Shown here piece after piece: positions 1 through 64,000 of a stretch of 64,000 nt of DNA (the first letter of the stretch is position 1; each line of letters opens with the position of its first letter). The DNA is from Maricaulis alexandrii. Lineage in GTDB: Bacteria; Pseudomonadota; Alphaproteobacteria; Caulobacterales; Maricaulaceae. The notes under the pieces were generated by a model. The model worked only from the letters and a program-made list of their open reading frames with translations, did no database searches and had not been told where the DNA came from. The stretch spans positions 62,001 through 126,000 of the forward strand of contig NZ_SWKP01000003.1 of the NCBI RefSeq assembly GCF_005871165.1. Direction: 5' to 3'. A program made the translations under genes and the position numbers.

Positions 1-355
1 CCGATTGGGTTTTGTAAGCCTGATTATCGAGTCTGCGATAACAACGACGATACAAGTTCGGAGCGCGAGATTGCTTAGCTGCCAGGCGTCGGCGGAGCAT
101 GCGTTCAATGCGATATCCTTGGCCGTGAGCAACAGGAAGAAGCCGTGTTCGCCACTTGTTCGTCTGCCGTTATCAGGTAACCTTTGAGTCGTGCGAACCG
201 GCCAGTTGATGGTCGACAAGACTGTTGCCGCCTAAGGCGAGCCATTCTGAACTAGCTGCGTTGCTACCTCGGCTGAGTGTCTCGCGGAAGTTTAAATTCT
301 GAGCTTGTTTCGGAGTTCCGCAAGGCAGGCTGCAGCGTGACCAATTGGGGAAAGT
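1..355. other. Left-edge stretch with no supportable gene
   Basis: Two plus-strand frames are open from the window edge, ending at TAG 76-78 and at TGA 185-187. Neither encodes anything recognisable, and a partial C-terminus of an upstream gene cannot be excluded. The rest, up to the methyltransferase start, shows no gene, RNA or clear repeat. Confidence 0.4.
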
Positions 356-1282
356 TTGGGCATGTATGACACGGCAGATTCTTGCGTCAGACGGAGTGGT
401 CGTGACGATGATGGGCGAGATGAATTGAAAGAAAGTGCCAAGTTCGATTCGTCAGGCGTGTTGCGACCTGAACGGGGAATTGAGCCGTGTTTCGCGACCG
501 AACATGGTGCGTTGTTTGATCGCGATTGTGAGGAGTTTCTTGGAGCAATCCGGCCGGGAACAGTCGATATGATATTCGCTGATCCGCCGTTTAATCTTGG
601 CAAAGAATATGGCAAGCGGTCAAATGACAGCCGAGAAGAAGAAGAGTATCTGAAATGGTGCTACCGCTGGATTGATCTCGGGATCGAGGCTCTAAAAGAT
701 GGTGGCGCATTTTTTCTGTATAATTTGCCGAAGTGGAATACGCATCTCGCAGCGTATATGTCGAGCCAAGGATTAGATTTCCGTCATTGGATCGCGGTTA
801 ATATTAAGTTAGGTCTTCCAATACAAGGGCGGCTATATCCGAGCCACTACAGCCTTCTCTATTTTACAAAAGGTAAGGCGCGTGTGTTTCGCAAGGTCCG
901 GACGCCTATCGAAACGTGCAGGCATTGCAACGGAGAAATTAAAGATTATGGCGGGCACCGAAAGGCGATGAACCCGAAAGGTGTAAACCTTTCAGATGTT
1001 TGGCACGATATACCGCCGGTTCGGCATCAAAAGTATAAATCGAGCGACAGGAAGGCGAACGCTTTGTCTTCCAAGATTCTTGATCGAGTGATCGAAATCT
1101 CAACGGAGCCAGGCGACCTTGTGGTGGACCCGTTTGGTGGGAGCGGAACAACGTTTGCATCAGCTGAGGCGAAGCACCGTCGCTGGATGGGTACAGATAT
1201 TGATTTCGCCCCAGTGATCGAAGAGCGGATGACCGGGAATCGATATCTCCACCGCAACGACGACGTTGTTGATCTCGATTGA
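356..1282 (+). CDS. Beta-class DNA methyltransferase of a type II R-M system
   Basis: This is an S-adenosylmethionine-dependent DNA amino-methyltransferase that should protect host DNA against the adjacent BamHI-like endonuclease. The catalytic motif IV, DPPF followed by NLGK, lies at about residues 76-83. The SAM-binding motif DPFGGSGTT lies near the C-terminus at about residue 258. Catalytic motif first and SAM motif last is the beta-class order (N6-adenine or N4-cytosine). A Cys-x2-Cys pair followed by a His sits in the middle of the protein, in the likely target-recognition region. The longest frame starts at TTG 356; ATG 362, two codons on, is an equally likely start. It converges with the endonuclease gene, leaving one base between the stop codons. 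Base composition is AT-richer than the host genes, consistent with transfer. Confidence 0.85.
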   Translation: MGMYDTADSCVRRSGRDDDGRDELKESAKFDSSGVLRPERGIEPCFATEHGALFDRDCEEFLGAIRPGTVDMIFADPPFNLGKEYGKRSNDSREEEEYLKWCYRWIDLGIEALKDGGAFFLYNLPKWNTHLAAYMSSQGLDFRHWIAVNIKLGLPIQGRLYPSHYSLLYFTKGKARVFRKVRTPIETCRHCNGEIKDYGGHRKAMNPKGVNLSDVWHDIPPVRHQKYKSSDRKANALSSKILDRVIEISTEPGDLVVDPFGGSGTTFASAEAKHRRWMGTDIDFAPVIEERMTGNRYLHRNDDVVDLD

Positions 1283-1283
1283 A

Positions 1284-1880
1284 TTAGGGTTTGGCAGATT
1301 TGCGTTGTTTGGGGATCGGCGGAGTTGTCAGGTCCTCCGCGTCATGTTCGACCACGAGAATTTCAATGACACCCGCACTGCACGGTGTCGCGGTCCAAAG
1401 CGGTATGTATCGTTCAATCTCGCCGATATTTCCCACTCGATCCGTCAGGTAAGGGGCGAGTTTGTTGGACGAGATCGCGAGAATGCCACCGGCGAGGACA
1501 CCCATATTTAGACCGAGGCAGATCTTGTTCATCGAACGATGACTCGACGCCACATTGCCTGTTTCCCATTCGAAAGCGATGAGGCCGTGCTGGGATTCGA
1601 AGGCCGAGTCGATCTTGGCAGGTCGTTTGGACGTATCGATTGGCCAGTTTACTTGCGAAGTCCAGCCCCGATTGGCTAAGTGTTTTGCAGCCTGTTGAGT
1701 GATGGGGCGGACGCCGTTCTTGTCCTTTTGTGGACTGATGGTGAAACGCCCGCTTCCTATTGGCCACTCTACGGCGGTGATTGCAGCGATGACATCGTTG
1801 CGAAGCTTTTGCCATTCTGATGATGGGGCGAGGGCTCCCTTGCCCAACACACGCTTCGTATCAACGACTTTCATGCTCAA
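1284..1880 (-). CDS. BamHI-family type II restriction endonuclease
   Basis: The 198-residue protein aligns by eye over most of its length with R.BamHI (213 residues). Shared blocks include a WP-x-S-x-x-FTI segment, an NGVxPI segment, the MEFETGN-like block (here FEWETGN), the following SSHRSMNK-x-x-LGL helix and a YLTDRV-x-N motif. The catalytic triad of BamHI (Asp94, Glu111, Glu113) maps to Asp91, Glu104 and Glu106 here, with a shorter loop between Asp and the first Glu. It should cut double-stranded DNA as a dimer with Mg2+. The recognition site is not readable from sequence; known relatives cut sites built on GATC. It is encoded tail-to-tail with the methyltransferase. ATG at codon 3 is an alternative start. 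Confidence 0.87.
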   Translation of the reverse strand: MSMKVVDTKRVLGKGALAPSSEWQKLRNDVIAAITAVEWPIGSGRFTISPQKDKNGVRPITQQAAKHLANRGWTSQVNWPIDTSKRPAKIDSAFESQHGLIAFEWETGNVASSHRSMNKICLGLNMGVLAGGILAISSNKLAPYLTDRVGNIGEIERYIPLWTATPCSAGVIEILVVEHDAEDLTTPPIPKQRKSAKP

Positions 1881-1972
1881 CCCATCGTCTATTCATTACG
1901 GATAGGGTTACGTTGAGTCGAATTCGCCTGCCAGATGGGCCGGGTTGCCGCAGAAAGTTCACCACACAGCGC

Positions 1973-1995
1973 GTCACACATCGAGTCACACATCG
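1973..1995. repeat. Tandem 12-bp repeat beside tRNA-Ser
   Basis: GTCACACATCG occurs twice with a 12-bp period (1973-1983 and 1985-1995), and a degraded third copy may precede it. It lies about 50 bp from the tRNA 3' end, between the endonuclease gene and the tRNA. Short direct repeats at this place can be arm-type integrase sites or remnants of an excised island; which applies is unknown. Confidence 0.5.
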
Positions 1996-2044
1996 TCGTG
2001 TTGGTGAGCGGTAAGCTATTGAACTTTATGGCTTGTAAGGGTGG

Positions 2045-2135
2045 TGGCGGAGAGGATGGGATTCGAACCCACGAGACGGGGACACCGCCTACTCCCTTAG
2101 CAGGGGAGCGCCTTCGACCACTCGGCCACCTCTCC
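2045..2135 (-). tRNA. tRNA-Ser (anticodon GCU)
   Basis: On the minus strand the gene begins GGAGAGG and ends CCTCTCC-G-CCA, giving a perfect 7-bp acceptor stem, discriminator G and encoded CCA (2045-2047). The T-loop GGTTCGAATCC is canonical. The anticodon loop CTGCTAA has anticodon GCT at 2099-2101. A long variable arm typical of class II serine tRNAs is present. Its 3' end faces the AT-rich R-M segment. Confidence 0.97.
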
Positions 2136-2223
2136 ACCTGCCGGTTTAGTCGCCCCGGGCGGGGGCATCAAGAGTGTGCCGCCGCTCCGTCACGATATTC
2201 TGCAGTCGCCAGTTGTGGAGGCG

Positions 2224-3324
2224 TCAGGCAATGCCGGGGGAAGGGGCGAGCCAATCCTCACCTGCGGTCTGGCGGAAACCCGCTCCCCATCGCTCCAGAA
2301 AGCGGGTTTCCCCGGTCCAGAATCCGGGGCGCTGGCGCAGGTCTTCACGCAGTTGCGCGGACAGCATGGCGTCGCCGGTTTCCCGGGCCCGGATGAAGTC
2401 ATGGGCGAGTGTCATCTCGGCCCCTTGATCCTCGTTCAGGGGCAGCCGCATGGGAGCCCCCTGGAGGGCTGGTCGGGCCAATTGGCGGGCATCGACGATT
2501 TCGAGGCCGGCTTTGACAGCGCTCTGCCCGGCTGTCTCGCCGACCCCGTGAACCGCGAACAGGCGCACCATGCGCTGAAGGATGGAGGCGGAAGCCTGCA
2601 GATTACGCTCCAGTCCGGGTTCGGACAGGCGGGCCAGCCAGGGGGTGAGTTCGCTCAGCCTCTGCTCCGGCGTCAGAGATTTGCGGGCCTCGACCTGGGA
2701 GGGAAGCTTGAGCGCGGTGGTGCGCGCCGTGCTGGCGATCCGCAGCTCCGGCTGGCGGAAGAATTTGGCCCACATATAGCTGTCCGAGGGGCCGGCCTCG
2801 CGCGGTGCACAGGTCCAGCCTTCAGGCAGGTCGAGATAGGCTTCGCGGCGATAGGCGACGAAATTGGGACCGGCGCTGAGCGGGATGCCAGCGGCCTGTG
2901 ACCGCTTCATCTGCGGCGTGCCCATATTGACCGGCCACCAATCGCTCTGACCGTCCGGCTGCAGGCGAAGCGGGGCCTGGTTGGCCCAGTCGGCGTGTTC
3001 GAGCAATTGGGTCATGACGGCCAGATGGTCGGGGAGCCAGAGATCGTCATCGCTCAACTGGCAGACTATCCGGGCGCGACTCTGCCGGATCACCGGATCA
3101 CGATGGTTTTCGCCAAAACGTTCCGACTTCGGGAAGCGGACGGTGCTAATGCGGCCGTCGCGTTGTGTGATGGCTTCCAGCACTGTTTGCGTGCGCGCTG
3201 GGCAGCCGTCACAGAGAACCACCATTTCCCAGTTGGACAGGGTCTGGGCCTGGGCACTCGCAATGGCGGCAAACAGGGTATCGGCGTGATCATGGGTCGG
3301 GCACAGGATGAGGATGTCGGGCAT
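2224..3324 (-). CDS. Family 2 glycosyltransferase
   Basis: The 366-residue protein starts with a GT-A nucleotide-binding fold (ILILCPTHDHADTLFAAI) and carries the acidic SDDDLW motif at about residue 94, which binds the metal and nucleotide-sugar. No membrane segments are evident, so it is probably cytoplasmic. It follows the RmlC-like gene with an ATGA overlap (3324-3326), so the two are translationally coupled and probably serve cell-surface or exported glycan synthesis. The sugar and acceptor cannot be told from sequence. Confidence 0.8.
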   Translation of the reverse strand: MPDILILCPTHDHADTLFAAIASAQAQTLSNWEMVVLCDGCPARTQTVLEAITQRDGRISTVRFPKSERFGENHRDPVIRQSRARIVCQLSDDDLWLPDHLAVMTQLLEHADWANQAPLRLQPDGQSDWWPVNMGTPQMKRSQAAGIPLSAGPNFVAYRREAYLDLPEGWTCAPREAGPSDSYMWAKFFRQPELRIASTARTTALKLPSQVEARKSLTPEQRLSELTPWLARLSEPGLERNLQASASILQRMVRLFAVHGVGETAGQSAVKAGLEIVDARQLARPALQGAPMRLPLNEDQGAEMTLAHDFIRARETGDAMLSAQLREDLRQRPGFWTGETRFLERWGAGFRQTAGEDWLAPSPGIA

Positions 3325-3884
3325 CAGGCCGGGCTCGTCAGCCGTTGTGTCTCCAGACTGGCCCGATAGCGCTCGACCATGGTTTTGAAGTCCGATGCCT
3401 TGGCATCACGCTCCGACAAGGCGGGCGCAGAAATGGCGGGCCAGTCCAGTCCGAGTTCGGGGTCATCCCAGCGGCACTCGATTTCATCATCCCGGGTCCA
3501 GCCATGGCTCATACCCCAGACCAGGAAATTGCCGTCGGGCACGTAAAAACCGTGCAGGACCCCCGGTGGAATGAGCACGCCGCTCGGCCTGTCGCCCGAC
3601 ATGTCGAGCCGGGTGCGCAGGCCCCGCGTGGCGGAGTCGGGGCGAATATCGACCAGGCCGAGGAGCATGCGGCCTTCCAGCACCACCATGTAATCGGTGT
3701 GGAGCGGGTGGACATGCATGCCGCGGAAGACGTTCGGCTCATTTCGGGAGGCATTCCATTGGGTCAACCCGATCAGGCCCGGCCAGTCCTGGCGGAATAC
3801 CTCCGTCAGATCGCCCCGCGCATCCTGATGCCGGGTCAGCTGCGTGCATATCACGCCTTCAGGCAGGGCGGGTGAGGGCTTCAT
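3324..3884 (-). CDS. RmlC-like dTDP-4-dehydrorhamnose 3,5-epimerase family protein
   Basis: The 186-residue cupin has the RmlC signature elements: FRGMHVHP at about residues 53-60 (the equivalent of the RGLHYQ block with the catalytic His), a DYMVVLEG strand and IPPGVLHGFYV at about 105-115. The family epimerises 4-keto-6-deoxy nucleotide sugars, and pairing with a glycosyltransferase supports a sugar role. The other rml genes are not in the window and some residues differ from classical RmlC, so a related nucleotide-sugar epimerase or isomerase is possible. It is the first gene of a two-gene minus-strand unit. Confidence 0.75.
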   Translation of the reverse strand: MKPSPALPEGVICTQLTRHQDARGDLTEVFRQDWPGLIGLTQWNASRNEPNVFRGMHVHPLHTDYMVVLEGRMLLGLVDIRPDSATRGLRTRLDMSGDRPSGVLIPPGVLHGFYVPDGNFLVWGMSHGWTRDDEIECRWDDPELGLDWPAISAPALSERDAKASDFKTMVERYRASLETQRLTSPA

Positions 3885-4264
3885 GTTGAGTTTGTTGTCC
3901 CTAATTCTGCATCCTTAGGGAGAATATCTGCTTGCAATCCATATGCAATCTGAACCTGTGCGACGGGTGCTGGTCCGGATTTCCTGCCAGCGCCGTCGCG
4001 CATCGTCCGTTCCGCCCTCGCCATCATGGAAGAAGGGCGAGTGGGCGCGTCCTGTCCGCACGGCCGGGACAGAAAAAGACAGCGCCGCAAGGAAACAGGC
4101 CCCGAAAAAACTGGCATGCCATCCGCATCACCCACCCCCGCGAGGCGGTGGATGTGTGGGTGCGGACATGCCCGCTCAGCAACAAGGCCCGAACGGCCGG
4201 TTTGGGATCCGGGGGAGCGGATATCGGGAGAGCTTGCTGCAGACAGGGGGAGCCCCGAACGCAA
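3885..4264. other. Intergenic region without a supported gene
   Basis: Between the epimerase start and the hairpin downstream of glutaryl-CoA dehydrogenase, frames on both strands are open but show low-complexity R/P/A/S-rich translations with no family resemblance. The part next to 3884 should hold the promoter of the epimerase-glycosyltransferase unit. Nothing else is recognised. Confidence 0.5.
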
Positions 4265-4290
4265 ACGGGGCGACCGTCAGGCCGCCCCGT
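4265..4290 (-). terminator. Possible terminator downstream of gcdH
   Basis: ACGGGGCG (4265-4272) and CGCCCCGT (4283-4290) form a perfect 8-bp stem with a 10-nt loop, about 30 bp beyond the gcdH stop codon. On the minus strand only a short T-run (TTTGC) follows, so termination may be weak. Confidence 0.5.
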
Positions 4291-4317
4291 TGAAAGCAAT
4301 TCTACTGTCCGTCTGGC

Positions 4318-5538
4318 CTAGAAAAAGGCTTGCAGCCCGGTCTGGGCACGGCCGAGAATGAGTGCGTGGACGTCGTGGGCGCCCTCATAGGTGTTGACCG
4401 TTTCCAGATTGACCATATGGCGGATGACCTGGAATTCCTCGGAAATTCCGTTGCCGCCGTGCATGTCGCGGGACTGGCGAGCGATATCCAGGGCCTTGCC
4501 GCAATTATTGCGCTTGATCAGGGAGATCATTTCCGGCGCCGCGCGGGCTTCGTCCATCAGGCGGCCGACGCGCAGGGCGGATTGCAGGCCCAGCGTGATC
4601 TCGGTCTGCATGTCGGCCAGCTTCTTCTGGTAGAGCTGGGTCTGGGCGAGCGGCTTGTTGAACTGTTTGCGGTCCAGCCCGTACTGACGGGCGGCGTGCC
4701 AGCAGAATTCCGCCGCGCCCATGGCCCCCCAGGCAATGCCGTAGCGGGCGCGGTTGAGGCAGCCGAACGGGCCTTTCAGACCGGAAACATGCGGCAGGAG
4801 GGCGTCCTCGCCGACCTCGACACCGTCCATGACGATCTCGCCGGTGATCGAGGCGCGCAGGGAGAGCTTGCCGCCGATCTTGGGAGCCGACAGGCCTTTC
4901 ATGCCCTTTTCCAGGACGAAGCCCCGGATCTTGCCGTCATGGGCATCCGACTTGGCCCAGACCACGAAGACATCCGCGATCGGGGAGTTGGAGATCCACA
5001 TTTTCGAGCCGGTCAGCTTGTAGCCACTGGCCGTCTTCTGGGCGCGGGTCTTCATCCCGGCCGGATCGGAGCCGGCATCCGGTTCTGTCAGGCCGAAACA
5101 GCCGATCCACTCGCCGGAGGCGAGCTTGGGCAGGTATTTCTGGCGCTGCGCCTCCGAGCCATAGGCGTAGATCGGATACATGACCAGCGAGGACTGGACC
5201 GACATCATGGAGCGATAGCCACTGTCGACGCGCTCGACTTCGCGGGCCACTAGGCCATAGGCGACATAGCCCAGTCCGGCACCGCCATATTCTTCCGGCA
5301 GGGTGCAGCCGAGTAGGCCGTTCTCACCCATTTCGCGGAAGATTTCCGGATCGGTTTTTTCCTCGCGGAAGGCTTCGATCACGCGGGTCTGGAGCTTTTC
5401 CTGGGCGTAGGCGTGGGCCGTGTCGCGGACCAGGCGTTCCTCTTCGCTCAGCTGGTCGTCCAGATAGAAGGGATCATCCCATTTGAATTCGGACAGGTCG
5501 GGCTTGTCCTTGGCCTTGAGTGCGGGCTTGTCGCTCAT
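4318..5538 (-). CDS. gcdH: Glutaryl-CoA dehydrogenase
   Basis: A flavoprotein of the acyl-CoA dehydrogenase family that converts glutaryl-CoA to crotonyl-CoA and CO2 at the end of lysine, tryptophan and aromatic degradation. The 406-residue product matches the GcdH subfamily: opening [13 protein letters not shown], substrate-loop block [27 protein letters not shown], and the catalytic Glu in [20 protein letters not shown] near the C-terminus. ATG 5538 was chosen because GGGGAAGAG precedes it at good spacing; a TTG 21 bases upstream lacks this. It lies 17 bp downstream of an enoyl-CoA hydratase gene, which could hydrate the crotonyl-CoA produced. Confidence 0.93.
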
Positions 5539-5555
5539 CGCTCGGTCTCTTCCCC

Positions 5556-6347
5556 TCAATGGTCGGCTTTTCTTCCTGAAAAGTCCGGTTTCCTCTTCTC
5601 CAGAAAGGCCTTGTAGCCTTCCTTGAAATCAGCGCTTGAAAACGCATTCGCGAACCAGGCGCGGGTATCGTCATCCTCGTGATCCTGACCATCCAGGATC
5701 CGCGCAATCATCGCCTTGGTGTATGTGGCCGAGCGCGGGGACATGTCCAGCAGACGGTTGCAGTAAGCCTCGATTTCCAGGTCCAGCGCATCCGGTGCGA
5801 ACAGGCGGTCGATCAGGCCCGCCTCCAGCGCTTCGCTGGCCTCCAGCACCCGCGCGGAGAACAGCATGTCCTTGGCCATGGACGGGCCCACCGCCTCGAC
5901 CAGGCGCTTCGTGTCGCCGAACGGGTAGAGCAGGCCCATCTTGGCCGGCGTGATCGCCAGACGTGATGTGGTGTCGGCAAAACGCAGATCGCAGGCCAGC
6001 GCAATGCCGCAACCGCCGCCGACGCAGGCGCCACGAATGGCGGCCAGAGTCGGATGGGGGAAGCGGGCCAGGGCTTCCAGTCCGGCGGCGATACTGGCCG
6101 AATTGGCCTCGCCGCGTTCCTGTGTTTCGTAAATCGCCTCGAATTCGGAAATGTCGGCGCCCGACGCGAAATGCTCGCCGGCACCGCGGACCACCAGGAC
6201 CCGGCAGCGCTCGGCCAGCGTGTCCAGCAGGCCGGGCAGGCTGGCCCACATGGATTCGGTCATCGCATTGCGCTTGTCCGGCCGGTTCAGGATGAGCTCG
6301 GCACGGTCGCCGTCATGGCGGATCAGAAAGGCGTCGTCGGTCGTCAT
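5556..6347 (-). CDS. Enoyl-CoA hydratase/isomerase family protein
   Basis: The 263-residue crotonase-fold protein shows [10 protein letters not shown] near the N-terminus, SGADISEFE in the oxyanion/CoA region and [20 protein letters not shown] for the second oxyanion segment. It probably hydrates a 2-enoyl-CoA, and its place directly upstream of gcdH makes crotonyl-CoA a natural candidate. The usual second catalytic Glu of classical hydratases is not clearly placed, so isomerase or other crotonase activity is possible. The frame stays open far upstream, but the homologous protein begins at ATG 6347. Confidence 0.85.
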
Positions 6348-6452
6348 GGCGCGGCTTGCGGTTGGTGATTGGTCGCGAACCAGCTTAAACCTCCGCCTCT
6401 GGGCAGGAAACGCACCAGCTGCGTTTCGCGCGAACGGGCCGGGGAGGGCTTG

Positions 6453-7910
6453 ATGAGCGGGGACAATTGGATCGTTCTGGTCACCCTGGTGGCCTACAAG
6501 CTCGTGCTGATCGGCGTCGGCGTCTGGGCGTCGTCGCGCAACCGGACAGAGGGCGATTTCCTGCTGGCCAGCCAGGGGCTGGGCGCCTGGGTGGCGGGCC
6601 TGTCCTATGCTGCGTCCACCTCGTCGGCCTGGGTTCTGCTTGGCTTTTCCGGCTTCGTCTATGCCAACGGGCTTTCGGCGCTCTGGATGGTGCCGGGCAT
6701 TTGGGGCGGATATCTCGCCGTCTGGCTCTTCTTCGGCAAGCGGCTGCGTGCCGAGACCCACACCCAGGGCCATGTCACACCGACCGACTTCATCATTGCC
6801 GGGCTGGGACCGCAGTCCCGGCGCATCATCGCCGCGATCGCGTCGGCCTTCATCCTGTTCTGTTTCATCTTCTACATCGCGGCCCAGTTTGGCGCCGCGG
6901 CGGCCGCTTTCGAGACCCAGTTCGGCCTGGGCATCACAGAGAGCGTGCTGATCGGGGCCGCCGTGGTTCTGGTCTACGCCGTGCTGGGCGGGTTCTGGGC
7001 CGTCAGCGTCACCGACATGCTGCAGGGTGCGCTGATGGCGCTGATCGCGATCATCCTGCCGGTTGCGGCCTTCCTGGCTGCGGGCGGTTTTGACGGCGTT
7101 GCCGAGGCGCTCGGTGAGACGGCGCCGGAGGGATATCTCGACATCACGGGCGGGCAGGGCGGTTTCGTGCTGATCGGCTTTGTGCTGGGCGTCTGGGGTG
7201 TCGGTGTGAACGCGATGGGCCAGCCGCAGCTGACGGCGCGCCTGATGGCGGTGAAGGATGAGGCGGCCCGCATGCGGGGCTTCACCATTGCCATGGCCTG
7301 GGCCGTGCTGGTGTTCACCGGCATGACGGTGCTGGCGCTGGCCGGACGGGCTCTGGTCGGCGGGGCGAGCGATGGCGAGACCCTGTTCTACACCCTGTCC
7401 AATGACCTCTTCCCGCCGGTCCTGGCCGGGCTGGTGATTGCGGCGGTCCTGTCGGCGGTGATGTCGACCGTGGATTCCATCCTCCTGTCGGCCTCGGCCG
7501 CAGTCTCCCATGATCTGGGCGTTTCAAAGCGTTTCAAAGGACGCGAAGTCCTGGTGTCGCGGATTGTCATGGTGTCCATCGCCGGTCTGGCCGTTTGGAT
7601 GACGCTGAGCGTGCCCTCGACCATTTTTGCCCGGGTCCTGTTCGCCTGGTCCGCCATTGGCGCTGCCTTCGGTCCGATCATCGCCATGCGTGTGCTCGGC
7701 TTCGAACCGAAGGGCTGGGCCGTCGGGACCGCCATGTGCCTGGGCTTCGGTCTGACCGTCCTGTTCAACTTCCTGGGCAGTCTGCCGCTCGACCCGGACG
7801 GTTCGAACATCCTGATCCGATGGGCCCACGCGCCGGGCGATCCGTTCGAACGTCTGGTGCCCTGGATCCCGGCCCTGTTCGTGCTGTGGCTGGGCGGGCG
7901 AGGGCGCTGA
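6453..7910 (+). CDS. Sodium:solute symporter (PutP-like SSS family)
   Basis: An inner-membrane Na+-coupled transporter of about 485 residues with roughly 12-13 hydrophobic segments. Family hallmarks are the early GLGAWVAGLSYAASTSSAW block, the GFWAVSVTDMLQGALM segment, and LSAVMSTVDSILLSASAAVSHDL, the PutP-type sodium-site helix. The closest functional type is sodium/proline symport, but the substrate cannot be fixed. ATG 6453 is preceded by GGGGAGGG. It is divergent from the enoyl-CoA hydratase gene and ends 61 bp before ccmF. Confidence 0.87.
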   Translation: MSGDNWIVLVTLVAYKLVLIGVGVWASSRNRTEGDFLLASQGLGAWVAGLSYAASTSSAWVLLGFSGFVYANGLSALWMVPGIWGGYLAVWLFFGKRLRAETHTQGHVTPTDFIIAGLGPQSRRIIAAIASAFILFCFIFYIAAQFGAAAAAFETQFGLGITESVLIGAAVVLVYAVLGGFWAVSVTDMLQGALMALIAIILPVAAFLAAGGFDGVAEALGETAPEGYLDITGGQGGFVLIGFVLGVWGVGVNAMGQPQLTARLMAVKDEAARMRGFTIAMAWAVLVFTGMTVLALAGRALVGGASDGETLFYTLSNDLFPPVLAGLVIAAVLSAVMSTVDSILLSASAAVSHDLGVSKRFKGREVLVSRIVMVSIAGLAVWMTLSVPSTIFARVLFAWSAIGAAFGPIIAMRVLGFEPKGWAVGTAMCLGFGLTVLFNFLGSLPLDPDGSNILIRWAHAPGDPFERLVPWIPALFVLWLGGRGR

Positions 7911-7971
7911 CATCGCCCCTGCGACACCCTGCACCTTGACCTGAGGCCCGTCCCGTAAGAAGTCCCCGGGC

Positions 7972-9957
7972 ATGATTGCTGAACTCGGGCAGTTTGCCCT
8001 CATCCTGGCTTTTGTTGTCGCTCTGGCGCAGTCCGTTCTCACCCTGGTGGGGCTGAAGCTGGGCGACCCGGTGATTCACGCCTACGCCCGGGCCGGCGCA
8101 CTGACGCAATTCGTGCTTCTGGCGGCGGCCTTTGCCTGTCTGACCGTCCTGTTCGCGATGTCCGACTTCTCTGCCCTGGTCGTGGCGGAGAATTCCCATA
8201 CGGACAAACCGCTCATCTACAAGCTGACCGGTGTCTGGGGGAATCACGAGGGCTCCATGCTGCTCTGGGCGCTGATCCTGGCCGCCTATACCGCGGCCCT
8301 GGCCCTGGCGGCCAAGCCGGTCGAAGCGCGCCTGATCTCGCTGACCTTTTCGGTCCAGTCCCTGATCACGGCGGCCTTCACCGCCTTCCTGATCTTCACC
8401 TCCAACCCGTTCGCGCGCCTGTTTCCCGCGCCGCAGAACGGGCAAGACCTCAACCCGCTGCTCCAGGATCCCGGGCTCGCCTCGCATCCGCCCATGCTCT
8501 ATGCGGGCTATGTCGGCTTCTCGATCACCTTTGCCTTTGCTGTCGCCGCCCTGATCGAGGGACGGGTGGATGCGCGCTGGGCGCGGATCGTGCGGCCCTG
8601 GGCGCTGACCGCCTGGAGCTTCCTGACCATCGGGATCGCCCTGGGGGCCAGCTGGGCCTATTACGAGCTGGGCTGGGGCGGTTGGTGGGCCTGGGACCCG
8701 GTGGAGAATGCCTCCCTCATGCCCTGGCTGGCCGGTACGGCCTTCATCCATTCCCTGCGGGTGATGGAAAAGCGCGACACGTTGAAAGCCTGGACCATCT
8801 TGCTGGCCCTGTTCACCTTCTCCCTGTCGCTGGCGGGCACTTTCCTGGTCCGCTCCGGCGTGATCACCTCGGTGCATGCCTTCGCGGTCGATCCGACGCG
8901 CGGCGTTTTCATCCTGGGCATTCTGGTCGCCGTGATTGGTGGCTCGCTGGTCCTGTTCGCCTTGCGTGCCGGGCATTTGCGGCCGACGGGTGTGTTCTCC
9001 GTGGTGAGCCGGGAAAGCACGCTCCTGGTCAATAACCTCTTCATCGGGGCGGCTTGTTTCCTGGTCTTTTTTGGCACCTTCTATCCGCTCTTCGTGACCA
9101 CCGTGTCCGACGAGACGATCACGGTGGGGGCGCCCTTCTACAATTCGACCTTCAACCCGTTGATGGGCGTGTTGTTCATCTTGGTTCCGATCTCCGGCAT
9201 GCTGGCCTGGAAACGCGGCAAGCTGGACCGGATCGTCCGGCTTCTCACGCCCGCCGCCATCGCGGCCCTGGCGGCGGCGTTGCTGGCCTTCTGGATTGCG
9301 GACCGCACGCGGATCGCCGGCGCCCTTGGAACAGGCCTGGCGGTCTGGATCGCGCTGGGCGTGCTGATCGACCTGTCGCAGCGGATCAAGCTGTTCAACC
9401 AGCCCCTCGCAGCCAGCCTGAGCCGGGCGCGCAATCTCCCGCTGGGCATCTGGGGCATGATCGTGGCCCATTTCGGACTGGCCGTGACCGTCTTTGCCAT
9501 TACCGGGGTGAGTGCTTGGAAACAGGAAGCGAGTGCCTTCCTGATGCCGGGCCAGTCCATGCGCATGGGCGGCTATACCTTGACCCTGGAGGATGCCCGC
9601 CGCGAAGACGGGGCGAACTACATCACCGAGATCGGCGAGTTCAGCGCCGCACGCGGCCAGCGCGATATGGGTCAGCTTCTGGCCGAGCGGCGCTATTACC
9701 AGGTCCGCCAGATGTCGACGACGGAAAGCGCGATCCGCACGCGGGCCACGGGTGACCTCTATGTCACCATCGGGGAACCGGTGGCAGAACGCGGCTGGCC
9801 GGTTCACGCCTATGTGTATCCGTTTGCAATGTGGCTGTGGATCGGGTCTGCCATTCTGGCGCTCGGGGGCTTTCTGTCGATCGCCGACCGCGGGCGGCGG
9901 GCCCTCACGGCGCGCAAGGACAAGCCGGCGGACGGACAAGAAGAGGTTCAGGCATGA
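7972..9957 (+). CDS. ccmF: Cytochrome c heme lyase subunit CcmF
   Basis: A polytopic inner-membrane protein of 661 residues that, with CcmH, attaches heme to apocytochrome c in System I maturation. It carries the periplasmic WWD heme-handling domain (GWGGWWAWDPVENASLMPWL), the VWGNHEGSMLLW block and conserved His residues (for example LASHPPMLYAGYVG). Length matches the family. Its TGA overlaps the ATG of ccmG. It starts a tightly coupled four-gene unit (ccmF-G-H-I); ccmE and ccmABCD are not in the window. Confidence 0.96.
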   Translation: MIAELGQFALILAFVVALAQSVLTLVGLKLGDPVIHAYARAGALTQFVLLAAAFACLTVLFAMSDFSALVVAENSHTDKPLIYKLTGVWGNHEGSMLLWALILAAYTAALALAAKPVEARLISLTFSVQSLITAAFTAFLIFTSNPFARLFPAPQNGQDLNPLLQDPGLASHPPMLYAGYVGFSITFAFAVAALIEGRVDARWARIVRPWALTAWSFLTIGIALGASWAYYELGWGGWWAWDPVENASLMPWLAGTAFIHSLRVMEKRDTLKAWTILLALFTFSLSLAGTFLVRSGVITSVHAFAVDPTRGVFILGILVAVIGGSLVLFALRAGHLRPTGVFSVVSRESTLLVNNLFIGAACFLVFFGTFYPLFVTTVSDETITVGAPFYNSTFNPLMGVLFILVPISGMLAWKRGKLDRIVRLLTPAAIAALAAALLAFWIADRTRIAGALGTGLAVWIALGVLIDLSQRIKLFNQPLAASLSRARNLPLGIWGMIVAHFGLAVTVFAITGVSAWKQEASAFLMPGQSMRMGGYTLTLEDARREDGANYITEIGEFSAARGQRDMGQLLAERRYYQVRQMSTTESAIRTRATGDLYVTIGEPVAERGWPVHAYVYPFAMWLWIGSAILALGGFLSIADRGRRALTARKDKPADGQEEVQA

Positions 9958-10496
9958 CCCGTCTCGTCCTGTTTCTGCCGCTCATCGGCTTTCTCGTCAT
10001 GGCTGTCTATTTCGGGCTCGGCCTGCGCGAGGATCCCTCGGAAATTCCCTCACAGCTGATCGAGCGGGAATTGCCGGCCTTTGACCTGCCGCCCATCGAG
10101 GGGTTCGAAACCGGCCTGGCCAGCACGGATCTGGTGGGGCAGGTGAGCCTGCTCAACGTGTTCGGATCCTGGTGCCCGCCCTGCGCGGTGGAGCATCCCA
10201 TGCTGATGCAGATCGCCCGCTCCGGCGTGGTGCCGATCTACGGGATCGACTGGAAAGACCCGCCGGGTGCCGGCTCGGCCTGGCTGGAACGTCATGGCAA
10301 TCCCTATCAGCGCGTCGGCGATGATGCGGCGGGCCGGACGGCCATTGATCTGGGTATTACCGGCGCGCCGGAAACCTTCATCATCGACCATACCGGCCGG
10401 GTGCGTTACCGCCATGTCGGCGTCATCACCGACGAGATCTGGACCGGGACCCTGCGGCCGCTGGTCGAACATCTCCAGGCGGAGGCCCGGCCATGA
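9954..10496 (+). CDS. ccmG: Thiol:disulfide oxidoreductase CcmG/DsbE
   Basis: A 180-residue membrane-anchored periplasmic thioredoxin that keeps apocytochrome c cysteines reduced for heme attachment. It has one N-terminal transmembrane anchor, the active site WCPPC within NVFGSWCPPCAVEHP, the GIDWKD block and the cis-Pro region GAPETFIID that defines CcmG. ATG 9954 overlaps the ccmF stop (ATGA), and its own end overlaps ccmH. Confidence 0.95.
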   Translation: MTRLVLFLPLIGFLVMAVYFGLGLREDPSEIPSQLIERELPAFDLPPIEGFETGLASTDLVGQVSLLNVFGSWCPPCAVEHPMLMQIARSGVVPIYGIDWKDPPGAGSAWLERHGNPYQRVGDDAAGRTAIDLGITGAPETFIIDHTGRVRYRHVGVITDEIWTGTLRPLVEHLQAEARP

Positions 10497-10960
10497 AGAC
10501 CCTTCTGAGTGCCCTGGCCGGCCTGATGCTGGCCGTCAGCCTGGCCTGGGCTTCGCCCGGACCGGATGAGCAAATGGAGGACCCGGCCCTGGAGGCGCGG
10601 GCCCTGGCGCTCTATGCGCAATTGCGCTGTGTGGTCTGCCAGTCCCAGAGCATTCGCGATTCCAATGCCCCGCTGGCCGAGGACATGCGCGGCGTGGTTC
10701 GTGAACGCCTCCTGGCGGGCGACAGCGATGCCGAAGCCCTCGACTATTTGCAGGAACGCTATGGCGATTACGTGCTGATGATGCCGCCCCTGCAGGGCAA
10801 TACGATCGGGCTTTTCCTGATCCCGGCCCTGGTTTTCCTGGGCGGAGCGGCGGGGCTCGCCGCCTTTGTCTGGCACCAGTCCCGCCGGTCGCGTGAACTG
10901 GAGGATGAGGATGATGTCGCCCGGGCGCAGGCGCTGGATGAAGAGGAGGGGCTGTCATGA
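10493..10960 (+). CDS. ccmH: Cytochrome c maturation protein CcmH
   Basis: The 155-residue protein has an N-terminal signal/anchor, the redox motif LRCVVCQSQS (LRCxxC) typical of CcmH/CcmL, and a C-terminal transmembrane helix followed by an acidic tail. It reduces or holds apocytochrome cysteines and works with CcmF. It corresponds to the short CcmH form; the TPR part is the separate next gene (CcmI). Start and stop both overlap neighbours by 4 bases. Confidence 0.94.
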   Translation: MKTLLSALAGLMLAVSLAWASPGPDEQMEDPALEARALALYAQLRCVVCQSQSIRDSNAPLAEDMRGVVRERLLAGDSDAEALDYLQERYGDYVLMMPPLQGNTIGLFLIPALVFLGGAAGLAAFVWHQSRRSRELEDEDDVARAQALDEEEGLS

Positions 10961-11790
10961 TCTGGGTGCTGATCGCGGTTCTGGCCAGTCTGGTCGTGCT
11001 CGTCCTCGTCATGCCTGTCATGCGACGGGAAACCGGTCACCGTTCTCGCGGGCTCGGCGTGTTCGCCGGTCAGCTGGAAGAGCTCAAGCGGGATCTTGAT
11101 CTGGGCCTGGTGGAACCGGAGGCCGCCCAGGCGGCTGAACGGGAGATCCGGCGCCGGGAAAGCGCGGCACAATCCATGGTCGATGGCGAGGAAGCGCCGA
11201 GCCAGGCGTTGCGCCTTTCGCTCATTGTCAGCAGTGTCGCCGTGTCGATGCTGGCTGTGGTGATTTACATGGGGATGGGCAGTCCGCACCTGGTCGGCCG
11301 TTCCCAGCCCGACATGCCGCCCATGCCCGAAGAGGCGCAGGCCGTGATGGCGGAGATCGATGCGCTGGCGGCGGACCTGATGGCCAATCCGGATAATCCT
11401 CAGGGCTGGGCCGTTCTGGGTCAGGCCTACACCACGCTGGGTCGTCACAGCGAAGCCGTGATCGCCTTCGAGAATGCGATTAATGGCGTGCCGGACAATG
11501 CTTTCCTGTTTTCCGCCCTGGGCCAGGCCTATCTGTTCGAGGCGGAGGGCGAGGTCACGCCGGCGGCGCGGGAAGCCTTCTCGCGTGCCCTGGACCTGGA
11601 TCCGCAGGATGTGCGGGCGCGTTTCTTCCTGGCTGAGGCCGAGTATCAGGCGGGGAATAGAGAGGCAGCGCTCGCCGGGTGGCAAGCGCTGCTAGATGAT
11701 GCGCCAGATGACGCGGGGTATCGCTCTATGGTCGAAGCCCGGATGGCGACAGCGCGTGAGGCTGCGCCAGCGGACGAAGAGGGCCGCTGA
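10957..11790 (+). CDS. ccmI: Cytochrome c biogenesis protein CcmI (TPR)
   Basis: The 277-residue protein has an N-terminal membrane helix, a cytoplasmic coiled-coil-like segment (LGVFAGQLEELKRDLDLGLV, the CcmI N-terminal signature), a second membrane helix and a periplasmic domain with tetratricopeptide repeats (GWAVLGQAYTTLGRHSEAV and following). CcmI is the apocytochrome c chaperone that delivers substrate to CcmF-CcmH. It is last in the ccmF-G-H-I unit, and its stop lies one base from the stop of the convergent small gene. Confidence 0.92.
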   Translation: MIWVLIAVLASLVVLVLVMPVMRRETGHRSRGLGVFAGQLEELKRDLDLGLVEPEAAQAAEREIRRRESAAQSMVDGEEAPSQALRLSLIVSSVAVSMLAVVIYMGMGSPHLVGRSQPDMPPMPEEAQAVMAEIDALAADLMANPDNPQGWAVLGQAYTTLGRHSEAVIAFENAINGVPDNAFLFSALGQAYLFEAEGEVTPAAREAFSRALDLDPQDVRARFFLAEAEYQAGNREAALAGWQALLDDAPDDAGYRSMVEARMATAREAAPADEEGR

Positions 11791-12030
11791 TCAGGCCTGC
11801 AGGCCGTCGTCTTCGTCGTCGTTTTCGCGGGTTTCCTGGTTGCGCTTGGGACGTTCCCCGTCGCTCAGCGCCCAGTTGATGAAGTAGCCCAGTTGGCGTT
11901 CGGCTTCCAGATAGACATTCTCCGGCATGTTGGTGCGTTCCGCCACATCGGACCGAACCGCTTGCGGCGTCAGGGCAAAGGTCGCCCCGACCATTGCCAG
12001 CCCCCCCAGTACAATCATGCTGCCTCGCAT
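11791..12030 (-). CDS. Small predicted secreted or anchored protein, unknown function
   Basis: A 79-residue protein with a hydrophobic N-terminus (MIVLGGLAMVGATFAL) resembling a signal peptide and a very acidic C-terminus (ENDDEDD). No family is recognised. It is likely a real gene because GGGGAGGC precedes the ATG at normal spacing and the frame ends exactly against the convergent ccmI stop. Its role is unknown. Confidence 0.6.
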   Translation of the reverse strand: MRGSMIVLGGLAMVGATFALTPQAVRSDVAERTNMPENVYLEAERQLGYFINWALSDGERPKRNQETRENDDEDDGLQA

Positions 12031-12383
12031 CGGTGCCTCCCCAGGCCGTGAATCGAGTAATGCGTATGCTTACGAAAGCGTAATGTCGGGCAGGGGTCTA
12101 TCGCGAGAAACGATAAATCGGTGGTTTTTCGGGTGTTTTAGCGCAGTTTCGCAGGGAATCCGGTGTGTGGTATGACCGGCAGGCTGGTTTGTGTACGGAG
12201 CGCGGCATTGTAATCGCGACCCGGCGCACCAGTATTCACTTATGACGCTCCGGGCTCAAACGATAACCTTTGCTGCACGCAAAAACGGGTAGTGTTCGAA
12301 TCAGAATTGACCTGCCGCCCGGGAATCCGGACATTGCGGTCGGGTCGATGGACCCGACAACAGACCATAGACGAGTGAACCCC
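12031..12383. other. Divergent intergenic region between small gene and desaturase
   Basis: About 350 bp holding the promoters of the flanking divergent genes. A short inverted repeat TTACG-AAAG-CGTAA lies at 12070-12083. No gene or RNA is recognised. An in-frame ATG at 12348 could extend the desaturase by 12 residues. Confidence 0.5.
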
Positions 12384-13292
12384 ATGAATCTTGACCGCCG
12401 GATCGTTGCGCGCTCCGAGGCCATTTTGAAGTCCTGGAAGACTTTGAACTGGGCCAGCGCCTTTTCCGCCTTCATCTATCCCGCCCTGGGCGTGGCAATG
12501 CTTCTCACCATGGTGATTCTCGGTCTGGCCCTGAACGGGCTGACCCTGCACTGGTGGTATGCGCCGATCTGCCTGGGCGTCGTCGCCCTGTCGATCTTCC
12601 TGTGCAATCAGGGCATCGGCCCGCTGCACCGGATCTGGCAACACCGCGCCGGCGAGATCAAATGGCCGGCCCAGGTGCTGATCATGTTCAACTGCATCCT
12701 GGCCATGCAGGGCTCGCTGCGCGACTGGGTGAACTATCACTCCCAGCACCACCGTTTCGCCGACAAGCCGGGCGATCCGCACAATCCGTTCGAGTCCAAG
12801 CGCTGGGCCTGGGTCGGCTGGATCCTGTGGCGCGACGAGCAGGATCTCGCGCGCCCGATGCCGATGTGGCTGAAGGACAATGCCGTCGTCCGCTTTGCCG
12901 ACCAGTTCCACATTTCCCTGTCCCTCGTCATGCACCTGCTCATCCCGGCCGTGATCTATCTGATCGTGGCCCTGTCCGGCGGTTCGCTGATCTTCACGGC
13001 GCTGATCCACGCCTCGGCCGTGATCGGCCGGGCCATCCAGTTCCACGCCACCACGCTGGGCGTGAACGTGTTCGGTCACATGAAGACACCGCTCTGGTTC
13101 GATTATGTATTGGCCCTGCTGACCGGCGGTGAAGCCCTGCACGATCACCATCACGACTTCCCGCGCTCCGCCCTGCACCTTCCCAAGAAGGGCATCTGGA
13201 ACCGGATCGTCGACTATAACGGCACCATGCTGCTCGTCATGCGCCGTCTCGGCCTGGCGAAGAATCTTGAAATTGCCCCGCAATTTGCCTGA
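12384..13292 (+). CDS. Membrane fatty acid (acyl-CoA type) desaturase
   Basis: A 302-residue integral membrane diiron desaturase, probably introducing a delta-9-type double bond into acyl chains for membrane fluidity. Three histidine boxes are visible: H82-x4-H87, HSQHH at about 119-123 and HDHHH at about 253-257, interleaved with hydrophobic segments as in the stearoyl-CoA desaturase family. The start at ATG 12384 has only a weak ribosome site; ATG 12348 is possible. It is a single gene ended by a strong terminator. Confidence 0.87.
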   Translation: MNLDRRIVARSEAILKSWKTLNWASAFSAFIYPALGVAMLLTMVILGLALNGLTLHWWYAPICLGVVALSIFLCNQGIGPLHRIWQHRAGEIKWPAQVLIMFNCILAMQGSLRDWVNYHSQHHRFADKPGDPHNPFESKRWAWVGWILWRDEQDLARPMPMWLKDNAVVRFADQFHISLSLVMHLLIPAVIYLIVALSGGSLIFTALIHASAVIGRAIQFHATTLGVNVFGHMKTPLWFDYVLALLTGGEALHDHHHDFPRSALHLPKKGIWNRIVDYNGTMLLVMRRLGLAKNLEIAPQFA

Positions 13293-13318
13293 CCGGTCCG
13301 AAACGCGACTGATCTGCG

Positions 13319-13348
13319 AAAACCCCGGCCGGTTGGCCGGGGTTTTTT
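13319..13348 (+). terminator. Rho-independent terminator after desaturase
   Basis: A perfect 10-bp stem, AACCCCGGCC (13321-13330) with GGCCGGGGTT (13335-13344), GGTT loop, followed by a run of T. An A-run upstream makes it potentially bidirectional. Confidence 0.93.
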
Positions 13349-13495
13349 CTTGTGCGCTGGCAGGGCTGCAGGCCCTGCGACCATAAATCCACTGAAATCG
13401 CCGCATCTCCCCATGGACGCCTTGCTGCAGGGGCGCTAACGTCTTCGCAAGTGCATCATACCGAATGCTCGAAAAAATGACGGAAGGGGAGTCGC

Positions 13496-14662
13496 ATGGC
13501 TGATCTTGAAGCGTTCCGCCAGGAAACACGGGAGTGGCTCGAAGCCAATTGTCCCGAAGAAATGCGCAAGCCGATGCAGTCGGAAGCCGACGCAGTCTGG
13601 GGCGGCAAGAAATTCAAGTTTTCCGAACCGCAAAAACTGTGGCTTGACCGGATGGCCGAAAAAGGCTGGACGGTGCCGGAATGGCCAACCGAATATGGCG
13701 GTGGCGGTCTGAGCAAGGCGGAAGCCAAGATTCTCCGCGAAGAGATGCAACGCATCAAGGCGCGCGTGCCGCTTCAGTCCTTCGGGATCTGGATGCTTGG
13801 GCCGGCGCTTCTCAAATACGGTACGCACGAACAGAAGCTGGAACATCTGCCGCCGATCGCGCGCGGCGAGATTCGCTGGGCCCAGGGTTATTCCGAGCCG
13901 AATGCCGGCTCCGACCTCGCTGCGTTGATGACAAAGTGCGAAGACAAGGGCGACCACTATATCGTCAACGGCCAGAAGATCTGGACCTCCTATGCCGACA
14001 AGGCCGACTGGATCTTCGTCCTGGTCCGGACCGACTTCCAAGCGTCCAAGCATAACGGGATTTCCTTCATCCTCGTCGACATGGATCAGCCGGGTGTCAC
14101 GACCAAACCGATCAAGCTGATCTCCGGCGCTTCGCCCTTCTGCGAGACTTTCTTCGACGATGCCCGAGCCGAGAAACACAATCTCGTCGGCGAGCTGAAC
14201 CGCGGCTGGGATGTGGCGAAATACCTGCTCACCCATGAGCGCGAAATGATTGGTGGCATGGGCTCCGGCGGCATGCGTCCGATGGGCGATATCGCGGTCC
14301 AGCAGGTGGGTCTCAATGAAACCGGTCAGCTCGCAGATCCCTTCCTGCGGGCTGACGTGGCCCGGGCCGAAATCGACGGCATGGCCTTCATGTTCACGAT
14401 GGAGCGCGTGGCCGACGAGGCCAAGGCCGGGCAGGGCACCGGGGCCAATTCCTCCGTGCTGAAATACTATGGCACCGAGTTCAACAAGCGCCGTCTGGAA
14501 CTGTTGATGGATAGTTCCGGGTCCGATGGCCTGGAGTGGGGTGGCGAGGACGATGTCGCCCGCGGCTGGCTGCGATCCAAGGGCAATTCGATCGAGGGCG
14601 GGACCAGTGAGGTCCAGCTCAACATTATTGCCAAACGCATCCTGCAATTGCCGTCTGCCTAA
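13496..14662 (+). CDS. Acyl-CoA dehydrogenase (PimC-like large subunit)
   Basis: A 388-residue FAD-dependent acyl-CoA dehydrogenase. Seen: N-terminal helical domain with WPTEYGGGGL, FAD-contacting block YSEPNAGSDLAALMTKC, and a C-terminal segment ending SIEGGTSEVQLNIIAKRIL. It resembles the PimC type that pairs with a second dehydrogenase-like subunit encoded next door. It should make 2-enoyl-CoA from an acyl-CoA; chain type is unknown. It is first in a co-directional nine-gene catabolic cluster and 28 bp before its partner. Confidence 0.87.
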   Translation: MADLEAFRQETREWLEANCPEEMRKPMQSEADAVWGGKKFKFSEPQKLWLDRMAEKGWTVPEWPTEYGGGGLSKAEAKILREEMQRIKARVPLQSFGIWMLGPALLKYGTHEQKLEHLPPIARGEIRWAQGYSEPNAGSDLAALMTKCEDKGDHYIVNGQKIWTSYADKADWIFVLVRTDFQASKHNGISFILVDMDQPGVTTKPIKLISGASPFCETFFDDARAEKHNLVGELNRGWDVAKYLLTHEREMIGGMGSGGMRPMGDIAVQQVGLNETGQLADPFLRADVARAEIDGMAFMFTMERVADEAKAGQGTGANSSVLKYYGTEFNKRRLELLMDSSGSDGLEWGGEDDVARGWLRSKGNSIEGGTSEVQLNIIAKRILQLPSA

Positions 14663-14690
14663 GACGCACCACTCAGAGGAGATTTGACTC

Positions 14691-15830
14691 ATGGCCATGG
14701 TGCTCAATGAAGAAGCCGGCATGCTCAAGGATGCCGCCAAGGGATTTCTGACCGGCAGCGCGCCGGTCAGCCAGTTGCGCAAGCTGCGCGACGAGAAGAA
14801 TGAGGATGGTTTCGACCGCAAGACCTGGTCCGCCATGGCGGAAATGGGCTGGACCAGCGTTCTCGTGCCGGAAGATTTCGGCGGTGTGGAGATGGGCTAT
14901 GTCGCTGCGGGCGTCATCGCCGAGGAGATGGGCCGCACGCTGACGGCCTCGCCCTACCTGTCCACCGCCATCATGGGTGCGACCGCTTTCAGCCGTTTCG
15001 GCACGGATGCCCAGAAGTCCGAATGGCTGCCGCGCATCGCCGCCGGTGATGCGATCACCGCGATCGCCGTGGATGAGAGCGGCAAGCATGCTCCGTCCAA
15101 GGTTGCCACGACCGCCGAGCGCTCGGGCAACGGTTTCAAGCTCAATGGCAGGAAGACTTTCGTCGCGGAAGGGCATGTCGCCGACATGCTGATCGTGTCG
15201 GCCCGGACGGCCGGTAGCGAAACCGAGGCGGAAGGCATCACGCTCTTCCTCGTGCCGCGCGACGCTGCCGGTGTCTCCGTCGAGCGCAGCGATATGGTCG
15301 ACAGCCGCAATTCCGCCCGCGTCACGCTGGACAATGTCGAAGTCACGGCCGATGCCGTGCTCGGCGAGGTCGATGGCGGCCTCAAGACGCTCGAAGGCGT
15401 TCTGGATGCGGGGCGGGCCGGCCTGTCCGCGGAAATGTCCGGCTCGGCCCAGCAATGCCTGGAGACGACCGCGAGCTATCTCAAGGAACGCAAGCAATTC
15501 GGCGCCATTATCGGGACTTTCCAGGCGCTTCAGCACCGTGCCGCGCACCTTTACTCGGAAGTCGAGCTGGGCAAATCGGTCGTGCTCAAGGCCCTTCAGA
15601 CCCTGGATGCGGCCCCGGACCATGCCGCGATCCTGGTCTGTGCGGCCAAGGCCAAGATGGGCCAGGTCGCCCAGCTGGCCACCCAGGAAGCCCTGCAGAT
15701 GCATGGCGGGATCGGCATGACGGACGAGTATGATGTCGGCTTCTTCATGAAGCGCGTTCGGGTCGCCGAGGCGCTCTACGGCGATGCCAATTTCCAGGCC
15801 GACAAGTTCGCCCGCATGCGCAATTATTGA
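14691..15830 (+). CDS. Acyl-CoA dehydrogenase (PimD-like small subunit)
   Basis: A 379-residue acyl-CoA dehydrogenase paralogue. It has LVPEDFGGVEMGYVAAGVIAEEMG near the N-terminus, a divergent FAD-contact block (AVDESGKHAPSKV in place of TEPxAGSD) and QMHGGIGMTDEYDVGFFMKRVRVAE at the C-terminus. The altered block fits the partner subunit of heteromeric dehydrogenases such as PimC-PimD or the mycobacterial FadE pairs, in which each subunit supplies part of the FAD site. That pairing is inferred from adjacency and divergence. RBS GAGGAGAT precedes the ATG. Confidence 0.83.
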   Translation: MAMVLNEEAGMLKDAAKGFLTGSAPVSQLRKLRDEKNEDGFDRKTWSAMAEMGWTSVLVPEDFGGVEMGYVAAGVIAEEMGRTLTASPYLSTAIMGATAFSRFGTDAQKSEWLPRIAAGDAITAIAVDESGKHAPSKVATTAERSGNGFKLNGRKTFVAEGHVADMLIVSARTAGSETEAEGITLFLVPRDAAGVSVERSDMVDSRNSARVTLDNVEVTADAVLGEVDGGLKTLEGVLDAGRAGLSAEMSGSAQQCLETTASYLKERKQFGAIIGTFQALQHRAAHLYSEVELGKSVVLKALQTLDAAPDHAAILVCAAKAKMGQVAQLATQEALQMHGGIGMTDEYDVGFFMKRVRVAEALYGDANFQADKFARMRNY

Positions 15831-15853
15831 TCCAGGTGATCGGGGAGAGACAC

Positions 15854-16648
15854 ATGGATTACGCCGGAAAAGTCGTCGCCATCACAGGCGGGGCCCGTGG
15901 TATCGGCTATGCCATGGCCGAGGCCTTCCACGCCCAGGGCGCGAAGATCGCCCTGGCGGACCTGAACGGCGCCGAAGAGGCCGCCAAGGCCTTTGGCGGG
16001 ATCGGGGCCACGGTCGATGTCACCAGGGAAGCCGATATCGAGGCCTTCCTTGATGCGGTCGAGACCAAGCTCGGCCCGGTGGATGTCTATGTCTCCAATG
16101 CCGGCATCCTGCGCACGGACGAGCCCAGCTGGGATGCGGCTGGTGCGTCGGACAAGGACTGGCTCGACAGTTTCCAGGTCAATGTGATGGGCGCCGTGCA
16201 TGGCGCGCGTCAGGTCTGGCCGCGCATGAAACCGCGCGGGGGCGGTATCTTCGTCCTCGTGGCTTCGGCGGCCGGATTGCTCGCCCAGATCGGGGCGACG
16301 TCCTATACGGCCACCAAGCATGCGGCCGTGGCCTTCGCCGAGAGCCTTGCGGTCGCGCATGGCGATGAAGGCCTGCAAGTGGTCTGCGTGTGCCCGCAGG
16401 CCGTGCGGACCGACATGCTGGGCGGCAGCGATTCGAATGGCGGCATCGCCGGGGCTGATGGGATCAAGGAACCCGCTGACGTGGCCAATGAAATGCTCGC
16501 CGCGATCGCGGAAAAGCGTTTCCTGGCCCTGCCGCATGATACGGTGTCCGGATACGAAATCGCCCGCGCCTCCCAACGGGATCGCTGGCTGGGCGGAATG
16601 CGCAAATTCCGCCGTATGATGATGGGAGACCGGGGCCGCCCGGTCTGA
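15854..16648 (+). CDS. Short-chain dehydrogenase/reductase
   Basis: A 264-residue classical SDR with the cofactor loop TGGARGIG at about residue 12, the NAG motif (SNAGIL), and Ser and Tyr-x3-Lys in VASAAG and SYTATKHAAVAF. An acidic residue at the end of the second strand (LADLNGAE) suggests NAD preference. It probably oxidises a hydroxyl group of a pathway intermediate. ATG 15854 is preceded by GGGGAGAG and lies 23 bp after the preceding dehydrogenase. Confidence 0.83.
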   Translation: MDYAGKVVAITGGARGIGYAMAEAFHAQGAKIALADLNGAEEAAKAFGGIGATVDVTREADIEAFLDAVETKLGPVDVYVSNAGILRTDEPSWDAAGASDKDWLDSFQVNVMGAVHGARQVWPRMKPRGGGIFVLVASAAGLLAQIGATSYTATKHAAVAFAESLAVAHGDEGLQVVCVCPQAVRTDMLGGSDSNGGIAGADGIKEPADVANEMLAAIAEKRFLALPHDTVSGYEIARASQRDRWLGGMRKFRRMMMGDRGRPV

Positions 16649-16704
16649 CCGAAGCGAAATAAAGACAGAAACCACAGACGAGAGAGCCGATAGGGGAGTA
16701 GAAT

Positions 16705-17943
16705 ATGGATTTGGGTGTCACCGCAAAAGTGAAGCCGCTCATCGATCAGGTCCGCGCCATGGTGCGGGACGAAATCATGCCGGCCGAGGAAGCCTACCAC
16801 CACGAGATCGGCCGCGAGGGTGATCGCTGGTCCTTCACGGCGCGCCAGACGGAAATCCTGGAAGGCCTCAAGTCCAAGGCGCGCGAGCGCGGTCTGTGGA
16901 ATTTCTGGCTCACCGACAGTGAGCGCGGCTATGGCCTGTCCACCGTCGAATACGCCTATCTTGCCGAGGAAATGGGCTGGTCCCCGCTGGCGCCGGAAGT
17001 GTTCAACTGCGCCGCGCCGGATACCGGCAATATGGAAGTCATCGAGCGCTACGGGAATGAAGAGCAGAAGGCGAAGTATCTCAAGCCGCTGCTGGAAGGC
17101 CAGATCCGTTCCGCCTATCTCATGACCGAGCCGGATGTGGCCTCGTCGGACGCCACCAACATTGCTTTCGACGCCCAGCTGGACGGCGATGAGTGGGTGC
17201 TCAATGGCGAGAAATACTGGTCCTCGGGCGCCGGTGATCCGCGCTGTGCTGTCTACATCCTGATGGCCAAGACCGAGGGCGATGACGCGCCGCGCCACGG
17301 CCAGCACTCGCAATTCCTGGTCGACGCCAAGACGCCGGGTATTGAAATCCTGCGCCCCATGATGGTCTTCGGTCAGGATGATGCGCCGCACGGTCACATG
17401 CATATCCGCTTCACCAATGTCCGCGTGCCCAAGGATGCGCTCATCCTCGGACGGGGTCGTGGCTTCGAGATTTCCCAGGGCCGCCTCGGGCCGGGCCGTA
17501 TCCACCACTGCATGCGCGCCATCGGCCAGGCCGAACGGGCGCTGGAACTGCTGTGCCGTCGCTCGCTCTCGCGTGAAGCCTTCGGCAAGCCGCTGGCCAA
17601 GCTGGGCGCCAATTACGACATCATTGCCGAGCGCCGAATGGGGATCGAACAGGCCCGTCTTCTCTGCCTGAAGGCGGCCTGGATGATGGATCAGGGCGAT
17701 CCGCGCGCCGCGGCACCCTACATCTCCCAGATCAAGGTCATCGCTCCGCGCGTGGCGCTGGAGACGGTGGATGAGGCGATGCAGATGTATGGCGGTCTGG
17801 GGATTTCCCAGGATACGCCGCTGGCCGGCATGTGGACCGGTCTGCGCACGCTGCGCTTTGCGGATGGTCCTGACGCGGTGCACCGCATGGTCATCGCCCG
17901 CAAGGAGCTCAAGCAATACATCAACGAATCCCTGGAGGGCTAA
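16705..17943 (+). CDS. ACAD10/ACAD11-like acyl-CoA dehydrogenase
   Basis: A 412-residue acyl-CoA dehydrogenase unlike the two upstream copies. Typical of the ACAD10/11-type branch are NGEKYWSSGAGDPRC, MMVFGQDDAPHGHMHI, GPGRIHHCMRAIGQAERALELLCRR and the C-terminal LRFADGPDAVHRMVIARKEL. In this branch the region that carries the catalytic Glu in GcdH-type enzymes has Asp instead (DGPDAVH). Mammalian ACAD10/11 act on 4-hydroxyacyl-CoA derivatives; whether this enzyme does so is unknown. It is followed 6 bp later by the acyl-CoA ligase. Confidence 0.83.
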   Translation: MDLGVTAKVKPLIDQVRAMVRDEIMPAEEAYHHEIGREGDRWSFTARQTEILEGLKSKARERGLWNFWLTDSERGYGLSTVEYAYLAEEMGWSPLAPEVFNCAAPDTGNMEVIERYGNEEQKAKYLKPLLEGQIRSAYLMTEPDVASSDATNIAFDAQLDGDEWVLNGEKYWSSGAGDPRCAVYILMAKTEGDDAPRHGQHSQFLVDAKTPGIEILRPMMVFGQDDAPHGHMHIRFTNVRVPKDALILGRGRGFEISQGRLGPGRIHHCMRAIGQAERALELLCRRSLSREAFGKPLAKLGANYDIIAERRMGIEQARLLCLKAAWMMDQGDPRAAAPYISQIKVIAPRVALETVDEAMQMYGGLGISQDTPLAGMWTGLRTLRFADGPDAVHRMVIARKELKQYINESLEG

Positions 17944-17949
17944 GTCCAC

Positions 17950-19662
17950 ATGGCACAGCGTAAACCCGCGCCTCCCCGGGCGCAGCTTGAAGCGATTGCC
18001 AAACAGGTCACCCAGGCGGAAGAGGTGCTCAATGTCGGCGAGACCGAGGTGCTCGGTGTCAAACAGCTCGCCTATGTGAACGCCCCGGCCGATCTGCGCT
18101 TCCTGCTCGCCAAATGCCTTGAGCATGGCGATGCGGAAGCCGTGGTGTTCGAGGATCAGCGTTGGACCTTCAACGAGCTGGCGGCGAAGTCCGTCGCCGT
18201 GGCCAATGGGCTGATCGAGCGCCATGGCGTCACGCCGGGCACGCGTGTGGCCCTGGCCATGCGCAATTCCCCGGAATGGATGGCGGTCTTCCTTGGTGTG
18301 TTGGCGGCCGGTGGCGTCATCGTGCCAATGAATGGCTGGTGGACCAGTGAAGAGATGGCCTTCGCGCTGAAGGATTGCGAGGCCAAGATCGTGATCGCGG
18401 GCGGGCGTCAGATCGAGCGCATTCGTCCGCACAAGGACGCGCTCGGCCTCACCCTGATCGCCGGTCGCAGTGATGTCGAGAATACCGACGACACGCTGGA
18501 TGCGATCATGGCAGCAGGGGCCGGCAAACCGGCTCCGGCCATCGAGATCGACACCGACAGTGATTTCGCGATCTTCTACACCTCCGGTTCGACCGGAAAG
18601 CCGAAAGGTGCGGTGCTGACCCAGCGCGGGGCGGTGACGACCATCCTGTCCTTTGCCCTGCTGGGCGCGGCCCTGCGACTGGCCAATGGCGATCAGGACT
18701 TCACCGATGGTGACCCGTCCATTCTGGTCTGCCTGCCGCTTTTCCACTGCACGGGGTCGCACGCCGTCTTCATGCTGTCGGTCTTCTCGGGCCGAAAAAT
18801 GGTGCTGATGCGAAAATGGGACCCGGCTGTGGCCGTGGACCTGATCCAGCAGGAAAAGATCACGGACGTGACCGGCGTGCCGACCATGTCGCACGAGATT
18901 GTGCTGGAAGCGGAACGTCGTGGCATCACGCTGGACACGCTGCAAAGCCTGGGCACGGGTGGTGCCAAGCGTCCCGAAGCGCATGTGAAGAAGATCAACG
19001 AGGTCTTCCCGCAGGCCTGGTCCGCATCGGGTTACGGCCTGACCGAGACCAATGCGCTGGGCACCTATAATGGTCTGGCGGAATACCAGGCCAAGCCGGG
19101 CTCTGCAGGCGCGCCGCTGCCGGCGGTGACCTTCATCAAGACGGTCGACCCCGACGGGAACGAGACGCCGACCGGGGAACCGGGCGAGGTCTGGATCCAG
19201 TCGCCGGCCGTGTTCCGCGAATATCTCAACCAGCCCGAGGCGACAGCCGATGTGCTGACCGCGGATCGTTGGTTCAAGACCGGGGATGTCGGCATCATCG
19301 ACGAAGACGGCTTCCTCTTCATTGTCGATCGCATCAAGGACATGGTCCTGCGTGGCGGCGAGAATGTCTCCTGCCTGGAGGTGGAAGGGGCGCTGGCCAA
19401 GCATCCCGACATCCAGGAAGCTGCCGTGATCGGTGTGCCGGACGAGCGTCTCGGCGAGACGGTGGGCGCTGCGGTCTATATTCGCGAGGGTGTGACCCTG
19501 TCCGACGAGGACATTCGCGACTTCCTCAAGCCGCATCTGGCGGCCTTCAAGATCCCGGAAACGATCTGGCGCATGGATGAGCCGCTGCCGCGCGGTGGCA
19601 CGTCGAAGATCGACAAGCCGGGACTTCGCAAAATGCTTCTGACGGACAAGGAGAACGCATAA
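17950..19662 (+). CDS. AMP-forming acyl-CoA synthetase (FadD-like)
   Basis: A 570-residue ANL-superfamily ligase that activates a carboxylic acid with ATP and CoA. The P-loop-like motif [17 protein letters not shown] lies at about residues 210-226, SGYGLTETNALGTYNG is the A5 motif, WFKTGDVG precedes the hinge region DGFLFIVDRIKDMVLRGGENV, and the C-terminal GGTSKIDK lysine is present. It is probably the entry enzyme of this cluster. Its last base overlaps the ATG of the MaoC gene (TAATG), indicating coupling. The chain length of the substrate cannot be read off. Confidence 0.9.
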   Translation: MAQRKPAPPRAQLEAIAKQVTQAEEVLNVGETEVLGVKQLAYVNAPADLRFLLAKCLEHGDAEAVVFEDQRWTFNELAAKSVAVANGLIERHGVTPGTRVALAMRNSPEWMAVFLGVLAAGGVIVPMNGWWTSEEMAFALKDCEAKIVIAGGRQIERIRPHKDALGLTLIAGRSDVENTDDTLDAIMAAGAGKPAPAIEIDTDSDFAIFYTSGSTGKPKGAVLTQRGAVTTILSFALLGAALRLANGDQDFTDGDPSILVCLPLFHCTGSHAVFMLSVFSGRKMVLMRKWDPAVAVDLIQQEKITDVTGVPTMSHEIVLEAERRGITLDTLQSLGTGGAKRPEAHVKKINEVFPQAWSASGYGLTETNALGTYNGLAEYQAKPGSAGAPLPAVTFIKTVDPDGNETPTGEPGEVWIQSPAVFREYLNQPEATADVLTADRWFKTGDVGIIDEDGFLFIVDRIKDMVLRGGENVSCLEVEGALAKHPDIQEAAVIGVPDERLGETVGAAVYIREGVTLSDEDIRDFLKPHLAAFKIPETIWRMDEPLPRGGTSKIDKPGLRKMLLTDKENA

Positions 19663-20120
19663 TGGCCGTAGTGAAGGCACAGGACCTGGCCGGGATTGTG
19701 GGCCAGGAAGTCGGTGTGTCCGACTGGATCGAGATCGACCAGGAGCGGATCAATGTGTTCGCCGACGTCACCGAAGACCATCAATTCATCCATATCGATG
19801 AAGAGAAGGCCAAGCAGACGCCCTTCGGCGGTACCATCGCCCATGGCTTCCTGACGCTGTCCATGCTGTCGGCCCTGGCTGCTGGCACGTCCCTTGTCAT
19901 CGACGGGATCCAGATGGGCATCAATTACGGTTTCGAGAAAGTCCGCTTCCTCCAGCCCGTACGCGCCGGCAAGAAAATCCGCGGCCGCTTCACCCTGGCC
20001 GAGGCCACGGAACGCAAGCCGGGCCAGTGGATGCTGAAATATGCGGTCTCCGTGGAGATCGAAGGTGAGGAAAAACCGGCCCTGATGGCCGAGTGGCTGA
20101 CGCTTCAGATCGTCGGCTGA
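19662..20120 (+). CDS. MaoC-type (R)-enoyl-CoA hydratase (HtdZ/Rv0130-like)
   Basis: A 152-residue hot-dog-fold hydratase with the catalytic Asp/His segment TEDHQFIHIDEEKA, the PFGGTIAHGFLTL block and the GINYGFEKVRF strand. It resembles mycobacterial Rv0130 (HtdZ) along its length. The family hydrates trans-2-enoyl-CoA to (R)-3-hydroxyacyl-CoA. The MFE-2-like dehydrogenase encoded next accepts that stereoisomer, giving an R-specific branch. It is coupled to the ligase upstream by a one-base overlap. Confidence 0.88.
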   Translation: MAVVKAQDLAGIVGQEVGVSDWIEIDQERINVFADVTEDHQFIHIDEEKAKQTPFGGTIAHGFLTLSMLSALAAGTSLVIDGIQMGINYGFEKVRFLQPVRAGKKIRGRFTLAEATERKPGQWMLKYAVSVEIEGEEKPALMAEWLTLQIVG

Positions 20121-20148
20121 CATCCAATCGAGTGAAGGGGACACCCGT

Positions 20149-21069
20149 ATGAGTGAAATTCGTTATGACGGCCGTGTGGCCATCGTCACCGGTGCCGGGC
20201 TCGGTCTGGGGCGTTGTCATGCCATGGCCCTGGCCGCCCGTGGCGCGAAGGTCGTGGTCAATGATCTGGGCGGTTCGGTTGATGGGGCCGGCTCCGGTTC
20301 GGCTGCCGAGGATGTGGCCGAGGAAATCCGCGCGGCGGGTGGCGAGGCCATCTCCCACAAGGCCAATGTGACCAAGGCTGACGAAGTCGCCGACATGGTC
20401 GCCCAGACCATGGACAAATGGGGCCGGGTGGACGTGCTGGTGAACAATGCCGGCATCCTGCGCGACAAGTCCTTCTCCAAGATGGAGCTGAGCGACTTTG
20501 AAGCGGTGGTCCAGGTTCACCTGATGGGCTCGGTGGTCTGCACCAAGGCGGTCTGGGAAATCATGCGCGAGCAGAATTACGGCCGGATCGCCATGACGTC
20601 CTCCTCCTCGGGCATCTATGGCAATTTCGGCCAGTCCAATTACGGCGCGGCGAAGATGGGTCTGGTGGGCCTGATGAACACGCTGCACCTGGAAGGCCAG
20701 AAATACGACATCCGCGTCAACTGTCTGGCTCCGACCGCCGCGACCCGCATGACCGAAGGCCTGCTGCCGCCTGCCGCGCTTGAGCTGATGAAGCCGGAAA
20801 CCGTGGCGACCGGCCTGGTCTATCTGGTCTCCGAGGACGGCCCGTCCCGGACGGTCCTGTGCGCCGGTGCCGGCGGTTTCGCCGCGACCAAGATCTACGA
20901 GACCGACGGTATCTACCTGCCGCCGGAAGAGCTGACGCCGGAAAATGTCGCCGCGCAGTTCGACGCGATCCTGGATCCGTCCGCCCAGAAGGAATTCACC
21001 GCGGGCGGCGAACAGACGATCAAATTCCTCACCAAGGCTGCGGCCCATCACGGTGTGAAACTGGGCTGA
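20149..21069 (+). CDS. (3R)-hydroxyacyl-CoA dehydrogenase, MFE-2-like SDR
   Basis: A 306-residue SDR matching the dehydrogenase domain of eukaryotic multifunctional enzyme type 2 (HSD17B4). Seen: TGAGLGLGRCHA cofactor loop, the characteristic VVNDLGGSVDGAGSGSAAEDV insertion, NNAGILRDKSF, the SSSSGIYGNFGQSNYGAAK catalytic region, and the MFE-2-type C-terminal extension. It should oxidise (3R)-hydroxyacyl-CoA to 3-ketoacyl-CoA with NAD. Together with the MaoC protein it forms a split version of MFE-2. Confidence 0.9.
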   Translation: MSEIRYDGRVAIVTGAGLGLGRCHAMALAARGAKVVVNDLGGSVDGAGSGSAAEDVAEEIRAAGGEAISHKANVTKADEVADMVAQTMDKWGRVDVLVNNAGILRDKSFSKMELSDFEAVVQVHLMGSVVCTKAVWEIMREQNYGRIAMTSSSSGIYGNFGQSNYGAAKMGLVGLMNTLHLEGQKYDIRVNCLAPTAATRMTEGLLPPAALELMKPETVATGLVYLVSEDGPSRTVLCAGAGGFAATKIYETDGIYLPPEELTPENVAAQFDAILDPSAQKEFTAGGEQTIKFLTKAAAHHGVKLG

Positions 21070-21106
21070 TCGCCCGGACCTGACAGCAAAGAGACGGAGG
21101 TCTCCC

Positions 21107-22081
21107 ATGAAAGCGCTTCTCTGCCGGGAATTCGGCCCGGAAAAGAACATGACCGTGGAAGAGGTCGCGGATCCGGACCTCAAGCCCGGTCACGTCCTCA
21201 TTGACGTCAAGGCGGGCGGGCTCAACTTCCCCGACCTGCTTTGCGTGCGCGGCCAGTACCAGTTCAAGCCGGAACTTCCCTTCGTGCCCGGCACGGAAGG
21301 GGCAGGCGTAATCGCGGAAGTGGGCGAGGGCGTGGAAGGCTATACGGTGGGTGACAAGGTCATCTTCCGCGGTGCGACGGGGGCCTTTGCCGAAAAGGCC
21401 GTGTGCCCGGCCGAGGCCCTGACGAAATTCCCCGACAGCATGTCTTTTGAGGCGGCGGCCGGTCTGACCATCGTCTACGGCACCTCGTACCACGCGCTGA
21501 AACAGCGCGCCGAGCTCAAGCCGGGCCAGACCCTGCTGGTCCTCGGTGCCGCCGGTGGCGTTGGTCTGGCGACTGTCGAACTGGGCAAGGCGATGGGCGC
21601 CAAGGTCATCGCGGCCGCGTCCAGCGACGAGAAGCTGGCCGTCTGCAAGGAGCATGGCGCCGACGAGGTCATCAACTACTCAACGGAAGACCTGAAATCG
21701 CGGATCAAGGAATTGACCGGCGGCAAGGGTGTGGACGTGATCTATGACCCGGTCGGTGGCGACTATTCCGAGGCCGCCTTCCGCGGTATCGCCTTTGGTG
21801 GCAAGCATCTCGTGATCGGTTTTGCCGCCGGTGACATTCCCAAGCTCCCGCTCAACCTGCCGCTTCTGAAGGTGGCCAGTGTCGTGGGTGTGTTCTGGGG
21901 GGCCTGGGCCGGTGCCATGCCGGGCGAGCACGTCAAGAACATGGAAGAAATGTTCGCCATGTTCGAGAAGGGCCAGATCAAGCCGCACGTGGCCGGGACC
22001 TACAAGTTCGAGGACTTTCTGGCGGCGTTCGACGAATTGTCGGGCCGCCGGGCCATCGGCAAGGTCGTTCTGGTGCCTTAG
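21107..22081 (+). CDS. Zinc-independent MDR oxidoreductase (quinone oxidoreductase-like)
   Basis: A 324-residue medium-chain dehydrogenase/reductase. The N-terminal GroES-like domain contains GGLNFPDLLCVRGQYQ and VPGTEGAGVI; the Rossmann domain contains VLGAAGGVGLATVEL. The structural zinc cysteines of alcohol dehydrogenases are absent, placing it with NADPH:quinone oxidoreductases and some enoyl-CoA reductases. It lies 37 bp after the MFE-2-like gene and closes the cluster before a strong terminator. An enoyl reductase role for unusual intermediates is possible but unproven. Confidence 0.83.
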   Translation: MKALLCREFGPEKNMTVEEVADPDLKPGHVLIDVKAGGLNFPDLLCVRGQYQFKPELPFVPGTEGAGVIAEVGEGVEGYTVGDKVIFRGATGAFAEKAVCPAEALTKFPDSMSFEAAAGLTIVYGTSYHALKQRAELKPGQTLLVLGAAGGVGLATVELGKAMGAKVIAAASSDEKLAVCKEHGADEVINYSTEDLKSRIKELTGGKGVDVIYDPVGGDYSEAAFRGIAFGGKHLVIGFAAGDIPKLPLNLPLLKVASVVGVFWGAWAGAMPGEHVKNMEEMFAMFEKGQIKPHVAGTYKFEDFLAAFDELSGRRAIGKVVLVP

Positions 22082-22102
22082 GCACCGAAAGGCAGTCACA
22101 AA

Positions 22103-22136
22103 AAAGGGCGGTCCCGCCGGGGCCGCCCTTTCTTTT
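22103..22136. terminator. Bidirectional terminator ending the acyl-CoA cluster
   Basis: AAAGGGCGG (22103-22111) pairs with CCGCCCTTT (22123-22131), flanked by A-run and T-run. It separates the convergent MDR gene and DUF805 gene and can serve both. Confidence 0.92.
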
Positions 22137-22152
22137 TGCCGTGAAGCCAGGC

Positions 22153-22506
22153 CTAGAGGCCTTTCGGATTCGGACCGTACTTGTTGGCGCCGGGCTGGCT
22201 GTCGCTGACATAGAAGATGATCAGCACGATCGCACCGACCAGAGGGATCAGGGCGATGAAAAGCCAGAAGCCTGAGCGACCGGTATCGTGCAGGCGGCGG
22301 ACACCGACGGCGATGCTCGGCAGGATGGTCGCCAGCAAGGCGAGGCCGGCCACAAGGTAGATGCCGAAGATGCCGTCTATGATCGACGCCACGATGCTCA
22401 GCAGGAATGTGAAGAGGAACCAGAACCAGTACTCGCTGCGGCGGGCGCGGCCCTGGAAATTCACATAGTTGTTAAAGCCACTCTTGATGGCGTCGACGAA
22501 GCCCAT
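22153..22506 (-). CDS. DUF805 family membrane protein
   Basis: A 117-residue integral membrane protein with the DUF805 opening (SGFNNYVNFQGRARRSEYWFW), three to four hydrophobic helices and the conserved VGVRRLHDTGRSGFW segment. Function of the family is not established. ATG 22506 was chosen because GGGGGAGC lies just upstream; a longer frame adds residues without support. It is a single gene convergent with the acyl-CoA cluster. Confidence 0.88.
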   Translation of the reverse strand: MGFVDAIKSGFNNYVNFQGRARRSEYWFWFLFTFLLSIVASIIDGIFGIYLVAGLALLATILPSIAVGVRRLHDTGRSGFWLFIALIPLVGAIVLIIFYVSDSQPGANKYGPNPKGL

Positions 22507-22710
22507 TTGCTCCCCCCATGTTGAATTGCACACGCAATGTGTTCCCGTAACCGGGGAAAAGGCAAGCGCCTTGCGTTGGTTTTTGGGGAAAACTCCTGCT
22601 GCGGTAAATCAGGGGTTTTGGCACCGGCAGTCCTGCCACGCGCAGGCTGCGCCTTGACGCAAGCGACGGGCGGCCCAAACTCCTTTCCAGCTCAATTGGG
22701 GAGTTTTGTG

Positions 22711-24081
22711 ATGCGTTATCTTCTAGCTCCGGCCGTAATAGCCTGTCTGTCGGTTCCGGCCCTTGCCCAGGATCAGGCACCGCCGTCGGAAGTTCTGGCC
22801 GTGCATGACTATGTCACGGCGGTTTCCGCTGACCGCATCGAGGCGGATATCCGCACGTTGGCCGGTTTCGGTACGCGTCACACCCTGTCGGAGACCGAAA
22901 GCGACATACGTGGCATCGGGGCGGCCCGCCGCTGGATCCATGACGAGTTCGAGCGCATCTCCGCCGAATGCGGTGGCTGTCTCGAAGTGATGTATGTCTC
23001 CGACACGATTTCCGGCGAACGCCGCATTCCCGAACCCACTGAAGTCGTCTCCGTGATCGCCATTCAGCGTGGACGGATCGATCCGGACCGCTATGTCATG
23101 ATGTCCGGCGATATCGACAGCCGTGTGACGGATCCGCTCGATGGCACGTCCGACAGCCCCGGCGCCAATGACAATGCGTCCGGCATGGCCGGTGTCATCG
23201 AGGCGGCGCGTGTCCTTTCCCAGCACGAGTTCGACGGTTCCATCATCTATGCCGGCCTGTCCGGGGAAGAGCAGGGCCTGTTCGGTGGCCAGATCGTCGC
23301 CGAGTATGCCCTGGACGAGGGCTGGCGCATCAAGGGCGTGCTCAACAATGACATGATCGGGAACATCTCCGGCATCAATGGTGTCATCAACAACACTACG
23401 GCCCGGGTCTTTTCCGAAGGCACGCGGGCCGTGGAAACACCCGAGGAGGCGCGCATCCGGCGCTTCACGGGCGGCGAGGTCGACAGTCCGTCGCGCAATC
23501 TGGCGCGTTTCGTCGACCGGACCGCGGACCAGTACATCCCCAATCTCGATGTGATGATGGTCTACCGGCTCGACCGGTTCGGCCGGGGTGGTCACCACCG
23601 TCCCTTCAACGCGGTCGGCATTCCCGGCGTGCGGATCATGGAGACGAATGAGCATTACGACCGCCAGCACCAGGACCTGCGGACCGAGGATGGCCGGCCT
23701 TATGGGGACACGGTGGACGGTGTGGACTTTGATCATGCCGCCCGGCTGACCTCGCTCAACGTGGCCGTCATGGCCCAGATGGCGGGCGCACCGCCATTCC
23801 CGGCGAATGTGACGATCGAGGGCGCTGTCCAGCCCTCCACCACGCTCAGCTGGACTGCGGCCAGTGGTGAGGCTGCTGAGAATTTGGCGGGTTACCGGGT
23901 CTATTGGCGTCTGACTGATCAGCCGCAATGGCAATGGAGCCGTTTCGTCGGCCGGGTCGACAGTTTCACGCTCGAAAATGTCGTGATCGACAACTACTAT
24001 TTCGGCGTCTCCGCCGTGGCACTGGACGGGTCTGAAACGCCTGTCGTCTTCCCGGGCGCAGCCGGCAGTTTCGGCGAGTAG
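22711..24081 (+). CDS. Secreted M28-family zinc metallopeptidase
   Basis: A 456-residue protein with a signal peptide ending near ALAQ, an M28 catalytic domain and a C-terminal fibronectin type III-like domain (from about residue 365, VTIEGAVQPSTTLSWTAAS). Metal-site elements seen: GANDNASG (Asp154), SGEEQG (Glu186/187), NNDMIGN (Asp214) and NEHYDRQHQ near residue 312. The first zinc ligand, normally His in a GHxDS motif, is replaced by Asp134 (GDIDSR). It probably acts as an exported aminopeptidase for peptide scavenging. ATG 22711 follows GGGGAG; a terminator follows the gene. Confidence 0.87.
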   Translation: MRYLLAPAVIACLSVPALAQDQAPPSEVLAVHDYVTAVSADRIEADIRTLAGFGTRHTLSETESDIRGIGAARRWIHDEFERISAECGGCLEVMYVSDTISGERRIPEPTEVVSVIAIQRGRIDPDRYVMMSGDIDSRVTDPLDGTSDSPGANDNASGMAGVIEAARVLSQHEFDGSIIYAGLSGEEQGLFGGQIVAEYALDEGWRIKGVLNNDMIGNISGINGVINNTTARVFSEGTRAVETPEEARIRRFTGGEVDSPSRNLARFVDRTADQYIPNLDVMMVYRLDRFGRGGHHRPFNAVGIPGVRIMETNEHYDRQHQDLRTEDGRPYGDTVDGVDFDHAARLTSLNVAVMAQMAGAPPFPANVTIEGAVQPSTTLSWTAASGEAAENLAGYRVYWRLTDQPQWQWSRFVGRVDSFTLENVVIDNYYFGVSAVALDGSETPVVFPGAAGSFGE

Positions 24082-24104
24082 GGCGGCGCGATACCGACCA
24101 AAAG

Positions 24105-24136
24105 AAACGGGACGCCCGGCAAGGCGTCCCGTTTTT
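24105..24136. terminator. Rho-independent terminator after M28 peptidase
   Basis: AAACGGGACGCC (24105-24116) pairs perfectly with GGCGTCCCGTTT (24123-24134) around a 6-nt loop and is followed by more T. An A-rich left flank allows use by the convergent small gene. Confidence 0.94.
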
Positions 24137-24158
24137 TGTGTCCGGATGAACCGCCGGC

Positions 24159-24473
24159 TCAGCCGCGCGGAACGATCGTGTAGGTGACGGTCTCACCGAT
24201 GGTCGGGTTCTCGGCCTGCCAGCTGTCGCCGAGGCTGAGGCCTTCCTGCAGCGGCTGGCAGCCGCCTTCACCGGTGGAGCGCTCGACGCACAGTTCCGAG
24301 CCTTCCAGCCACCAGCTGCCGCTGATGCCGATCGACGTCGAATACGTGCCGTCTTCATTGAAATACGTGGTGTACTCACCCTGGCTGGTGGAGATGTGAA
24401 GTGCGTTCTCGACCAGGATGTCGGCCGCAGAGGCCTGCAGCAGCGCTGCGGCTGCGAGTGTGGTGATGATCAT
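24159..24473 (-). CDS. Small secreted protein of unknown function
   Basis: A 104-residue protein with a signal peptide (MIITTLAAAALLQASA) and a mature part rich in Gly, Ser and Tyr with beta-type periodicity. Two cysteines (ELCVERS and GGCQPL) may form a disulfide in the periplasm. No family is recognised. GGGGGAAAT precedes the ATG. It is convergent with the M28 peptidase. Confidence 0.65.
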   Translation of the reverse strand: MIITTLAAAALLQASAADILVENALHISTSQGEYTTYFNEDGTYSTSIGISGSWWLEGSELCVERSTGEGGCQPLQEGLSLGDSWQAENPTIGETVTYTIVPRG

Positions 24474-24607
24474 GATTTCCCCCTTGGAAATGACTGGATT
24501 TCGGGCCGGCCATTCTTGTTGTTCTCACCAAGCCCGAAGAGGAGGCTAGGCGGTTCGCCTCGCCTTCTCAATGAAGAATTTCAAGAAATTCGCGTGACAG
24601 GCGAGCG

Positions 24608-25735
24608 TCATCCGGCCTGGTGGCATCGGGCCTCCATCTGCGCGATCCAGTCCGTGATCAGGGCGATGCCTTCCTCGTGCCGGACGCTGCGTCCCAGCTC
24701 CGGCATCATCGAGCCGGGATCGTTGATTTCCATCCGGTAGACCAGGATGGATTCGTCCGGTTGGCCGGGCTGGATGGAGAAGCGGCGACCACCGGTCCCG
24801 CCGCCCGCTGCGATCGGCAGTTTGCAGAGGCCCAGATTGGGGCCAACCGGCGCATCCGCATTCAGGTGCAGGCCTGACGTGTCGGCCGGCCCCACCGGGT
24901 TGTGGCAATGCGCGCAATTGATGTCGAGATAGGAGCGGGCGCGGTCATCCAGCGGGGCGGACAGATCGGTGTAGACCGCCGCTTGCGGCGCTGCGTCCAG
25001 TGCGGGATGGTCCTCAAGATACCCCGCCTCGACCATAGCCGTCAGCTGGTTTTGCGCGCCGGTCGCATAGGCATACTCGCGATTGATGTGGCGCGCGGCC
25101 GGGCCGATCGGCTGGATCTGCCGCGTGGTATTGTTGATGGCATGACAGCCCGCACACTGATTGGCATTGGGCACGGCATAGGGCAGGGCCTGTCGGCTAC
25201 CATCTTCGCTGACCAGGGTGAGGTGTTGCAGATCGCCGGCGCGCTGCAGGACGGCTTCGGTCTGGTCCTCGTTCCAGACATAGGGCAGGGCGATCCATCC
25301 GCTTTCCCGATGGACCAGGATGCGGGTTTCCACGAGACGGATGTCAGACAGGTCCAGACCGTCGGGTCGCCAGCCGGTCGCGGTGGCTGTCGTCAATCGC
25401 ACTTCATCCGCAGCGTCGCCACGGGGGTAGTAGAAGGTCTTGGTGATCACCGTGCCGACGGGGAAGTCCAGGACATCGCCTTCACGATAGATCGCGTTGA
25501 CGCCGTCCGGCATCCAGATCGTGCGCTGCTTGTGGGCATAGTCCGAGAAGAGCGGCGTATTGAGGTCATAGGCGAGCACGCCCTCGGACAGGGTCAGGCT
25601 TCGCCCGTCGGAGACCATCATGCCCCAATCGCTCAGGATCGGCGGATTGCCTTCAGCAATGAAGGTCGGCGTGGCTGTCTGCTGGCCGCCGCATGCGGCC
25701 AGCAGAAGCGCGAAAGCCATCGTCAGCCAGCGCAT
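24608..25735 (-). CDS. Diheme c-type cytochrome lipoprotein, SO2930/HNE_0200 family
   Basis: A 375-residue exported lipoprotein (lipobox LLAAC, Cys15) with two c-type heme sites, CAGCH at about 194-198 and CAHCH at about 274-278. Its overall pattern (NTPLFSDYAHKQRTIWMPDG, GTVITKTFYY, INCAHCHNP) matches the family known as HNE_0200/SO2930, defined by co-occurrence with a beta-helix protein. No enzymatic function has been established for the family, to my knowledge. It probably transfers electrons at the outer membrane or in the periplasm. ATG 25735 shares one base with the stop of the beta-helix gene (TAATG), so the two are coupled. Confidence 0.88.
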   Translation of the reverse strand: MRWLTMAFALLLAACGGQQTATPTFIAEGNPPILSDWGMMVSDGRSLTLSEGVLAYDLNTPLFSDYAHKQRTIWMPDGVNAIYREGDVLDFPVGTVITKTFYYPRGDAADEVRLTTATATGWRPDGLDLSDIRLVETRILVHRESGWIALPYVWNEDQTEAVLQRAGDLQHLTLVSEDGSRQALPYAVPNANQCAGCHAINNTTRQIQPIGPAARHINREYAYATGAQNQLTAMVEAGYLEDHPALDAAPQAAVYTDLSAPLDDRARSYLDINCAHCHNPVGPADTSGLHLNADAPVGPNLGLCKLPIAAGGGTGGRRFSIQPGQPDESILVYRMEINDPGSMMPELGRSVRHEEGIALITDWIAQMEARCHQAG

Positions 25736-26985
25736 TACGGGTTCGCAAGCGCCAGTTCGACCGCCGGAAGCGGATCCAGGGAGCATTGGTGCGCCTCGGT
25801 CACCACGGACGGGTTTTCATAGCCATTGGGGCCATCCGCATTGACCAGTCCGGCTTCGCCATTGTTCAGGCAGATGCGGAGTTCGGCCGGCATCTCGCCA
25901 TCGACGAGCTTGTCGGCATCGAAATATCCGTCCCACAACACGTCGGGCATGCGGCCCAGCGGGCCAGCGACGACGAGTTTGAGGCCTTGCAGGTCCAGCC
26001 CGTCCGGATTGTTGCCGCCGCCGGAGAAGGCATTGCCGTGGATATGGATGCCCTCGGGATAGGGATCGAAATCCTCCTGCACGGCATAGTCGGAATACCC
26101 CGTCGAATGCAGGGAGGAGATGATGATATTGGCGGTCCGGTTGTCGGCGATCTGATTATCGAAAATCTCGACCTGGTCGTTGGAATTCACAACGATGCCG
26201 GACCCGGCCGGGATGGAGGCAACCGGCGTGCCTTCATGTCCGAAATTGCCGGTATTGTTGGCGAAGACATGATTGTTGTAGACGCGCGTCCAATAGCCTG
26301 GCTGTGGCAGGTTGGGCATGTTGAAGACCAGGATGCCGCCCGTATTCTCGGTCGCGACATTCTCGTAGACGTCCGCGCCGATCGTGTTCTCGATCTCGAT
26401 CCCGGCGACATTGCGTTCGGCCCGGTTCCGGCGCACCACGACATTGCGGGATTGGCCGACATAGATGCCAGCATCGGCTGCGCCGATGGCGATGGAATCC
26501 TCCACCAACACATTCGTGGTCTGGACCGGATAGATCCCGTAGGCGCCGTTATTCGTGTCCGGACCATTGGTCCATTCCACGCGGATGCCGCGAATGATGA
26601 TGTTCTCGCCCTCATTCACCTTCAGCCCGTCGCCGATCGTATCCTCGATGGCGAGGTCCTCGATGGTGAAGTCGCTGGCGGTGACCAGAAGGCCTTCCGC
26701 ACCCTGAGCCTGGTCCTGGAAGGACAGAATGGTGCGGTCGGCGCCCTGGCCGCGGATCGTGACACCGTCCACGGTCAGGCTGAGCGAACGGTCAAAGGCG
26801 AATACGCCTTCGGGAATCTCGATCACATCACCCGGCTGGGCGTCGATGAGTTGCTCGATCAGCTGGTTCTGATAGCTGCGGTCGGCGCTGGCCACGTCCC
26901 GCTCCGCCGGCCCGCCGCACCCGGCGAGCAGCAGGCTGGACAAGCCCAGCCCGGCGCCGACCCATGTCGCGATATCCTGTTTCAC
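25735..26985 (-). CDS. Parallel beta-helix lipoprotein paired with diheme cytochrome
   Basis: A 416-residue lipoprotein (lipobox LLLAGC, Cys23) made of right-handed parallel beta-helix turns: short repeats such as NVVVRRNRAERNVAGIEIEN run from about residue 60 to 330. It belongs to the beta-helix family that regularly occurs beside HNE_0200-type cytochromes. Beta-helix folds often bind or cleave polysaccharides, but no catalytic set is recognisable here. A TGAACATTGTTCA palindrome lies 49 bp upstream and a hairpin (27001-27026) lies in the leader, so expression is probably controlled. Confidence 0.87.
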   Translation of the reverse strand: MKQDIATWVGAGLGLSSLLLAGCGGPAERDVASADRSYQNQLIEQLIDAQPGDVIEIPEGVFAFDRSLSLTVDGVTIRGQGADRTILSFQDQAQGAEGLLVTASDFTIEDLAIEDTIGDGLKVNEGENIIIRGIRVEWTNGPDTNNGAYGIYPVQTTNVLVEDSIAIGAADAGIYVGQSRNVVVRRNRAERNVAGIEIENTIGADVYENVATENTGGILVFNMPNLPQPGYWTRVYNNHVFANNTGNFGHEGTPVASIPAGSGIVVNSNDQVEIFDNQIADNRTANIIISSLHSTGYSDYAVQEDFDPYPEGIHIHGNAFSGGGNNPDGLDLQGLKLVVAGPLGRMPDVLWDGYFDADKLVDGEMPAELRICLNNGEAGLVNADGPNGYENPSVVTEAHQCSLDPLPAVELALANP

Positions 26986-27000
26986 AATACACTCTCCCCG

Positions 27001-27026
27001 TCTGAGCCCTTTTTCAGGGCTTCAGA
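27001..27026 (-). other. Leader hairpin upstream of beta-helix gene
   Basis: TCTGA-GCCCT and AGGGC-T-TCAGA form an interrupted inverted repeat with a short T-rich loop, 16-41 bases before the beta-helix start codon. It lacks a T-run on the minus strand, so it looks more like a leader structure or mRNA stabiliser than a terminator. Confidence 0.4.
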
Positions 27027-27033
27027 CTAGGAG

Positions 27034-27046
27034 TGAACATTGTTCA
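27034..27046. promoter_or_regulatory. Operator candidate TGAACATTGTTCA (site 1)
   Basis: A perfect 6+1+6 palindrome, TGAACA-T-TGTTCA, 49 bp upstream of the beta-helix start and 38 bp beyond the hxlR-family gene stop. The same core TGAAC-N3-GTTCA occurs at 37789, 40723 and 43156. Confidence 0.65.
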
Positions 27047-27083
27047 TGTCGATTCGGGAAGCGATCCGCCAAAGACGGGGTGG

Positions 27084-27554
27084 TCAGCCGGCCTCGCGCA
27101 TGGAGGACGAACCGCCGCGCTCACGAGAGCCGAGTTCGCGGTGGGTGACTTCCTCACCGCTCTCATTGGCCACCTGGATCGGGGCGAGCGTTTCGCCGGT
27201 CCGGCTGTCGAAGACCTCAACCGGGGCCTCGTCATCGCCGTAGATCCACTTGTCACCCCATTGCTGCATCGCCATGAGGATCGGGAAGAGGGCTTCGCCG
27301 CGCTCGGTCAGGACGTATTCCTGACGCTGGCCACGCACGCCAACTTCTTCACGAACCATGATGCCATTGTCGACAAGCTTGTTGAGGCGGTCGGTCAGGA
27401 TGTTTTTCGCGATTCCGGTGCTTTCGTGGAAATCCGAAAAACGGCGGGCGCCTTTCATGGCGTCCCGGACGATCAAGAGCGTCCACCAGTCCCCAACCTG
27501 GTTCAAAGTCTGTGCAATCGCACACGACATTTCGTCGAAACGTTTCCGACCCAT
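27084..27554 (-). CDS. HxlR-family winged-helix transcriptional regulator
   Basis: A 156-residue DNA-binding protein with the HxlR pattern: Cys near the N-terminus (Cys11), NQVGDWWTLLIVRDAMKGARRFSDFH, GIAKNILTDRLNKLVDNGIM as recognition helix and YVLTERGEALFPILMAMQQWGD dimer helix. Many members sense electrophiles or redox state through that N-terminal Cys. ATG 27554 is preceded by CCTAAGG. It is co-directional with and directly upstream of the beta-helix/cytochrome pair, a possible target. The DNA site it recognises is unknown. Confidence 0.88.
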   Translation of the reverse strand: MGRKRFDEMSCAIAQTLNQVGDWWTLLIVRDAMKGARRFSDFHESTGIAKNILTDRLNKLVDNGIMVREEVGVRGQRQEYVLTERGEALFPILMAMQQWGDKWIYGDDEAPVEVFDSRTGETLAPIQVANESGEEVTHRELGSRERGGSSSMREAG

Positions 27555-27833
27555 CCTTAGGTCCCCCAAATACCGGCCACTGCCCAAGCGGCCTTTTGGA
27601 TTGATACGCTGAACCGAAAAACCCTCCAGCCCTGGCCCCTGGAAGATCAGACGATCTACTCAAACAGACTATCCCTCGCGGAACCAGTCCGTGCATAAAA
27701 AAATGTCCAGACAGGATACATGGTCAAGAGGTTTTGGCGACCCCCTTGTTGGAATGACAACCAATTGCATCTGGCCTAGGGTGTTTCAAATGCGTCTAAG
27801 AAATATAATAAGTTGTTGATAGGGCGGGAATTT

Positions 27834-28754
27834 ATGACACCGGATGAAATCGACTCCCTGAGGGTAATAGTTGATGACCAAACACGGCTTGCCATGGCTG
27901 TGATATTGGTCGGAATGATGTTCACGGTCGCACTCGGATTGCGACTCAGTGACTTTTCGAATGTCCGGAATGCCCCCATTCGGGTGGTCGGCGGTGTCCT
28001 GACCCAGCTGATTGGGCTTCCGCTCCTGACGCTCGGCCTCATTCTCATCCTGGGTCCGCCCGCGAGCATCGCGCTGGGCATGATCGTGGTGGCCTCGTGC
28101 CCCGGCGGCAATGTCTCCAATCTCCTGACCCTGTTTGCCCGCGGCCATGCGGCCTATTCGGTGAGCCTGACTGCGATCTCCAGCGTGGTGTCGGCCGTTC
28201 TCACACCGGTTTCGATCTTCGTCTGGTCCTCGATGTACGGCCCGACGGCCAGTCTGATCGACCGTCTCGACATCCAGCCCTGGCCTTTCATCACACAGAC
28301 CGTCGGCCTGCTGGCGATCCCGCTCGTGGCCGGCATGCTGGTGGCGGCGCATCTACCCCGGATCGCCGAGCGACTGCGGAAGGTCCTGATGCCATTGGCC
28401 CTGTTCGGCCTGATGGTCCTGATCGTGGTCGGGGCGGCGACGAATTGGGGCATCATCCTGGCAACCGGCACGATTATCATTCCGCTGGTTTTTATCCACA
28501 ATGCCGCGGCCTTCGGGCTGGGCTCGGCGGCCGGACGCGTCCTGCGGATGGATGTGGCGCACCGGCGCTCCCTGACCTTCGAGGTCGGGATCCAGAATTC
28601 CGGTCTGGGCCTGCTCATCCTGCTCAGCCAGTTTGAGGGTCTCGGCGGGGCGGCGGCCATTACCGGCATGTGGAGCCTGTGGCACCTTGTGGCGGGTGTC
28701 GCACTTGTCGGCTTGTTCCGCGCGCTCGATTGGCGGACACTGAAACCATCCTGA
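27834..28754 (+). CDS. BASS-family (bile acid:sodium symporter-like) transporter
   Basis: A 306-residue membrane protein with about 9-10 hydrophobic segments. Family blocks are SCPGGNVSNLLTLFARGHAAYSVSLTAISS, a sodium-site region typical of BASS proteins, and EVGIQNSGLGLLILLSQF near the C-terminus. It probably takes up an organic anion with Na+. ATG 27834 follows AGGGCGGGAA. It is divergent from the HxlR gene and is followed after 53 bp by an amidohydrolase, so the two may handle the same compound. Confidence 0.85.
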   Translation: MTPDEIDSLRVIVDDQTRLAMAVILVGMMFTVALGLRLSDFSNVRNAPIRVVGGVLTQLIGLPLLTLGLILILGPPASIALGMIVVASCPGGNVSNLLTLFARGHAAYSVSLTAISSVVSAVLTPVSIFVWSSMYGPTASLIDRLDIQPWPFITQTVGLLAIPLVAGMLVAAHLPRIAERLRKVLMPLALFGLMVLIVVGAATNWGIILATGTIIIPLVFIHNAAAFGLGSAAGRVLRMDVAHRRSLTFEVGIQNSGLGLLILLSQFEGLGGAAAITGMWSLWHLVAGVALVGLFRALDWRTLKPS

Positions 28755-28807
28755 AAACACGCACCCGAAAGAGGTGCGGGATCACAACAAAACGGGGAGG
28801 TCAGACC

Positions 28808-30583
28808 ATGTATGATCTTAAGATTACGGGCGGAATCCTGCATGACGGGTCCGGCGCGCCGGGCCGTGTCGCCGATATCGCCATCCAGGGCGGGCGCATC
28901 GCCGCCATCGGCACGGATCTGGGCGCGGCAGAGCGTACGATCGACGCCAGCGGCAAGATCGTCACGCCGGGTTTTATCGACATCCACACCCATTATGACG
29001 GCCAGGCGAGCTGGGACGACGAACTGCGTCCCTCCATCGACCATGGCGTCACCACGGCGATCATGGGCAATTGCGGCGTCGGCTTTGCGCCGGTGCGCGA
29101 TACCGACCATGACAAGCTGATCAAGCTGATGGAAGGCGTGGAGGACATTCCCGGCACGGCCCTTCACGAGGGCCTGACCTGGGACTGGGAGAGCTTCCCC
29201 GATTACCTCGACGCGCTGGCGAAAATCCCGCGCACGATCGATATCGCCGCCATGCTGCCGCACGATCCGCTGCGCATGTATGTGATGGGCGACCGGGCGG
29301 TCTTCTCCGAACCCGCCAATGATGACGATATCGCCGAAATGCGCCGCCTGACCCGCGAAGCGCTGGAGGCCGGGGCCATCGGTTTTGCGACCGGCCGGTC
29401 GGATGTCCACAAGACGTCGGATGGTGACTGGACTCCCTCCTCTGAGTCCACGCGGGAAGAACTGACGGGCATCGCCAAGGCCTTCGAGGGCCTGGGTCAT
29501 GGTGTCGTCCAGGCAGTCTCCGACTTTAACCTGGAACGGGGCGAAGAGGATTTCGATGAGGAATGGGACATCATCGCCGACTATGCCAAGGCATCGGGCC
29601 GGCCCTTTTCTTTCTCCCTCATGCAGCGCGATTTCGCGCCGGATCAGTGGCTCAAACTGATCGAACGGACCGAGACGCTGAAGAGCGAGGGCGTGGATGC
29701 CCGCATGCAGGTGGCCCCGCGCGCCATCGGTGTCTTCCTCGGCTTCAACTGCACCTTCCACCCCTTCATGGGCTATCCGACCTACAAGACGATCGCGTAT
29801 CTCTCGCTGGAAGAGCGCGTCGCAAAGATGAAGGATCCGGAATTCAAGTCGAAAGTCCTGTCGGAGAAGACGGACAAACTGTCCGGTCCGGGGTCCTCGG
29901 TGCCGCCGCTGGCCGATCTCCTGATGGAGCATATCGAGATCGTGGCCGAGAAATTCTTCCAGCTGGGCGATCCGCCGGATTACGAACAGCCGCCGGAAAA
30001 CTCTCTGGCGGCCCGCGCCCGGGAAAAGGGCGTGCCGCTGATGGAGATGATCTATGACACCCTGCTGGAGCGGGACGGTCACGAGCTCATATATCTGCCG
30101 CTCTACAATTATACCGAGCTGAATTACGACAATGTGCTCAGGATGATGGAGCACCCGCAGGCGCTCTACGGCCTGTCCGATGGCGGGGCCCATGTCGGGA
30201 CGGTCTGTGACGCCTCCATGCCGACCTACATGCTCACCCACTGGACCCGTGACCGGAAGCGGGGCCGCAAGCTGGATGTGCCGACCGTGGTCAACATGCT
30301 GACCGGCCGTCAGGCCGATTATCTGGGCATGACCGATCGCGGCTATCTGCGTGAGGGACTCAAGGCCGACATCAATGTCATCAATCTCGACCAGCTTCAG
30401 TCCGAACCGCCGCACATGGAACAGGATCTGCCAGCTGGCGGGCAGCGTCTCCTGCAAGGCGCCCGCGGCTATGACGTCACCCTCGTGTCCGGCGAGGTCG
30501 TGATGGAGAAGGGCCAGCTCACCGGCGCCCGTCCGGGCACGCTTTACCGGGCCGGTCAGGCCCGGGCGGTCGCGGCGGAGTAG
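28808..30583 (+). CDS. N-acyl-D-amino-acid deacylase-like amidohydrolase
   Basis: A 591-residue metal-dependent amidohydrolase of the D-aminoacylase group. Seen: [16 protein letters not shown] (metal His60 and His62), [24 protein letters not shown]-like substrate region, the SDGGAHVG Asp motif and a C-terminal beta-sandwich return (ADINVINLD). Family members hydrolyse N-acyl amino acids or related cyclic amides. The long insertion around residues 340-430 is usual for this branch. GGGGAGG precedes the ATG. The gene follows a BASS transporter and precedes a GFA-domain gene. Confidence 0.85.
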
Positions 30584-30587
30584 CGAC

Positions 30588-31037
30588 GTGGCCGAAGCAA
30601 TCGGTAACTGCCGCTGCGGCAAGGTCGTCATGGCGGTGACGGGGGAGCCCGTCATGACCTCTGCCTGCCATTGCGATGGATGCAAGGCGATGACGGCGAG
30701 TGCCTTTTCGCTCAGTGCCTTGGTGCCGGAAGCGGGCTTTGCCGTCCGCTCCGGCGAGGTGGTACTGGGCGGGGCCCGCACGCCCGGTCTTGACCATTAC
30801 TTCTGTCCCGACTGCAAGTCTTGGCTCTTCACCCGGATCGATGGCCTGGACGGTCTGGTCAATCTGCGATCGCCCCTGTTCGACCGGCCGGACTGGTCCT
30901 GGCCTTTCATCGAGACCATGACGGCCGAGAAATTTCACTGGGTCGAGGTGCCGGCGGTGCATGCCTATGAAGGGTTTCCGCCCATGGCGGCCTTCGAGAC
31001 ACTGATGGATGAATTTTCGGACCGTCGGCCCGGCTGA
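30588..31037 (+). CDS. GFA-domain (CENP-V/GFA) zinc protein
   Basis: A 149-residue protein with the zinc-binding cysteine pattern of the GFA family: CRCGKV near residue 8, CHCDGC near 27 and CPDCKS near 76. Named for glutathione-dependent formaldehyde-activating enzyme, the family is mostly uncharacterised and some members bind glutathione adducts. The start is GTG 30588, four bases after the amidohydrolase stop, so it is likely cotranscribed with that gene. Confidence 0.83.
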   Translation: MAEAIGNCRCGKVVMAVTGEPVMTSACHCDGCKAMTASAFSLSALVPEAGFAVRSGEVVLGGARTPGLDHYFCPDCKSWLFTRIDGLDGLVNLRSPLFDRPDWSWPFIETMTAEKFHWVEVPAVHAYEGFPPMAAFETLMDEFSDRRPG

Positions 31038-31129
31038 CGGAAGCCGGCAGAGCGCCACCGGATTTCCTCGGAATTGCGGACAAAACAGGCTAGACCCATG
31101 AGGACCAGCCATTTTTTCCAAGAGATCTG

Positions 31130-32206
31130 ATGACCCTGCTTCTTGCCTTCCTGGCCCTGGCCCTTCTGGTTTCCTTTTTCTGTTCGATTGCCGAGGCCGT
31201 CATCCTGTCGGTCCGTCCGGCCTATGTGGAAGCCCTCCAGCGCAAACAGCCCAGCGCTGCACAGGCGCTGGAACGGTTGCAGGCCAATCTGGACCGGCCT
31301 CTGGCCGCCATTCTGACGCTGAATACGGTCGCCCACACGGTCGGCGCGGCCGGGGTCGGGGCGCAGGCGGCGGTGGTGTTCGGCAATGAATATCTCGGGG
31401 TCGCCTCGGCCGTCCTGACGCTGCTCATCCTGGTGTTTTCCGAGATCATTCCCAAGACACTCGGGGCCGTGCACTGGCAGGCACTGGCGCCGGTGATGGG
31501 CCGTTTGATCCTGTGGCTGACCCGCATCATGGCGCCCTTTGTCTGGTTCTCCGAGCGGATCACACGGCTCATCGCACGCGCTGACGGGAATGCCAGCACG
31601 GTGTCGCGCGATGAAATGCGAGCCATGGCGGAGATTGGCGCCCGTGAAGGTGTCATCGATGACAAGGAATTGGCCATCGTTTCCAATCTCCTGCGCCTGC
31701 ACCGGCTGAAGGTCGAGGACATCATGACGCCGGCCTCGGTCATGTTCGCGATCAGTGAGGAGGAGACGGTGCGGGAATTCTTTGAGGAGCATGCAGACAC
31801 CCCGTTTTCACGCCTGCCGCTCTTTACCGGCAATGCGCACCAGATCACGGGCTATGTGCTCAAATCGGACCTGCTCCTGGCCCAGGCGCGGGACGAGTTC
31901 GACCGGCCGATCGGGGAGTTCAAGCGCGAGGTCATGACCCTTCGCGATGATATCAGCGCTTCGGCCGCCTATGACCGTTTGACGCGATCCAAGGCGCATA
32001 TCGCGGTCCTGGTCGATGAATACGGGTCCTTGCGTGGCCTGGTCACCATGGAAGACGTGGTCGAGACGCTTCTGGGGCTGGAAATCATTGATGAGGCGGA
32101 CACCGCCGAAGACATGCAGAGCCTGGCCCGCGAGCGCTGGCGCGACCGTATGACCGCGATGGGTCTCGATCCGGATTCCATGCGGGCTGGAGGCAAGTCC
32201 CGCTGA
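31130..32206 (+). CDS. CNNM/CorB-like membrane protein with CBS pair
   Basis: A 358-residue protein with an N-terminal DUF21/CNNM membrane domain (about residues 1-180, including NTVAHTVGAAGVGA and FSEIIPKTLGAVHW) and a tandem CBS domain pair (about 200-330: VEDIMTPASVMFAI and AHIAVLVDEYGSLRGLVTMEDVVETLLG). Relatives act in Mg2+ (or Co2+) transport or sensing. The C-terminal CorC_HlyC domain found in many hemolysin C-type homologues is absent. Confidence 0.87.
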   Translation: MTLLLAFLALALLVSFFCSIAEAVILSVRPAYVEALQRKQPSAAQALERLQANLDRPLAAILTLNTVAHTVGAAGVGAQAAVVFGNEYLGVASAVLTLLILVFSEIIPKTLGAVHWQALAPVMGRLILWLTRIMAPFVWFSERITRLIARADGNASTVSRDEMRAMAEIGAREGVIDDKELAIVSNLLRLHRLKVEDIMTPASVMFAISEEETVREFFEEHADTPFSRLPLFTGNAHQITGYVLKSDLLLAQARDEFDRPIGEFKREVMTLRDDISASAAYDRLTRSKAHIAVLVDEYGSLRGLVTMEDVVETLLGLEIIDEADTAEDMQSLARERWRDRMTAMGLDPDSMRAGGKSR

Positions 32207-32247
32207 CGGATGCGCCGGTCCGGACGGCTTCTTTGGGAGAAAAACTC

Positions 32248-32628
32248 ATGAAACTGTTTTCGGGGCTCGTGGTCTGGGTGGCGATCGCCATCGCTGTGCT
32301 GGCGGTGGGGCTGCTCGTCCTGGATCCAGCGAGCTGGCCCGTCGCCCTCATCGCCATTCTCTTCCTGCCTCTGGCTGTCTTCATCATGACCACGACGGCT
32401 CGAATCCGGCAACGCGCCGGAACGACCAGGGGCCGGGCCGCGGTGCGCGCGTCCATGGTCGGCGGCGGGGCCTTGCTGATCTCTGCCCTGGCCAGCCGGA
32501 TTGCCGAAACGCTCGGCTGGATCGGCGACGAGACCCAAGGGCGCTCCTTGGTCAGCATCGTCTTCGTGCTGGTGATCGTGGCCGGCGATTTCCTCGCCGC
32601 TCGGATGGAGAAGAAAGACGCGGACTAG
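32248..32628 (+). CDS. Small membrane protein of unknown function
   Basis: A 126-residue protein with about four hydrophobic segments separated by an Arg-rich loop (ARIRQRAGTTRGRAAVR). No family is recognised. ATG 32248 is preceded by GGGAG and lies 41 bp after the CNNM gene, suggesting cotranscription. It is convergent with an SDR gene with 11 bp between stops. Confidence 0.6.
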   Translation: MKLFSGLVVWVAIAIAVLAVGLLVLDPASWPVALIAILFLPLAVFIMTTTARIRQRAGTTRGRAAVRASMVGGGALLISALASRIAETLGWIGDETQGRSLVSIVFVLVIVAGDFLAARMEKKDAD

Positions 32629-32639
32629 AGCGCGGCTTC

Positions 32640-33398
32640 CTATCTCACATAGCTCGCGCCATTGATGTCGATGCAGGAGCCGGTCGCGCTGCGGCAGGCA
32701 CCGGAGGCCAGAAAAGCGCACATGGCGGCGATCTCTTCGGGCTGGGCGAGGTCCCCGATCGGGATTTCCGCCTTGGCACGGGCCCGGTCTGCCTCATGCT
32801 GCGGCCCCATGCGGGTATCGATCCATCCCGGTGCGAGAGCATAGGCATAGATGCCGTCACCACCCCATTGCCGTGCAATCGTCTTGGTGAGGGAGAGCAG
32901 GGCGCCTTTGGAGGCCCCATAAGCCATGTGATTGCGGTCTTCGCCGCGATAACCAGCCCGGCTGGCGATATTGATGATGGAGCCGCCGCCCGAGGCGACC
33001 ATTTCCGGGATCGCCGCGCGGCAGATGTCGGCCACGGCCATCAGATTGACCTGCAGCGTCACCGCCCAGTTGGCCTCCCACTCGACATCGCTGGAATCCA
33101 GCGGTGTCGCCCAATGGATGCCGGCATTATTGATGATGATGTCCAGCTGCCCCGAGGCCAGGTGGAGGGCTTTCTCATAGAGATCGCGTCCGGCGCCCGG
33201 TTGGGACAAGTCCGCTTGTACGGCACCCAGCGCGCGCGGCCCGATCGCCTGAACTGCCGCATCGGCATCCGCCATATTGGCATTGCCATGCAGCACGACT
33301 TCCGCGCCTTGCGCCGCGAAGAGATGCGCGGATGCCAGGCCGACGCCATGGCTGGAACCGGTGATCAGGGCGCGTTTGCCGGAAAGGGGAAGCGACAT
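32640..33398 (-). CDS. Short-chain dehydrogenase/reductase
   Basis: A 252-residue classical SDR: cofactor loop TGSSHGVG at about residue 14, NNAGIHWATPL, catalytic Ser in NIASRAGYRGE, Tyr-x3-Lys in AYGASKGALLSL, and the APGWIDTRM and DINGASYVR ends. His/Gly rather than an acidic residue at the end of strand two (LHGNAN) fits NADP use. It is the last gene of the minus-strand operon beginning at 37764, after a serine hydrolase, GMC oxidoreductase and aldehyde dehydrogenase. Confidence 0.85.
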   Translation of the reverse strand: MSLPLSGKRALITGSSHGVGLASAHLFAAQGAEVVLHGNANMADADAAVQAIGPRALGAVQADLSQPGAGRDLYEKALHLASGQLDIIINNAGIHWATPLDSSDVEWEANWAVTLQVNLMAVADICRAAIPEMVASGGGSIINIASRAGYRGEDRNHMAYGASKGALLSLTKTIARQWGGDGIYAYALAPGWIDTRMGPQHEADRARAKAEIPIGDLAQPEEIAAMCAFLASGACRSATGSCIDINGASYVR

Positions 33399-33458
33399 GG
33401 GGCGAGTCCTCGTTTGCGAATCTGCCCCATGTTTACACCGAAACCGGGATGGATCGCC

Positions 33459-34880
33459 CTAACCCAGCTGCTTCTTCGAAATCCGTTCGAACAGCTTTCC
33501 GTAAGGAGGGGCCAGCAGGCGTGAGGGATGCCATTTGCCCGTCGAGAAGACCGAGCGGTCATGGGTGAAGGTGTCGAACCCGTCCTTGCCGTGATAAGCG
33601 CCCTGACCCGACGCGCCGATACCGCCGAAGGGCAGGTCGGGGACGGAGAGGTGGAGGAGGTTGATATTGACCCCGGCACCGCCCGATTGGGTCGCATCGA
33701 GGACGCGCTGGGCCTGAACCTTGTCCTTGGAATAGACATAGAGCGCCAGTGGATGATCCCGGTCCGTGACGTAATCAATGGCGGAATCGAGCTCGGAATA
33801 ACCGATCACCGGCAGGACCGGGCCGAAAATTTCCTCGCTCATCACTTTGGCGTCGGCCGGCGGGTTGATCAGCACGGTGGGCGGGATCTTGCGGGCGGCC
33901 TGGGCGGCCTGTGAGTCATGCTCTGGTTGCAGGACCGTCGCGCCGCCCTTTCGGGCTTCCTCGATCATGCTGTTGAGCCGTTCATAATGCCGGTCCGAGA
34001 CGATCGCGGTATAGGCGTCGTCGGTTGATGCATCGGGAAACTGGTGCTGCACCGCGGAGACAATCGCCTCGCCCATCGCGGTTTCCGAGCCCTTGGGCGT
34101 CATCACATAGTCTGGCGCGACACAGGTCTGGCCAGCATTGAAGAACTTGCCCCAGGCGATGGATTTGGCGGCGCTGTCGCGCGGATAGTCCGGCGTCACG
34201 ATGGCCGGCGATTTGCCGCCCAGTTCCAGCGTCACCGGGACCAGGTTTTCCGCCGCTGCCTTCGCGACCAGACGGCCCACTTGGGTGGAGCCGGTATAGA
34301 AGAGATGGTCGAATTTCAGGCCGGTGAAGGCCTCACCCACGGCCGGACCGCCGGTGATCACGGCGACATGATCCTCCTCGAAGGCCTCGGCCAGCAGGGA
34401 TTTCATCAGCTCCGCCGTGGCGGGCGTGTATTCCGATGGTTTGATCAGCGCCCGGCAACCGGCGCCCAAGGCCGCGACCAGCGGCGCGATGGCCAGCTGG
34501 AAGGGATAGTTCCAGGGCGCCACGATGCCGACCACACCCTTGGGCTCGCGGCGGATTTCCGCCTTGCCTGGCATCAGGGTCATGGGCACGCCGACGCGGC
34601 GTGTCTTCATCCATTTGGCCAGATGCTTCTTGGTGTGTGCCACGTCCTGAATGACAAAGGCGATCTCAGCGATAATGCTTTCTTCGCGCGCGCGGTTTCC
34701 GAAATCCCGGCTGATCGCCTCGGCGATGGCCTCGGCATTGTCGCGGCACAAATTGGCGACCCGGTCGAGATCGGCCTTGCGCTTGTCGATGGGGCGGTGA
34801 CGTTCGGCCTTGAAGGCCGCCTTCTGGGCCTCCAGCACCTGTTTCATGCGTTCGATCTGCTTGGCTTCGGCTTCACTCAT
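33459..34880 (-). CDS. Aldehyde dehydrogenase, coniferyl-aldehyde-dehydrogenase type
   Basis: A 473-residue NAD(P)-dependent aldehyde dehydrogenase of the CalB/class 3 group. Seen: GIVAPWNYPFQLAIAPLVAAL, FYTGSTQVGRLVAKAAAENL, catalytic Glu block [12 protein letters not shown] and the catalytic Cys in GKFFNAGQTCVAPDYVM. The group oxidises coniferyl, fatty or terpenoid aldehydes to acids. It lies 18 bp after the GMC oxidoreductase gene, so an alcohol-to-aldehyde-to-acid sequence is the natural reading. Confidence 0.88.
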   Translation of the reverse strand: MSEAEAKQIERMKQVLEAQKAAFKAERHRPIDKRKADLDRVANLCRDNAEAIAEAISRDFGNRAREESIIAEIAFVIQDVAHTKKHLAKWMKTRRVGVPMTLMPGKAEIRREPKGVVGIVAPWNYPFQLAIAPLVAALGAGCRALIKPSEYTPATAELMKSLLAEAFEEDHVAVITGGPAVGEAFTGLKFDHLFYTGSTQVGRLVAKAAAENLVPVTLELGGKSPAIVTPDYPRDSAAKSIAWGKFFNAGQTCVAPDYVMTPKGSETAMGEAIVSAVQHQFPDASTDDAYTAIVSDRHYERLNSMIEEARKGGATVLQPEHDSQAAQAARKIPPTVLINPPADAKVMSEEIFGPVLPVIGYSELDSAIDYVTDRDHPLALYVYSKDKVQAQRVLDATQSGGAGVNINLLHLSVPDLPFGGIGASGQGAYHGKDGFDTFTHDRSVFSTGKWHPSRLLAPPYGKLFERISKKQLG

Positions 34881-34898
34881 GAGTGTTCTCCTTGAGCC

Positions 34899-36506
34899 TT
34901 AGGCATTGTCTTCAGCGATCATCGCGGCGGCGCGCGTGGCGATCATGATGGTCGGCGCATTCGTGTTGCCGCCAATCAGGCGCGGCATCACCGAGGCATC
35001 CACGACCCGTAGGCCTTCTACCCCTTTCACCCGGCAGCGGCTGTCCACCACCGAGAGTTCCCCGGACCCCATCGCGCAGGTCGAGGTCGGGTGGTAGAGC
35101 GTCTCCGCTCGCGCCCGGACATCATCGCGCAACCCGGCCATCGTGGTGATGTGTGCGCCCGGGAAGCGTTCTTCCTTGCGATCATGGTCAAAGGCCGGCG
35201 CATTGAGAATGTCGCGAACCTTGGCCAGGCCGTCCGTCAGGACATCGAGGTCGAACTCGTCCTCGAGATAATTCGGCTGGATCGCCGGGTGGTCATTGGG
35301 ATCCGTGGTCTTCAGGGTAATCTCGCCGCGGCTTCTTGGATAGAGCTGGCAGACGTGCAGCGTAATGCCGTGCCCGCGCGCCTTCTCCATGCCATGGGCG
35401 TTCGAGATGGCCGGGATGAAGACAAGCTGCAGGTCCGGCAGGTCGTTTTCCGCATGGGCCGACTTGATGAAAGCGCCGCCCTGGACCGGATTGTTGGTGA
35501 AGAGGCCATCGCCCTTCAGCGCCCAGCGCGCCACCATGTACATGTGCTGGGGCAGGGAGCGCAGGGAATTGCCGATCGAGGTGGCGGACTTCGTCCAGAC
35601 CTGGGCAGTGACGTCCAGATGGTCCTGGAGATTCTTGCCGACGCCGGGCAGGTCATGCTCGACGGAGACGCCCGCCTCACGCAGCTCATTGGCCGGGCCG
35701 ATGCCCGACAGGAGCAGGGTCTGCGGCGAGTTGATCGCGCCGCCGGACAGGATGACTTCCTTGCGCGCATTCAGGGTGCGGATTTCGCCCTCGATCTCGA
35801 CCTCCACGCCCGTGGCGCGGCCGTTCTCCAGGATGACCCGGCGCACCATGGCGCCGGTCTGGACCGCGCAATTCTCCCGCTCCAGGGCCGGGCGGAGGAA
35901 GGCATCCGCGGCCGAGCAGCGCTTGTAACCGCGTTGCGTGACCTGGTAGGGGCCGAAGCCTTCCTGTTGGGGGCCGTTGAAATCATCATTGCGCTTGTAC
36001 TGGAGCTGGTCCGCCGCCTTGAAGAAGTCTTCGGTCAGCGGATTGAGCTTCTGGATGTCCTGGACCCAGAGCGGGCCGCCGACACCGTGCAATTCGCTCT
36101 CGCCACGGGTCTGGTGCTGGACTTCCTTGAAGGCGGGCAGGGCGGTTTTCCAGTTCCAGCCCTCTGCGCCGTACTCCCGTTCCCACTCGTCGTAATTCTC
36201 CGGCGCGCCGCGCATATAGTGCATGGCGTTGATCGAGGAGGACCCGCCCAGGGTCTTGCCGCGCGGCCAGAGGAGTTTGCGGTCATTGAGCTGCTTTTGC
36301 GGCTCGGTCCAGTAACCCCAATTGAACTGCTCGCCCGTCACGGCGTATTGCAGCAGCATCGGCGTGCGGATGATCGGGCTGTTGTCGGACCCGCCGGCCT
36401 CCAGCACGAGCACGCTGGCACTGCTGTCCCGGGACAGGCGTTCCGCGACCGTGCAGCCGGCCGAGCCGGCTCCGCAGACAATGTAGTCGTAATCGGACTT
36501 ACTCAT
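34899..36506 (-). CDS. GMC-family FAD-dependent alcohol oxidoreductase
   Basis: A 535-residue choline-dehydrogenase/AlkJ-like flavoprotein. It has the FAD dinucleotide motif YIVCGAGSAGCTVAERLS at the N-terminus, GMC signature 1 (LLWPRGKTLGGSSSINAMHYMRG), signature 2 (SGGAINSPQTLLLSGIG) and the C-terminal active-site region YHPTSTCAMG. It should oxidise a primary alcohol, passing electrons to quinone or oxygen. ATG 36506 was preferred because GGAGGCGAGA precedes it; it overlaps the upstream hydrolase gene by 8 bases. Confidence 0.92.
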   Translation of the reverse strand: MSKSDYDYIVCGAGSAGCTVAERLSRDSSASVLVLEAGGSDNSPIIRTPMLLQYAVTGEQFNWGYWTEPQKQLNDRKLLWPRGKTLGGSSSINAMHYMRGAPENYDEWEREYGAEGWNWKTALPAFKEVQHQTRGESELHGVGGPLWVQDIQKLNPLTEDFFKAADQLQYKRNDDFNGPQQEGFGPYQVTQRGYKRCSAADAFLRPALERENCAVQTGAMVRRVILENGRATGVEVEIEGEIRTLNARKEVILSGGAINSPQTLLLSGIGPANELREAGVSVEHDLPGVGKNLQDHLDVTAQVWTKSATSIGNSLRSLPQHMYMVARWALKGDGLFTNNPVQGGAFIKSAHAENDLPDLQLVFIPAISNAHGMEKARGHGITLHVCQLYPRSRGEITLKTTDPNDHPAIQPNYLEDEFDLDVLTDGLAKVRDILNAPAFDHDRKEERFPGAHITTMAGLRDDVRARAETLYHPTSTCAMGSGELSVVDSRCRVKGVEGLRVVDASVMPRLIGGNTNAPTIMIATRAAAMIAEDNA

Positions 36507-37764
36507 TCTCGCCTCCCTCGGACGCGATGTCGTCGGCCTGTGCCGGTGCGTCGACGGGATCACCGAAATGCTCGGCCAGGGCCCGCATGGCAGCGATGGA
36601 CTCGGCCGTGCGACCGCCCCATTCCGTGTCGGCCGCAGTCCGGGCGATCACAATGTTCCGGCGTTCATCGACCCAGACATACTGGCCGTAGACACCAGCC
36701 ATGAAGTATTCGCCGTCATAGCCTTCGGGCACCCAGAAATGCAGGCCATAGCCGCGATGGGCATAGACCGCGTCCGGACCCGGTTCCTGAAAACCGGCAT
36801 TGGGACGCGTGGCCTGTTCCACCCAGCCTTCCGGCAGGAGGCGTTGGCCATTCCAGACCCCGTCCTGAAGATAGAACTGGCCGAAGCGGGCATAGTCCTC
36901 GAGCGTCGCATTGAGGCAGCAATAGCCGATCGCCATGCCGTCATCGCCGGGAATGTTCTGGTTCCAATAGGCCTCGCCCGTCATGCCCAGGGGTTGCCAG
37001 ATCTCGTCCTGCATCACCGTGGCCAGCGGCGCATTCCAGATGCCGCGCACGACGGCGGAGAGCACCTGCGTATTGGCGGAGACATAGTGGAGGTCCTCAC
37101 CGGCGGGGCGGTTGCGCTCCACTTCCGCGACCAGGCGGTCAATGTTCTGGCCGTAAATGTTCGCGCCCAGGAAGAGGCGGCGAATGTCCGAATTGGGGGC
37201 CGAATAGTCTTCCTCGAAATCCACGCCGGCGGACATCATCAGGAGATGACGCAGGGTCGTGGCGCCATAATCCGTGCCTGCATATTGCGGCGCGAACATT
37301 TCGGCGGTCTGGTCGAGATTGGCGATCCGGCCGTCTTCCATGGCCATGGCGATCAGGGTCGCCACATAGCTCTTGCCGACGGACCAGGAGGTGTGCCGGG
37401 TCTCCGGCGTGGAGCCGAGGAGGTAGTTCTCGTACACGACCTCGCCATTGTGCAGGACCATCAGGCCGGTCGAGCGCGAGGCGTCGAGCCAGTCCCCGAT
37501 GGGGTGGTCGGTTCCGTCGAAGCTGTAATGGATGTCACCGGGCTGGAGATTGCGGGGCAGGGGTACCGCCGATTCGGCCGGATGAATGGGACGATAGGGG
37601 AAGACATCCGCCATGTTGCGGAACGTCTCCGGAAGGTGTTCCGGCGCTGTGGCGGCACGGATTTCTGCGGGCGAATACTCCGACCAGGGTCTGTAATACC
37701 AACCGGCTCCCGCCAGGACGCAGACGACCAGCAGGGTCGCCAAGCCCATGAATATCTTTTTCAT
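36499..37764 (-). CDS. Class C beta-lactamase-fold serine hydrolase (NylB/esterase-like)
   Basis: A 421-residue protein with an N-terminal membrane anchor or signal segment and a penicillin-recognising fold. The nucleophile motif SVGK is at residues 128-131 and the second motif is YVSANTQVL near residue 227. The resemblance is to esterases and 6-aminohexanoate-dimer hydrolases rather than true beta-lactamases. It probably hydrolyses an ester or amide outside the cytoplasm, releasing the alcohol used by the next genes. First gene of the operon; a TGAACGCTGTTCA palindrome lies 25 bp upstream. Confidence 0.83.
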   Translation of the reverse strand: MKKIFMGLATLLVVCVLAGAGWYYRPWSEYSPAEIRAATAPEHLPETFRNMADVFPYRPIHPAESAVPLPRNLQPGDIHYSFDGTDHPIGDWLDASRSTGLMVLHNGEVVYENYLLGSTPETRHTSWSVGKSYVATLIAMAMEDGRIANLDQTAEMFAPQYAGTDYGATTLRHLLMMSAGVDFEEDYSAPNSDIRRLFLGANIYGQNIDRLVAEVERNRPAGEDLHYVSANTQVLSAVVRGIWNAPLATVMQDEIWQPLGMTGEAYWNQNIPGDDGMAIGYCCLNATLEDYARFGQFYLQDGVWNGQRLLPEGWVEQATRPNAGFQEPGPDAVYAHRGYGLHFWVPEGYDGEYFMAGVYGQYVWVDERRNIVIARTAADTEWGGRTAESIAAMRALAEHFGDPVDAPAQADDIASEGGENE

Positions 37765-37788
37765 TTTTCTCCCCTATGACAGCTTTTT

Positions 37789-37801
37789 TGAACGCTGTTC
37801 A
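37789..37801. promoter_or_regulatory. Operator candidate TGAACGCTGTTCA (site 2)
   Basis: Palindromic core TGAAC-N3-GTTCA, 25 bp upstream of the serine hydrolase start, between it and the divergent TonB receptor gene. It matches sites 1, 3 and 4 in both half-sites. Confidence 0.65.
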
Positions 37802-37928
37802 CTGCGCAGCGTAGCAGAGATAGAGGCATTGAAAAGAGGGGTTTGGCCCGATGCAGCTTTGCCACTGTGTGAGGATTGTTTGCATCAATCAGCCATGATT
37901 TTTCGGGTTTTGGGATAAACCGGCTGAC

Positions 37929-37947
37929 AACACCTGCGAGCGGTGTT
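37929..37947. promoter_or_regulatory. Inverted repeat in TonB receptor leader
   Basis: AACACC (37929-37934) and GGTGTT (37942-37947) flank a 7-nt spacer about 70-85 bp upstream of the TonB receptor start. The right arm extends to GGTGTTCA, which on the other strand begins TGAAC like the 13-bp operators, but the spacing differs. It could be an operator or a leader hairpin. Confidence 0.35.
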
Positions 37948-38013
37948 CATATATCGGATACCAACGCGGAACGGTTGGCAAAAAAGAAACCCGCGTTTAG
38001 AGGGGAGAAATCC

Positions 38014-40722
38014 ATGAGCAAATTCAACAAGGCGGCCGTCTTGGGCACGACCGCTATTCTTGCAGGCCTTATCGGGGCCTCCAGTGCTTTGGCGCAGGTC
38101 GACGTCATTACAGTGACGGCGCAAAAGCGCGAGCAGACGCTTCAGGATACGCCGGTATCCGTGGCGGCCGTGACCGGCGAACAGATCGAACAATCCCAGA
38201 TCCGCGATGCGGCTGACCTGCAGACCCTGGTCCCCTCGCTGCGCGTGTCCGAGTTCGCGACCTCCACGAATACCGAGTTCAACCTGCGCGGTATCGGTAC
38301 GTCGAGCTTCAACCCGGGCCTCGAACCCTCCGTGGGCGTGTTCATTGACGGTGTCTACCGTCCTCGCTCCGGCTCCGCGATCAACGACCTTTTGTCGGTT
38401 GAGCGCGTCGAAGTGATCCGGGGTCCGCAGTCGACCCTGTTCGGCCGCAACACGCCGGCGGGCGTTGTCTCGGTCATCACCCAGGAGCCGGAATTCGAAT
38501 TCGGCTATGTTGGTGAAGTGACCGTTGGCAATAACGGCATGCGCCTGGCGCGCGCCTCGGTGACCGGTCCGCTCAGCGACACGATGGCGATCCGTCTTGA
38601 TGGCACGATGCACCAGAGCGACGGCTATATCGATATCGAGGACGGCCGCAATGCGAACAACCGGGCCCGCCACTCCTGGCGCGGTCAGCTGCTCTGGAAT
38701 CCGGGCGACAGCACGGAAGTCCGCATCATTGCCGACTATGGCAATATCGACGAGAACTGCTGTGCAGCGCCGTTTGCCTATTATGATCCGATCGACCAGG
38801 GCGCGCTTGTCGGCCTGGGCGGTACGGCCATCCCGGCCGATCCGAACGGGGGCGACCGGATTGCCATTGATGGTGATCTGAACACCCAGCTCGTGACCAG
38901 CGGCATCTCGGCCGAAATCAACCATGATTTCGACGCCTTCACCCTGACCTCGATCACGGCCTTCCGGACCTATGACGAAGACCAGAATTTCGACGCGGAC
39001 TTCTCTGATCTCGATCTGGTGAGCCTGCGGAATATCCAGAACCAGTATGACAGTTTCACCCAGGAGTTCCGCGTGACCTCCACGGGCGACAACTTCATGG
39101 ACTGGATGGGTGGTGCCTTCTACTACCGCAATGACCTGAACTTCGCGAACACGACGCCCTATGGCGCCGATGCGCGCACCTTCTTCGATGCGGCTTCGGC
39201 TCCGTCCGTGGCGCCGATCGTCGCCGGTCTCGGCCTGCCGGCCGGTACGGGTGGTGTCAGCCTGCTGGAAGTCTTCCTGAACATGAATGCGGCGGCCGGT
39301 GTCGGCAATTTCGTGCCGCTTCCGTCCGGGAATGCTGCTCTGCCGACCACGCCGGCCGAGGGCTTCGTGTCCACGAGCCACGGCCTGATCTCGGAAGAGT
39401 ACCAGTACAACACGGAAGCCTGGTCGGTCTTCGGTCAGCTCGATTTCCATCTCACGGACCAGTTCACCCTGACCCTGGGTGGCCGCTATTCCGACGAGAG
39501 CAAGGAGATGGAGACCTTCATCAATCAGCCCGATCCGCTGTCGGCCTTCTCCTTCGCCGATCTGGGCCAGGATCTGCGTCTGGTCTCGCCGGGCACGTGT
39601 GATCCGGGTCTCTTCCCGGTCATTGGCGGTGATGCCTGTGCCTATCTGGTGCCGGCGCTTCTGCTGGGTCAGGGCCTGACGCAATATCCGGACGGCACAC
39701 CGATCAACCCGGCCAACCCGCTGCCGGCGATCTATGCCGGCACGGCGCTGAACCCGCTGCTGGGCTTCACGGCCTTCCAGAACTTCCCGCCGGTCAATGC
39801 GGGCAATTTCCCGACCTCGCGGAGCGACACCAACTTCTCGGGCAATATCATCCTGTCCTATGACGTGTCGGATGATCTGAACCTGTATGCGTCCTACGCG
39901 ACGGGCTTCAAGCCGGGCGGTTTCAACGTTTCCACCAACGCCGCCTTCACCGGCGTGTTCGAGTTCGAGGAAGAAATCTCCGAGAGCTTCGAGATCGGGG
40001 CGAAGGGTTCGCTCTTCAACAACCGCATGATCTACTCGGTGGCCTATTTCAACCAGACCATCGAAGACTTCCAGACCAACAATTTCGTGGGCAATGGTTT
40101 CGCCCTCGAGAATGCGGGTTCGATCGATGTCTCCGGTATCGAGTTTGAAGGCCAGTGGTCGCCGATCGACAATCTGCTCTTCACCGGTGGCTTCACCTAT
40201 CTGTTCGACAGCTCGTACGGCGACTATGAGTTCGCCCCGTGTCCGGACGGCTTCGGTGGTGTCGGTGTCTGGGATGCCGGTGACCCGAACTTCGCGCTCT
40301 GCGAACTGGGCAATGAGCGGACCAATGATGCCGGTGTGACCGCGCTGTTCAACGATCTGACCGGTCGCGATCGCGGTAATTCGGAACTCGTCGGTGCCCT
40401 GACCGCCACCTATACGATGCCCCTGTCCAATGGCTGGGAAATCGACTGGCGCGGTGAGGCGACCCACGTCTCCGAATTCCTGCACACCACCTCTCAGGAC
40501 CCGCGTCCGTTCGCGATGCAGGATGCCTTCACCCTGTTCAATGCCTCGGTCACGATCGGCAGCGATACGGGCAGCTGGGCCCTGCAGCTGTGGACCCGCA
40601 ACCTCACCGACGAGGACTACACCAAGGGTGGTTTCCCGTCGGTCGGTTATCTGGGGACGTCCTATAACGTCTATCCGGGCGACCCGCAGACCTATGGTGT
40701 GACCTTCCGCCTCCGCGGTTAG
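38014..40722 (+). CDS. TonB-dependent outer membrane receptor
   Basis: A 902-residue receptor with a signal peptide (cleavage near ALAQ), plug domain (ITVTAQKREQTLQDTPVSVAAVTGEQI through VERVEVIRGPQSTLFGRNTPAGVVSVITQ) and a 22-strand barrel ending in a C-terminal aromatic-pattern strand. This is the Caulobacter/sphingomonad-type receptor, often used for carbohydrates, terpenoids or other organic nutrients rather than siderophores. Substrate unknown. ATG 38014 follows AGGGGAGA. It is divergent from the hydrolase/GMC/aldehyde dehydrogenase operon; a 13-bp operator lies at each end of the gene region. Confidence 0.93.
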   Translation: MSKFNKAAVLGTTAILAGLIGASSALAQVDVITVTAQKREQTLQDTPVSVAAVTGEQIEQSQIRDAADLQTLVPSLRVSEFATSTNTEFNLRGIGTSSFNPGLEPSVGVFIDGVYRPRSGSAINDLLSVERVEVIRGPQSTLFGRNTPAGVVSVITQEPEFEFGYVGEVTVGNNGMRLARASVTGPLSDTMAIRLDGTMHQSDGYIDIEDGRNANNRARHSWRGQLLWNPGDSTEVRIIADYGNIDENCCAAPFAYYDPIDQGALVGLGGTAIPADPNGGDRIAIDGDLNTQLVTSGISAEINHDFDAFTLTSITAFRTYDEDQNFDADFSDLDLVSLRNIQNQYDSFTQEFRVTSTGDNFMDWMGGAFYYRNDLNFANTTPYGADARTFFDAASAPSVAPIVAGLGLPAGTGGVSLLEVFLNMNAAAGVGNFVPLPSGNAALPTTPAEGFVSTSHGLISEEYQYNTEAWSVFGQLDFHLTDQFTLTLGGRYSDESKEMETFINQPDPLSAFSFADLGQDLRLVSPGTCDPGLFPVIGGDACAYLVPALLLGQGLTQYPDGTPINPANPLPAIYAGTALNPLLGFTAFQNFPPVNAGNFPTSRSDTNFSGNIILSYDVSDDLNLYASYATGFKPGGFNVSTNAAFTGVFEFEEEISESFEIGAKGSLFNNRMIYSVAYFNQTIEDFQTNNFVGNGFALENAGSIDVSGIEFEGQWSPIDNLLFTGGFTYLFDSSYGDYEFAPCPDGFGGVGVWDAGDPNFALCELGNERTNDAGVTALFNDLTGRDRGNSELVGALTATYTMPLSNGWEIDWRGEATHVSEFLHTTSQDPRPFAMQDAFTLFNASVTIGSDTGSWALQLWTRNLTDEDYTKGGFPSVGYLGTSYNVYPGDPQTYGVTFRLRG

Positions 40723-40735
40723 TGAACATCGTTCA
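40723..40735. promoter_or_regulatory. Operator candidate TGAACATCGTTCA (site 3)
   Basis: Core TGAAC-N3-GTTCA placed directly after the TonB receptor stop codon and about 85 bp before the next gene. It differs from site 1 by one base in the centre. A terminator-like hairpin follows at 40750, so its target promoter is unclear. Confidence 0.5.
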
Positions 40736-40749
40736 AAAATGAATTGACG

Positions 40750-40787
40750 ACGGGCGAGGGCAGGTTAGCCTTCGCCCGTTGTTGTTT
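40750..40787 (+). terminator. Terminator after TonB receptor gene
   Basis: ACGGGCGAGGGC (40750-40761) pairs with GCCTTCGCCCGT (40768-40779), with one G-T pair, around a 6-nt loop. A T-rich stretch (TGTTGTTT) follows. Confidence 0.7.
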
Positions 40788-40819
40788 CTGGACTTGTCGT
40801 TTCTCGAACGGATACGGAC

Positions 40820-41233
40820 ATGCTCATTCTCTGGGTCTTGCTGGGCTCGGTCGCCGGGATCTCCGCCATGGTGGCGTTCAATGCCTGGCTGGGCCTCTAT
40901 GCGCCCGCTCAACTGGCGGATCTCGATGAGGCGATTGCCCGTCTGGACGCCGACTCCGTGGGCTTCGAGGCCGGGGAGGGTGTCCTGGCGCCCGATGGGA
41001 AGAGCGCTCTCGTGACCGATGTCGAGCGGGACCGCCTGGCCCTTCTGGTCGCGCGTGGCAGTGACTTCGTCATTCGTTATCTGGATCCGGGCCAGGTCCT
41101 CAGCGTGTCCACGCAGGACTGCGACATCACGCTCAGACTCAAAGATTTCACCTTTGCGCCGGCGCGGCTCTCCTTCGAGACGCCCGAACAGGCCCGTGAC
41201 TGGGCCGGCCGGCTGGAAGCCTTGCAGGGATAA
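40820..41233 (+). CDS. Hypothetical single-pass membrane protein
   Basis: A 137-residue protein with one N-terminal membrane helix (MLILWVLLGSVAGISAMVAFNAWLGL) and a soluble domain with an alternating hydrophobic pattern. The domain ends FETPEQARDWAGRLEAL, reminiscent of PH-like or bPH domains but not assignable. It is followed by the hydroxylase-family gene after 3 bp, so the two are probably cotranscribed and may work together. Confidence 0.65.
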   Translation: MLILWVLLGSVAGISAMVAFNAWLGLYAPAQLADLDEAIARLDADSVGFEAGEGVLAPDGKSALVTDVERDRLALLVARGSDFVIRYLDPGQVLSVSTQDCDITLRLKDFTFAPARLSFETPEQARDWAGRLEALQG

Positions 41234-41236
41234 GCC

Positions 41237-42172
41237 ATGGACGCGCCCGCCTTCGTCGAGAACTTCGATCCGGTCTGGATTGCCATTCCCTTCTTCGTGC
41301 TGTCCGTTTTCGGCGAAATGCTGTTCGCCCGCTTCACCGGCAAGGCCCGGTTCGAGGCCCGCGACAGTGCCGCCAGCCTGATGATGGGTTTGGGCAATAC
41401 CGTGTCGGGTGTGATTTTCGGCGGGCTGATCGGCCTGTGGGCCCTGTTCGTCTACGAACACCGTCTGACCACGATCGGCTTTGCCTGGTGGGCCTGGATC
41501 CTGGCCTTCATGCTGGATGATTTCGTCTATTACTGGTCGCACCGCTGGGCACATACCGTGCGCTGGTTCTGGGCGGATCATGTCGTCCACCATTCTTCCC
41601 AGCACTACAATCTCACCACCGCGCTGCGGCAGCCCTGGCTGAACCCGCTGACCCTGAAATTCCTGTGGCTGGGCTCGGCCCTGATCTTCCTCGGCTTCCA
41701 TCCGGCCATGGTCGCCTTTGTCGGTTCGCTCAACCTGATCTACCAGTTCTGGATCCATACCGAGGCGATCCGCAAAATGCCGCCCTGGTTCGAGGCGGTG
41801 ATGAACACGCCGTCCCACCACCGCGTCCATCACGCGACCAATCCGCTCTATCTGGACCGCAATTATGCGGGCGTCTTCATCATCTGGGACAAGATGTTCG
41901 GGACCTTCCAGCCTGAGCTGGACGACGAGAAATGCCGCTACGGGATCGTGAAGAATCTGGGCACCTACAATCCGATCAAGATCAGCCTGCATGAATGGTG
42001 GGGGATTTTGAAGGACATGGCGTCGGCGAAGAATCCCAAAGAGGCGTTGATGTATCTTCTGGCACCGCCCGGCTGGTCGCCGGACGGCTCGCGGCAGACC
42101 TCGCACCAGATCCTGGATCGCTGGAAGGCGCGTCAGGCCGACAAGCCGGATATGCCCACAGCCGCCGAGTAA
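41237..42172 (+). CDS. Fatty acid hydroxylase/sterol desaturase family diiron membrane enzyme
   Basis: A 311-residue integral membrane protein with the family's eight-histidine pattern: HRWAH at 102-106, HVVHH at 115-119 and HHRVHH at 194-199, between hydrophobic helices. Members use a diiron centre and O2 to hydroxylate or desaturate sterols, carotenoids, fatty acids or ether lipids. The NTPSHHRVHHATNP and YAGVFIIWDKMFGTF blocks are typical of the bacterial alkylglycerol-monooxygenase-like branch. Substrate unknown. Nearby GMC, aldehyde dehydrogenase and diiron genes suggest an oxidative lipid or terpenoid pathway. Confidence 0.87.
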   Translation: MDAPAFVENFDPVWIAIPFFVLSVFGEMLFARFTGKARFEARDSAASLMMGLGNTVSGVIFGGLIGLWALFVYEHRLTTIGFAWWAWILAFMLDDFVYYWSHRWAHTVRWFWADHVVHHSSQHYNLTTALRQPWLNPLTLKFLWLGSALIFLGFHPAMVAFVGSLNLIYQFWIHTEAIRKMPPWFEAVMNTPSHHRVHHATNPLYLDRNYAGVFIIWDKMFGTFQPELDDEKCRYGIVKNLGTYNPIKISLHEWWGILKDMASAKNPKEALMYLLAPPGWSPDGSRQTSHQILDRWKARQADKPDMPTAAE

Positions 42173-42251
42173 GCCTTTTGCGTCAATTTGTTGCCTCGTG
42201 CCTGCAAAGGGCGCAGGGTGTCCGGCCGTCCAGATTTCAAACGGTTAGACG

Positions 42252-43076
42252 ATGACGAAGAAACCCCCGCAGCATTTCCCGACCAAGGCCTACAAGGACG
42301 AAGCCTTCATCAACTCGCCCGAGGCCCGGCCGGTCCGGATTCTCGCGGAATATATCGAGCCGCAGACCCGGTTTGCCGAAAACGGCATCCAGGACACCAT
42401 TCTCTTTTATGGTTCGGCCCGGATCATTTCCCGGGAAGAGGCGCAGGAAGCGCTGGAGGCCGCGAAGGCAGAAGGGGGTGATATCGCTGCCGCCGAACGG
42501 CGACTGGAGATCTCCAAATACTATGAAGCGACCCGGGAGCTTTCGAACCGGCTGACGCAATGGTCCAAGGATCTGCGCGATGAGAGCGGGCGCCGTTTCG
42601 TGATCTGTACTGGCGGCGGGCCGGGCATCATGGAGGCCGCCAATCGCGGGGCCTCGGAAGCCCAGGGCGAGAATGTCGGTCTGGGCATCTCCCTGCCGTT
42701 CGAGGTGGGGAATAATCCCTGGGTGACCCGCTCGCTCAGCCTGGAATTCCACTATTTCTTCACGCGGAAATTCTGGTTCCTCTATCTGGCCAAGGCGCTG
42801 GTCCTGATGCCGGGCGGGTTCGGCACGATGGATGAGTTGTTCGAGGCTCTGACGCTGCTTCAGACCCGCAAGATGCGCAAGAAACTGCCCATCGTCCTGT
42901 TCGGACGCGAGTTCTGGGACAAGGTGCTCAATTTCGAGGCGATGGTGGATTTCGGCACGATCAGTCCGGAGGATGTCGAGTTGATGATCAAGACCGACAG
43001 TGTCGACGAGGCGTTCAAATACATCACCGACCAATTGTGCGAGCACGCCCTGCACTGTCCGGGCGGGCGGCTTTAG
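42252..43076 (+). CDS. LOG-family (TIGR00730-type) protein, long form
   Basis: A 274-residue protein with the LOG signature GGGPGIMEAANRGASEAQG and PGGFGTMDELFEALTLLQT, the nucleoside-monophosphate phosphoribohydrolase motif (cytokinin-activating in plants and some bacteria). These proteins were formerly annotated as lysine decarboxylases. An N-terminal extension of about 100 residues makes it longer than typical 190-residue LOG enzymes. Its role among oxygenase genes is unclear. RBS is weak; the gene starts 79 bp after the hydroxylase-family gene. Confidence 0.83.
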   Translation: MTKKPPQHFPTKAYKDEAFINSPEARPVRILAEYIEPQTRFAENGIQDTILFYGSARIISREEAQEALEAAKAEGGDIAAAERRLEISKYYEATRELSNRLTQWSKDLRDESGRRFVICTGGGPGIMEAANRGASEAQGENVGLGISLPFEVGNNPWVTRSLSLEFHYFFTRKFWFLYLAKALVLMPGGFGTMDELFEALTLLQTRKMRKKLPIVLFGREFWDKVLNFEAMVDFGTISPEDVELMIKTDSVDEAFKYITDQLCEHALHCPGGRL

Positions 43077-43077
43077 A

Positions 43078-43090
43078 CGAACGCCGTTCG
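43078..43090. promoter_or_regulatory. Degenerate palindrome CGAACGCCGTTCG (possible site 5)
   Basis: A 13-bp palindrome with the GAAC-N3-GTTC core but C/G instead of T/A ends, immediately after the LOG gene stop and 78 bp from site 4. It may be a second, weaker operator for the diiron gene. Confidence 0.4.
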
Positions 43091-43155
43091 TTACATTCAT
43101 CACATTTGTCGCTTTTCCCTTGCCAAGCGAGCGATTTTGAATCACGTTGTGAATG

Positions 43156-43168
43156 TGAACATTGTTCA
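43156..43168. promoter_or_regulatory. Operator candidate TGAACATTGTTCA (site 4)
   Basis: Identical to site 1 and extended here to the 15-bp palindrome GTGAACATTGTTCAC (43155-43169). It sits 57 bp upstream of the diiron protein start, a usual place for repressor binding at a promoter. Confidence 0.65.
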
Positions 43169-43224
43169 CCAAAGAGCAAGTTCATCCTGACAACGATTGG
43201 TCGCCCCTGGGGAGGATTAGCGCC

Positions 43225-44313
43225 ATGGCATCGCTTCGCGATCTCTATCCGATGCCGGATCTCGACAAGCACTGGTCGGTTCCGCAGCAATTCGACGCCA
43301 CTTTCGATTTCGAATACGACGACGGTCGCTCGACGCTCATGCACTTGTACCAGAAGGGCAAGGACATGCAGTGGGATGCGGTCAACCGTATCGACTGGAG
43401 CCTTGAGCTCGACTTCGAAAATCCGATGCAGCTGCCCGATGAGGGCATTGCCCTGCACGGGTCTCCCATGTGGGAGAAGATGACGAAGAAGGAACGCATC
43501 GAGTTCCGCCGTCATGCCCAGTCCTGGAATATCTCGCAATTCATGCAGGGCGAGCAGGCCGCACTGATCTGCGCCGCCAAGATCGTCGAGTCCGTTCCCG
43601 ATCTCGACGCCAAATTCTATGCCGCGACCCAGGTGATGGATGAAGCCCGTCACGTCGAGGCCTACAAGAATCTGATGAAGAAGTTCGGCGTCGCCTATCC
43701 GATGACCGAACCGCTGCGCCAACTGGTCGATGAAGCCCTGCGCGACAGCCGCTGGGACTTTACCTATCTGGCCATGCAGGTCGTCATTGAAGGTCTGGCC
43801 CTGGCCGCTTTCGGGACGATCCGTGACCTGGCCCAGAACCCGCTGGCCAAGATGGTCAATGCCTATGTCATGGAAGACGAGGCCCGCCATGTGGCCTTCG
43901 GCCGTCTCTCCCTGCGCGATTATTATCCGCACCTGACCCAGGCCGAGCGCGACGAGCGCGAGGAATTCCTGGTCGAGGCCTGCTATCACATGCGGGACCG
44001 TTTCCAGGCCCGGGAAGTCTATGAAGTGATGGGCCTGCCGGTCGAGGAATGCATCGAATGGGCTGAGAAGTCGGAGATGAACCAGCTCTTCCGCACGCTC
44101 CTCTTCCAGCGCATCGTGCCGGTGGTGAAGGATATCGGCCTGTGGGGTCCGAAGATCCAGAAGGCCTATGCCGATATGGGCGTGCTGCACTATGCCGACC
44201 AGGATCTCGACCTGCTCGCCAAGCAGGATGAGGAAGTCGCCCGCGATCTGGACACCAAGCACCAGGATGTCCGCACGGCCTATGTCCAGGCCGTCGCCGG
44301 TCACGCAGAATAA
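43225..44313 (+). CDS. Ferritin-like four-helix-bundle diiron protein
   Basis: A 362-residue soluble protein with a complete carboxylate-bridged diiron ligand set: Glu110 (QGEQAAL), Glu140-x2-His143 (MDEARHVEAY), Glu189 (VIEGLAL) and Glu219-x2-His222 (EDEARHVAFG). This is the arrangement of ribonucleotide reductase R2-like oxidases, AurF-type N-oxygenases and acyl desaturases, so O2-dependent oxidation is likely, substrate unknown. The start at ATG 43225 follows GGGGAGGA. It is a single gene with its own operator-like palindrome and a strong terminator. Confidence 0.85.
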   Translation: MASLRDLYPMPDLDKHWSVPQQFDATFDFEYDDGRSTLMHLYQKGKDMQWDAVNRIDWSLELDFENPMQLPDEGIALHGSPMWEKMTKKERIEFRRHAQSWNISQFMQGEQAALICAAKIVESVPDLDAKFYAATQVMDEARHVEAYKNLMKKFGVAYPMTEPLRQLVDEALRDSRWDFTYLAMQVVIEGLALAAFGTIRDLAQNPLAKMVNAYVMEDEARHVAFGRLSLRDYYPHLTQAERDEREEFLVEACYHMRDRFQAREVYEVMGLPVEECIEWAEKSEMNQLFRTLLFQRIVPVVKDIGLWGPKIQKAYADMGVLHYADQDLDLLAKQDEEVARDLDTKHQDVRTAYVQAVAGHAE

Positions 44314-44354
44314 GGGCAGGGCGGCGCACTCGCCTGCGCCTCTTGTTCAACCGG

Positions 44355-44382
44355 AAAGGGCTCCGCTTGCGGAGCCCTTTTT
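44355..44382 (+). terminator. Rho-independent terminator after diiron gene
   Basis: AAAGGGCTCC (44355-44364) pairs with GGAGCCCTTT (44371-44380) around GCTTGC and is followed by TT. It may also serve the convergent parDE genes. Confidence 0.92.
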
Positions 44383-44389
44383 CGTGGGG

Positions 44390-44686
44390 TCATGTCTGAA
44401 GGTTTGGTGTGTCCATGGATGCGTGGACAATAGCGAGCACGTCAACGCCACCCGCCCTGGTTCGATAGAAGATGATGTGGGCGTTGTGACGAAAGCTGCG
44501 GGATCCGGTTGCGATGTCGTCGCGGGTCCGGCCGCTGTCCGGGTTTTCGCAAAGCCATCGGAAACGGGCATCAAGCCCTTCCAGATAGCGGCGGCATTGT
44601 GTTTCGCCCCATTGCTGCCGGGTGTATCTCGCAATTTCTGTCAGATCCGCGTGCGCACGGCGCGTCAGGCGGAAGTCTGGCGTCAT
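44390..44686 (-). CDS. parE: ParE/RelE-superfamily toxin
   Basis: A 98-residue toxin with the ParE pattern: FRLTRRAHADLTEIARYTRQQWGETQCRRY, NPDSGRTRDDIATGSRSFRHNAHIIFYR, and a C-terminal VHASMD strand. ParE proteins poison DNA gyrase; the longer RelE relatives cleave mRNA. The SGRTRDDI block and parD partner favour ParE. Its start overlaps the antitoxin stop by 4 bases (44683-44686), the normal antitoxin-first order. Confidence 0.9.
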   Translation of the reverse strand: MTPDFRLTRRAHADLTEIARYTRQQWGETQCRRYLEGLDARFRWLCENPDSGRTRDDIATGSRSFRHNAHIIFYRTRAGGVDVLAIVHASMDTPNLQT

Positions 44687-44931
44687 GCGTCATCCTTTGA
44701 GCCGGCAATGATCGCCTCGATGTCATAGTCTTCGACGAAGGCGCCACGATCGGCGTCAGACAGGCCTTGGCGCACATGATTCTGAAGGGCTTCCAGTCGT
44801 TTGGCCTTGTCTTCCAGCTCCCGCAGTCCGGCGCGAACAACCTCGCTGGCAGTTCCGAAGCGACCGCTGGCCACTTCGGTGCGAATGAAGGCTTCCCAGT
44901 GGGGGCCGAGGCTGAGGCTGGTCGAGGCCAT
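44683..44931 (-). CDS. parD: ParD-family antitoxin
   Basis: An 82-residue ribbon-helix-helix antitoxin. The N-terminal SLSLGPHWEAFIRTEVASGRFGTASEVVRAGLRELE is the DNA-binding and dimerisation part; the acidic C-terminus should wrap the ParE toxin. ATG 44931 was chosen because the ParD homology begins there; the longer open frame upstream is not conserved in character. A 15-bp palindrome 15-29 bp upstream is the likely autoregulatory operator. Confidence 0.9.
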   Translation of the reverse strand: MASTSLSLGPHWEAFIRTEVASGRFGTASEVVRAGLRELEDKAKRLEALQNHVRQGLSDADRGAFVEDYDIEAIIAGSKDDA

Positions 44932-44945
44932 GTGCGTCTCCGAGG

Positions 44946-44960
44946 TATTCAAATTGAATA
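44946..44960. promoter_or_regulatory. ParD autoregulatory operator candidate
   Basis: TATTCAA-A-TTGAATA is a perfect palindrome with one central base, flanked by GG and TACC. It lies 15-29 bp upstream of the parD start in an AT-rich pocket of otherwise GC-rich DNA, overlapping the expected promoter. This fits ParD/ParDE self-repression. Confidence 0.65.
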
Positions 44961-44993
44961 TACCCCGGAAGGGGGCGGCAGGCCAGTTCTGGC

Positions 44994-46424
44994 TCAATCC
45001 TCGTTGAACGCGTAGGGCGAGGCGCGCAGCATGTGGGCGTCGAGGACGAGTTTCCGGTTCATGGGCGGGAAGGCGCGCTGGGCGCAGTTTTCCCGGTCGC
45101 ACAGGCGGCAGGCAATGCCCACCGGAGCCGGTTCGGCTTCCGCGATCGTGTCGGCATGGACGATGCGGGCGGCATGTTCCCAGTCACAGCCCAGCGCGAT
45201 GGCGTGAATCACCGGCGGCTGGCCGGCCGGAGCGGCGCTGACCTGGCCGCGGGCGAGGGACAGCATGGAGGCGCCGTCCGGCAGTTCAAAGCGCTGTGCC
45301 AGGATGCGTTCCGGCGTGCGCAGGGCGTCGTAGAGATTCCATTTCGGACAGCCACCGCCCGCCCGGGCAAAGGGCATGATGCCGCCCCCGAAGCGTTTGG
45401 AGACATTCCCCGCCGCATCGACCCGGATCATGAAGAAGGGCAGACCGCGCGCGCCGGGACGCTGCAGCGTCGTCAGCCGGTGGCAGATCTGCTCATAGGA
45501 GACCTCGAAGCGCCTTTGCAGGCGGATGATGTCATAGCGCGTTTCCTCGGCATGCTTGAGGAAAGCCGCATAGGGCATGTGGGCGGCGCCGGCGAAATAA
45601 TTGGCCAGACCGACCCGGTAGAGCTTCTTGGCTTCCGGCGCGTCCAGCTTGGCCTCCTCGGTCAGGGCGTCGAGCGTGTCGCCCAGTTCCAGCGTCGCCA
45701 GGACGACCGCCATGTGGAAGGCCCGCGAGCCCGGGGCGAGGGCTTCGGAGAGGAGGAGGCGGCGGCCATGGAAGTCCAGGCGGCGCCGGGCGCCCGCCAT
45801 GATTTCCTCATCCAGCACCCGGACCGTGAAGCCGTGCTGGGATTGCAGATAGTCCGACAGGACGCGGTCGCGATTGCGCGGTTTCAGCCCGATCCGCTGG
45901 GCCAGGCTCTCGGCGGCCTCTTCCAGTTCCGGGAAATGGTTCTGGCGGGCATCCAGCGCATCGCGCACGCTTTCCAGAACGGCGCCCGGACCGCCGGAGG
46001 TGGCGCCGGGCCCGGACATTCGGGTGGCGAGGTCGGCCGTGGCGGCATTCACTTCGCGAAAGGCGTGGAAGAGGCGGGCAAAGGCTTCCGCAGCCCGCGG
46101 CTGGGCGTCGGCGAATTCGGACAGCTCCATCCGGTCCATTTCCATTCCGGACAGGACCGGATCGGCTGCGGCTTCCTGCAAATCGGCGATCAGCTGTCGG
46201 TCGCTCTCATTGGCGAAGGCGCGGACATCCACATCGAAAGAATCGGCGAGGGCGAGCAGGACGCGGGCGGTCACCGGCCGCTGGTTTCGTTCCAGCAGGT
46301 TGAGATAGCTGGCGGACAGGCCCAGGGCTTCGGCGGCCTCGGCCTGGGTGAGGCCGCGTTCGCGCCGGAGGCGGCGCAGACGGGCGCCGGCGAAGATCTT
46401 CTCGAGGGCCTGGTTTTCACTCAT
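44994..46424 (-). CDS. XRE-family ScfR/RamB-type regulator with degenerate ImmA domain
   Basis: A 476-residue regulator. An N-terminal XRE helix-turn-helix (about residues 10-66: RRERGLTQAEAAEALGLSASYLNLLERNQRPVT) is followed by an ImmA/IrrE-like domain and a C-terminal DUF2083-type domain with cysteine clusters (GGGCPKW, GIACRLCDRENCAQRAF). The HExxH zinc site expected in active ImmA proteases appears as FHMAVVLATLEL, so the protein is probably not a protease. Such regulators control propionate or acetate and glyoxylate genes in response to acyl-CoAs. It is divergent from aceA, the likely target. ATG 46424 starts the conserved HTH. Confidence 0.88.
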   Translation of the reverse strand: MSENQALEKIFAGARLRRLRRERGLTQAEAAEALGLSASYLNLLERNQRPVTARVLLALADSFDVDVRAFANESDRQLIADLQEAAADPVLSGMEMDRMELSEFADAQPRAAEAFARLFHAFREVNAATADLATRMSGPGATSGGPGAVLESVRDALDARQNHFPELEEAAESLAQRIGLKPRNRDRVLSDYLQSQHGFTVRVLDEEIMAGARRRLDFHGRRLLLSEALAPGSRAFHMAVVLATLELGDTLDALTEEAKLDAPEAKKLYRVGLANYFAGAAHMPYAAFLKHAEETRYDIIRLQRRFEVSYEQICHRLTTLQRPGARGLPFFMIRVDAAGNVSKRFGGGIMPFARAGGGCPKWNLYDALRTPERILAQRFELPDGASMLSLARGQVSAAPAGQPPVIHAIALGCDWEHAARIVHADTIAEAEPAPVGIACRLCDRENCAQRAFPPMNRKLVLDAHMLRASPYAFNED

Positions 46425-46581
46425 GTCTTGTACCAAAATTTACAGACTTACTTCTACACAATGTAATTATCATACATCTGATCCTCTTTATAGGAAAAGC
46501 TGTATCGACACCATCCCTGCCGTTTGACAGTTTCGGGTCAACGCATACCGCGTCAGTTCAAAGAACCCGTCAGGGAGAATA

Positions 46582-47874
46582 ATGATGACGAAATTCACGG
46601 ATCTGGTTCCCTCCGCCCCGGCTGGCCGCTTCGATGGCATCGAGCGTCCCTACACCCCGGAAGATGTCCTGCAGCTGCGCGGTTCCGTGCAGATCCAGCA
46701 CACGCTCGCTGAGCAGGGTGCCGTGAAACTGTGGAACCTGCTGAAGACCGAGCCCTTCATCAATGCTCTGGGTGCCCTGTCGGGCAACCAGGCCATGCAG
46801 ATGGTTCGTGCCGGTCTGAAGGCCATCTACCTGTCCGGTTGGCAGGTCGCGGCTGACGCCAATACCGCCGGTGCCATGTATCCGGACCAGTCGCTCTATC
46901 CGGCGAACTCGGCCCCGGAACTGGCCAAGAAGATCAACCGCACGCTCCAGCGCGCCGACCAGATCGAAATGTCCGAGAACGGCAAGACCAGCCGTGACTG
47001 GTTCGCCCCGATCGTGGCCGATGCCGAAGCCGGTTTCGGCGGCACGCTGAACTGCTTTGAAATCATGAAGGCCTTCATCGAAGCCGGCGCTTCGGGCGTT
47101 CACTTCGAAGACCAGGTCGCCGCCGAGAAGAAGTGCGGTCACCTGGGTGGCAAGGTCCTGATCCCGACCTCCGCCCACGAGCGCAATCTGGCCGCGGCCC
47201 GTCTTGCTGCCGACGTGATGGGTGTCTCCACCATCACCGTCGCCCGGACCGACGCCGAATCCGCCACGCTGATCAACTCCGACATCGACGAGCGCGATCA
47301 CGAGTTCATCGACTTCGATGCCGGCCGCACGCCGGAAGGCTTCTTCCGCCTGAAGCAGGGCGTCGGCGTTGATCACTGCATCAAGCGCGGCCTGGCCTAT
47401 GCCAAAGTGGCCGACCTCTTGTGGTGGGAAACCTCCAAGCCGAACCTCGAAGAGGCCAAGCGCTTCGCCGAAGCCATCCAGAAAGCCTATCCGGGCAAGA
47501 TGATGGCCTATAACTGCTCGCCGTCCTTCAACTGGGAAGCCAATCTGGACAAGGCCACCATCGAAACCTACCAGCGCGAGCTGGGTGCGATGGGCTACAA
47601 GTTCCAGTTCGTGACCCTGGCCGGCTTCCACCAGCTGAACCATGGCATGTTCCAGCTGGCGCAGGGCTACCGCGATCGCGGCATGGGCGCCTATTCGGAA
47701 CTGCAACAGGCCGAGTTTGCTTCGGAAGCCGACGGCTACACCGCCACGCGCCACCAGCGTGAAGTCGGCACCGGCTATTTCGACAAGGTCAACCTGGCCA
47801 TCTCGGGCGGCACCTCGTCCACGACGGCCATGGGTGAATCCACCGAAACGGCCCAGTTCACGGCGGCCGAATAG
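46582..47874 (+). CDS. aceA: Isocitrate lyase
   Basis: A 430-residue enzyme cleaving isocitrate to succinate and glyoxylate, the first step of the glyoxylate bypass. The catalytic signature [11 protein letters not shown] is at about residues 190-200, and the substrate blocks [24 protein letters not shown] and NCSPSFNW are present. Length matches the classical form. AGGGAGAA precedes the ATG. The 157-bp region shared with the divergent ScfR/RamB-type regulator holds an inverted repeat TTGAC-N8-GTCAA (46524-46541). aceB follows 105 bp later. Confidence 0.97.
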
Positions 47875-47979
47875 GATCCCTTTCGGATCCGTCTTGCGGA
47901 AGGTTCGGGGCGTGCCGCCAGGCGCGGCCGCCCCAACCATCTGCCTCAAACACCTGCCTCAACCCCAAAGGAGCCTGTC

Positions 47980-49623
47980 ATGACTCTCACTGCTCCCACC
48001 GGTGTCGAAGTTCTGGGCCATCTGGAACCCGGCTATCGCGACATTCTCTCCCACGAGGCGCTGAGCTTCCTCGCCGGCCTGCACCGCCGCTTCGAAAAGC
48101 GCCGCCAGTCCCTGCTGCGTTACCGCAAGGAACGCCAGGAAGAGCTGGACCAGGGCGCGCTGCTGATGTTCCCGCACGAAACCGCGGACATCCGCGCTGG
48201 CGAATGGACCGTGCGTCCGGCCCCGGCCGATCTGCAGGACCGCCGCGTCGAGATTACCGGCCCGGTCGACCGCAAGATGGTCGTCAACGCGCTGAATTCC
48301 GGCGCCAAATGCTTCATGGCCGATTTCGAGGATGCCACGGCACCGCTCTGGTCGAACCTCGTGGAAGGCCAGATCAATCTGCGCGACGCCATCCGTCGCG
48401 AGATCGATTTCACCGATCCCAAGAATGGCAAGCGCTATCAGGTCAATGATGACGCCGCCGTCCTGATCGTCCGCCCGCGCGGCTGGCACCTGGACGAGCG
48501 CCATGTCCTGATCAATGGCGTGGCCATGTCGGGCTCGCTGTTCGATTTCGGCCTCTATGTCTTCCACAATGCGCAAGCGCTCATCGAGCGCGGCACTGGC
48601 CCGTATTTCTACCTGCCCAAGCTGGAAAGCCGTCTGGAAGCGCGTCTGTGGAGCCTGGTTTTCCAGCATGCCGAGGACGAGCTGGGCCTGGCCCGCGGCA
48701 CGCTGCGCGCCACCGTGCTCATCGAGACTCTGCCGGCGGCCTTCGAGCTGGACGAGATTCTCTATGAGCTGAAAGATCATATCGTCGCGCTGAATTGCGG
48801 CCGCTGGGACTATATCTTCAGCTATATCAAGCGTCTGAAGTCCCGGAAGGAGCATGTGCTTCCCGATCGTGCTGCGGTCACCATGGCCGTGCCCTTCATG
48901 AACGCCTATTCGCGCCGGGTGATCGCGGTCTGTCACCGTCGCGGCGCCCACGCCATGGGCGGTATGTCGGCCTTCATTCCGGTGAAGGGCGATGCGGAAG
49001 CCAATGCCGCCGCGCAGGAAAAAGTCCGTCAGGACAAACTGCGCGAAGTGAAGATGGGCCATGACGGCACCTGGGTGGCGCACCCGGACCTGGTCCCGGT
49101 CGCCAAGGCTGTGTTCGACGAGTTCATGCCGAAGGCCAACCAGGTCGACCGGGCTCCCGATCCGCACGAACTCCCGGTCACGACCCAGCAATTGCTGGCG
49201 GCGCCGGAAGGCGACATCACCGATCAGGGCGTGTCGGGCAATATCGATGTGGCGATCCGCTATATCGCGGCCTGGCTGGGTGGCCGCGGGGCGGTCCCGA
49301 TCCATCACCTGATGGAAGACGCCGCGACCGCCGAGATCGCCCGGGCCCAGCTCTGGCAATGGCGTACCTATGACTGTTCCACCAAGGAAGGCACCGCGCT
49401 GACGGCTGCCTATCTGGAGAACAAGATCGCGGATATCTGTGCGTCCATCCAGGACGAGGTCCCCGGTCAGGACGAGCTCATTGCCCGCATCCAGAGCGCG
49501 GCTGACATCCTGGCGGATCTGGTGCTGAACGAGGACTTCGCCGAATTCCTCACCCAGCCGGCCTATGACCGCATCACCTCGGATCTGAAAAAGCCGATGG
49601 CTTTGGCCGAATTCGAGGACTGA
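47980..49623 (+). CDS. aceB: Malate synthase A
   Basis: A 547-residue enzyme condensing glyoxylate with acetyl-CoA to malate. It is the A isoform: FMADFEDATAPLWSNLVEGQINLRDA, RPRGWHLDERHVLINGV, NCGRWDYIFSYIKRLK and MGGMSAFIPVKGD are class A blocks with the Mg2+ and catalytic acidic residues. With aceA it completes the glyoxylate bypass for growth on acetate and fatty acids. AAGGAG precedes the ATG. A strong terminator follows. Confidence 0.97.
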   Translation: MTLTAPTGVEVLGHLEPGYRDILSHEALSFLAGLHRRFEKRRQSLLRYRKERQEELDQGALLMFPHETADIRAGEWTVRPAPADLQDRRVEITGPVDRKMVVNALNSGAKCFMADFEDATAPLWSNLVEGQINLRDAIRREIDFTDPKNGKRYQVNDDAAVLIVRPRGWHLDERHVLINGVAMSGSLFDFGLYVFHNAQALIERGTGPYFYLPKLESRLEARLWSLVFQHAEDELGLARGTLRATVLIETLPAAFELDEILYELKDHIVALNCGRWDYIFSYIKRLKSRKEHVLPDRAAVTMAVPFMNAYSRRVIAVCHRRGAHAMGGMSAFIPVKGDAEANAAAQEKVRQDKLREVKMGHDGTWVAHPDLVPVAKAVFDEFMPKANQVDRAPDPHELPVTTQQLLAAPEGDITDQGVSGNIDVAIRYIAAWLGGRGAVPIHHLMEDAATAEIARAQLWQWRTYDCSTKEGTALTAAYLENKIADICASIQDEVPGQDELIARIQSAADILADLVLNEDFAEFLTQPAYDRITSDLKKPMALAEFED

Positions 49624-49647
49624 CCACGCCTGAGGCGTGCGAAACGG

Positions 49648-49675
49648 AAAGCGGGGCCTTGCGGCCCCGCTTTTT
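49648..49675. terminator. Rho-independent terminator after aceB
   Basis: AAAGCGGGGCC (49648-49658) pairs with GGCCCCGCTTT (49663-49673) around TTGC and is followed by T-run. The A-run on the left allows use by the convergent lipoprotein gene. Confidence 0.94.
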
Positions 49676-49706
49676 GCATGTCTGTCGGTCAGTCAGCGAT
49701 CGGGGA

Positions 49707-50230
49707 TCAGCGCGTGCCGGTTTGTGTCGCCGGGGCGACCGGGCGCGTATAGCCGCACAGATCAGCCAGTTTCCAGCCGGCCGCCGTCTGTTCGAAGCGG
49801 CAGCTCAGATAATCTCGGCGCGAGACGCCATAGGGCGGCGGGGCATCGGCCAGCGGCGTTTCGGCGGCCGGGGCCACACGGTCGAAACTGTCCTGCGGAT
49901 AGACCAGGATCTGGCGCACCGCGTCGGTCGGCGGGGTGCGCATGTCATCCAGGATGCACAGGGGCGGGCGGGCCAGGAGGCCGATCACCGAACCCTGGGT
50001 GATGCCCTGCGAGCCCCAGACATGGCTGGAGACGGCCGGGTCGGCACTCGACACGGCGTTTTGCAGCGCGCCGGGCACGGTCGCATTCACCAGGGCCTGA
50101 CGGTCATGGCTCATGATGGCGCGGAACGCGGCCATCTCATGCGCTGCGGGCGCCCGGCAGGCCGGTACGGTTTCGGTGGCGCAGCCGGACAGGATCGCGG
50201 CGGCGGCAAAAGAGGCAAACAGGACACGCT

Positions 50231-50234
<4 letters not shown>
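49707..50234 (-). CDS. Hypothetical lipoprotein downstream of acs
   Basis: A 175-residue protein with a lipobox (AAAILSGC, Cys18) and a mature domain with three further cysteines, ending in a Pro/Thr-rich tail. No family is recognised. Its ATG overlaps the acs stop by 4 bases (ATGA), so it is translationally coupled to acetyl-CoA synthetase, although no functional link is obvious. It should sit in the outer or inner membrane facing the periplasm. Confidence 0.75.
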
Positions 50235-52186
<1,952 letters not shown>

Positions 52187-52245
52187 GGCAAGCTCCGTGG
52201 GTCGCCGGGGAGAAGGCACGATACTGATTCAATCGGGACTGGCAA

Positions 52246-52608
52246 TCAGGCCGGGCCGTCCGTCAGGACCCGGGAGCGGACGAGGAAACGGCGCTCCCGC
52301 CCATTATCCAGCGAGAACATGCCGCCCCGGCCGGGGACGACGTCCAGGATCAGCTGGGTGTGCTTCCAGGCTTCATATTGCTGGCCGCCGATATAGACCG
52401 GCACGGCCCCGATATAGCCCAGCAGGACATCGCGCTCGCCGACCCGGAAATCGCCGGCCGGATAGCACATGGGGGAGGAGCCGTCGCAGCAGCCGCCGGA
52501 CTGGTGGATGAGGATGTCGGGCACGTCGCGGCGGATCTCCGCCAAAAGGTCCATCGCCGCTTCGGTGGCGATCACCCGGCGCATGTTCGGGGTTGAAGGT
52601 TCAGTCAT
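52246..52608 (-). CDS. DUF779 family protein, acetaldehyde dehydrogenase partner
   Basis: A 120-residue protein with the DUF779 core HQSGGCCDGSSPMCYP, where cysteines probably bind a metal or form a redox site, and VPVYIGGQQYEAWKHTQLILDVVPGRGG. Function unproven, but the family regularly sits next to aldehyde dehydrogenases of the ExaC/AcoD type, as here. ATG 52608 begins the conserved part; a much longer open frame upstream is antisense-like noise. It starts 74 bp after the dehydrogenase stop. Confidence 0.87.
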   Translation of the reverse strand: MTEPSTPNMRRVIATEAAMDLLAEIRRDVPDILIHQSGGCCDGSSPMCYPAGDFRVGERDVLLGYIGAVPVYIGGQQYEAWKHTQLILDVVPGRGGMFSLDNGRERRFLVRSRVLTDGPA

Positions 52609-52682
52609 GGGGTTGGCCGTTCTGCAAGAAAGGGTGGGGAGCATGCCTGGCTGGCAAGCGCGGCCCGATCCCCGGGGAGGAC

Positions 52683-54203
52683 CTAGAAGAAGCCCAGCTT
52701 TTTCGGGCTGTAGCTGACCAGCATGTTCTTGGTCTGCTGGTAGTGGTCCAGCATCATCTTGTGGTTTTCCCGGCCGACACCGGACTGCTTGTAGCCGCCG
52801 AAGGCCGCATGGGCCGGATAGGCGTGGTAGCAATTCGTCCAGACCCGTCCGGCCTGGATGCCACGGCCGAAGCGGTAGCAGGTATTGGCATTGCGGCTCC
52901 ACACACCGGCGCCGAGGCCGTAGAGCGTGTCATTGGCAATCGCCAGGGCTTCTTCCTCGTCCTTGAACGTGGTCACGGAAACGACCGGGCCGAAGATTTC
53001 CTCCTGGAAGACCCGCATCCTGTTGTGGCCCTTCAGCACGGTCGGTTCGACATAATAGCCATTGCCCAGCTCGCCCGGCAGGCTGGCGGCCTTGCCGCCG
53101 GTCAGGATCTCGGCGCCTTCCTGGCGGCCGATATCGAAATAGGAGAGGATTTTCTCCTTCTGCTCGGACGAGGCCTGGGCGCCAATCATCGTTTCCGGAT
53201 CGAGCGGGCTGCCCTGCTTGATCGCCGCGACGCGTTTGAGGGCGCGCTCCATGAAGCGGTCATAGATGTCTTCATGAATGAGCGCGCGTGACGGACAGGT
53301 GCAGACCTCGCCCTGGTTGAGGGCGAACATGGCAAAGCCTTCCAGGGCCTTGTCGAAATAGTCGTCATCGGAGTCGGCGACATCCTTGAAGAAGATGTTC
53401 GGCGACTTGCCGCCCAGTTCCAGTGTCACCGGGATCAGGTTTTCCGACGCGTACTGCATGATCAGCCGGCCGGTCGTGGTCTCGCCGGTGAAGGCGATCT
53501 TGGCGATCCGGTTGGAGGAGGCGAGCGGCTTGCCCGCTTCCAGGCCGAACCCACTGACGATGTTCAGAACGCCCGGCGGCAAGAGATCGCCGACCAGATC
53601 GATCCAGACCAGAATGCTGGCCGGGGTCTGTTCGGCGGGCTTCAGCACCACGCAATTGCCGGCTGCCAGGGCCGGAGCCAGCTTCCAGGCCGCCATCAGG
53701 AGCGGGAAATTCCACGGGATGATCTGGCCGACCACGCCCAGCGGTTCATGGAAGTGATAGGCGACCGTGTCCGAATCCAGTTCGGCCAGCGAGCCTTCCT
53801 GGGACCGGATACAGCTGGCGAAATAGCGGAAATGGTCGATCGCGAGCGGCAGGTCGGCCGCCATGGTTTCGCGGATCGGCTTGCCATTGTCCCAGGTCTC
53901 GGCCAGGGCGAGGGATTCAAGATTGTTTTCCATCCGGTCGGCAACGGCCATCAGGCAGGCGGCACGCTCGGCGGCCGGGGTATGGCCCCAGGCGTCCTTG
54001 GCCGCATGAGCCGCATCCAGCGCCGCCTCGATGTCCTGTGCGTCGGAGCGGGCGATCTCGCCCACCGGACCGCCATGGATGGGTGAAACATTGGTGAAAT
54101 AGCGACCGGCGGCCGGCGCCCGCCATTCGCCGCCGATGAAATTCTCATAGCGCGGCTTGAACGGCGCTTTCATCGTGGATTTCGGATCAGTCAGTACATT
54201 CAT
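52683..54203 (-). CDS. Acetaldehyde dehydrogenase (ExaC/AcoD-type)
   Basis: A 506-residue NAD-dependent aldehyde dehydrogenase. Seen: [55 protein letters not shown] with catalytic Glu, and the catalytic Cys in [16 protein letters not shown]. The C-terminus [22 protein letters not shown] is typical of the acetaldehyde/ExaC-AcoD group that works with DUF779 proteins. ATG 54203 follows GGAGGTTTCC. An 18-bp palindrome lies 103 bp upstream and the GAF-Fis regulator gene lies just beyond it, so acetaldehyde- or ethanol-dependent control is likely. Confidence 0.92.
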
Positions 54204-54305
54204 GGAAACCTCCCATTGCGTGTGCCCTTTTGCGGGCATCTGACCGGGAGGCTAGGCGGCGTTCCGGAGCCGCGGGAGCGGGGGTCCGGGTGGGACGGAG
54301 AAAAC

Positions 54306-54323
54306 TGTCTCAATGGTGAGACA
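54306..54323. promoter_or_regulatory. Palindromic site TGTCTCA-N4-TGAGACA upstream of aldehyde dehydrogenase
   Basis: Perfect 7-bp arms around ATGG, 103 bp upstream of the aldehyde dehydrogenase start and 24 bp beyond the regulator stop. The pattern resembles upstream activator sites of AcoR-type Fis-domain regulators. No convincing sigma-54 promoter (GG-N10-GC context) was found between it and the gene. Confidence 0.7.
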
Positions 54324-54346
54324 CTCGCCCGACAGTTTCGGAGATG

Positions 54347-55309
54347 TCAGTCCCCGGACGGGTCGATTCCCAACTGTTTCATGCGGCGGTACAGCGTGGC
54401 CCGGCCAATGCCCAGCGCGCGGGCCGCCGCGCTGGCATTGCCGCCGGCCCGGGCCAGGGCGCGACGGATTTCACCGGCCAGGGCCTGATCCAGCCCGTGG
54501 GAATCGCCGGCCGTGTTGAGGATGTCCGTCGCTGGTCGCGGTGAGGCGAGGGCGGCATCATCCAGCCCGAAGACCTGGCGGGCCGCCCGCGTGGCCCCGA
54601 CGACCAGGTCATCCTTGTCGACCGCCAGCAGGACGGGCGCACCGTTGGGGTCGGTCTGGCCGACAATGATCCGCTTGCCCGGGAAGGCAGCCTGGAAATG
54701 ATCGGCCTCGATTCGCCGGGCCGCATCCGTGATTACCCCGCCCAGCAGGTTGGACATGGCTTCATTCTGGTCCCGGCGGCAGGAAGACAGATCCAACGCC
54801 GCAGCCAGCCGGCCCTGATGATCGAAAATGGGCGCATCCATGCAGGCCAGTCCGGTATTGCGGGCATAGAAATGCTGGTCACGATGGATGGTGACGGGGC
54901 GTTTCTCGACCAGGCAGGTGCCGATCCCGTTCGTGCCTTCGGCCGCCTCGCTCCAGACCGCGCCTTCGCCCAGTCCCCAGTGATCGAAATCCCCGGCAAG
55001 GCTGGCACTGCCATGGCGTTCCAGAATCACGCCCTGGGCATTGGTCAGCAGCACGCAGCAGCCATCATCACCGACCATGCGCAGAAGGCGCTGCAGGGTG
55101 GGGCGGGCGACGAGAAGAAGCTGTTCGGCCGCCTGTCGGGCCTCGGCGAGCTGTTGCACCTCGACCCGTTCGGCGGCCTGGCGCATTTCCGGATCAAGTC
55201 CGTGATAGCGAATGGACCGGGTCCAGGACGCCGCCACAAGCGATGAGGCCGCCGCTGTCGCGGACTCCACCGTCTTGTGCACCGTGTCTTTGTGGTCGGG
55301 ACGGGCCAT
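54347..55309 (-). CDS. AcoR-like GAF-Fis regulator lacking AAA+ domain
   Basis: A 320-residue regulator. Residues about 20-200 match the N-terminal GAF sensory part of AcoR-type activators (RSIRYHGLDPEMR, ERHGSASLAGDFDHWGLGEGAVWSEAAEGTNGIGT, TGLACMDAPIFDHQGRLAAALD). The C-terminal Fis-type helix-turn-helix is present (ALARAGGNASAAARALGIGRATLYRRMK). The central AAA+ sigma-54-activating domain (GAFTGA motif, Walker A) is missing. It therefore cannot remodel sigma-54 polymerase and may repress or recruit by another route. ATG 55309 follows AAGGAAGC. Likely target: the downstream aldehyde dehydrogenase. Confidence 0.87.
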   Translation of the reverse strand: MARPDHKDTVHKTVESATAAASSLVAASWTRSIRYHGLDPEMRQAAERVEVQQLAEARQAAEQLLLVARPTLQRLLRMVGDDGCCVLLTNAQGVILERHGSASLAGDFDHWGLGEGAVWSEAAEGTNGIGTCLVEKRPVTIHRDQHFYARNTGLACMDAPIFDHQGRLAAALDLSSCRRDQNEAMSNLLGGVITDAARRIEADHFQAAFPGKRIIVGQTDPNGAPVLLAVDKDDLVVGATRAARQVFGLDDAALASPRPATDILNTAGDSHGLDQALAGEIRRALARAGGNASAAARALGIGRATLYRRMKQLGIDPSGD

Positions 55310-55370
55310 CAGCTTCCTTGTTTTCCGGTTGCAGGATGACACAGAAACCGAACGGAACGAAATGCGATGG

Positions 55371-57137
55371 TCAGGCGTCTTCGTCCGGTGCAATGCCCTC
55401 GGCCCGGAGCGTGGTCTCCGGGTCGAGGCTGCGCAGGGCGGCATAGTGGGACAGGAAGACATCGCCGGTCAGGTCGTCGAACAGGCCGGCCTTGATCAGC
55501 CCGTCGGCCACGGGGCCCTTCACTTCTGACAGGTGCAGTCGCACGCCGGCATCCTTGAGGCGGTCATTGATCTCGCGCAGGGACCCCAGGGCACTGGCAT
55601 CAACAAAATTCACGGCCGGGAACATCAGGACAAGGTCCGTGGTGTCCGGGCTTTCCGTCATGAGCCGGGCGACCAGGTCTTCCAGGAAGCGGGCATTGGC
55701 GAAGTAGAGCGCGCTGTCCACCCGCAGGGAATAGACATGCGGTGAGACGACGACATCGTGCCGGTCCACATTGCGGAAATGGTGCGAGCCGGGCACCTGG
55801 CCCAGCCGGGCCCAGTGCGGCGCCATGGTCCGCTGCAGGATCAGGCCGACCGAGACGGCAACGCCCAGGGTGAGGCCGAATTCCACGCCCAGGAACAGCA
55901 CGCCGAACAGGGTGAGGAAGGCTGCGGCCCCGTCGGCACGGGCATATTGCCAGGCGTGCCAGGTCTCCTTGAAATCCGCCAGTTTCCAGATCGCCGCCAG
56001 GATGGTCGCGGCCAGCACGGCCTTGGGCAGGTGATGAAAGGCCGGGGTGAGGAAGATCGCGACGGCGAGGATGATGAGGGCGGTGAAGATCCCGGCGATC
56101 GGGGTGCGGGCGCCGGCCGCGTCATTGACCACAGAGCGGGCAAAACCGCCGGTCACCGGATAACCGCCGGACAGGGCGGCGGCCGCATTGGCCGCCCCCA
56201 GACCGATCAGCTCGCGATTGGGCAGGATGTGTTCGCGGTTGCGCGCGGCCAGGGACTGACCGACCGAGACACTCTCGACAAAGCCGATCAGCGAGATCAG
56301 GGCGGCGGGGCCGACCAGGGCGCGCAGAGTGGCCAGGTCGACCAGAGGAAAGGCGAGCGGCGGCAGGCCGGTCGGCAGCGTACCGACAATCGCCAGGCCT
56401 GTGGTTTCGTGCAGATCCAGCTGCCAGGCCAGGACTGTCGAGGCTGCGACCAGCAGGGCCGGGGCCGCCCGGACCAACCCGTCCGCGATTGCCGGCGGCA
56501 GTCCGGCTTTCTTGAGCAGGCCGGGCAGGACCTCACGCGATCCCAGAAGGAAAATGAGGCTGGTCCCGCCCACCAGGAGCGGAACCCAGTGCAGGGAAAA
56601 ACCGGTCTCGAACAGGGAATGGGCCAGTTCCGGAATGGTGGCACCATGCATGTCCAGGCCCAGGATATGGCGCAGCTGGCTGCCGATGATCAGCAGGGTT
56701 GAGGCGGTGATGAAGGCGTGCACGACGGGGCGGGACAGGAAATTGGCCACACTGCCCAGCCGGAAGATGGCGAACAGGAAGAGGAAGCCGCTGGAGAGCA
56801 GGGCCAGCGTGCCTGCGGCGGCCATGATGTCGGCCGGATTGTCCAGGCCGAGCGATCCGATCGCGGCGGCTGTCATCAGCGAAACCACGGCGACCGGTCC
56901 CACGGCGAGCACGCGGCTCGAGCCGAACAGGGCATAGGCGATCAGCGGCGTGGTGGAGGCGTAGAGGCCGGCCTGCGGTGGCAGTCCGGCCAGCAGAGCA
57001 TAGGCGAGACTTTGCGGGATCAGCAGGATGGCCGTGATCAGGCTGGCCAGCGCATCCGATCCCAGCGTCCTGCGGTCATAGGTCCGCAGCCATCCCAGCA
57101 GGGGTAGGTAGCGGCTGAATTTCAGATCAGACAGCAT
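55371..57137 (-). CDS. SulP-family anion transporter with STAS domain
   Basis: A 588-residue inner-membrane transporter: about 10-12 hydrophobic segments with the SulP start (DALASLITAILLIPQSLAYALLAGLPPQAGLYAS) and GFVESVSVGQSLAARN, then a C-terminal STAS domain (about 455-560: VDSALYFANARFLEDLVARL, VLMFPAVNFVDASALGSL). SulP proteins carry sulfate or bicarbonate. Overlap of its start with the stop of the persulfide dioxygenase gene (57127-57137) suggests it exports or handles sulfite or sulfate produced by sulfide oxidation. Confidence 0.9.
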   Translation of the reverse strand: MLSDLKFSRYLPLLGWLRTYDRRTLGSDALASLITAILLIPQSLAYALLAGLPPQAGLYASTTPLIAYALFGSSRVLAVGPVAVVSLMTAAAIGSLGLDNPADIMAAAGTLALLSSGFLFLFAIFRLGSVANFLSRPVVHAFITASTLLIIGSQLRHILGLDMHGATIPELAHSLFETGFSLHWVPLLVGGTSLIFLLGSREVLPGLLKKAGLPPAIADGLVRAAPALLVAASTVLAWQLDLHETTGLAIVGTLPTGLPPLAFPLVDLATLRALVGPAALISLIGFVESVSVGQSLAARNREHILPNRELIGLGAANAAAALSGGYPVTGGFARSVVNDAAGARTPIAGIFTALIILAVAIFLTPAFHHLPKAVLAATILAAIWKLADFKETWHAWQYARADGAAAFLTLFGVLFLGVEFGLTLGVAVSVGLILQRTMAPHWARLGQVPGSHHFRNVDRHDVVVSPHVYSLRVDSALYFANARFLEDLVARLMTESPDTTDLVLMFPAVNFVDASALGSLREINDRLKDAGVRLHLSEVKGPVADGLIKAGLFDDLTGDVFLSHYAALRSLDPETTLRAEGIAPDEDA

Positions 57138-57996
57138 CGATCGGCAGTTTGAGATAGCGCACGCCGTTTTCGGCCGGCTCCGGCAGATTGCCCGCGCGCA
57201 TATTGACCTGGACCGAGGGCAGGATGAGTCGCGGCATGGACAGGGTGGCATCCCGTTCCGTGCGCATTTTCACGAACGCATCCTGGGTGGTTTCGGCATT
57301 GAGGTGGATATTCTTCGCCTTTTCCTCGGCGACCGTGGTCTCCCAGGCGAAATAGTCGCGGCCCGGCGCCTTGTAATCATGGCACATGAAGAGGCGGGTC
57401 TCGTCGGGCAGGGCGTAGATTTTCTGGACGGACTGGTAGAGCGTGGCCGCATCGCCGCCCGGGAAGTCGCAGCGCGCAGTGCCGAAATCCGGCATGAAGA
57501 GCGTGTCGCCGACAAAGGCGGCATCGGCGATGTGATAGACCATGCAGGCCGGCGTATGGCCCGGCGTCCAGATCGCCTCGGCCTCCAGATTGCCGATCCT
57601 GAAGGTCTCGCCATCCTTGAACAGATGACCGAACTGGGAGCCGTCGCGGGCAAAGCCGGGCTCGGCGTCGAACAGGTCGCCGAAGACTTTCTGGACATCG
57701 GTGACATGGTCGCCAATGCCGATCTTGCCGCCCAGCTGCTTGTGCAGATAGGGGGCGGCTGACAAATGGTCGGCATGGACATGGGTTTCCAGGATCCAGT
57801 CGACCGTCAGGTCTTCATCCTTGATGAAGCGGATCAGCTGGTCAGCAGAGCGGGTGGAGGTCCGGCCGGAGGCCTGGTCGAAATCCAGCACCGAATCGAC
57901 GATCGCGGCCCGGCGCGTTTCCGGGTCGCTGACGACATAGCTCACCGTGAATGTGTCCGTGTCGAAAAACGCCTTGATGCCGGGCTTCTGGGTCAT
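57127..57996 (-). CDS. blh: Persulfide dioxygenase-like MBL-fold protein (Blh)
   Basis: A 289-residue metallo-beta-lactamase-fold protein of the ETHE1/Blh type. The metal motif THVHADHLSA (His72, His74, Asp76, His77), the TPGHTPACMVYHI block and GDTLFMPDFGTARCDFPGG are the persulfide dioxygenase hallmarks, using Fe(II) to oxidise glutathione persulfide to sulfite. It is cotranscribed with the SulP gene and divergent from a rhodanese gene. The intergenic inverted repeat at 58055-58076 and the nearby BigR gene indicate sulfide-responsive control. Confidence 0.9.
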   Translation of the reverse strand: MTQKPGIKAFFDTDTFTVSYVVSDPETRRAAIVDSVLDFDQASGRTSTRSADQLIRFIKDEDLTVDWILETHVHADHLSAAPYLHKQLGGKIGIGDHVTDVQKVFGDLFDAEPGFARDGSQFGHLFKDGETFRIGNLEAEAIWTPGHTPACMVYHIADAAFVGDTLFMPDFGTARCDFPGGDAATLYQSVQKIYALPDETRLFMCHDYKAPGRDYFAWETTVAEEKAKNIHLNAETTQDAFVKMRTERDATLSMPRLILPSVQVNMRAGNLPEPAENGVRYLKLPIDAV

Positions 57997-58054
57997 GTCG
58001 TCTCTTCTTCTGGCCGTTGTGCGGACGGAGCCGCGTCTCACGCTTGATATAGTG

Positions 58055-58076
58055 TACTTGCAGAGTTATGCAAGTA
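58055..58076. promoter_or_regulatory. Probable BigR operator
   Basis: TACTTGCA (58055-58062) and TGCAAGTA (58069-58076) are perfect inverted arms with a 6-nt AT-rich spacer, between the divergent blh and rhodanese genes. A matching half-site TGCAAGTATG occurs at 58864-58873 upstream of the bigR gene. It resembles the described BigR box. Confidence 0.8.
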
Positions 58077-58133
58077 TGCGATTGATGGATGGCGCGACCG
58101 GCAAAGCCGGACGCGTCCGGGAGAGACAGGACT

Positions 58134-58544
58134 ATGACAGACCTTCGGGAATTTGAACCGGCAGAAGTGCAGGCGGAACTGGAAGCCGGGCGCTGTCTTC
58201 TCATTGATGTCCGCAATCCGGGCGAACATGCGCGGGCCCGCATTCCCGGGGCCGTACTGTGCCCTCTACCGGAGCTGGACCCGTCCAGCCTGCCCGAGGC
58301 CGGGGGCCGCGATCTCATTCTGCACTGCCAGTCCGGCATGCGCTCGCGCACGGCCTTCCAGCGCCTGCGTGCGACCGGGCTCAAGCCGGCCGGTCACATG
58401 AAGGGCGGGATCATGGCCTGGAAAGCGGCCGGTCTGCCTGTGGAGGGCAAGGGTGGCGGGTTCAGCCTGCCGGGTCTGCCCTGGATCCTGGGAGGCCTGG
58501 TCGTGATCATCCTGGCCCGGCTGATCGGCAATTGGGCCGGCTAG
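58134..58544 (+). CDS. Membrane-anchored rhodanese-like sulfurtransferase
   Basis: A 136-residue protein with a single rhodanese domain (LIDVRNPGEHARARIPGA) and the catalytic loop HCQSGMRS with Cys65, followed by a C-terminal membrane helix (LPWILGGLVVIILARLIGNW). It should transfer persulfide sulfur to thiols at the membrane. Divergent from blh across the BigR-type operator and convergent with bigR, overlapping its end by 4 bases. ATG 58134 follows GGGAGAGACAGG. Confidence 0.88.
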   Translation: MTDLREFEPAEVQAELEAGRCLLIDVRNPGEHARARIPGAVLCPLPELDPSSLPEAGGRDLILHCQSGMRSRTAFQRLRATGLKPAGHMKGGIMAWKAAGLPVEGKGGGFSLPGLPWILGGLVVIILARLIGNWAG

Positions 58545-58837
58545 GCCTGGCAATAGGTCTCGTAGAGCGCGGACATCACCTTGCGCAGCTTCTCGTCGGC
58601 CAGGGCGTAATAGACGGTCTGGCCGGACTTGCGCGTCTTCACCAGCCCCTTGTTCCGCAGGATCGCCAATTGCTGGGACATGGCCTGGGTGGTCAGGTCG
58701 AGCTGCTCGGCCAGCTCGCCGACCGAGCGTTCCTCTTCCGTCAGCGCACACAGCGCCATCAGCCGCCCGGAATGCGCGAGCGTCTTCATCAGTTCGGCCA
58801 CATCATCGGCCACGGGCTGCATGTCTTCGAATTGCAC
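58541..58837 (-). CDS. bigR: BigR-type ArsR-family persulfide sensor repressor
   Basis: A 98-residue winged-helix repressor. Two cysteines, Cys30 (LMALCALTEEE) and Cys96 (YETYCQA), are 66 residues apart, the same spacing as the sensing Cys42/Cys108 of characterised BigR, which form a disulfide or tetrasulfide and release DNA. The recognition helix is LTTQAMSQQLAILRNKGLVKTRK. Start is GTG 58837; an ATG five codons later is less likely. Its promoter carries a half-operator, suggesting autoregulation. The adjacent blh gene is the classical BigR target. Confidence 0.88.
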   Translation of the reverse strand: MQFEDMQPVADDVAELMKTLAHSGRLMALCALTEEERSVGELAEQLDLTTQAMSQQLAILRNKGLVKTRKSGQTVYYALADEKLRKVMSALYETYCQA

Positions 58838-58934
58838 GGCGTACCTGAGAAGTTTCAGAAGTCTGCAAGTATGTAAGCAGGCTTTGCCCCGGCGTCCAGA
58901 CGCGGCGGGCAGGGGCGGACTGAAATTTGTTATT

Positions 58935-58952
58935 GTGTTAGCGCGCTAACAC
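58935..58952. promoter_or_regulatory. 18-bp perfect palindrome upstream of the histidine operon
   Basis: GTGTTAGCGCGCTAACAC is self-complementary over 18 bp and lies 30 bp upstream of the TrpR-like regulator start. Length and architecture recall the E. coli TrpR operator (CTAG arms), here with TTAG/CTAA arms. It is the likely operator for the regulator that heads the operon. Confidence 0.85.
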
Positions 58953-58981
58953 GCTATATCGGCGGTCAAGGAGTAACACCC

Positions 58982-59299
58982 ATGGCCGACATCACTGCCG
59001 ATACCCGTTCCGCCCAGCCCGATCTGGGACCGCTCTGCGACGCGATCCTGCTGATCGAGGACCGTGTGGAAGCCGAGCGCTTCCTGCGGGACCTGCTGAC
59101 GCCGGGCGAGATCAAGACCCTCACCGAACGCTGGCGCGTGGCGCGCCTGCTGGATGAGGGCGGGATTTCCTATCGCGAGATCGCTGAGAAGACCGGCGCC
59201 TCCACCACCACGGTCACCCGGGTTGCCCGTTTTCTCAGCCAGGAGCCCTGGCAGGGCTATCGCACTATTCTCAACCGATTGAAGGAGCAGGACTCGTGA
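58982..59299 (+). CDS. TrpR-like (YerC/YecD family) repressor heading his operon
   Basis: A 105-residue TrpR-fold DNA-binding protein: LLTPGEIKTLTERWRVARLLDEGGISYREIAEKTGASTTTVTRVARFL matches the TrpR/YerC helix-turn-helix. YerC-type proteins have been proposed as repressors of histidine genes, and this one overlaps hisG by 4 bases (GTGA) and has a palindromic operator just upstream. The effector is probably histidine or a pathway compound; that is inference. AAGGAG precedes the ATG. Confidence 0.87.
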   Translation: MADITADTRSAQPDLGPLCDAILLIEDRVEAERFLRDLLTPGEIKTLTERWRVARLLDEGGISYREIAEKTGASTTTVTRVARFLSQEPWQGYRTILNRLKEQDS

Positions 59300-60180
59300 G
59301 TTCGCGTCTGCGTATTGCCGTTCAAAGCAAGGGCCGCCTCGCCGAGGGCGGCATGGATCTGCTCAAGCGCTGTGGTCTGCGCTTCGCCTATGGTCGCGAC
59401 AAGCTGCACCAGCGGGCCGAGAACATGGATGTCGATCTGATGCTGGTCCGCGATGACGACATCCCGAATTTTGTCGCGTCCGGCGCCTGCGATTACGGCA
59501 TTGTCGGTGAGAATGTCCTGGCCGAGGAACAGGCGGCCGGCGGCCGCGCCCAGGAGCTGGAGATTGCCCTGCGTCTGGGCTTTGCCGGCTGCACGCTGAA
59601 ACTCGCCGCATCCGAGGGCGGGGACATCAGGTCCGCCAAGGACCTGGACGGCAAGGCGGTGGCCACCTCCTATCCGGCCCTGACGGCCAAATACCTGGCC
59701 GACAATGGTGTGAAGGCCGAGATCGTCGAGATGCGCGGTTCCGTGGAAGTGGCGCCGCGCCTGCGCATTGCCGATGCGATCTGTGATCTCGTCTCGTCCG
59801 GCGCGACCCTGCAGGCCAATGGCCTCAAGGCTTTCGAGACGGTGCTGGAGAGTGAGGCCGTCCTGATCCGCCGCAAGTCGGGCCGCAACGAAACCGCCGA
59901 CGAGATTGCCAATATCCTGATGCGGCGCGCGCGCGGCGTCATCGATTGCGCCCAGACCAAATACATCATGCTGAACGCACCGGTGGACCGGCTCGACGCC
60001 ATCCGCTCGCTCCTGCCCGGGGCCGATGCACCCACCGTGGCCCAGATTGCCGGCCGCGAGGATGTCGTCGCCCTGCATGCGGTCTGCCGTGAACGCGTCT
60101 TCTGGGAGACCCTGGAAGCGCTTGAAAAGGAGGGCGCCCGCGCCATCCTCGTCCTGCCCATCGAGAAAATGCTGGCCTGA
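59296..60180 (+). CDS. hisG: ATP phosphoribosyltransferase, long form
   Basis: A 294-residue enzyme catalysing the first and committed step of histidine synthesis (ATP plus PRPP). Seen: RIAVQSKGRLAEGG, the DLMLVRDDDIPNFVASGACDYGIVGENVL substrate domain, the PRPP-contacting SGATLQANGLK block and a C-terminal regulatory ACT-like domain (ALHAVCRERVFWETLEALEKEGARAILV). This length means a HisZ-independent hexamer with direct histidine inhibition. The start is GTG 59296, overlapping the TrpR-like gene. Confidence 0.95.
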   Translation: MSSRLRIAVQSKGRLAEGGMDLLKRCGLRFAYGRDKLHQRAENMDVDLMLVRDDDIPNFVASGACDYGIVGENVLAEEQAAGGRAQELEIALRLGFAGCTLKLAASEGGDIRSAKDLDGKAVATSYPALTAKYLADNGVKAEIVEMRGSVEVAPRLRIADAICDLVSSGATLQANGLKAFETVLESEAVLIRRKSGRNETADEIANILMRRARGVIDCAQTKYIMLNAPVDRLDAIRSLLPGADAPTVAQIAGREDVVALHAVCRERVFWETLEALEKEGARAILVLPIEKMLA

Positions 60181-60184
60181 TCCC

Positions 60185-62092
60185 ATGAGCATGCTTGAAA
60201 CCCTGATCTGGAACGAGGCCTCCGAAGCCGAACGCCGCCGGGCGCTGGCCCGGCCGGTGGAAACCGGGACCGCGGACGCCGCGGCGCGCGAGATCGTCGA
60301 TGCGGTCCGGGCGCAGGGCGATACCGCCGTGCGCGCCTATGCCTCGCGGCTGGACGGTTACGCGCCGGATGATTTCCGCGTTCCCGCTGATGCCCTGACG
60401 CAGGCCCGCGCCGCCATGGACGCGGCCGATGTCGAGGCCATCAAGGCGGCGGCCGATGCCGTGCGCCGTTTCCACATCAAACAGGGTTATTCCGCCTATT
60501 CCGTGGAGACCTGGTCCGGCGTGCAGGCCTCGCGCCGGGCGACGCCGGTTGATGTCGCCGCGCTCTATGTGCCGGCTGGCAGCGCGCCACTCGTCTCCAC
60601 CCTGATCATGCTGGCCGTACCCGCCCAGCTGGCCGGTGTGCCGCGCATCGTCGTGGTCGCACCGCCGAACGGGGAGGGCGGGGTGAACCCGGCCCTGCTG
60701 GCGACGGCGGAGATTCTCGGTCTGGACGAAGTCTATGCCCTTGGTGGCGCCCAAGCGGTCGCCGCCCTGGCAACGGGGAGTGCCGGCCTGCCGCGCGCCG
60801 ACAAGATTTTCGGTCCGGGCAATGCCTATGTCGCCGCCGCCAAATCCTATGTCGCAGGTCTGCCGGGCGGTCCCGCCATCGATCTGCCGGCCGGACCCAG
60901 CGAGGTGATGGTGATCGCCGATGGCGAGGCCGATGCCGATTTCGTGGCCAGCGATCTCCTGAGCCAGGCCGAACACGATCCGTCGGCCCAGGTCGTCCTG
61001 GTCTGTTTCGACACCGCCACGCGTGACCGCGTGCTTGCCGCGACGCAAGCCCAGCTGGCCGACCTGCCGCGGGCCGAGATTGCCCGGGCGGCGCTGGAAA
61101 ACTCCCGTACCGTGATCTGCGACAGCCTGGAGGCCGCGGCAGAGGTCGCCAATGCCTATGCGCCGGAACACCTGATCCTGCAGGCGGACAGTGCGGAACG
61201 CCTGGTCGGGCTCGTTCGTCATGCCGGGTCGATCTTTGTCGGTGCCTGGACGCCGGAAGCGGCGGGCGATTATGCCGCCGGTCCCAATCACACCCTGCCG
61301 ACGAGCGGGGCCGGGCGGGCCTATGGCGGCGTCTCCGTGGAAAGCTTCCAGAAGACCACCACCATTCTGCGCGCCAGTGCCGAAGGCGCGGCGGGTCTGG
61401 CTCCGACCGTGGAACGCCTGGCCGCGCTGGAAGGGCTGGAGGCCCACGCAACGGCCATGCGTCTGCGCCGCGAGAAGGCTGAAGCGCTGAAATTGGAAAC
61501 CGCAGCGGCCTCTGGTCCCCGGGCCGGCACAAAACGCCGCAAGACGGGCGAGACCGATGTCACGGTCACGGTCAATCTGGACCGCAATGGCCCGAACCGC
61601 ATCGAGACCGGCGTCGGCTATTTCGATCACATGCTCGACCAGATCGCCCGCCATGGCGGGATTGCACTGGACGTGGCGGTGGAGGGTGACCTCCACATCG
61701 ACGCCCACCACACGATCGAGGATGTCTGCCTGACTTTCGGGGAAGCCCTGCGTGAAGCCCTGGGTGACAAGCGCGGCATTGCGCGGTTCGGCTTTGAACT
61801 GCCCATGGACGAAACCCTGGCCTCGGTCTGGATCGATCTGTCCGGGCGTCCCTTTGCCAAGTTCGAGGGCGAAATTCCCGGCGAAATGGTCGGCGGTTTC
61901 CCCGTCGAAATGACCTCGCACGCCTTCCGCTCGATTGCGGAAAGTCTCGGCGCGGCCATTCACGTCAAGGTGGAGGGCGAGAACGCCCACCACATGGTGG
62001 AAGGTTGTTTCAAGGCGTTTGGCCGGGCCCTGCGCGGCGCGGTCCGTATCGAGGGTGACGCGCTGCCGTCCACCAAGGGCATGCTGGCATGA
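60185..62092 (+). CDS. hisDB: HisD-HisB fusion: histidinol dehydrogenase / imidazoleglycerol-phosphate dehydratase
   Basis: One uninterrupted 635-residue frame joins two normally separate enzymes. Residues about 1-428 are HisD: ALYVPAGSAPLVSTLIM, GGAQAVAALATGS, IDLPAGPSEVMVIAD, LSQAEHDPSAQ with catalytic Glu-His, and YAPEHLIL. A basic linker of about 25 residues (SGPRAGTKRRKTGE) follows. Residues about 454-635 are HisB with HHTIEDVCLTFGEAL and HHMVEGCFKAFGRAL metal motifs. No stop codon or convincing ribosome site separates them; ATG 61457 at the boundary lacks a well-placed ribosome site. HisB catalyses step 7 and HisD steps 9-10. TGA overlaps hisH ATG. Confidence 0.9.
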   Translation: MSMLETLIWNEASEAERRRALARPVETGTADAAAREIVDAVRAQGDTAVRAYASRLDGYAPDDFRVPADALTQARAAMDAADVEAIKAAADAVRRFHIKQGYSAYSVETWSGVQASRRATPVDVAALYVPAGSAPLVSTLIMLAVPAQLAGVPRIVVVAPPNGEGGVNPALLATAEILGLDEVYALGGAQAVAALATGSAGLPRADKIFGPGNAYVAAAKSYVAGLPGGPAIDLPAGPSEVMVIADGEADADFVASDLLSQAEHDPSAQVVLVCFDTATRDRVLAATQAQLADLPRAEIARAALENSRTVICDSLEAAAEVANAYAPEHLILQADSAERLVGLVRHAGSIFVGAWTPEAAGDYAAGPNHTLPTSGAGRAYGGVSVESFQKTTTILRASAEGAAGLAPTVERLAALEGLEAHATAMRLRREKAEALKLETAAASGPRAGTKRRKTGETDVTVTVNLDRNGPNRIETGVGYFDHMLDQIARHGGIALDVAVEGDLHIDAHHTIEDVCLTFGEALREALGDKRGIARFGFELPMDETLASVWIDLSGRPFAKFEGEIPGEMVGGFPVEMTSHAFRSIAESLGAAIHVKVEGENAHHMVEGCFKAFGRALRGAVRIEGDALPSTKGMLA

Positions 62093-62682
62093 CGATCGGT
62101 CTCATCGATACCGGCTGCGCCAATATCGCCTCGGTCCGCTTTGCCCTGGAACGGGCCGGGCTGGAGCATGTCGTCGTGCGCGACCCTTCCGAGACCGGCG
62201 ATTGCGACCGGCTGATCCTGCCGGGCGTGGGCGCGGCAGGGGCTGCCATGGCGCGTCTGCAGGACCGGGGCTGGCCGGACGCTTTCCGCCAGGATGATCG
62301 TCCGCTTCTGGGCATTTGCCTGGGCATGCAGCTCCTGTTCGACCACTCCGCCGAAGGCGAGGTCGATACGCTCGGCCTGATCCCGGGCCGGGTGGAGAAA
62401 CTGCCCCTCTCCGAGAGCCTGGTCTGGCCGCACATGGGCTGGAATGCGCTTCAGGCCTTCGGCCAGGACGAGCCGCTCCTGCGCGCTGTCTCGCTCGGCG
62501 AGTACGCCTATTTCGTCCACGGCTTCTACGCCCCGGTCGGCGCCCACACCGTGGCCCAGGCCGACTACGGCGCAGAAGTCTCCGCCATTGTCCGTGCCGG
62601 ACACATTGCCGGCTGCCAGTTCCACCCGGAACGCTCCGGTCGTGTCGGTGCCCGTATCCTGTCCAACTTCGCGAGTCAGTAG
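62089..62682 (+). CDS. hisH: Imidazole glycerol phosphate synthase, glutaminase subunit
   Basis: A 197-residue class I glutamine amidotransferase that feeds ammonia to HisF. Nucleophile Cys lies in GICLGMQLLF; the His-Glu pair lies in CQFHPERSG near the C-terminus; HMGWNAL and YAYFVHGFYAP are conserved interface blocks. Its ATG overlaps the hisDB stop (ATGA) and hisA starts 4 bases after its stop. Confidence 0.95.
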   Translation: MTIGLIDTGCANIASVRFALERAGLEHVVVRDPSETGDCDRLILPGVGAAGAAMARLQDRGWPDAFRQDDRPLLGICLGMQLLFDHSAEGEVDTLGLIPGRVEKLPLSESLVWPHMGWNALQAFGQDEPLLRAVSLGEYAYFVHGFYAPVGAHTVAQADYGAEVSAIVRAGHIAGCQFHPERSGRVGARILSNFASQ

Positions 62683-62686
62683 TCCT

Positions 62687-63421
62687 GTGATCCTCTATCC
62701 TGCAATCGATCTGCTCGACGGCCGTGTCGTGCGCCTGCACAAGGGCGCCTTTGACGCGGTCACCGATTATGGCGACGACCCGGTCGCGGTCGCCGAACGC
62801 TTCGGCGAAGCCGGGGCCAGCTGGGTGCATGTCGTCGACCTGTCCGGCGCGCGCGACGGCAAGCGCCGCCAGAGCGATACGATCCGCGAGTTGTGCCGTA
62901 CCGGGCTGCGCGTGCAGACGGGTGGCGGTGTGCGCTCCGCGGAAGATGTGGAGAGCCTGCTGGCGATCGGCGTGGAGCGCGTCATTGTCGGTTCGCTCGC
63001 CGTCACCGAACCGGAACAGGTTTCGCGATGGCTGGAGCGCTATGGTCCCGACCACATCACGCTGGCCCTGGATGTGAAACGCACGGGCGGCCAGTACCGG
63101 CCGGCCCTGTCCGGCTGGACCGATCTGATGATGACGACGCTGGATGATGTCGTGAAAGCCTATGACGGTGCAGGTCTGGCCCATGCCCTGGTCACCGATA
63201 TCGGCCGGGATGGCGATCTGTCCGGTCCGAACCTCGCCCTGTATCGCGGTCTCGTCGAGCGCTTCCCCGAGGTGCAATGGCAGGCCTCTGGCGGCATTGC
63301 CTCGCTGGAAGACATCAAGGCGGCGCGCGAAACCGGTGTGGCCGGGGCGATTTCCGGCAAGGCGATCTATGAAAACCGCTTCAGCATCCAAGAGGCCCTG
63401 GCATGCTCGCAAGGCGAATAA
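62687..63421 (+). CDS. hisA: Phosphoribosyl-formimino-AICAR phosphate isomerase
   Basis: A 244-residue (beta-alpha)8 barrel catalysing the Amadori rearrangement of ProFAR. Catalytic Asp is in [33 protein letters not shown] and [20 protein letters not shown] carry the two phosphate sites and second Asp; [11 protein letters not shown] ends the barrel. The start is GTG 62687. hisF begins inside its 3' end (19-base overlap). Confidence 0.95.
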
Positions 63422-64000
63422 TTCCCTGCCTGGACGTGCGCGATGGCCGCGTCGTGAAAGGCGTGAAATTCCGCGATCACGAGGATGTCGGCGATATTGT
63501 CGACCTGGCCCGCCGCTATGCCCGTGAAGGGGCGGACGAGCTGGTCTTCTACGACATTGCCGCCTCGGCCCGCGGCGCCACGGTGGAACCGGAATGGGTC
63601 AGCCGGGTTGCGCGCGAGATCGATATTCCCTTCTGCGTCGCCGGCGGAATACGTTCCGTCGATGATGCCCGTGCCCGCCTGTTTGCCGGTGCGGACAAGA
63701 TCTCCGTCAACACACCGGCGCTGGCCCATCCGGCGCTGATCGACACGCTGGCCCGGGAGTTCGGCAGCCAATGCATCGTCCTGGGCGTGGACAGCCGCGT
63801 CATCGATGGCGCCTGGCGCGTGCACCAGTTCACCGGCGATCCGGACAAGACACTGACCGATCACCGCAAGACGCTGGACTGGGTGCGTGAAGCCATTGAT
63901 CGCGGCGTCGGTGAGGTCGTGCTGAACTGCATGGACATGGATGGCGTGCGCGATGGCTATGACATCGAGCAATTGGCCGCCGTCCGGGCGGTGTGTTCCA
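63403..64000 (+). CDS. hisF: Imidazole glycerol phosphate synthase cyclase subunit (partial)
   Basis: About 199 codons are visible before the window ends; the C-terminal quarter is missing. [23 protein letters not shown] holds the catalytic Asp11; [45 protein letters not shown] and [11 protein letters not shown] (second catalytic Asp) follow the HisF pattern. It cyclises PRFAR with ammonia from HisH to IGP and AICAR. ATG 63403 lies 19 bases inside hisA, with AGAGG upstream. Confidence 0.95.

Follow-up and report, generated by a model that had tools for sequence, protein, structure and literature searches.

The locus lies in a 64,000-nucleotide stretch of the genome of Maricaulis alexandrii (contig NZ_SWKP01000003.1, positions 62,001 to 126,000; hereinafter the window). 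It centers on two lipoprotein genes on a shared strand, in which the gene for a right-handed parallel β-helix protein (BH) is placed directly upstream of the gene for a diheme cytochrome (CYT). These genes and the features preceding them are as follows (L numbers below denote loci and G000 denotes the host genome):

24608..25735, minus strand: CYT, diheme c-type cytochrome lipoprotein (TIGR03806, "SO2930 family"), 375 aa, ATG start
25735..26985, minus strand: BH, right-handed parallel β-helix lipoprotein (TIGR03805), 416 aa, GTG start
about 26997..27030, minus strand: leader hairpin, placed after the operator and before the BH Shine-Dalgarno sequence (-19.6 kcal/mol, z -4.1)
27034..27046, no strand assigned: palindromic operator TGAACAATGTTCA before BH-CYT, 49 nt upstream of the BH start
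27084..27554, minus strand: HxlR-family winged-helix regulator (PF01638, 80.3 bits versus a cut-off of 20.8), in the same direction as and directly upstream of BH

The two genes are coupled by a TAATG junction, in which the last A of the BH stop codon TAA is also the first A of the CYT ATG, at 25735, and the lipoboxes of BH and CYT read LLAGC and LLAAC. Coordinates, strand, overlap, and both lipoboxes could thus be read in the sequence as the initial annotation had described them. Profile searches likewise bear out the family assignment that it had made, with BH scoring 450.8 bits against TIGR03805 (curated cut-off 141.5) and CYT scoring 391.2 bits against TIGR03806 (curated cut-off 313.3). 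Each occurs as a single copy in the 3.35-Mb host genome. The Maricaulis pair is one more member of a known family pair without an assigned function, identical to it in order, direction, and coupling and with no family-level difference; what its operon adds is the adjoining HxlR gene and a shared palindromic operator. In the literature searched, we found no functional paper on TIGR03805/TIGR03806, HNE_0200, or the SO2930 family, and SO_2931 turned up there only in electron transfer and transcriptome contexts.

The pairing of BH and CYT is established across genomes. CYT was recovered above the cut-off in 11 of 240 alphaproteobacterial genomes, and BH adjoins it in all 11 (Fisher P = 3e-17); two further genomes of this sample possess a divergent BH alone, without CYT. 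Among 80 loci drawn from GTDB genomes of Proteobacteria, Bacteroidota, Acidobacteria, and Planctomycetes, BH is adjacent to CYT in 78, a count that includes L088 despite one intervening gene, and the two exceptions are a locus at a contig edge (L080) and one with no BH in 10 kb (L066). The co-occurrence previously claimed for the two families therefore holds. The pair was above the cut-off in 37 of the 399 genomes of a phylum sample and is present in each of the 19 sampled genomes of Maricaulis. A mirror-tree correlation of 0.85 between BH and CYT, computed without a species-tree control, was left out of the evidence. Individual loci display further arrangements: a Myxococcota metagenome-assembled genome codes for CYT (L066:9956-11161) with the 10 kb upstream free of any BH, Flavobacterium sp. 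SUN052 (L088:1218-10960) has PSCyt1-type cytochrome genes before BH and a 397-aa gene between BH and CYT, and a member of the Bryobacteraceae (Acidobacteriota; L070:7427-9941) has two BH genes in tandem followed by CYT.

In six genomes from four genera (L187 to L192), the two proteins are moreover joined in a single chain, with BH N terminal and CYT C terminal in products of 880 to 1,019 aa (881 aa in L187); such fusions are the strongest evidence for the predicted physical complex. Beyond these, genomes without CYT (L238 and L239) contain a divergent BH with its own C-terminal monoheme CxxCH cytochrome c domain. In both (L238:6508-9341 and L239:6475-9245), a gene for a CCP_MauG diheme protein is directly followed by the BH-cytochrome c fusion, and the two could possibly constitute a maturation pair. 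Conversely, in L193 to L195 the CYT domain is found C terminal to a glucose/sorbosone dehydrogenase (GSDH; PF07995) domain, accompanied in L195 by CBM26 and PSD domains. The homology of the L193 domain to CYT is firm (hhalign, 99.9%), both CxxCH motifs are retained in L193, L194, and L195, and an aligned Met is present in L193 and L194. Hence, on the basis of domain architectures, one cytochrome module appears behind two domain types, and one β-helix appears to have recruited two different cytochromes. This pattern of swaps fits, without proving, an electron-acceptor module joined to a substrate-oxidizing module. The redox complex envisaged in the initial annotation gains strong indirect support from the fusions of all three kinds, but the chemistry that we attach to it is conjectural. 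Very large proteins combining GSDH and CYT domains were observed at L193:5869-9459, L194:7383-13499, L195:5380-12489, and L196:5720-12193, some of which add CBM26, F5/8C, ThuA, or PSD (DUF1587/1588/1592/1595) domains; the scan for these additional domains covered L193 to L195.

CYT contains the two heme sites noted at the outset, namely, C194-AGC-H198 (CAGCH) and C274-AHC-H278 (CAHCH), and both CxxCH motifs are invariant in 90 CYT sequences, as is Met344. This conservation makes Met344 a candidate ligand of the second heme (C274-H278), and no conserved distal His or Met was found for the first heme (C194-H198) in the same 90 sequences. H216 and H276 were considered as distal ligands and ruled out because neither is universal: 67 of the 90 sequences have H at position 216 and the remainder have N, Q, or Y, and L193 has F at position 276. 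The single-chain AF2 model of CYT (pLDDT 92) retrieved no match in a Foldseek search of the PDB, and PDB sequence searches with BH, CYT, and their profiles returned nothing convincing.

The parallel β-helix proposed for BH is supported by its score against TIGR03805, by the β-helix fold of its single-chain AF2 model (pLDDT 94), and by matches to PDB structures. The best of these are the A-modules of the AlgE4/AlgE6 epimerases, at TM scores of 0.50 to 0.58, a level that is generic for right-handed β-helices. AlgE-type A-modules and other β-helix lyases and epimerases are the nearest solved folds, and the groove on the PB1 side is conserved in BH; unlike them, BH shows only about 19% identity, lacks a conserved His, and matches no lyase or epimerase family. 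Mannuronan C5-epimerases have conserved catalytic His/Asp residues. BH does not share this catalytic set, as no His column reaches 80% among 88 BH sequences. The residues that are invariant or nearly so in these 88 sequences are D119, K122, Y149, Y152, D171, Y175, Q178, E197, E199, and N200, and the alternation of the modeled strands predicts that they lie on or beside the outward face of the PB1 strands. Six of them, Y149, D171, Y175, E197, E199, and N200, are kept even in the BH-CYT fusions and in L238/L239. Neither a known redox motif nor any Cys, His, or Met conserved across the 88 sequences is seen in the groove, which thus offers no basis for assigning a known redox cofactor.

We identified a distinct subfamily of TonB-dependent receptors whose members, in the stretches retrieved for 154 loci, occur exclusively within about 1 kb of BH-CYT, at 26 of the loci. 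Membership was defined by a score of >700 bits against a profile built from 14 such neighbors, with 12 further cases lying outside the build; the position-picked ORFs TBDR_e, TBDR_f, and TBDR_g were left out of the receptor counts. Amidases, sulfatases, and an Amidohydro_3 protein also recur near the pair, and an alkylsulfatase-type protein was seen there once. A FadL gene lies 28 bp upstream of the BH-CYT fusion of L190. The sole useful locus from a plasmid search, in Novosphingobium (L142), has alcohol and aldehyde dehydrogenases and an AraC regulator near BH-CYT. Here, an IS5-family transposase gene splits the TonB receptor gene beside BH-CYT (L142:2855-6671). The Amidohydro_3 (N-acyl-D-amino-acid-deacylase-like) gene occurs near BH in several genera (28757-30583 in the window; L015 to L018; L239:9249-11054) and, in Maricaulis, Hyphobacterium, and L018, is accompanied by a bile-acid:sodium-symporter-type gene.

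The operator before BH recurs farther along the window, together with the following genes:

37789..37801, no strand assigned: second copy of the operator, TGAACGCTGTTCA, with divergent BLAC-GMC-ALDH-SDR genes on one side and the TonB receptor gene on the other
38014..40722, plus strand: TonB-dependent receptor of the operator set (PF00593/PF07715); the ORF opens at 37876
40723..40735, no strand assigned: third copy of the operator, TGAACATCGTTCA, followed by a small gene (40820-41233) and then by the FA_hydroxylase gene
41237..42172, plus strand: fatty acid hydroxylase/sterol desaturase superfamily protein (PF04116, E = 1e-29)
43156..43168, no strand assigned: fourth copy of the operator, TGAACATTGTTCA, in front of the AurF-like gene
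43207..44313, plus strand: AurF-like diiron protein of the operator set (PF11583, E = 2e-20); the ORF opens at 43162

Perfect TGAACNNNGTTCA sites number eight in the host genome, versus one for a reversed control pattern, and four of the eight lie within 16 kb of the window (clustering P of about 2e-5). The palindromic operator of the initial annotation is therefore real, but it is not a private context of BH-CYT, since four units of the window have it in common. The receptor of the operator set shows 35% identity to the pair-adjacent TonB subfamily and falls outside it. The sites at the TonB, FA_hydroxylase, and AurF genes are kept in other Maricaulis genomes (L267 to L270, of which L268 begins beyond the AurF site). 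An operator directly upstream of BH is also found in Hyphobacterium (L015 to L017), L018, Marinicauda (L057), L235, and L266, which makes BH-CYT a recurrent member of the operator set in this group; perfect sites are present in 10 of 148 loci, versus 0.0 in shuffles. The set is flanked by genes for an ScfRs regulator, isocitrate lyase, and malate synthase and by acyl-CoA dehydrogenase, AMP-ligase, MaoC, and SDR genes, a neighborhood that fits fatty-acid-type catabolism. Other copies of the site are found at G000:C1:426672 (L271), 33 bp before a gene for a 284-aa protein, and at G000:C8:266242 (L272).

Inheritance as a unit, together with fusion in some bacteria, points to BH-CYT being an unstudied envelope machine that would oxidize a bound substrate and transfer the electrons to hemes. 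The reading that we favor, with a probability of roughly 0.45, is that of an envelope-anchored oxidoreductase, probably in the outer membrane, in which the β-helix is the substrate subunit and the cytochrome is the electron acceptor. BH would bind the substrate in the groove of the PB1 strands and take part in its oxidation, and CYT would accept the electrons by means of a His/Met heme (C274-H278, Met344) and a heme (C194-H198) that lacks any conserved His or Met on its distal side. From CYT, the electrons would go on to the respiratory chain or to some other acceptor in the periplasm. In many hosts, a dedicated TonB-dependent receptor or other outer membrane channel might then import the product. 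For Maricaulis, the other units that share the operator suggest a hydrophobic substrate of the alcohol or ester type: they code for a TonB receptor, a set of esterase-type, GMC alcohol dehydrogenase, and aldehyde dehydrogenase proteins, a fatty acid hydroxylase, and an AurF-like oxygenase. As for the cell surface location previously suggested, it agrees with the lipoboxes and with the published placement of Shewanella SO_2931, the neighbor of SO_2930, among the outer membrane cytochromes (PMC12175506, PMC5829830), but we extend it to the Maricaulis protein itself only by inference.

Several observations count against this oxidoreductase. BH lacks a recognizable cofactor site, and most loci have no TonB receptor. 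The putative polymer or lipid substrate of the initial annotation resolves into two hints that are in conflict, with the fold and the GSDH partners pointing to glycans and the regulon and FadL pointing to lipids or hydrophobic alcohols and esters. The nearest comparisons are Cbp2D/Cbp2E of Cellvibrio and TERTU_2913/TERTU_3803 of Teredinibacter, which are secreted multidomain proteins with c-heme domains (PMC10916295). In TERTU_3803, a c-heme is joined to a sugar-dehydrogenase-like domain pair, reminiscent of the GSDH and CYT domains in L193 to L195; these proteins differ in having the cytochrome domains X183 and X132 and carbohydrate-binding modules. The glucose/sorbosone-dehydrogenase-like domain pair of the cytochrome-bearing Teredinibacter protein (pf08450-X173) neither bound PQQ nor oxidized glucose (PMC10916295), and this negative result, from what we regard as the only close biochemical parallel, weighs against the favored reading. 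A bolder version, which we consider unlikely, holds that BH represents a new class of oxidoreductase, a β-helix dehydrogenase with an unrecognized cofactor in the PB1 groove that feeds a c-type cytochrome of a fold absent from the PDB; the cofactor may be a metal or a cross-linked Tyr/Trp quinone as made by MauG-type enzymes. If true, this would be new in kind and would give a new role to one of the commonest protein folds.

A division of labor in the opposite sense can also be conceived, with BH only binding or presenting a polymer or glycolipid and CYT acting as the catalyst, with a peroxidase or oxygenase activity comparable to that of MauG or RoxA. The first heme, for which no conserved His or Met column could serve as a ligand, may then be high spin, and a β-helix with a PB1 groove is a common carbohydrate binder; the CCP_MauG gene adjoining the BH-cytochrome c fusion is also in line with such chemistry. 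However, PF03150 (CCP_MauG diheme peroxidase) is missing among the Pfam matches of CYT, the CYT domain sits behind GSDH domains in the position of a simple electron acceptor, and the domain fused to BH in L238/L239 is an ordinary monoheme cytochrome c. We judge a catalytic CYT rather unlikely.

We regard as quite improbable a role in metal or metallophore handling, with BH as a NosD-like carrier of copper or iron, CYT as a metalloreductase, and the TonB receptor importing the metal complex. The copper maturation protein NosD is likewise a periplasmic β-helix, BH has a weak match to the NosD-like Pfam model PF05048 (37 bits versus a cut-off of 23.6), and the adjacent TonB receptors resemble siderophore receptors. 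Yet BH is far under the cut-off of the NosD family model TIGR04247 (34.3 versus 300 bits) and has no conserved Cys/His/Met metal site, no nos-type genes were recognized among the neighbor families, and the operator set codes instead for esterase-type proteins, alcohol and aldehyde dehydrogenases, and oxygenases. A respiratory or extracellular electron outlet at the outer membrane, with CYT as the conduit and BH as its anchor to the surface matrix, draws on SO_2931, which is ranked among five outer membrane cytochromes and deleted in all-OMC strains (PMC12175506, PMC5829830). Against it, the match of CYT to PF22113 (MtrC/OmcA-type, MtrC/MtrF domain) stays below the gathering score (15.3 versus 30 bits), and the conservation of the BH groove goes far beyond what a passive anchor would require. 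Most hosts are aerobes that are not known to have Mtr-type conduits. We hold this alternative, too, to be quite improbable.

SO_2930 of Shewanella oneidensis gave the cytochrome family its name. L187 and L188 have a second CYT gene near the fusion gene, which, with the family name, suggests by inference that they correspond to the SO_2930/SO_2931 region of Shewanella; a genus with two nearby CYT members, one of them fused to BH, fits that region, in which the pair would probably be both fused and duplicated and which has been studied only for extracellular electron transfer. The pair is widespread, and its relatives are counted among the outer membrane cytochromes of Shewanella. The fusions, the separate cytochrome fusion, the GSDH swaps, the TonB partner, and the common operator turn substrate, cofactor, and regulator into testable questions.

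The remaining context ascribed to the pair, the HxlR gene and the leader hairpin, is of narrower distribution. The HxlR gene is present and above the PF01638 cut-off as stated, but among the database loci (±10 kb) it neighbors the pair in Maricaulis only, and the neighbor data of other genera rule it out as a conserved partner of BH-CYT outside Maricaulis. Since the operator stands at BH with no HxlR nearby in L015 to L018, L057, and L235, HxlR is at most a candidate for the regulator acting at this site. The leader hairpin folds in the window, and a similarly strong one is found in L133 (z -4.7) and one of different sequence in L129 (z -2.7), but none was found in L132 (z -0.7) or L014 (z 0.0), indicating weak conservation confined to the nearest relatives. 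Neither an intrinsic terminator nor a sigma-70 promoter was found in the leader. All 19 Maricaulis genomes, even those with BH-CYT at another place, have an HxlR ortholog (77 to 100%), which implies two locations for the pair in this genus. Type A pairs lie between HxlR and a gene for a 104-aa protein, and that of the window and seven other loci form a clade with a support of 1.0; the gene order of the window is wholly kept in L014 (Maricaulis sp.). Type B pairs lie elsewhere and are followed by a TonB receptor in 7 of 14 stretches scanned, one of which (L141) comes from another genus of the family. At L268:15953-16915, HxlR is followed by the 104-aa and M28 genes with no BH-CYT between them, and one genome (G256) has type A and type B copies together.
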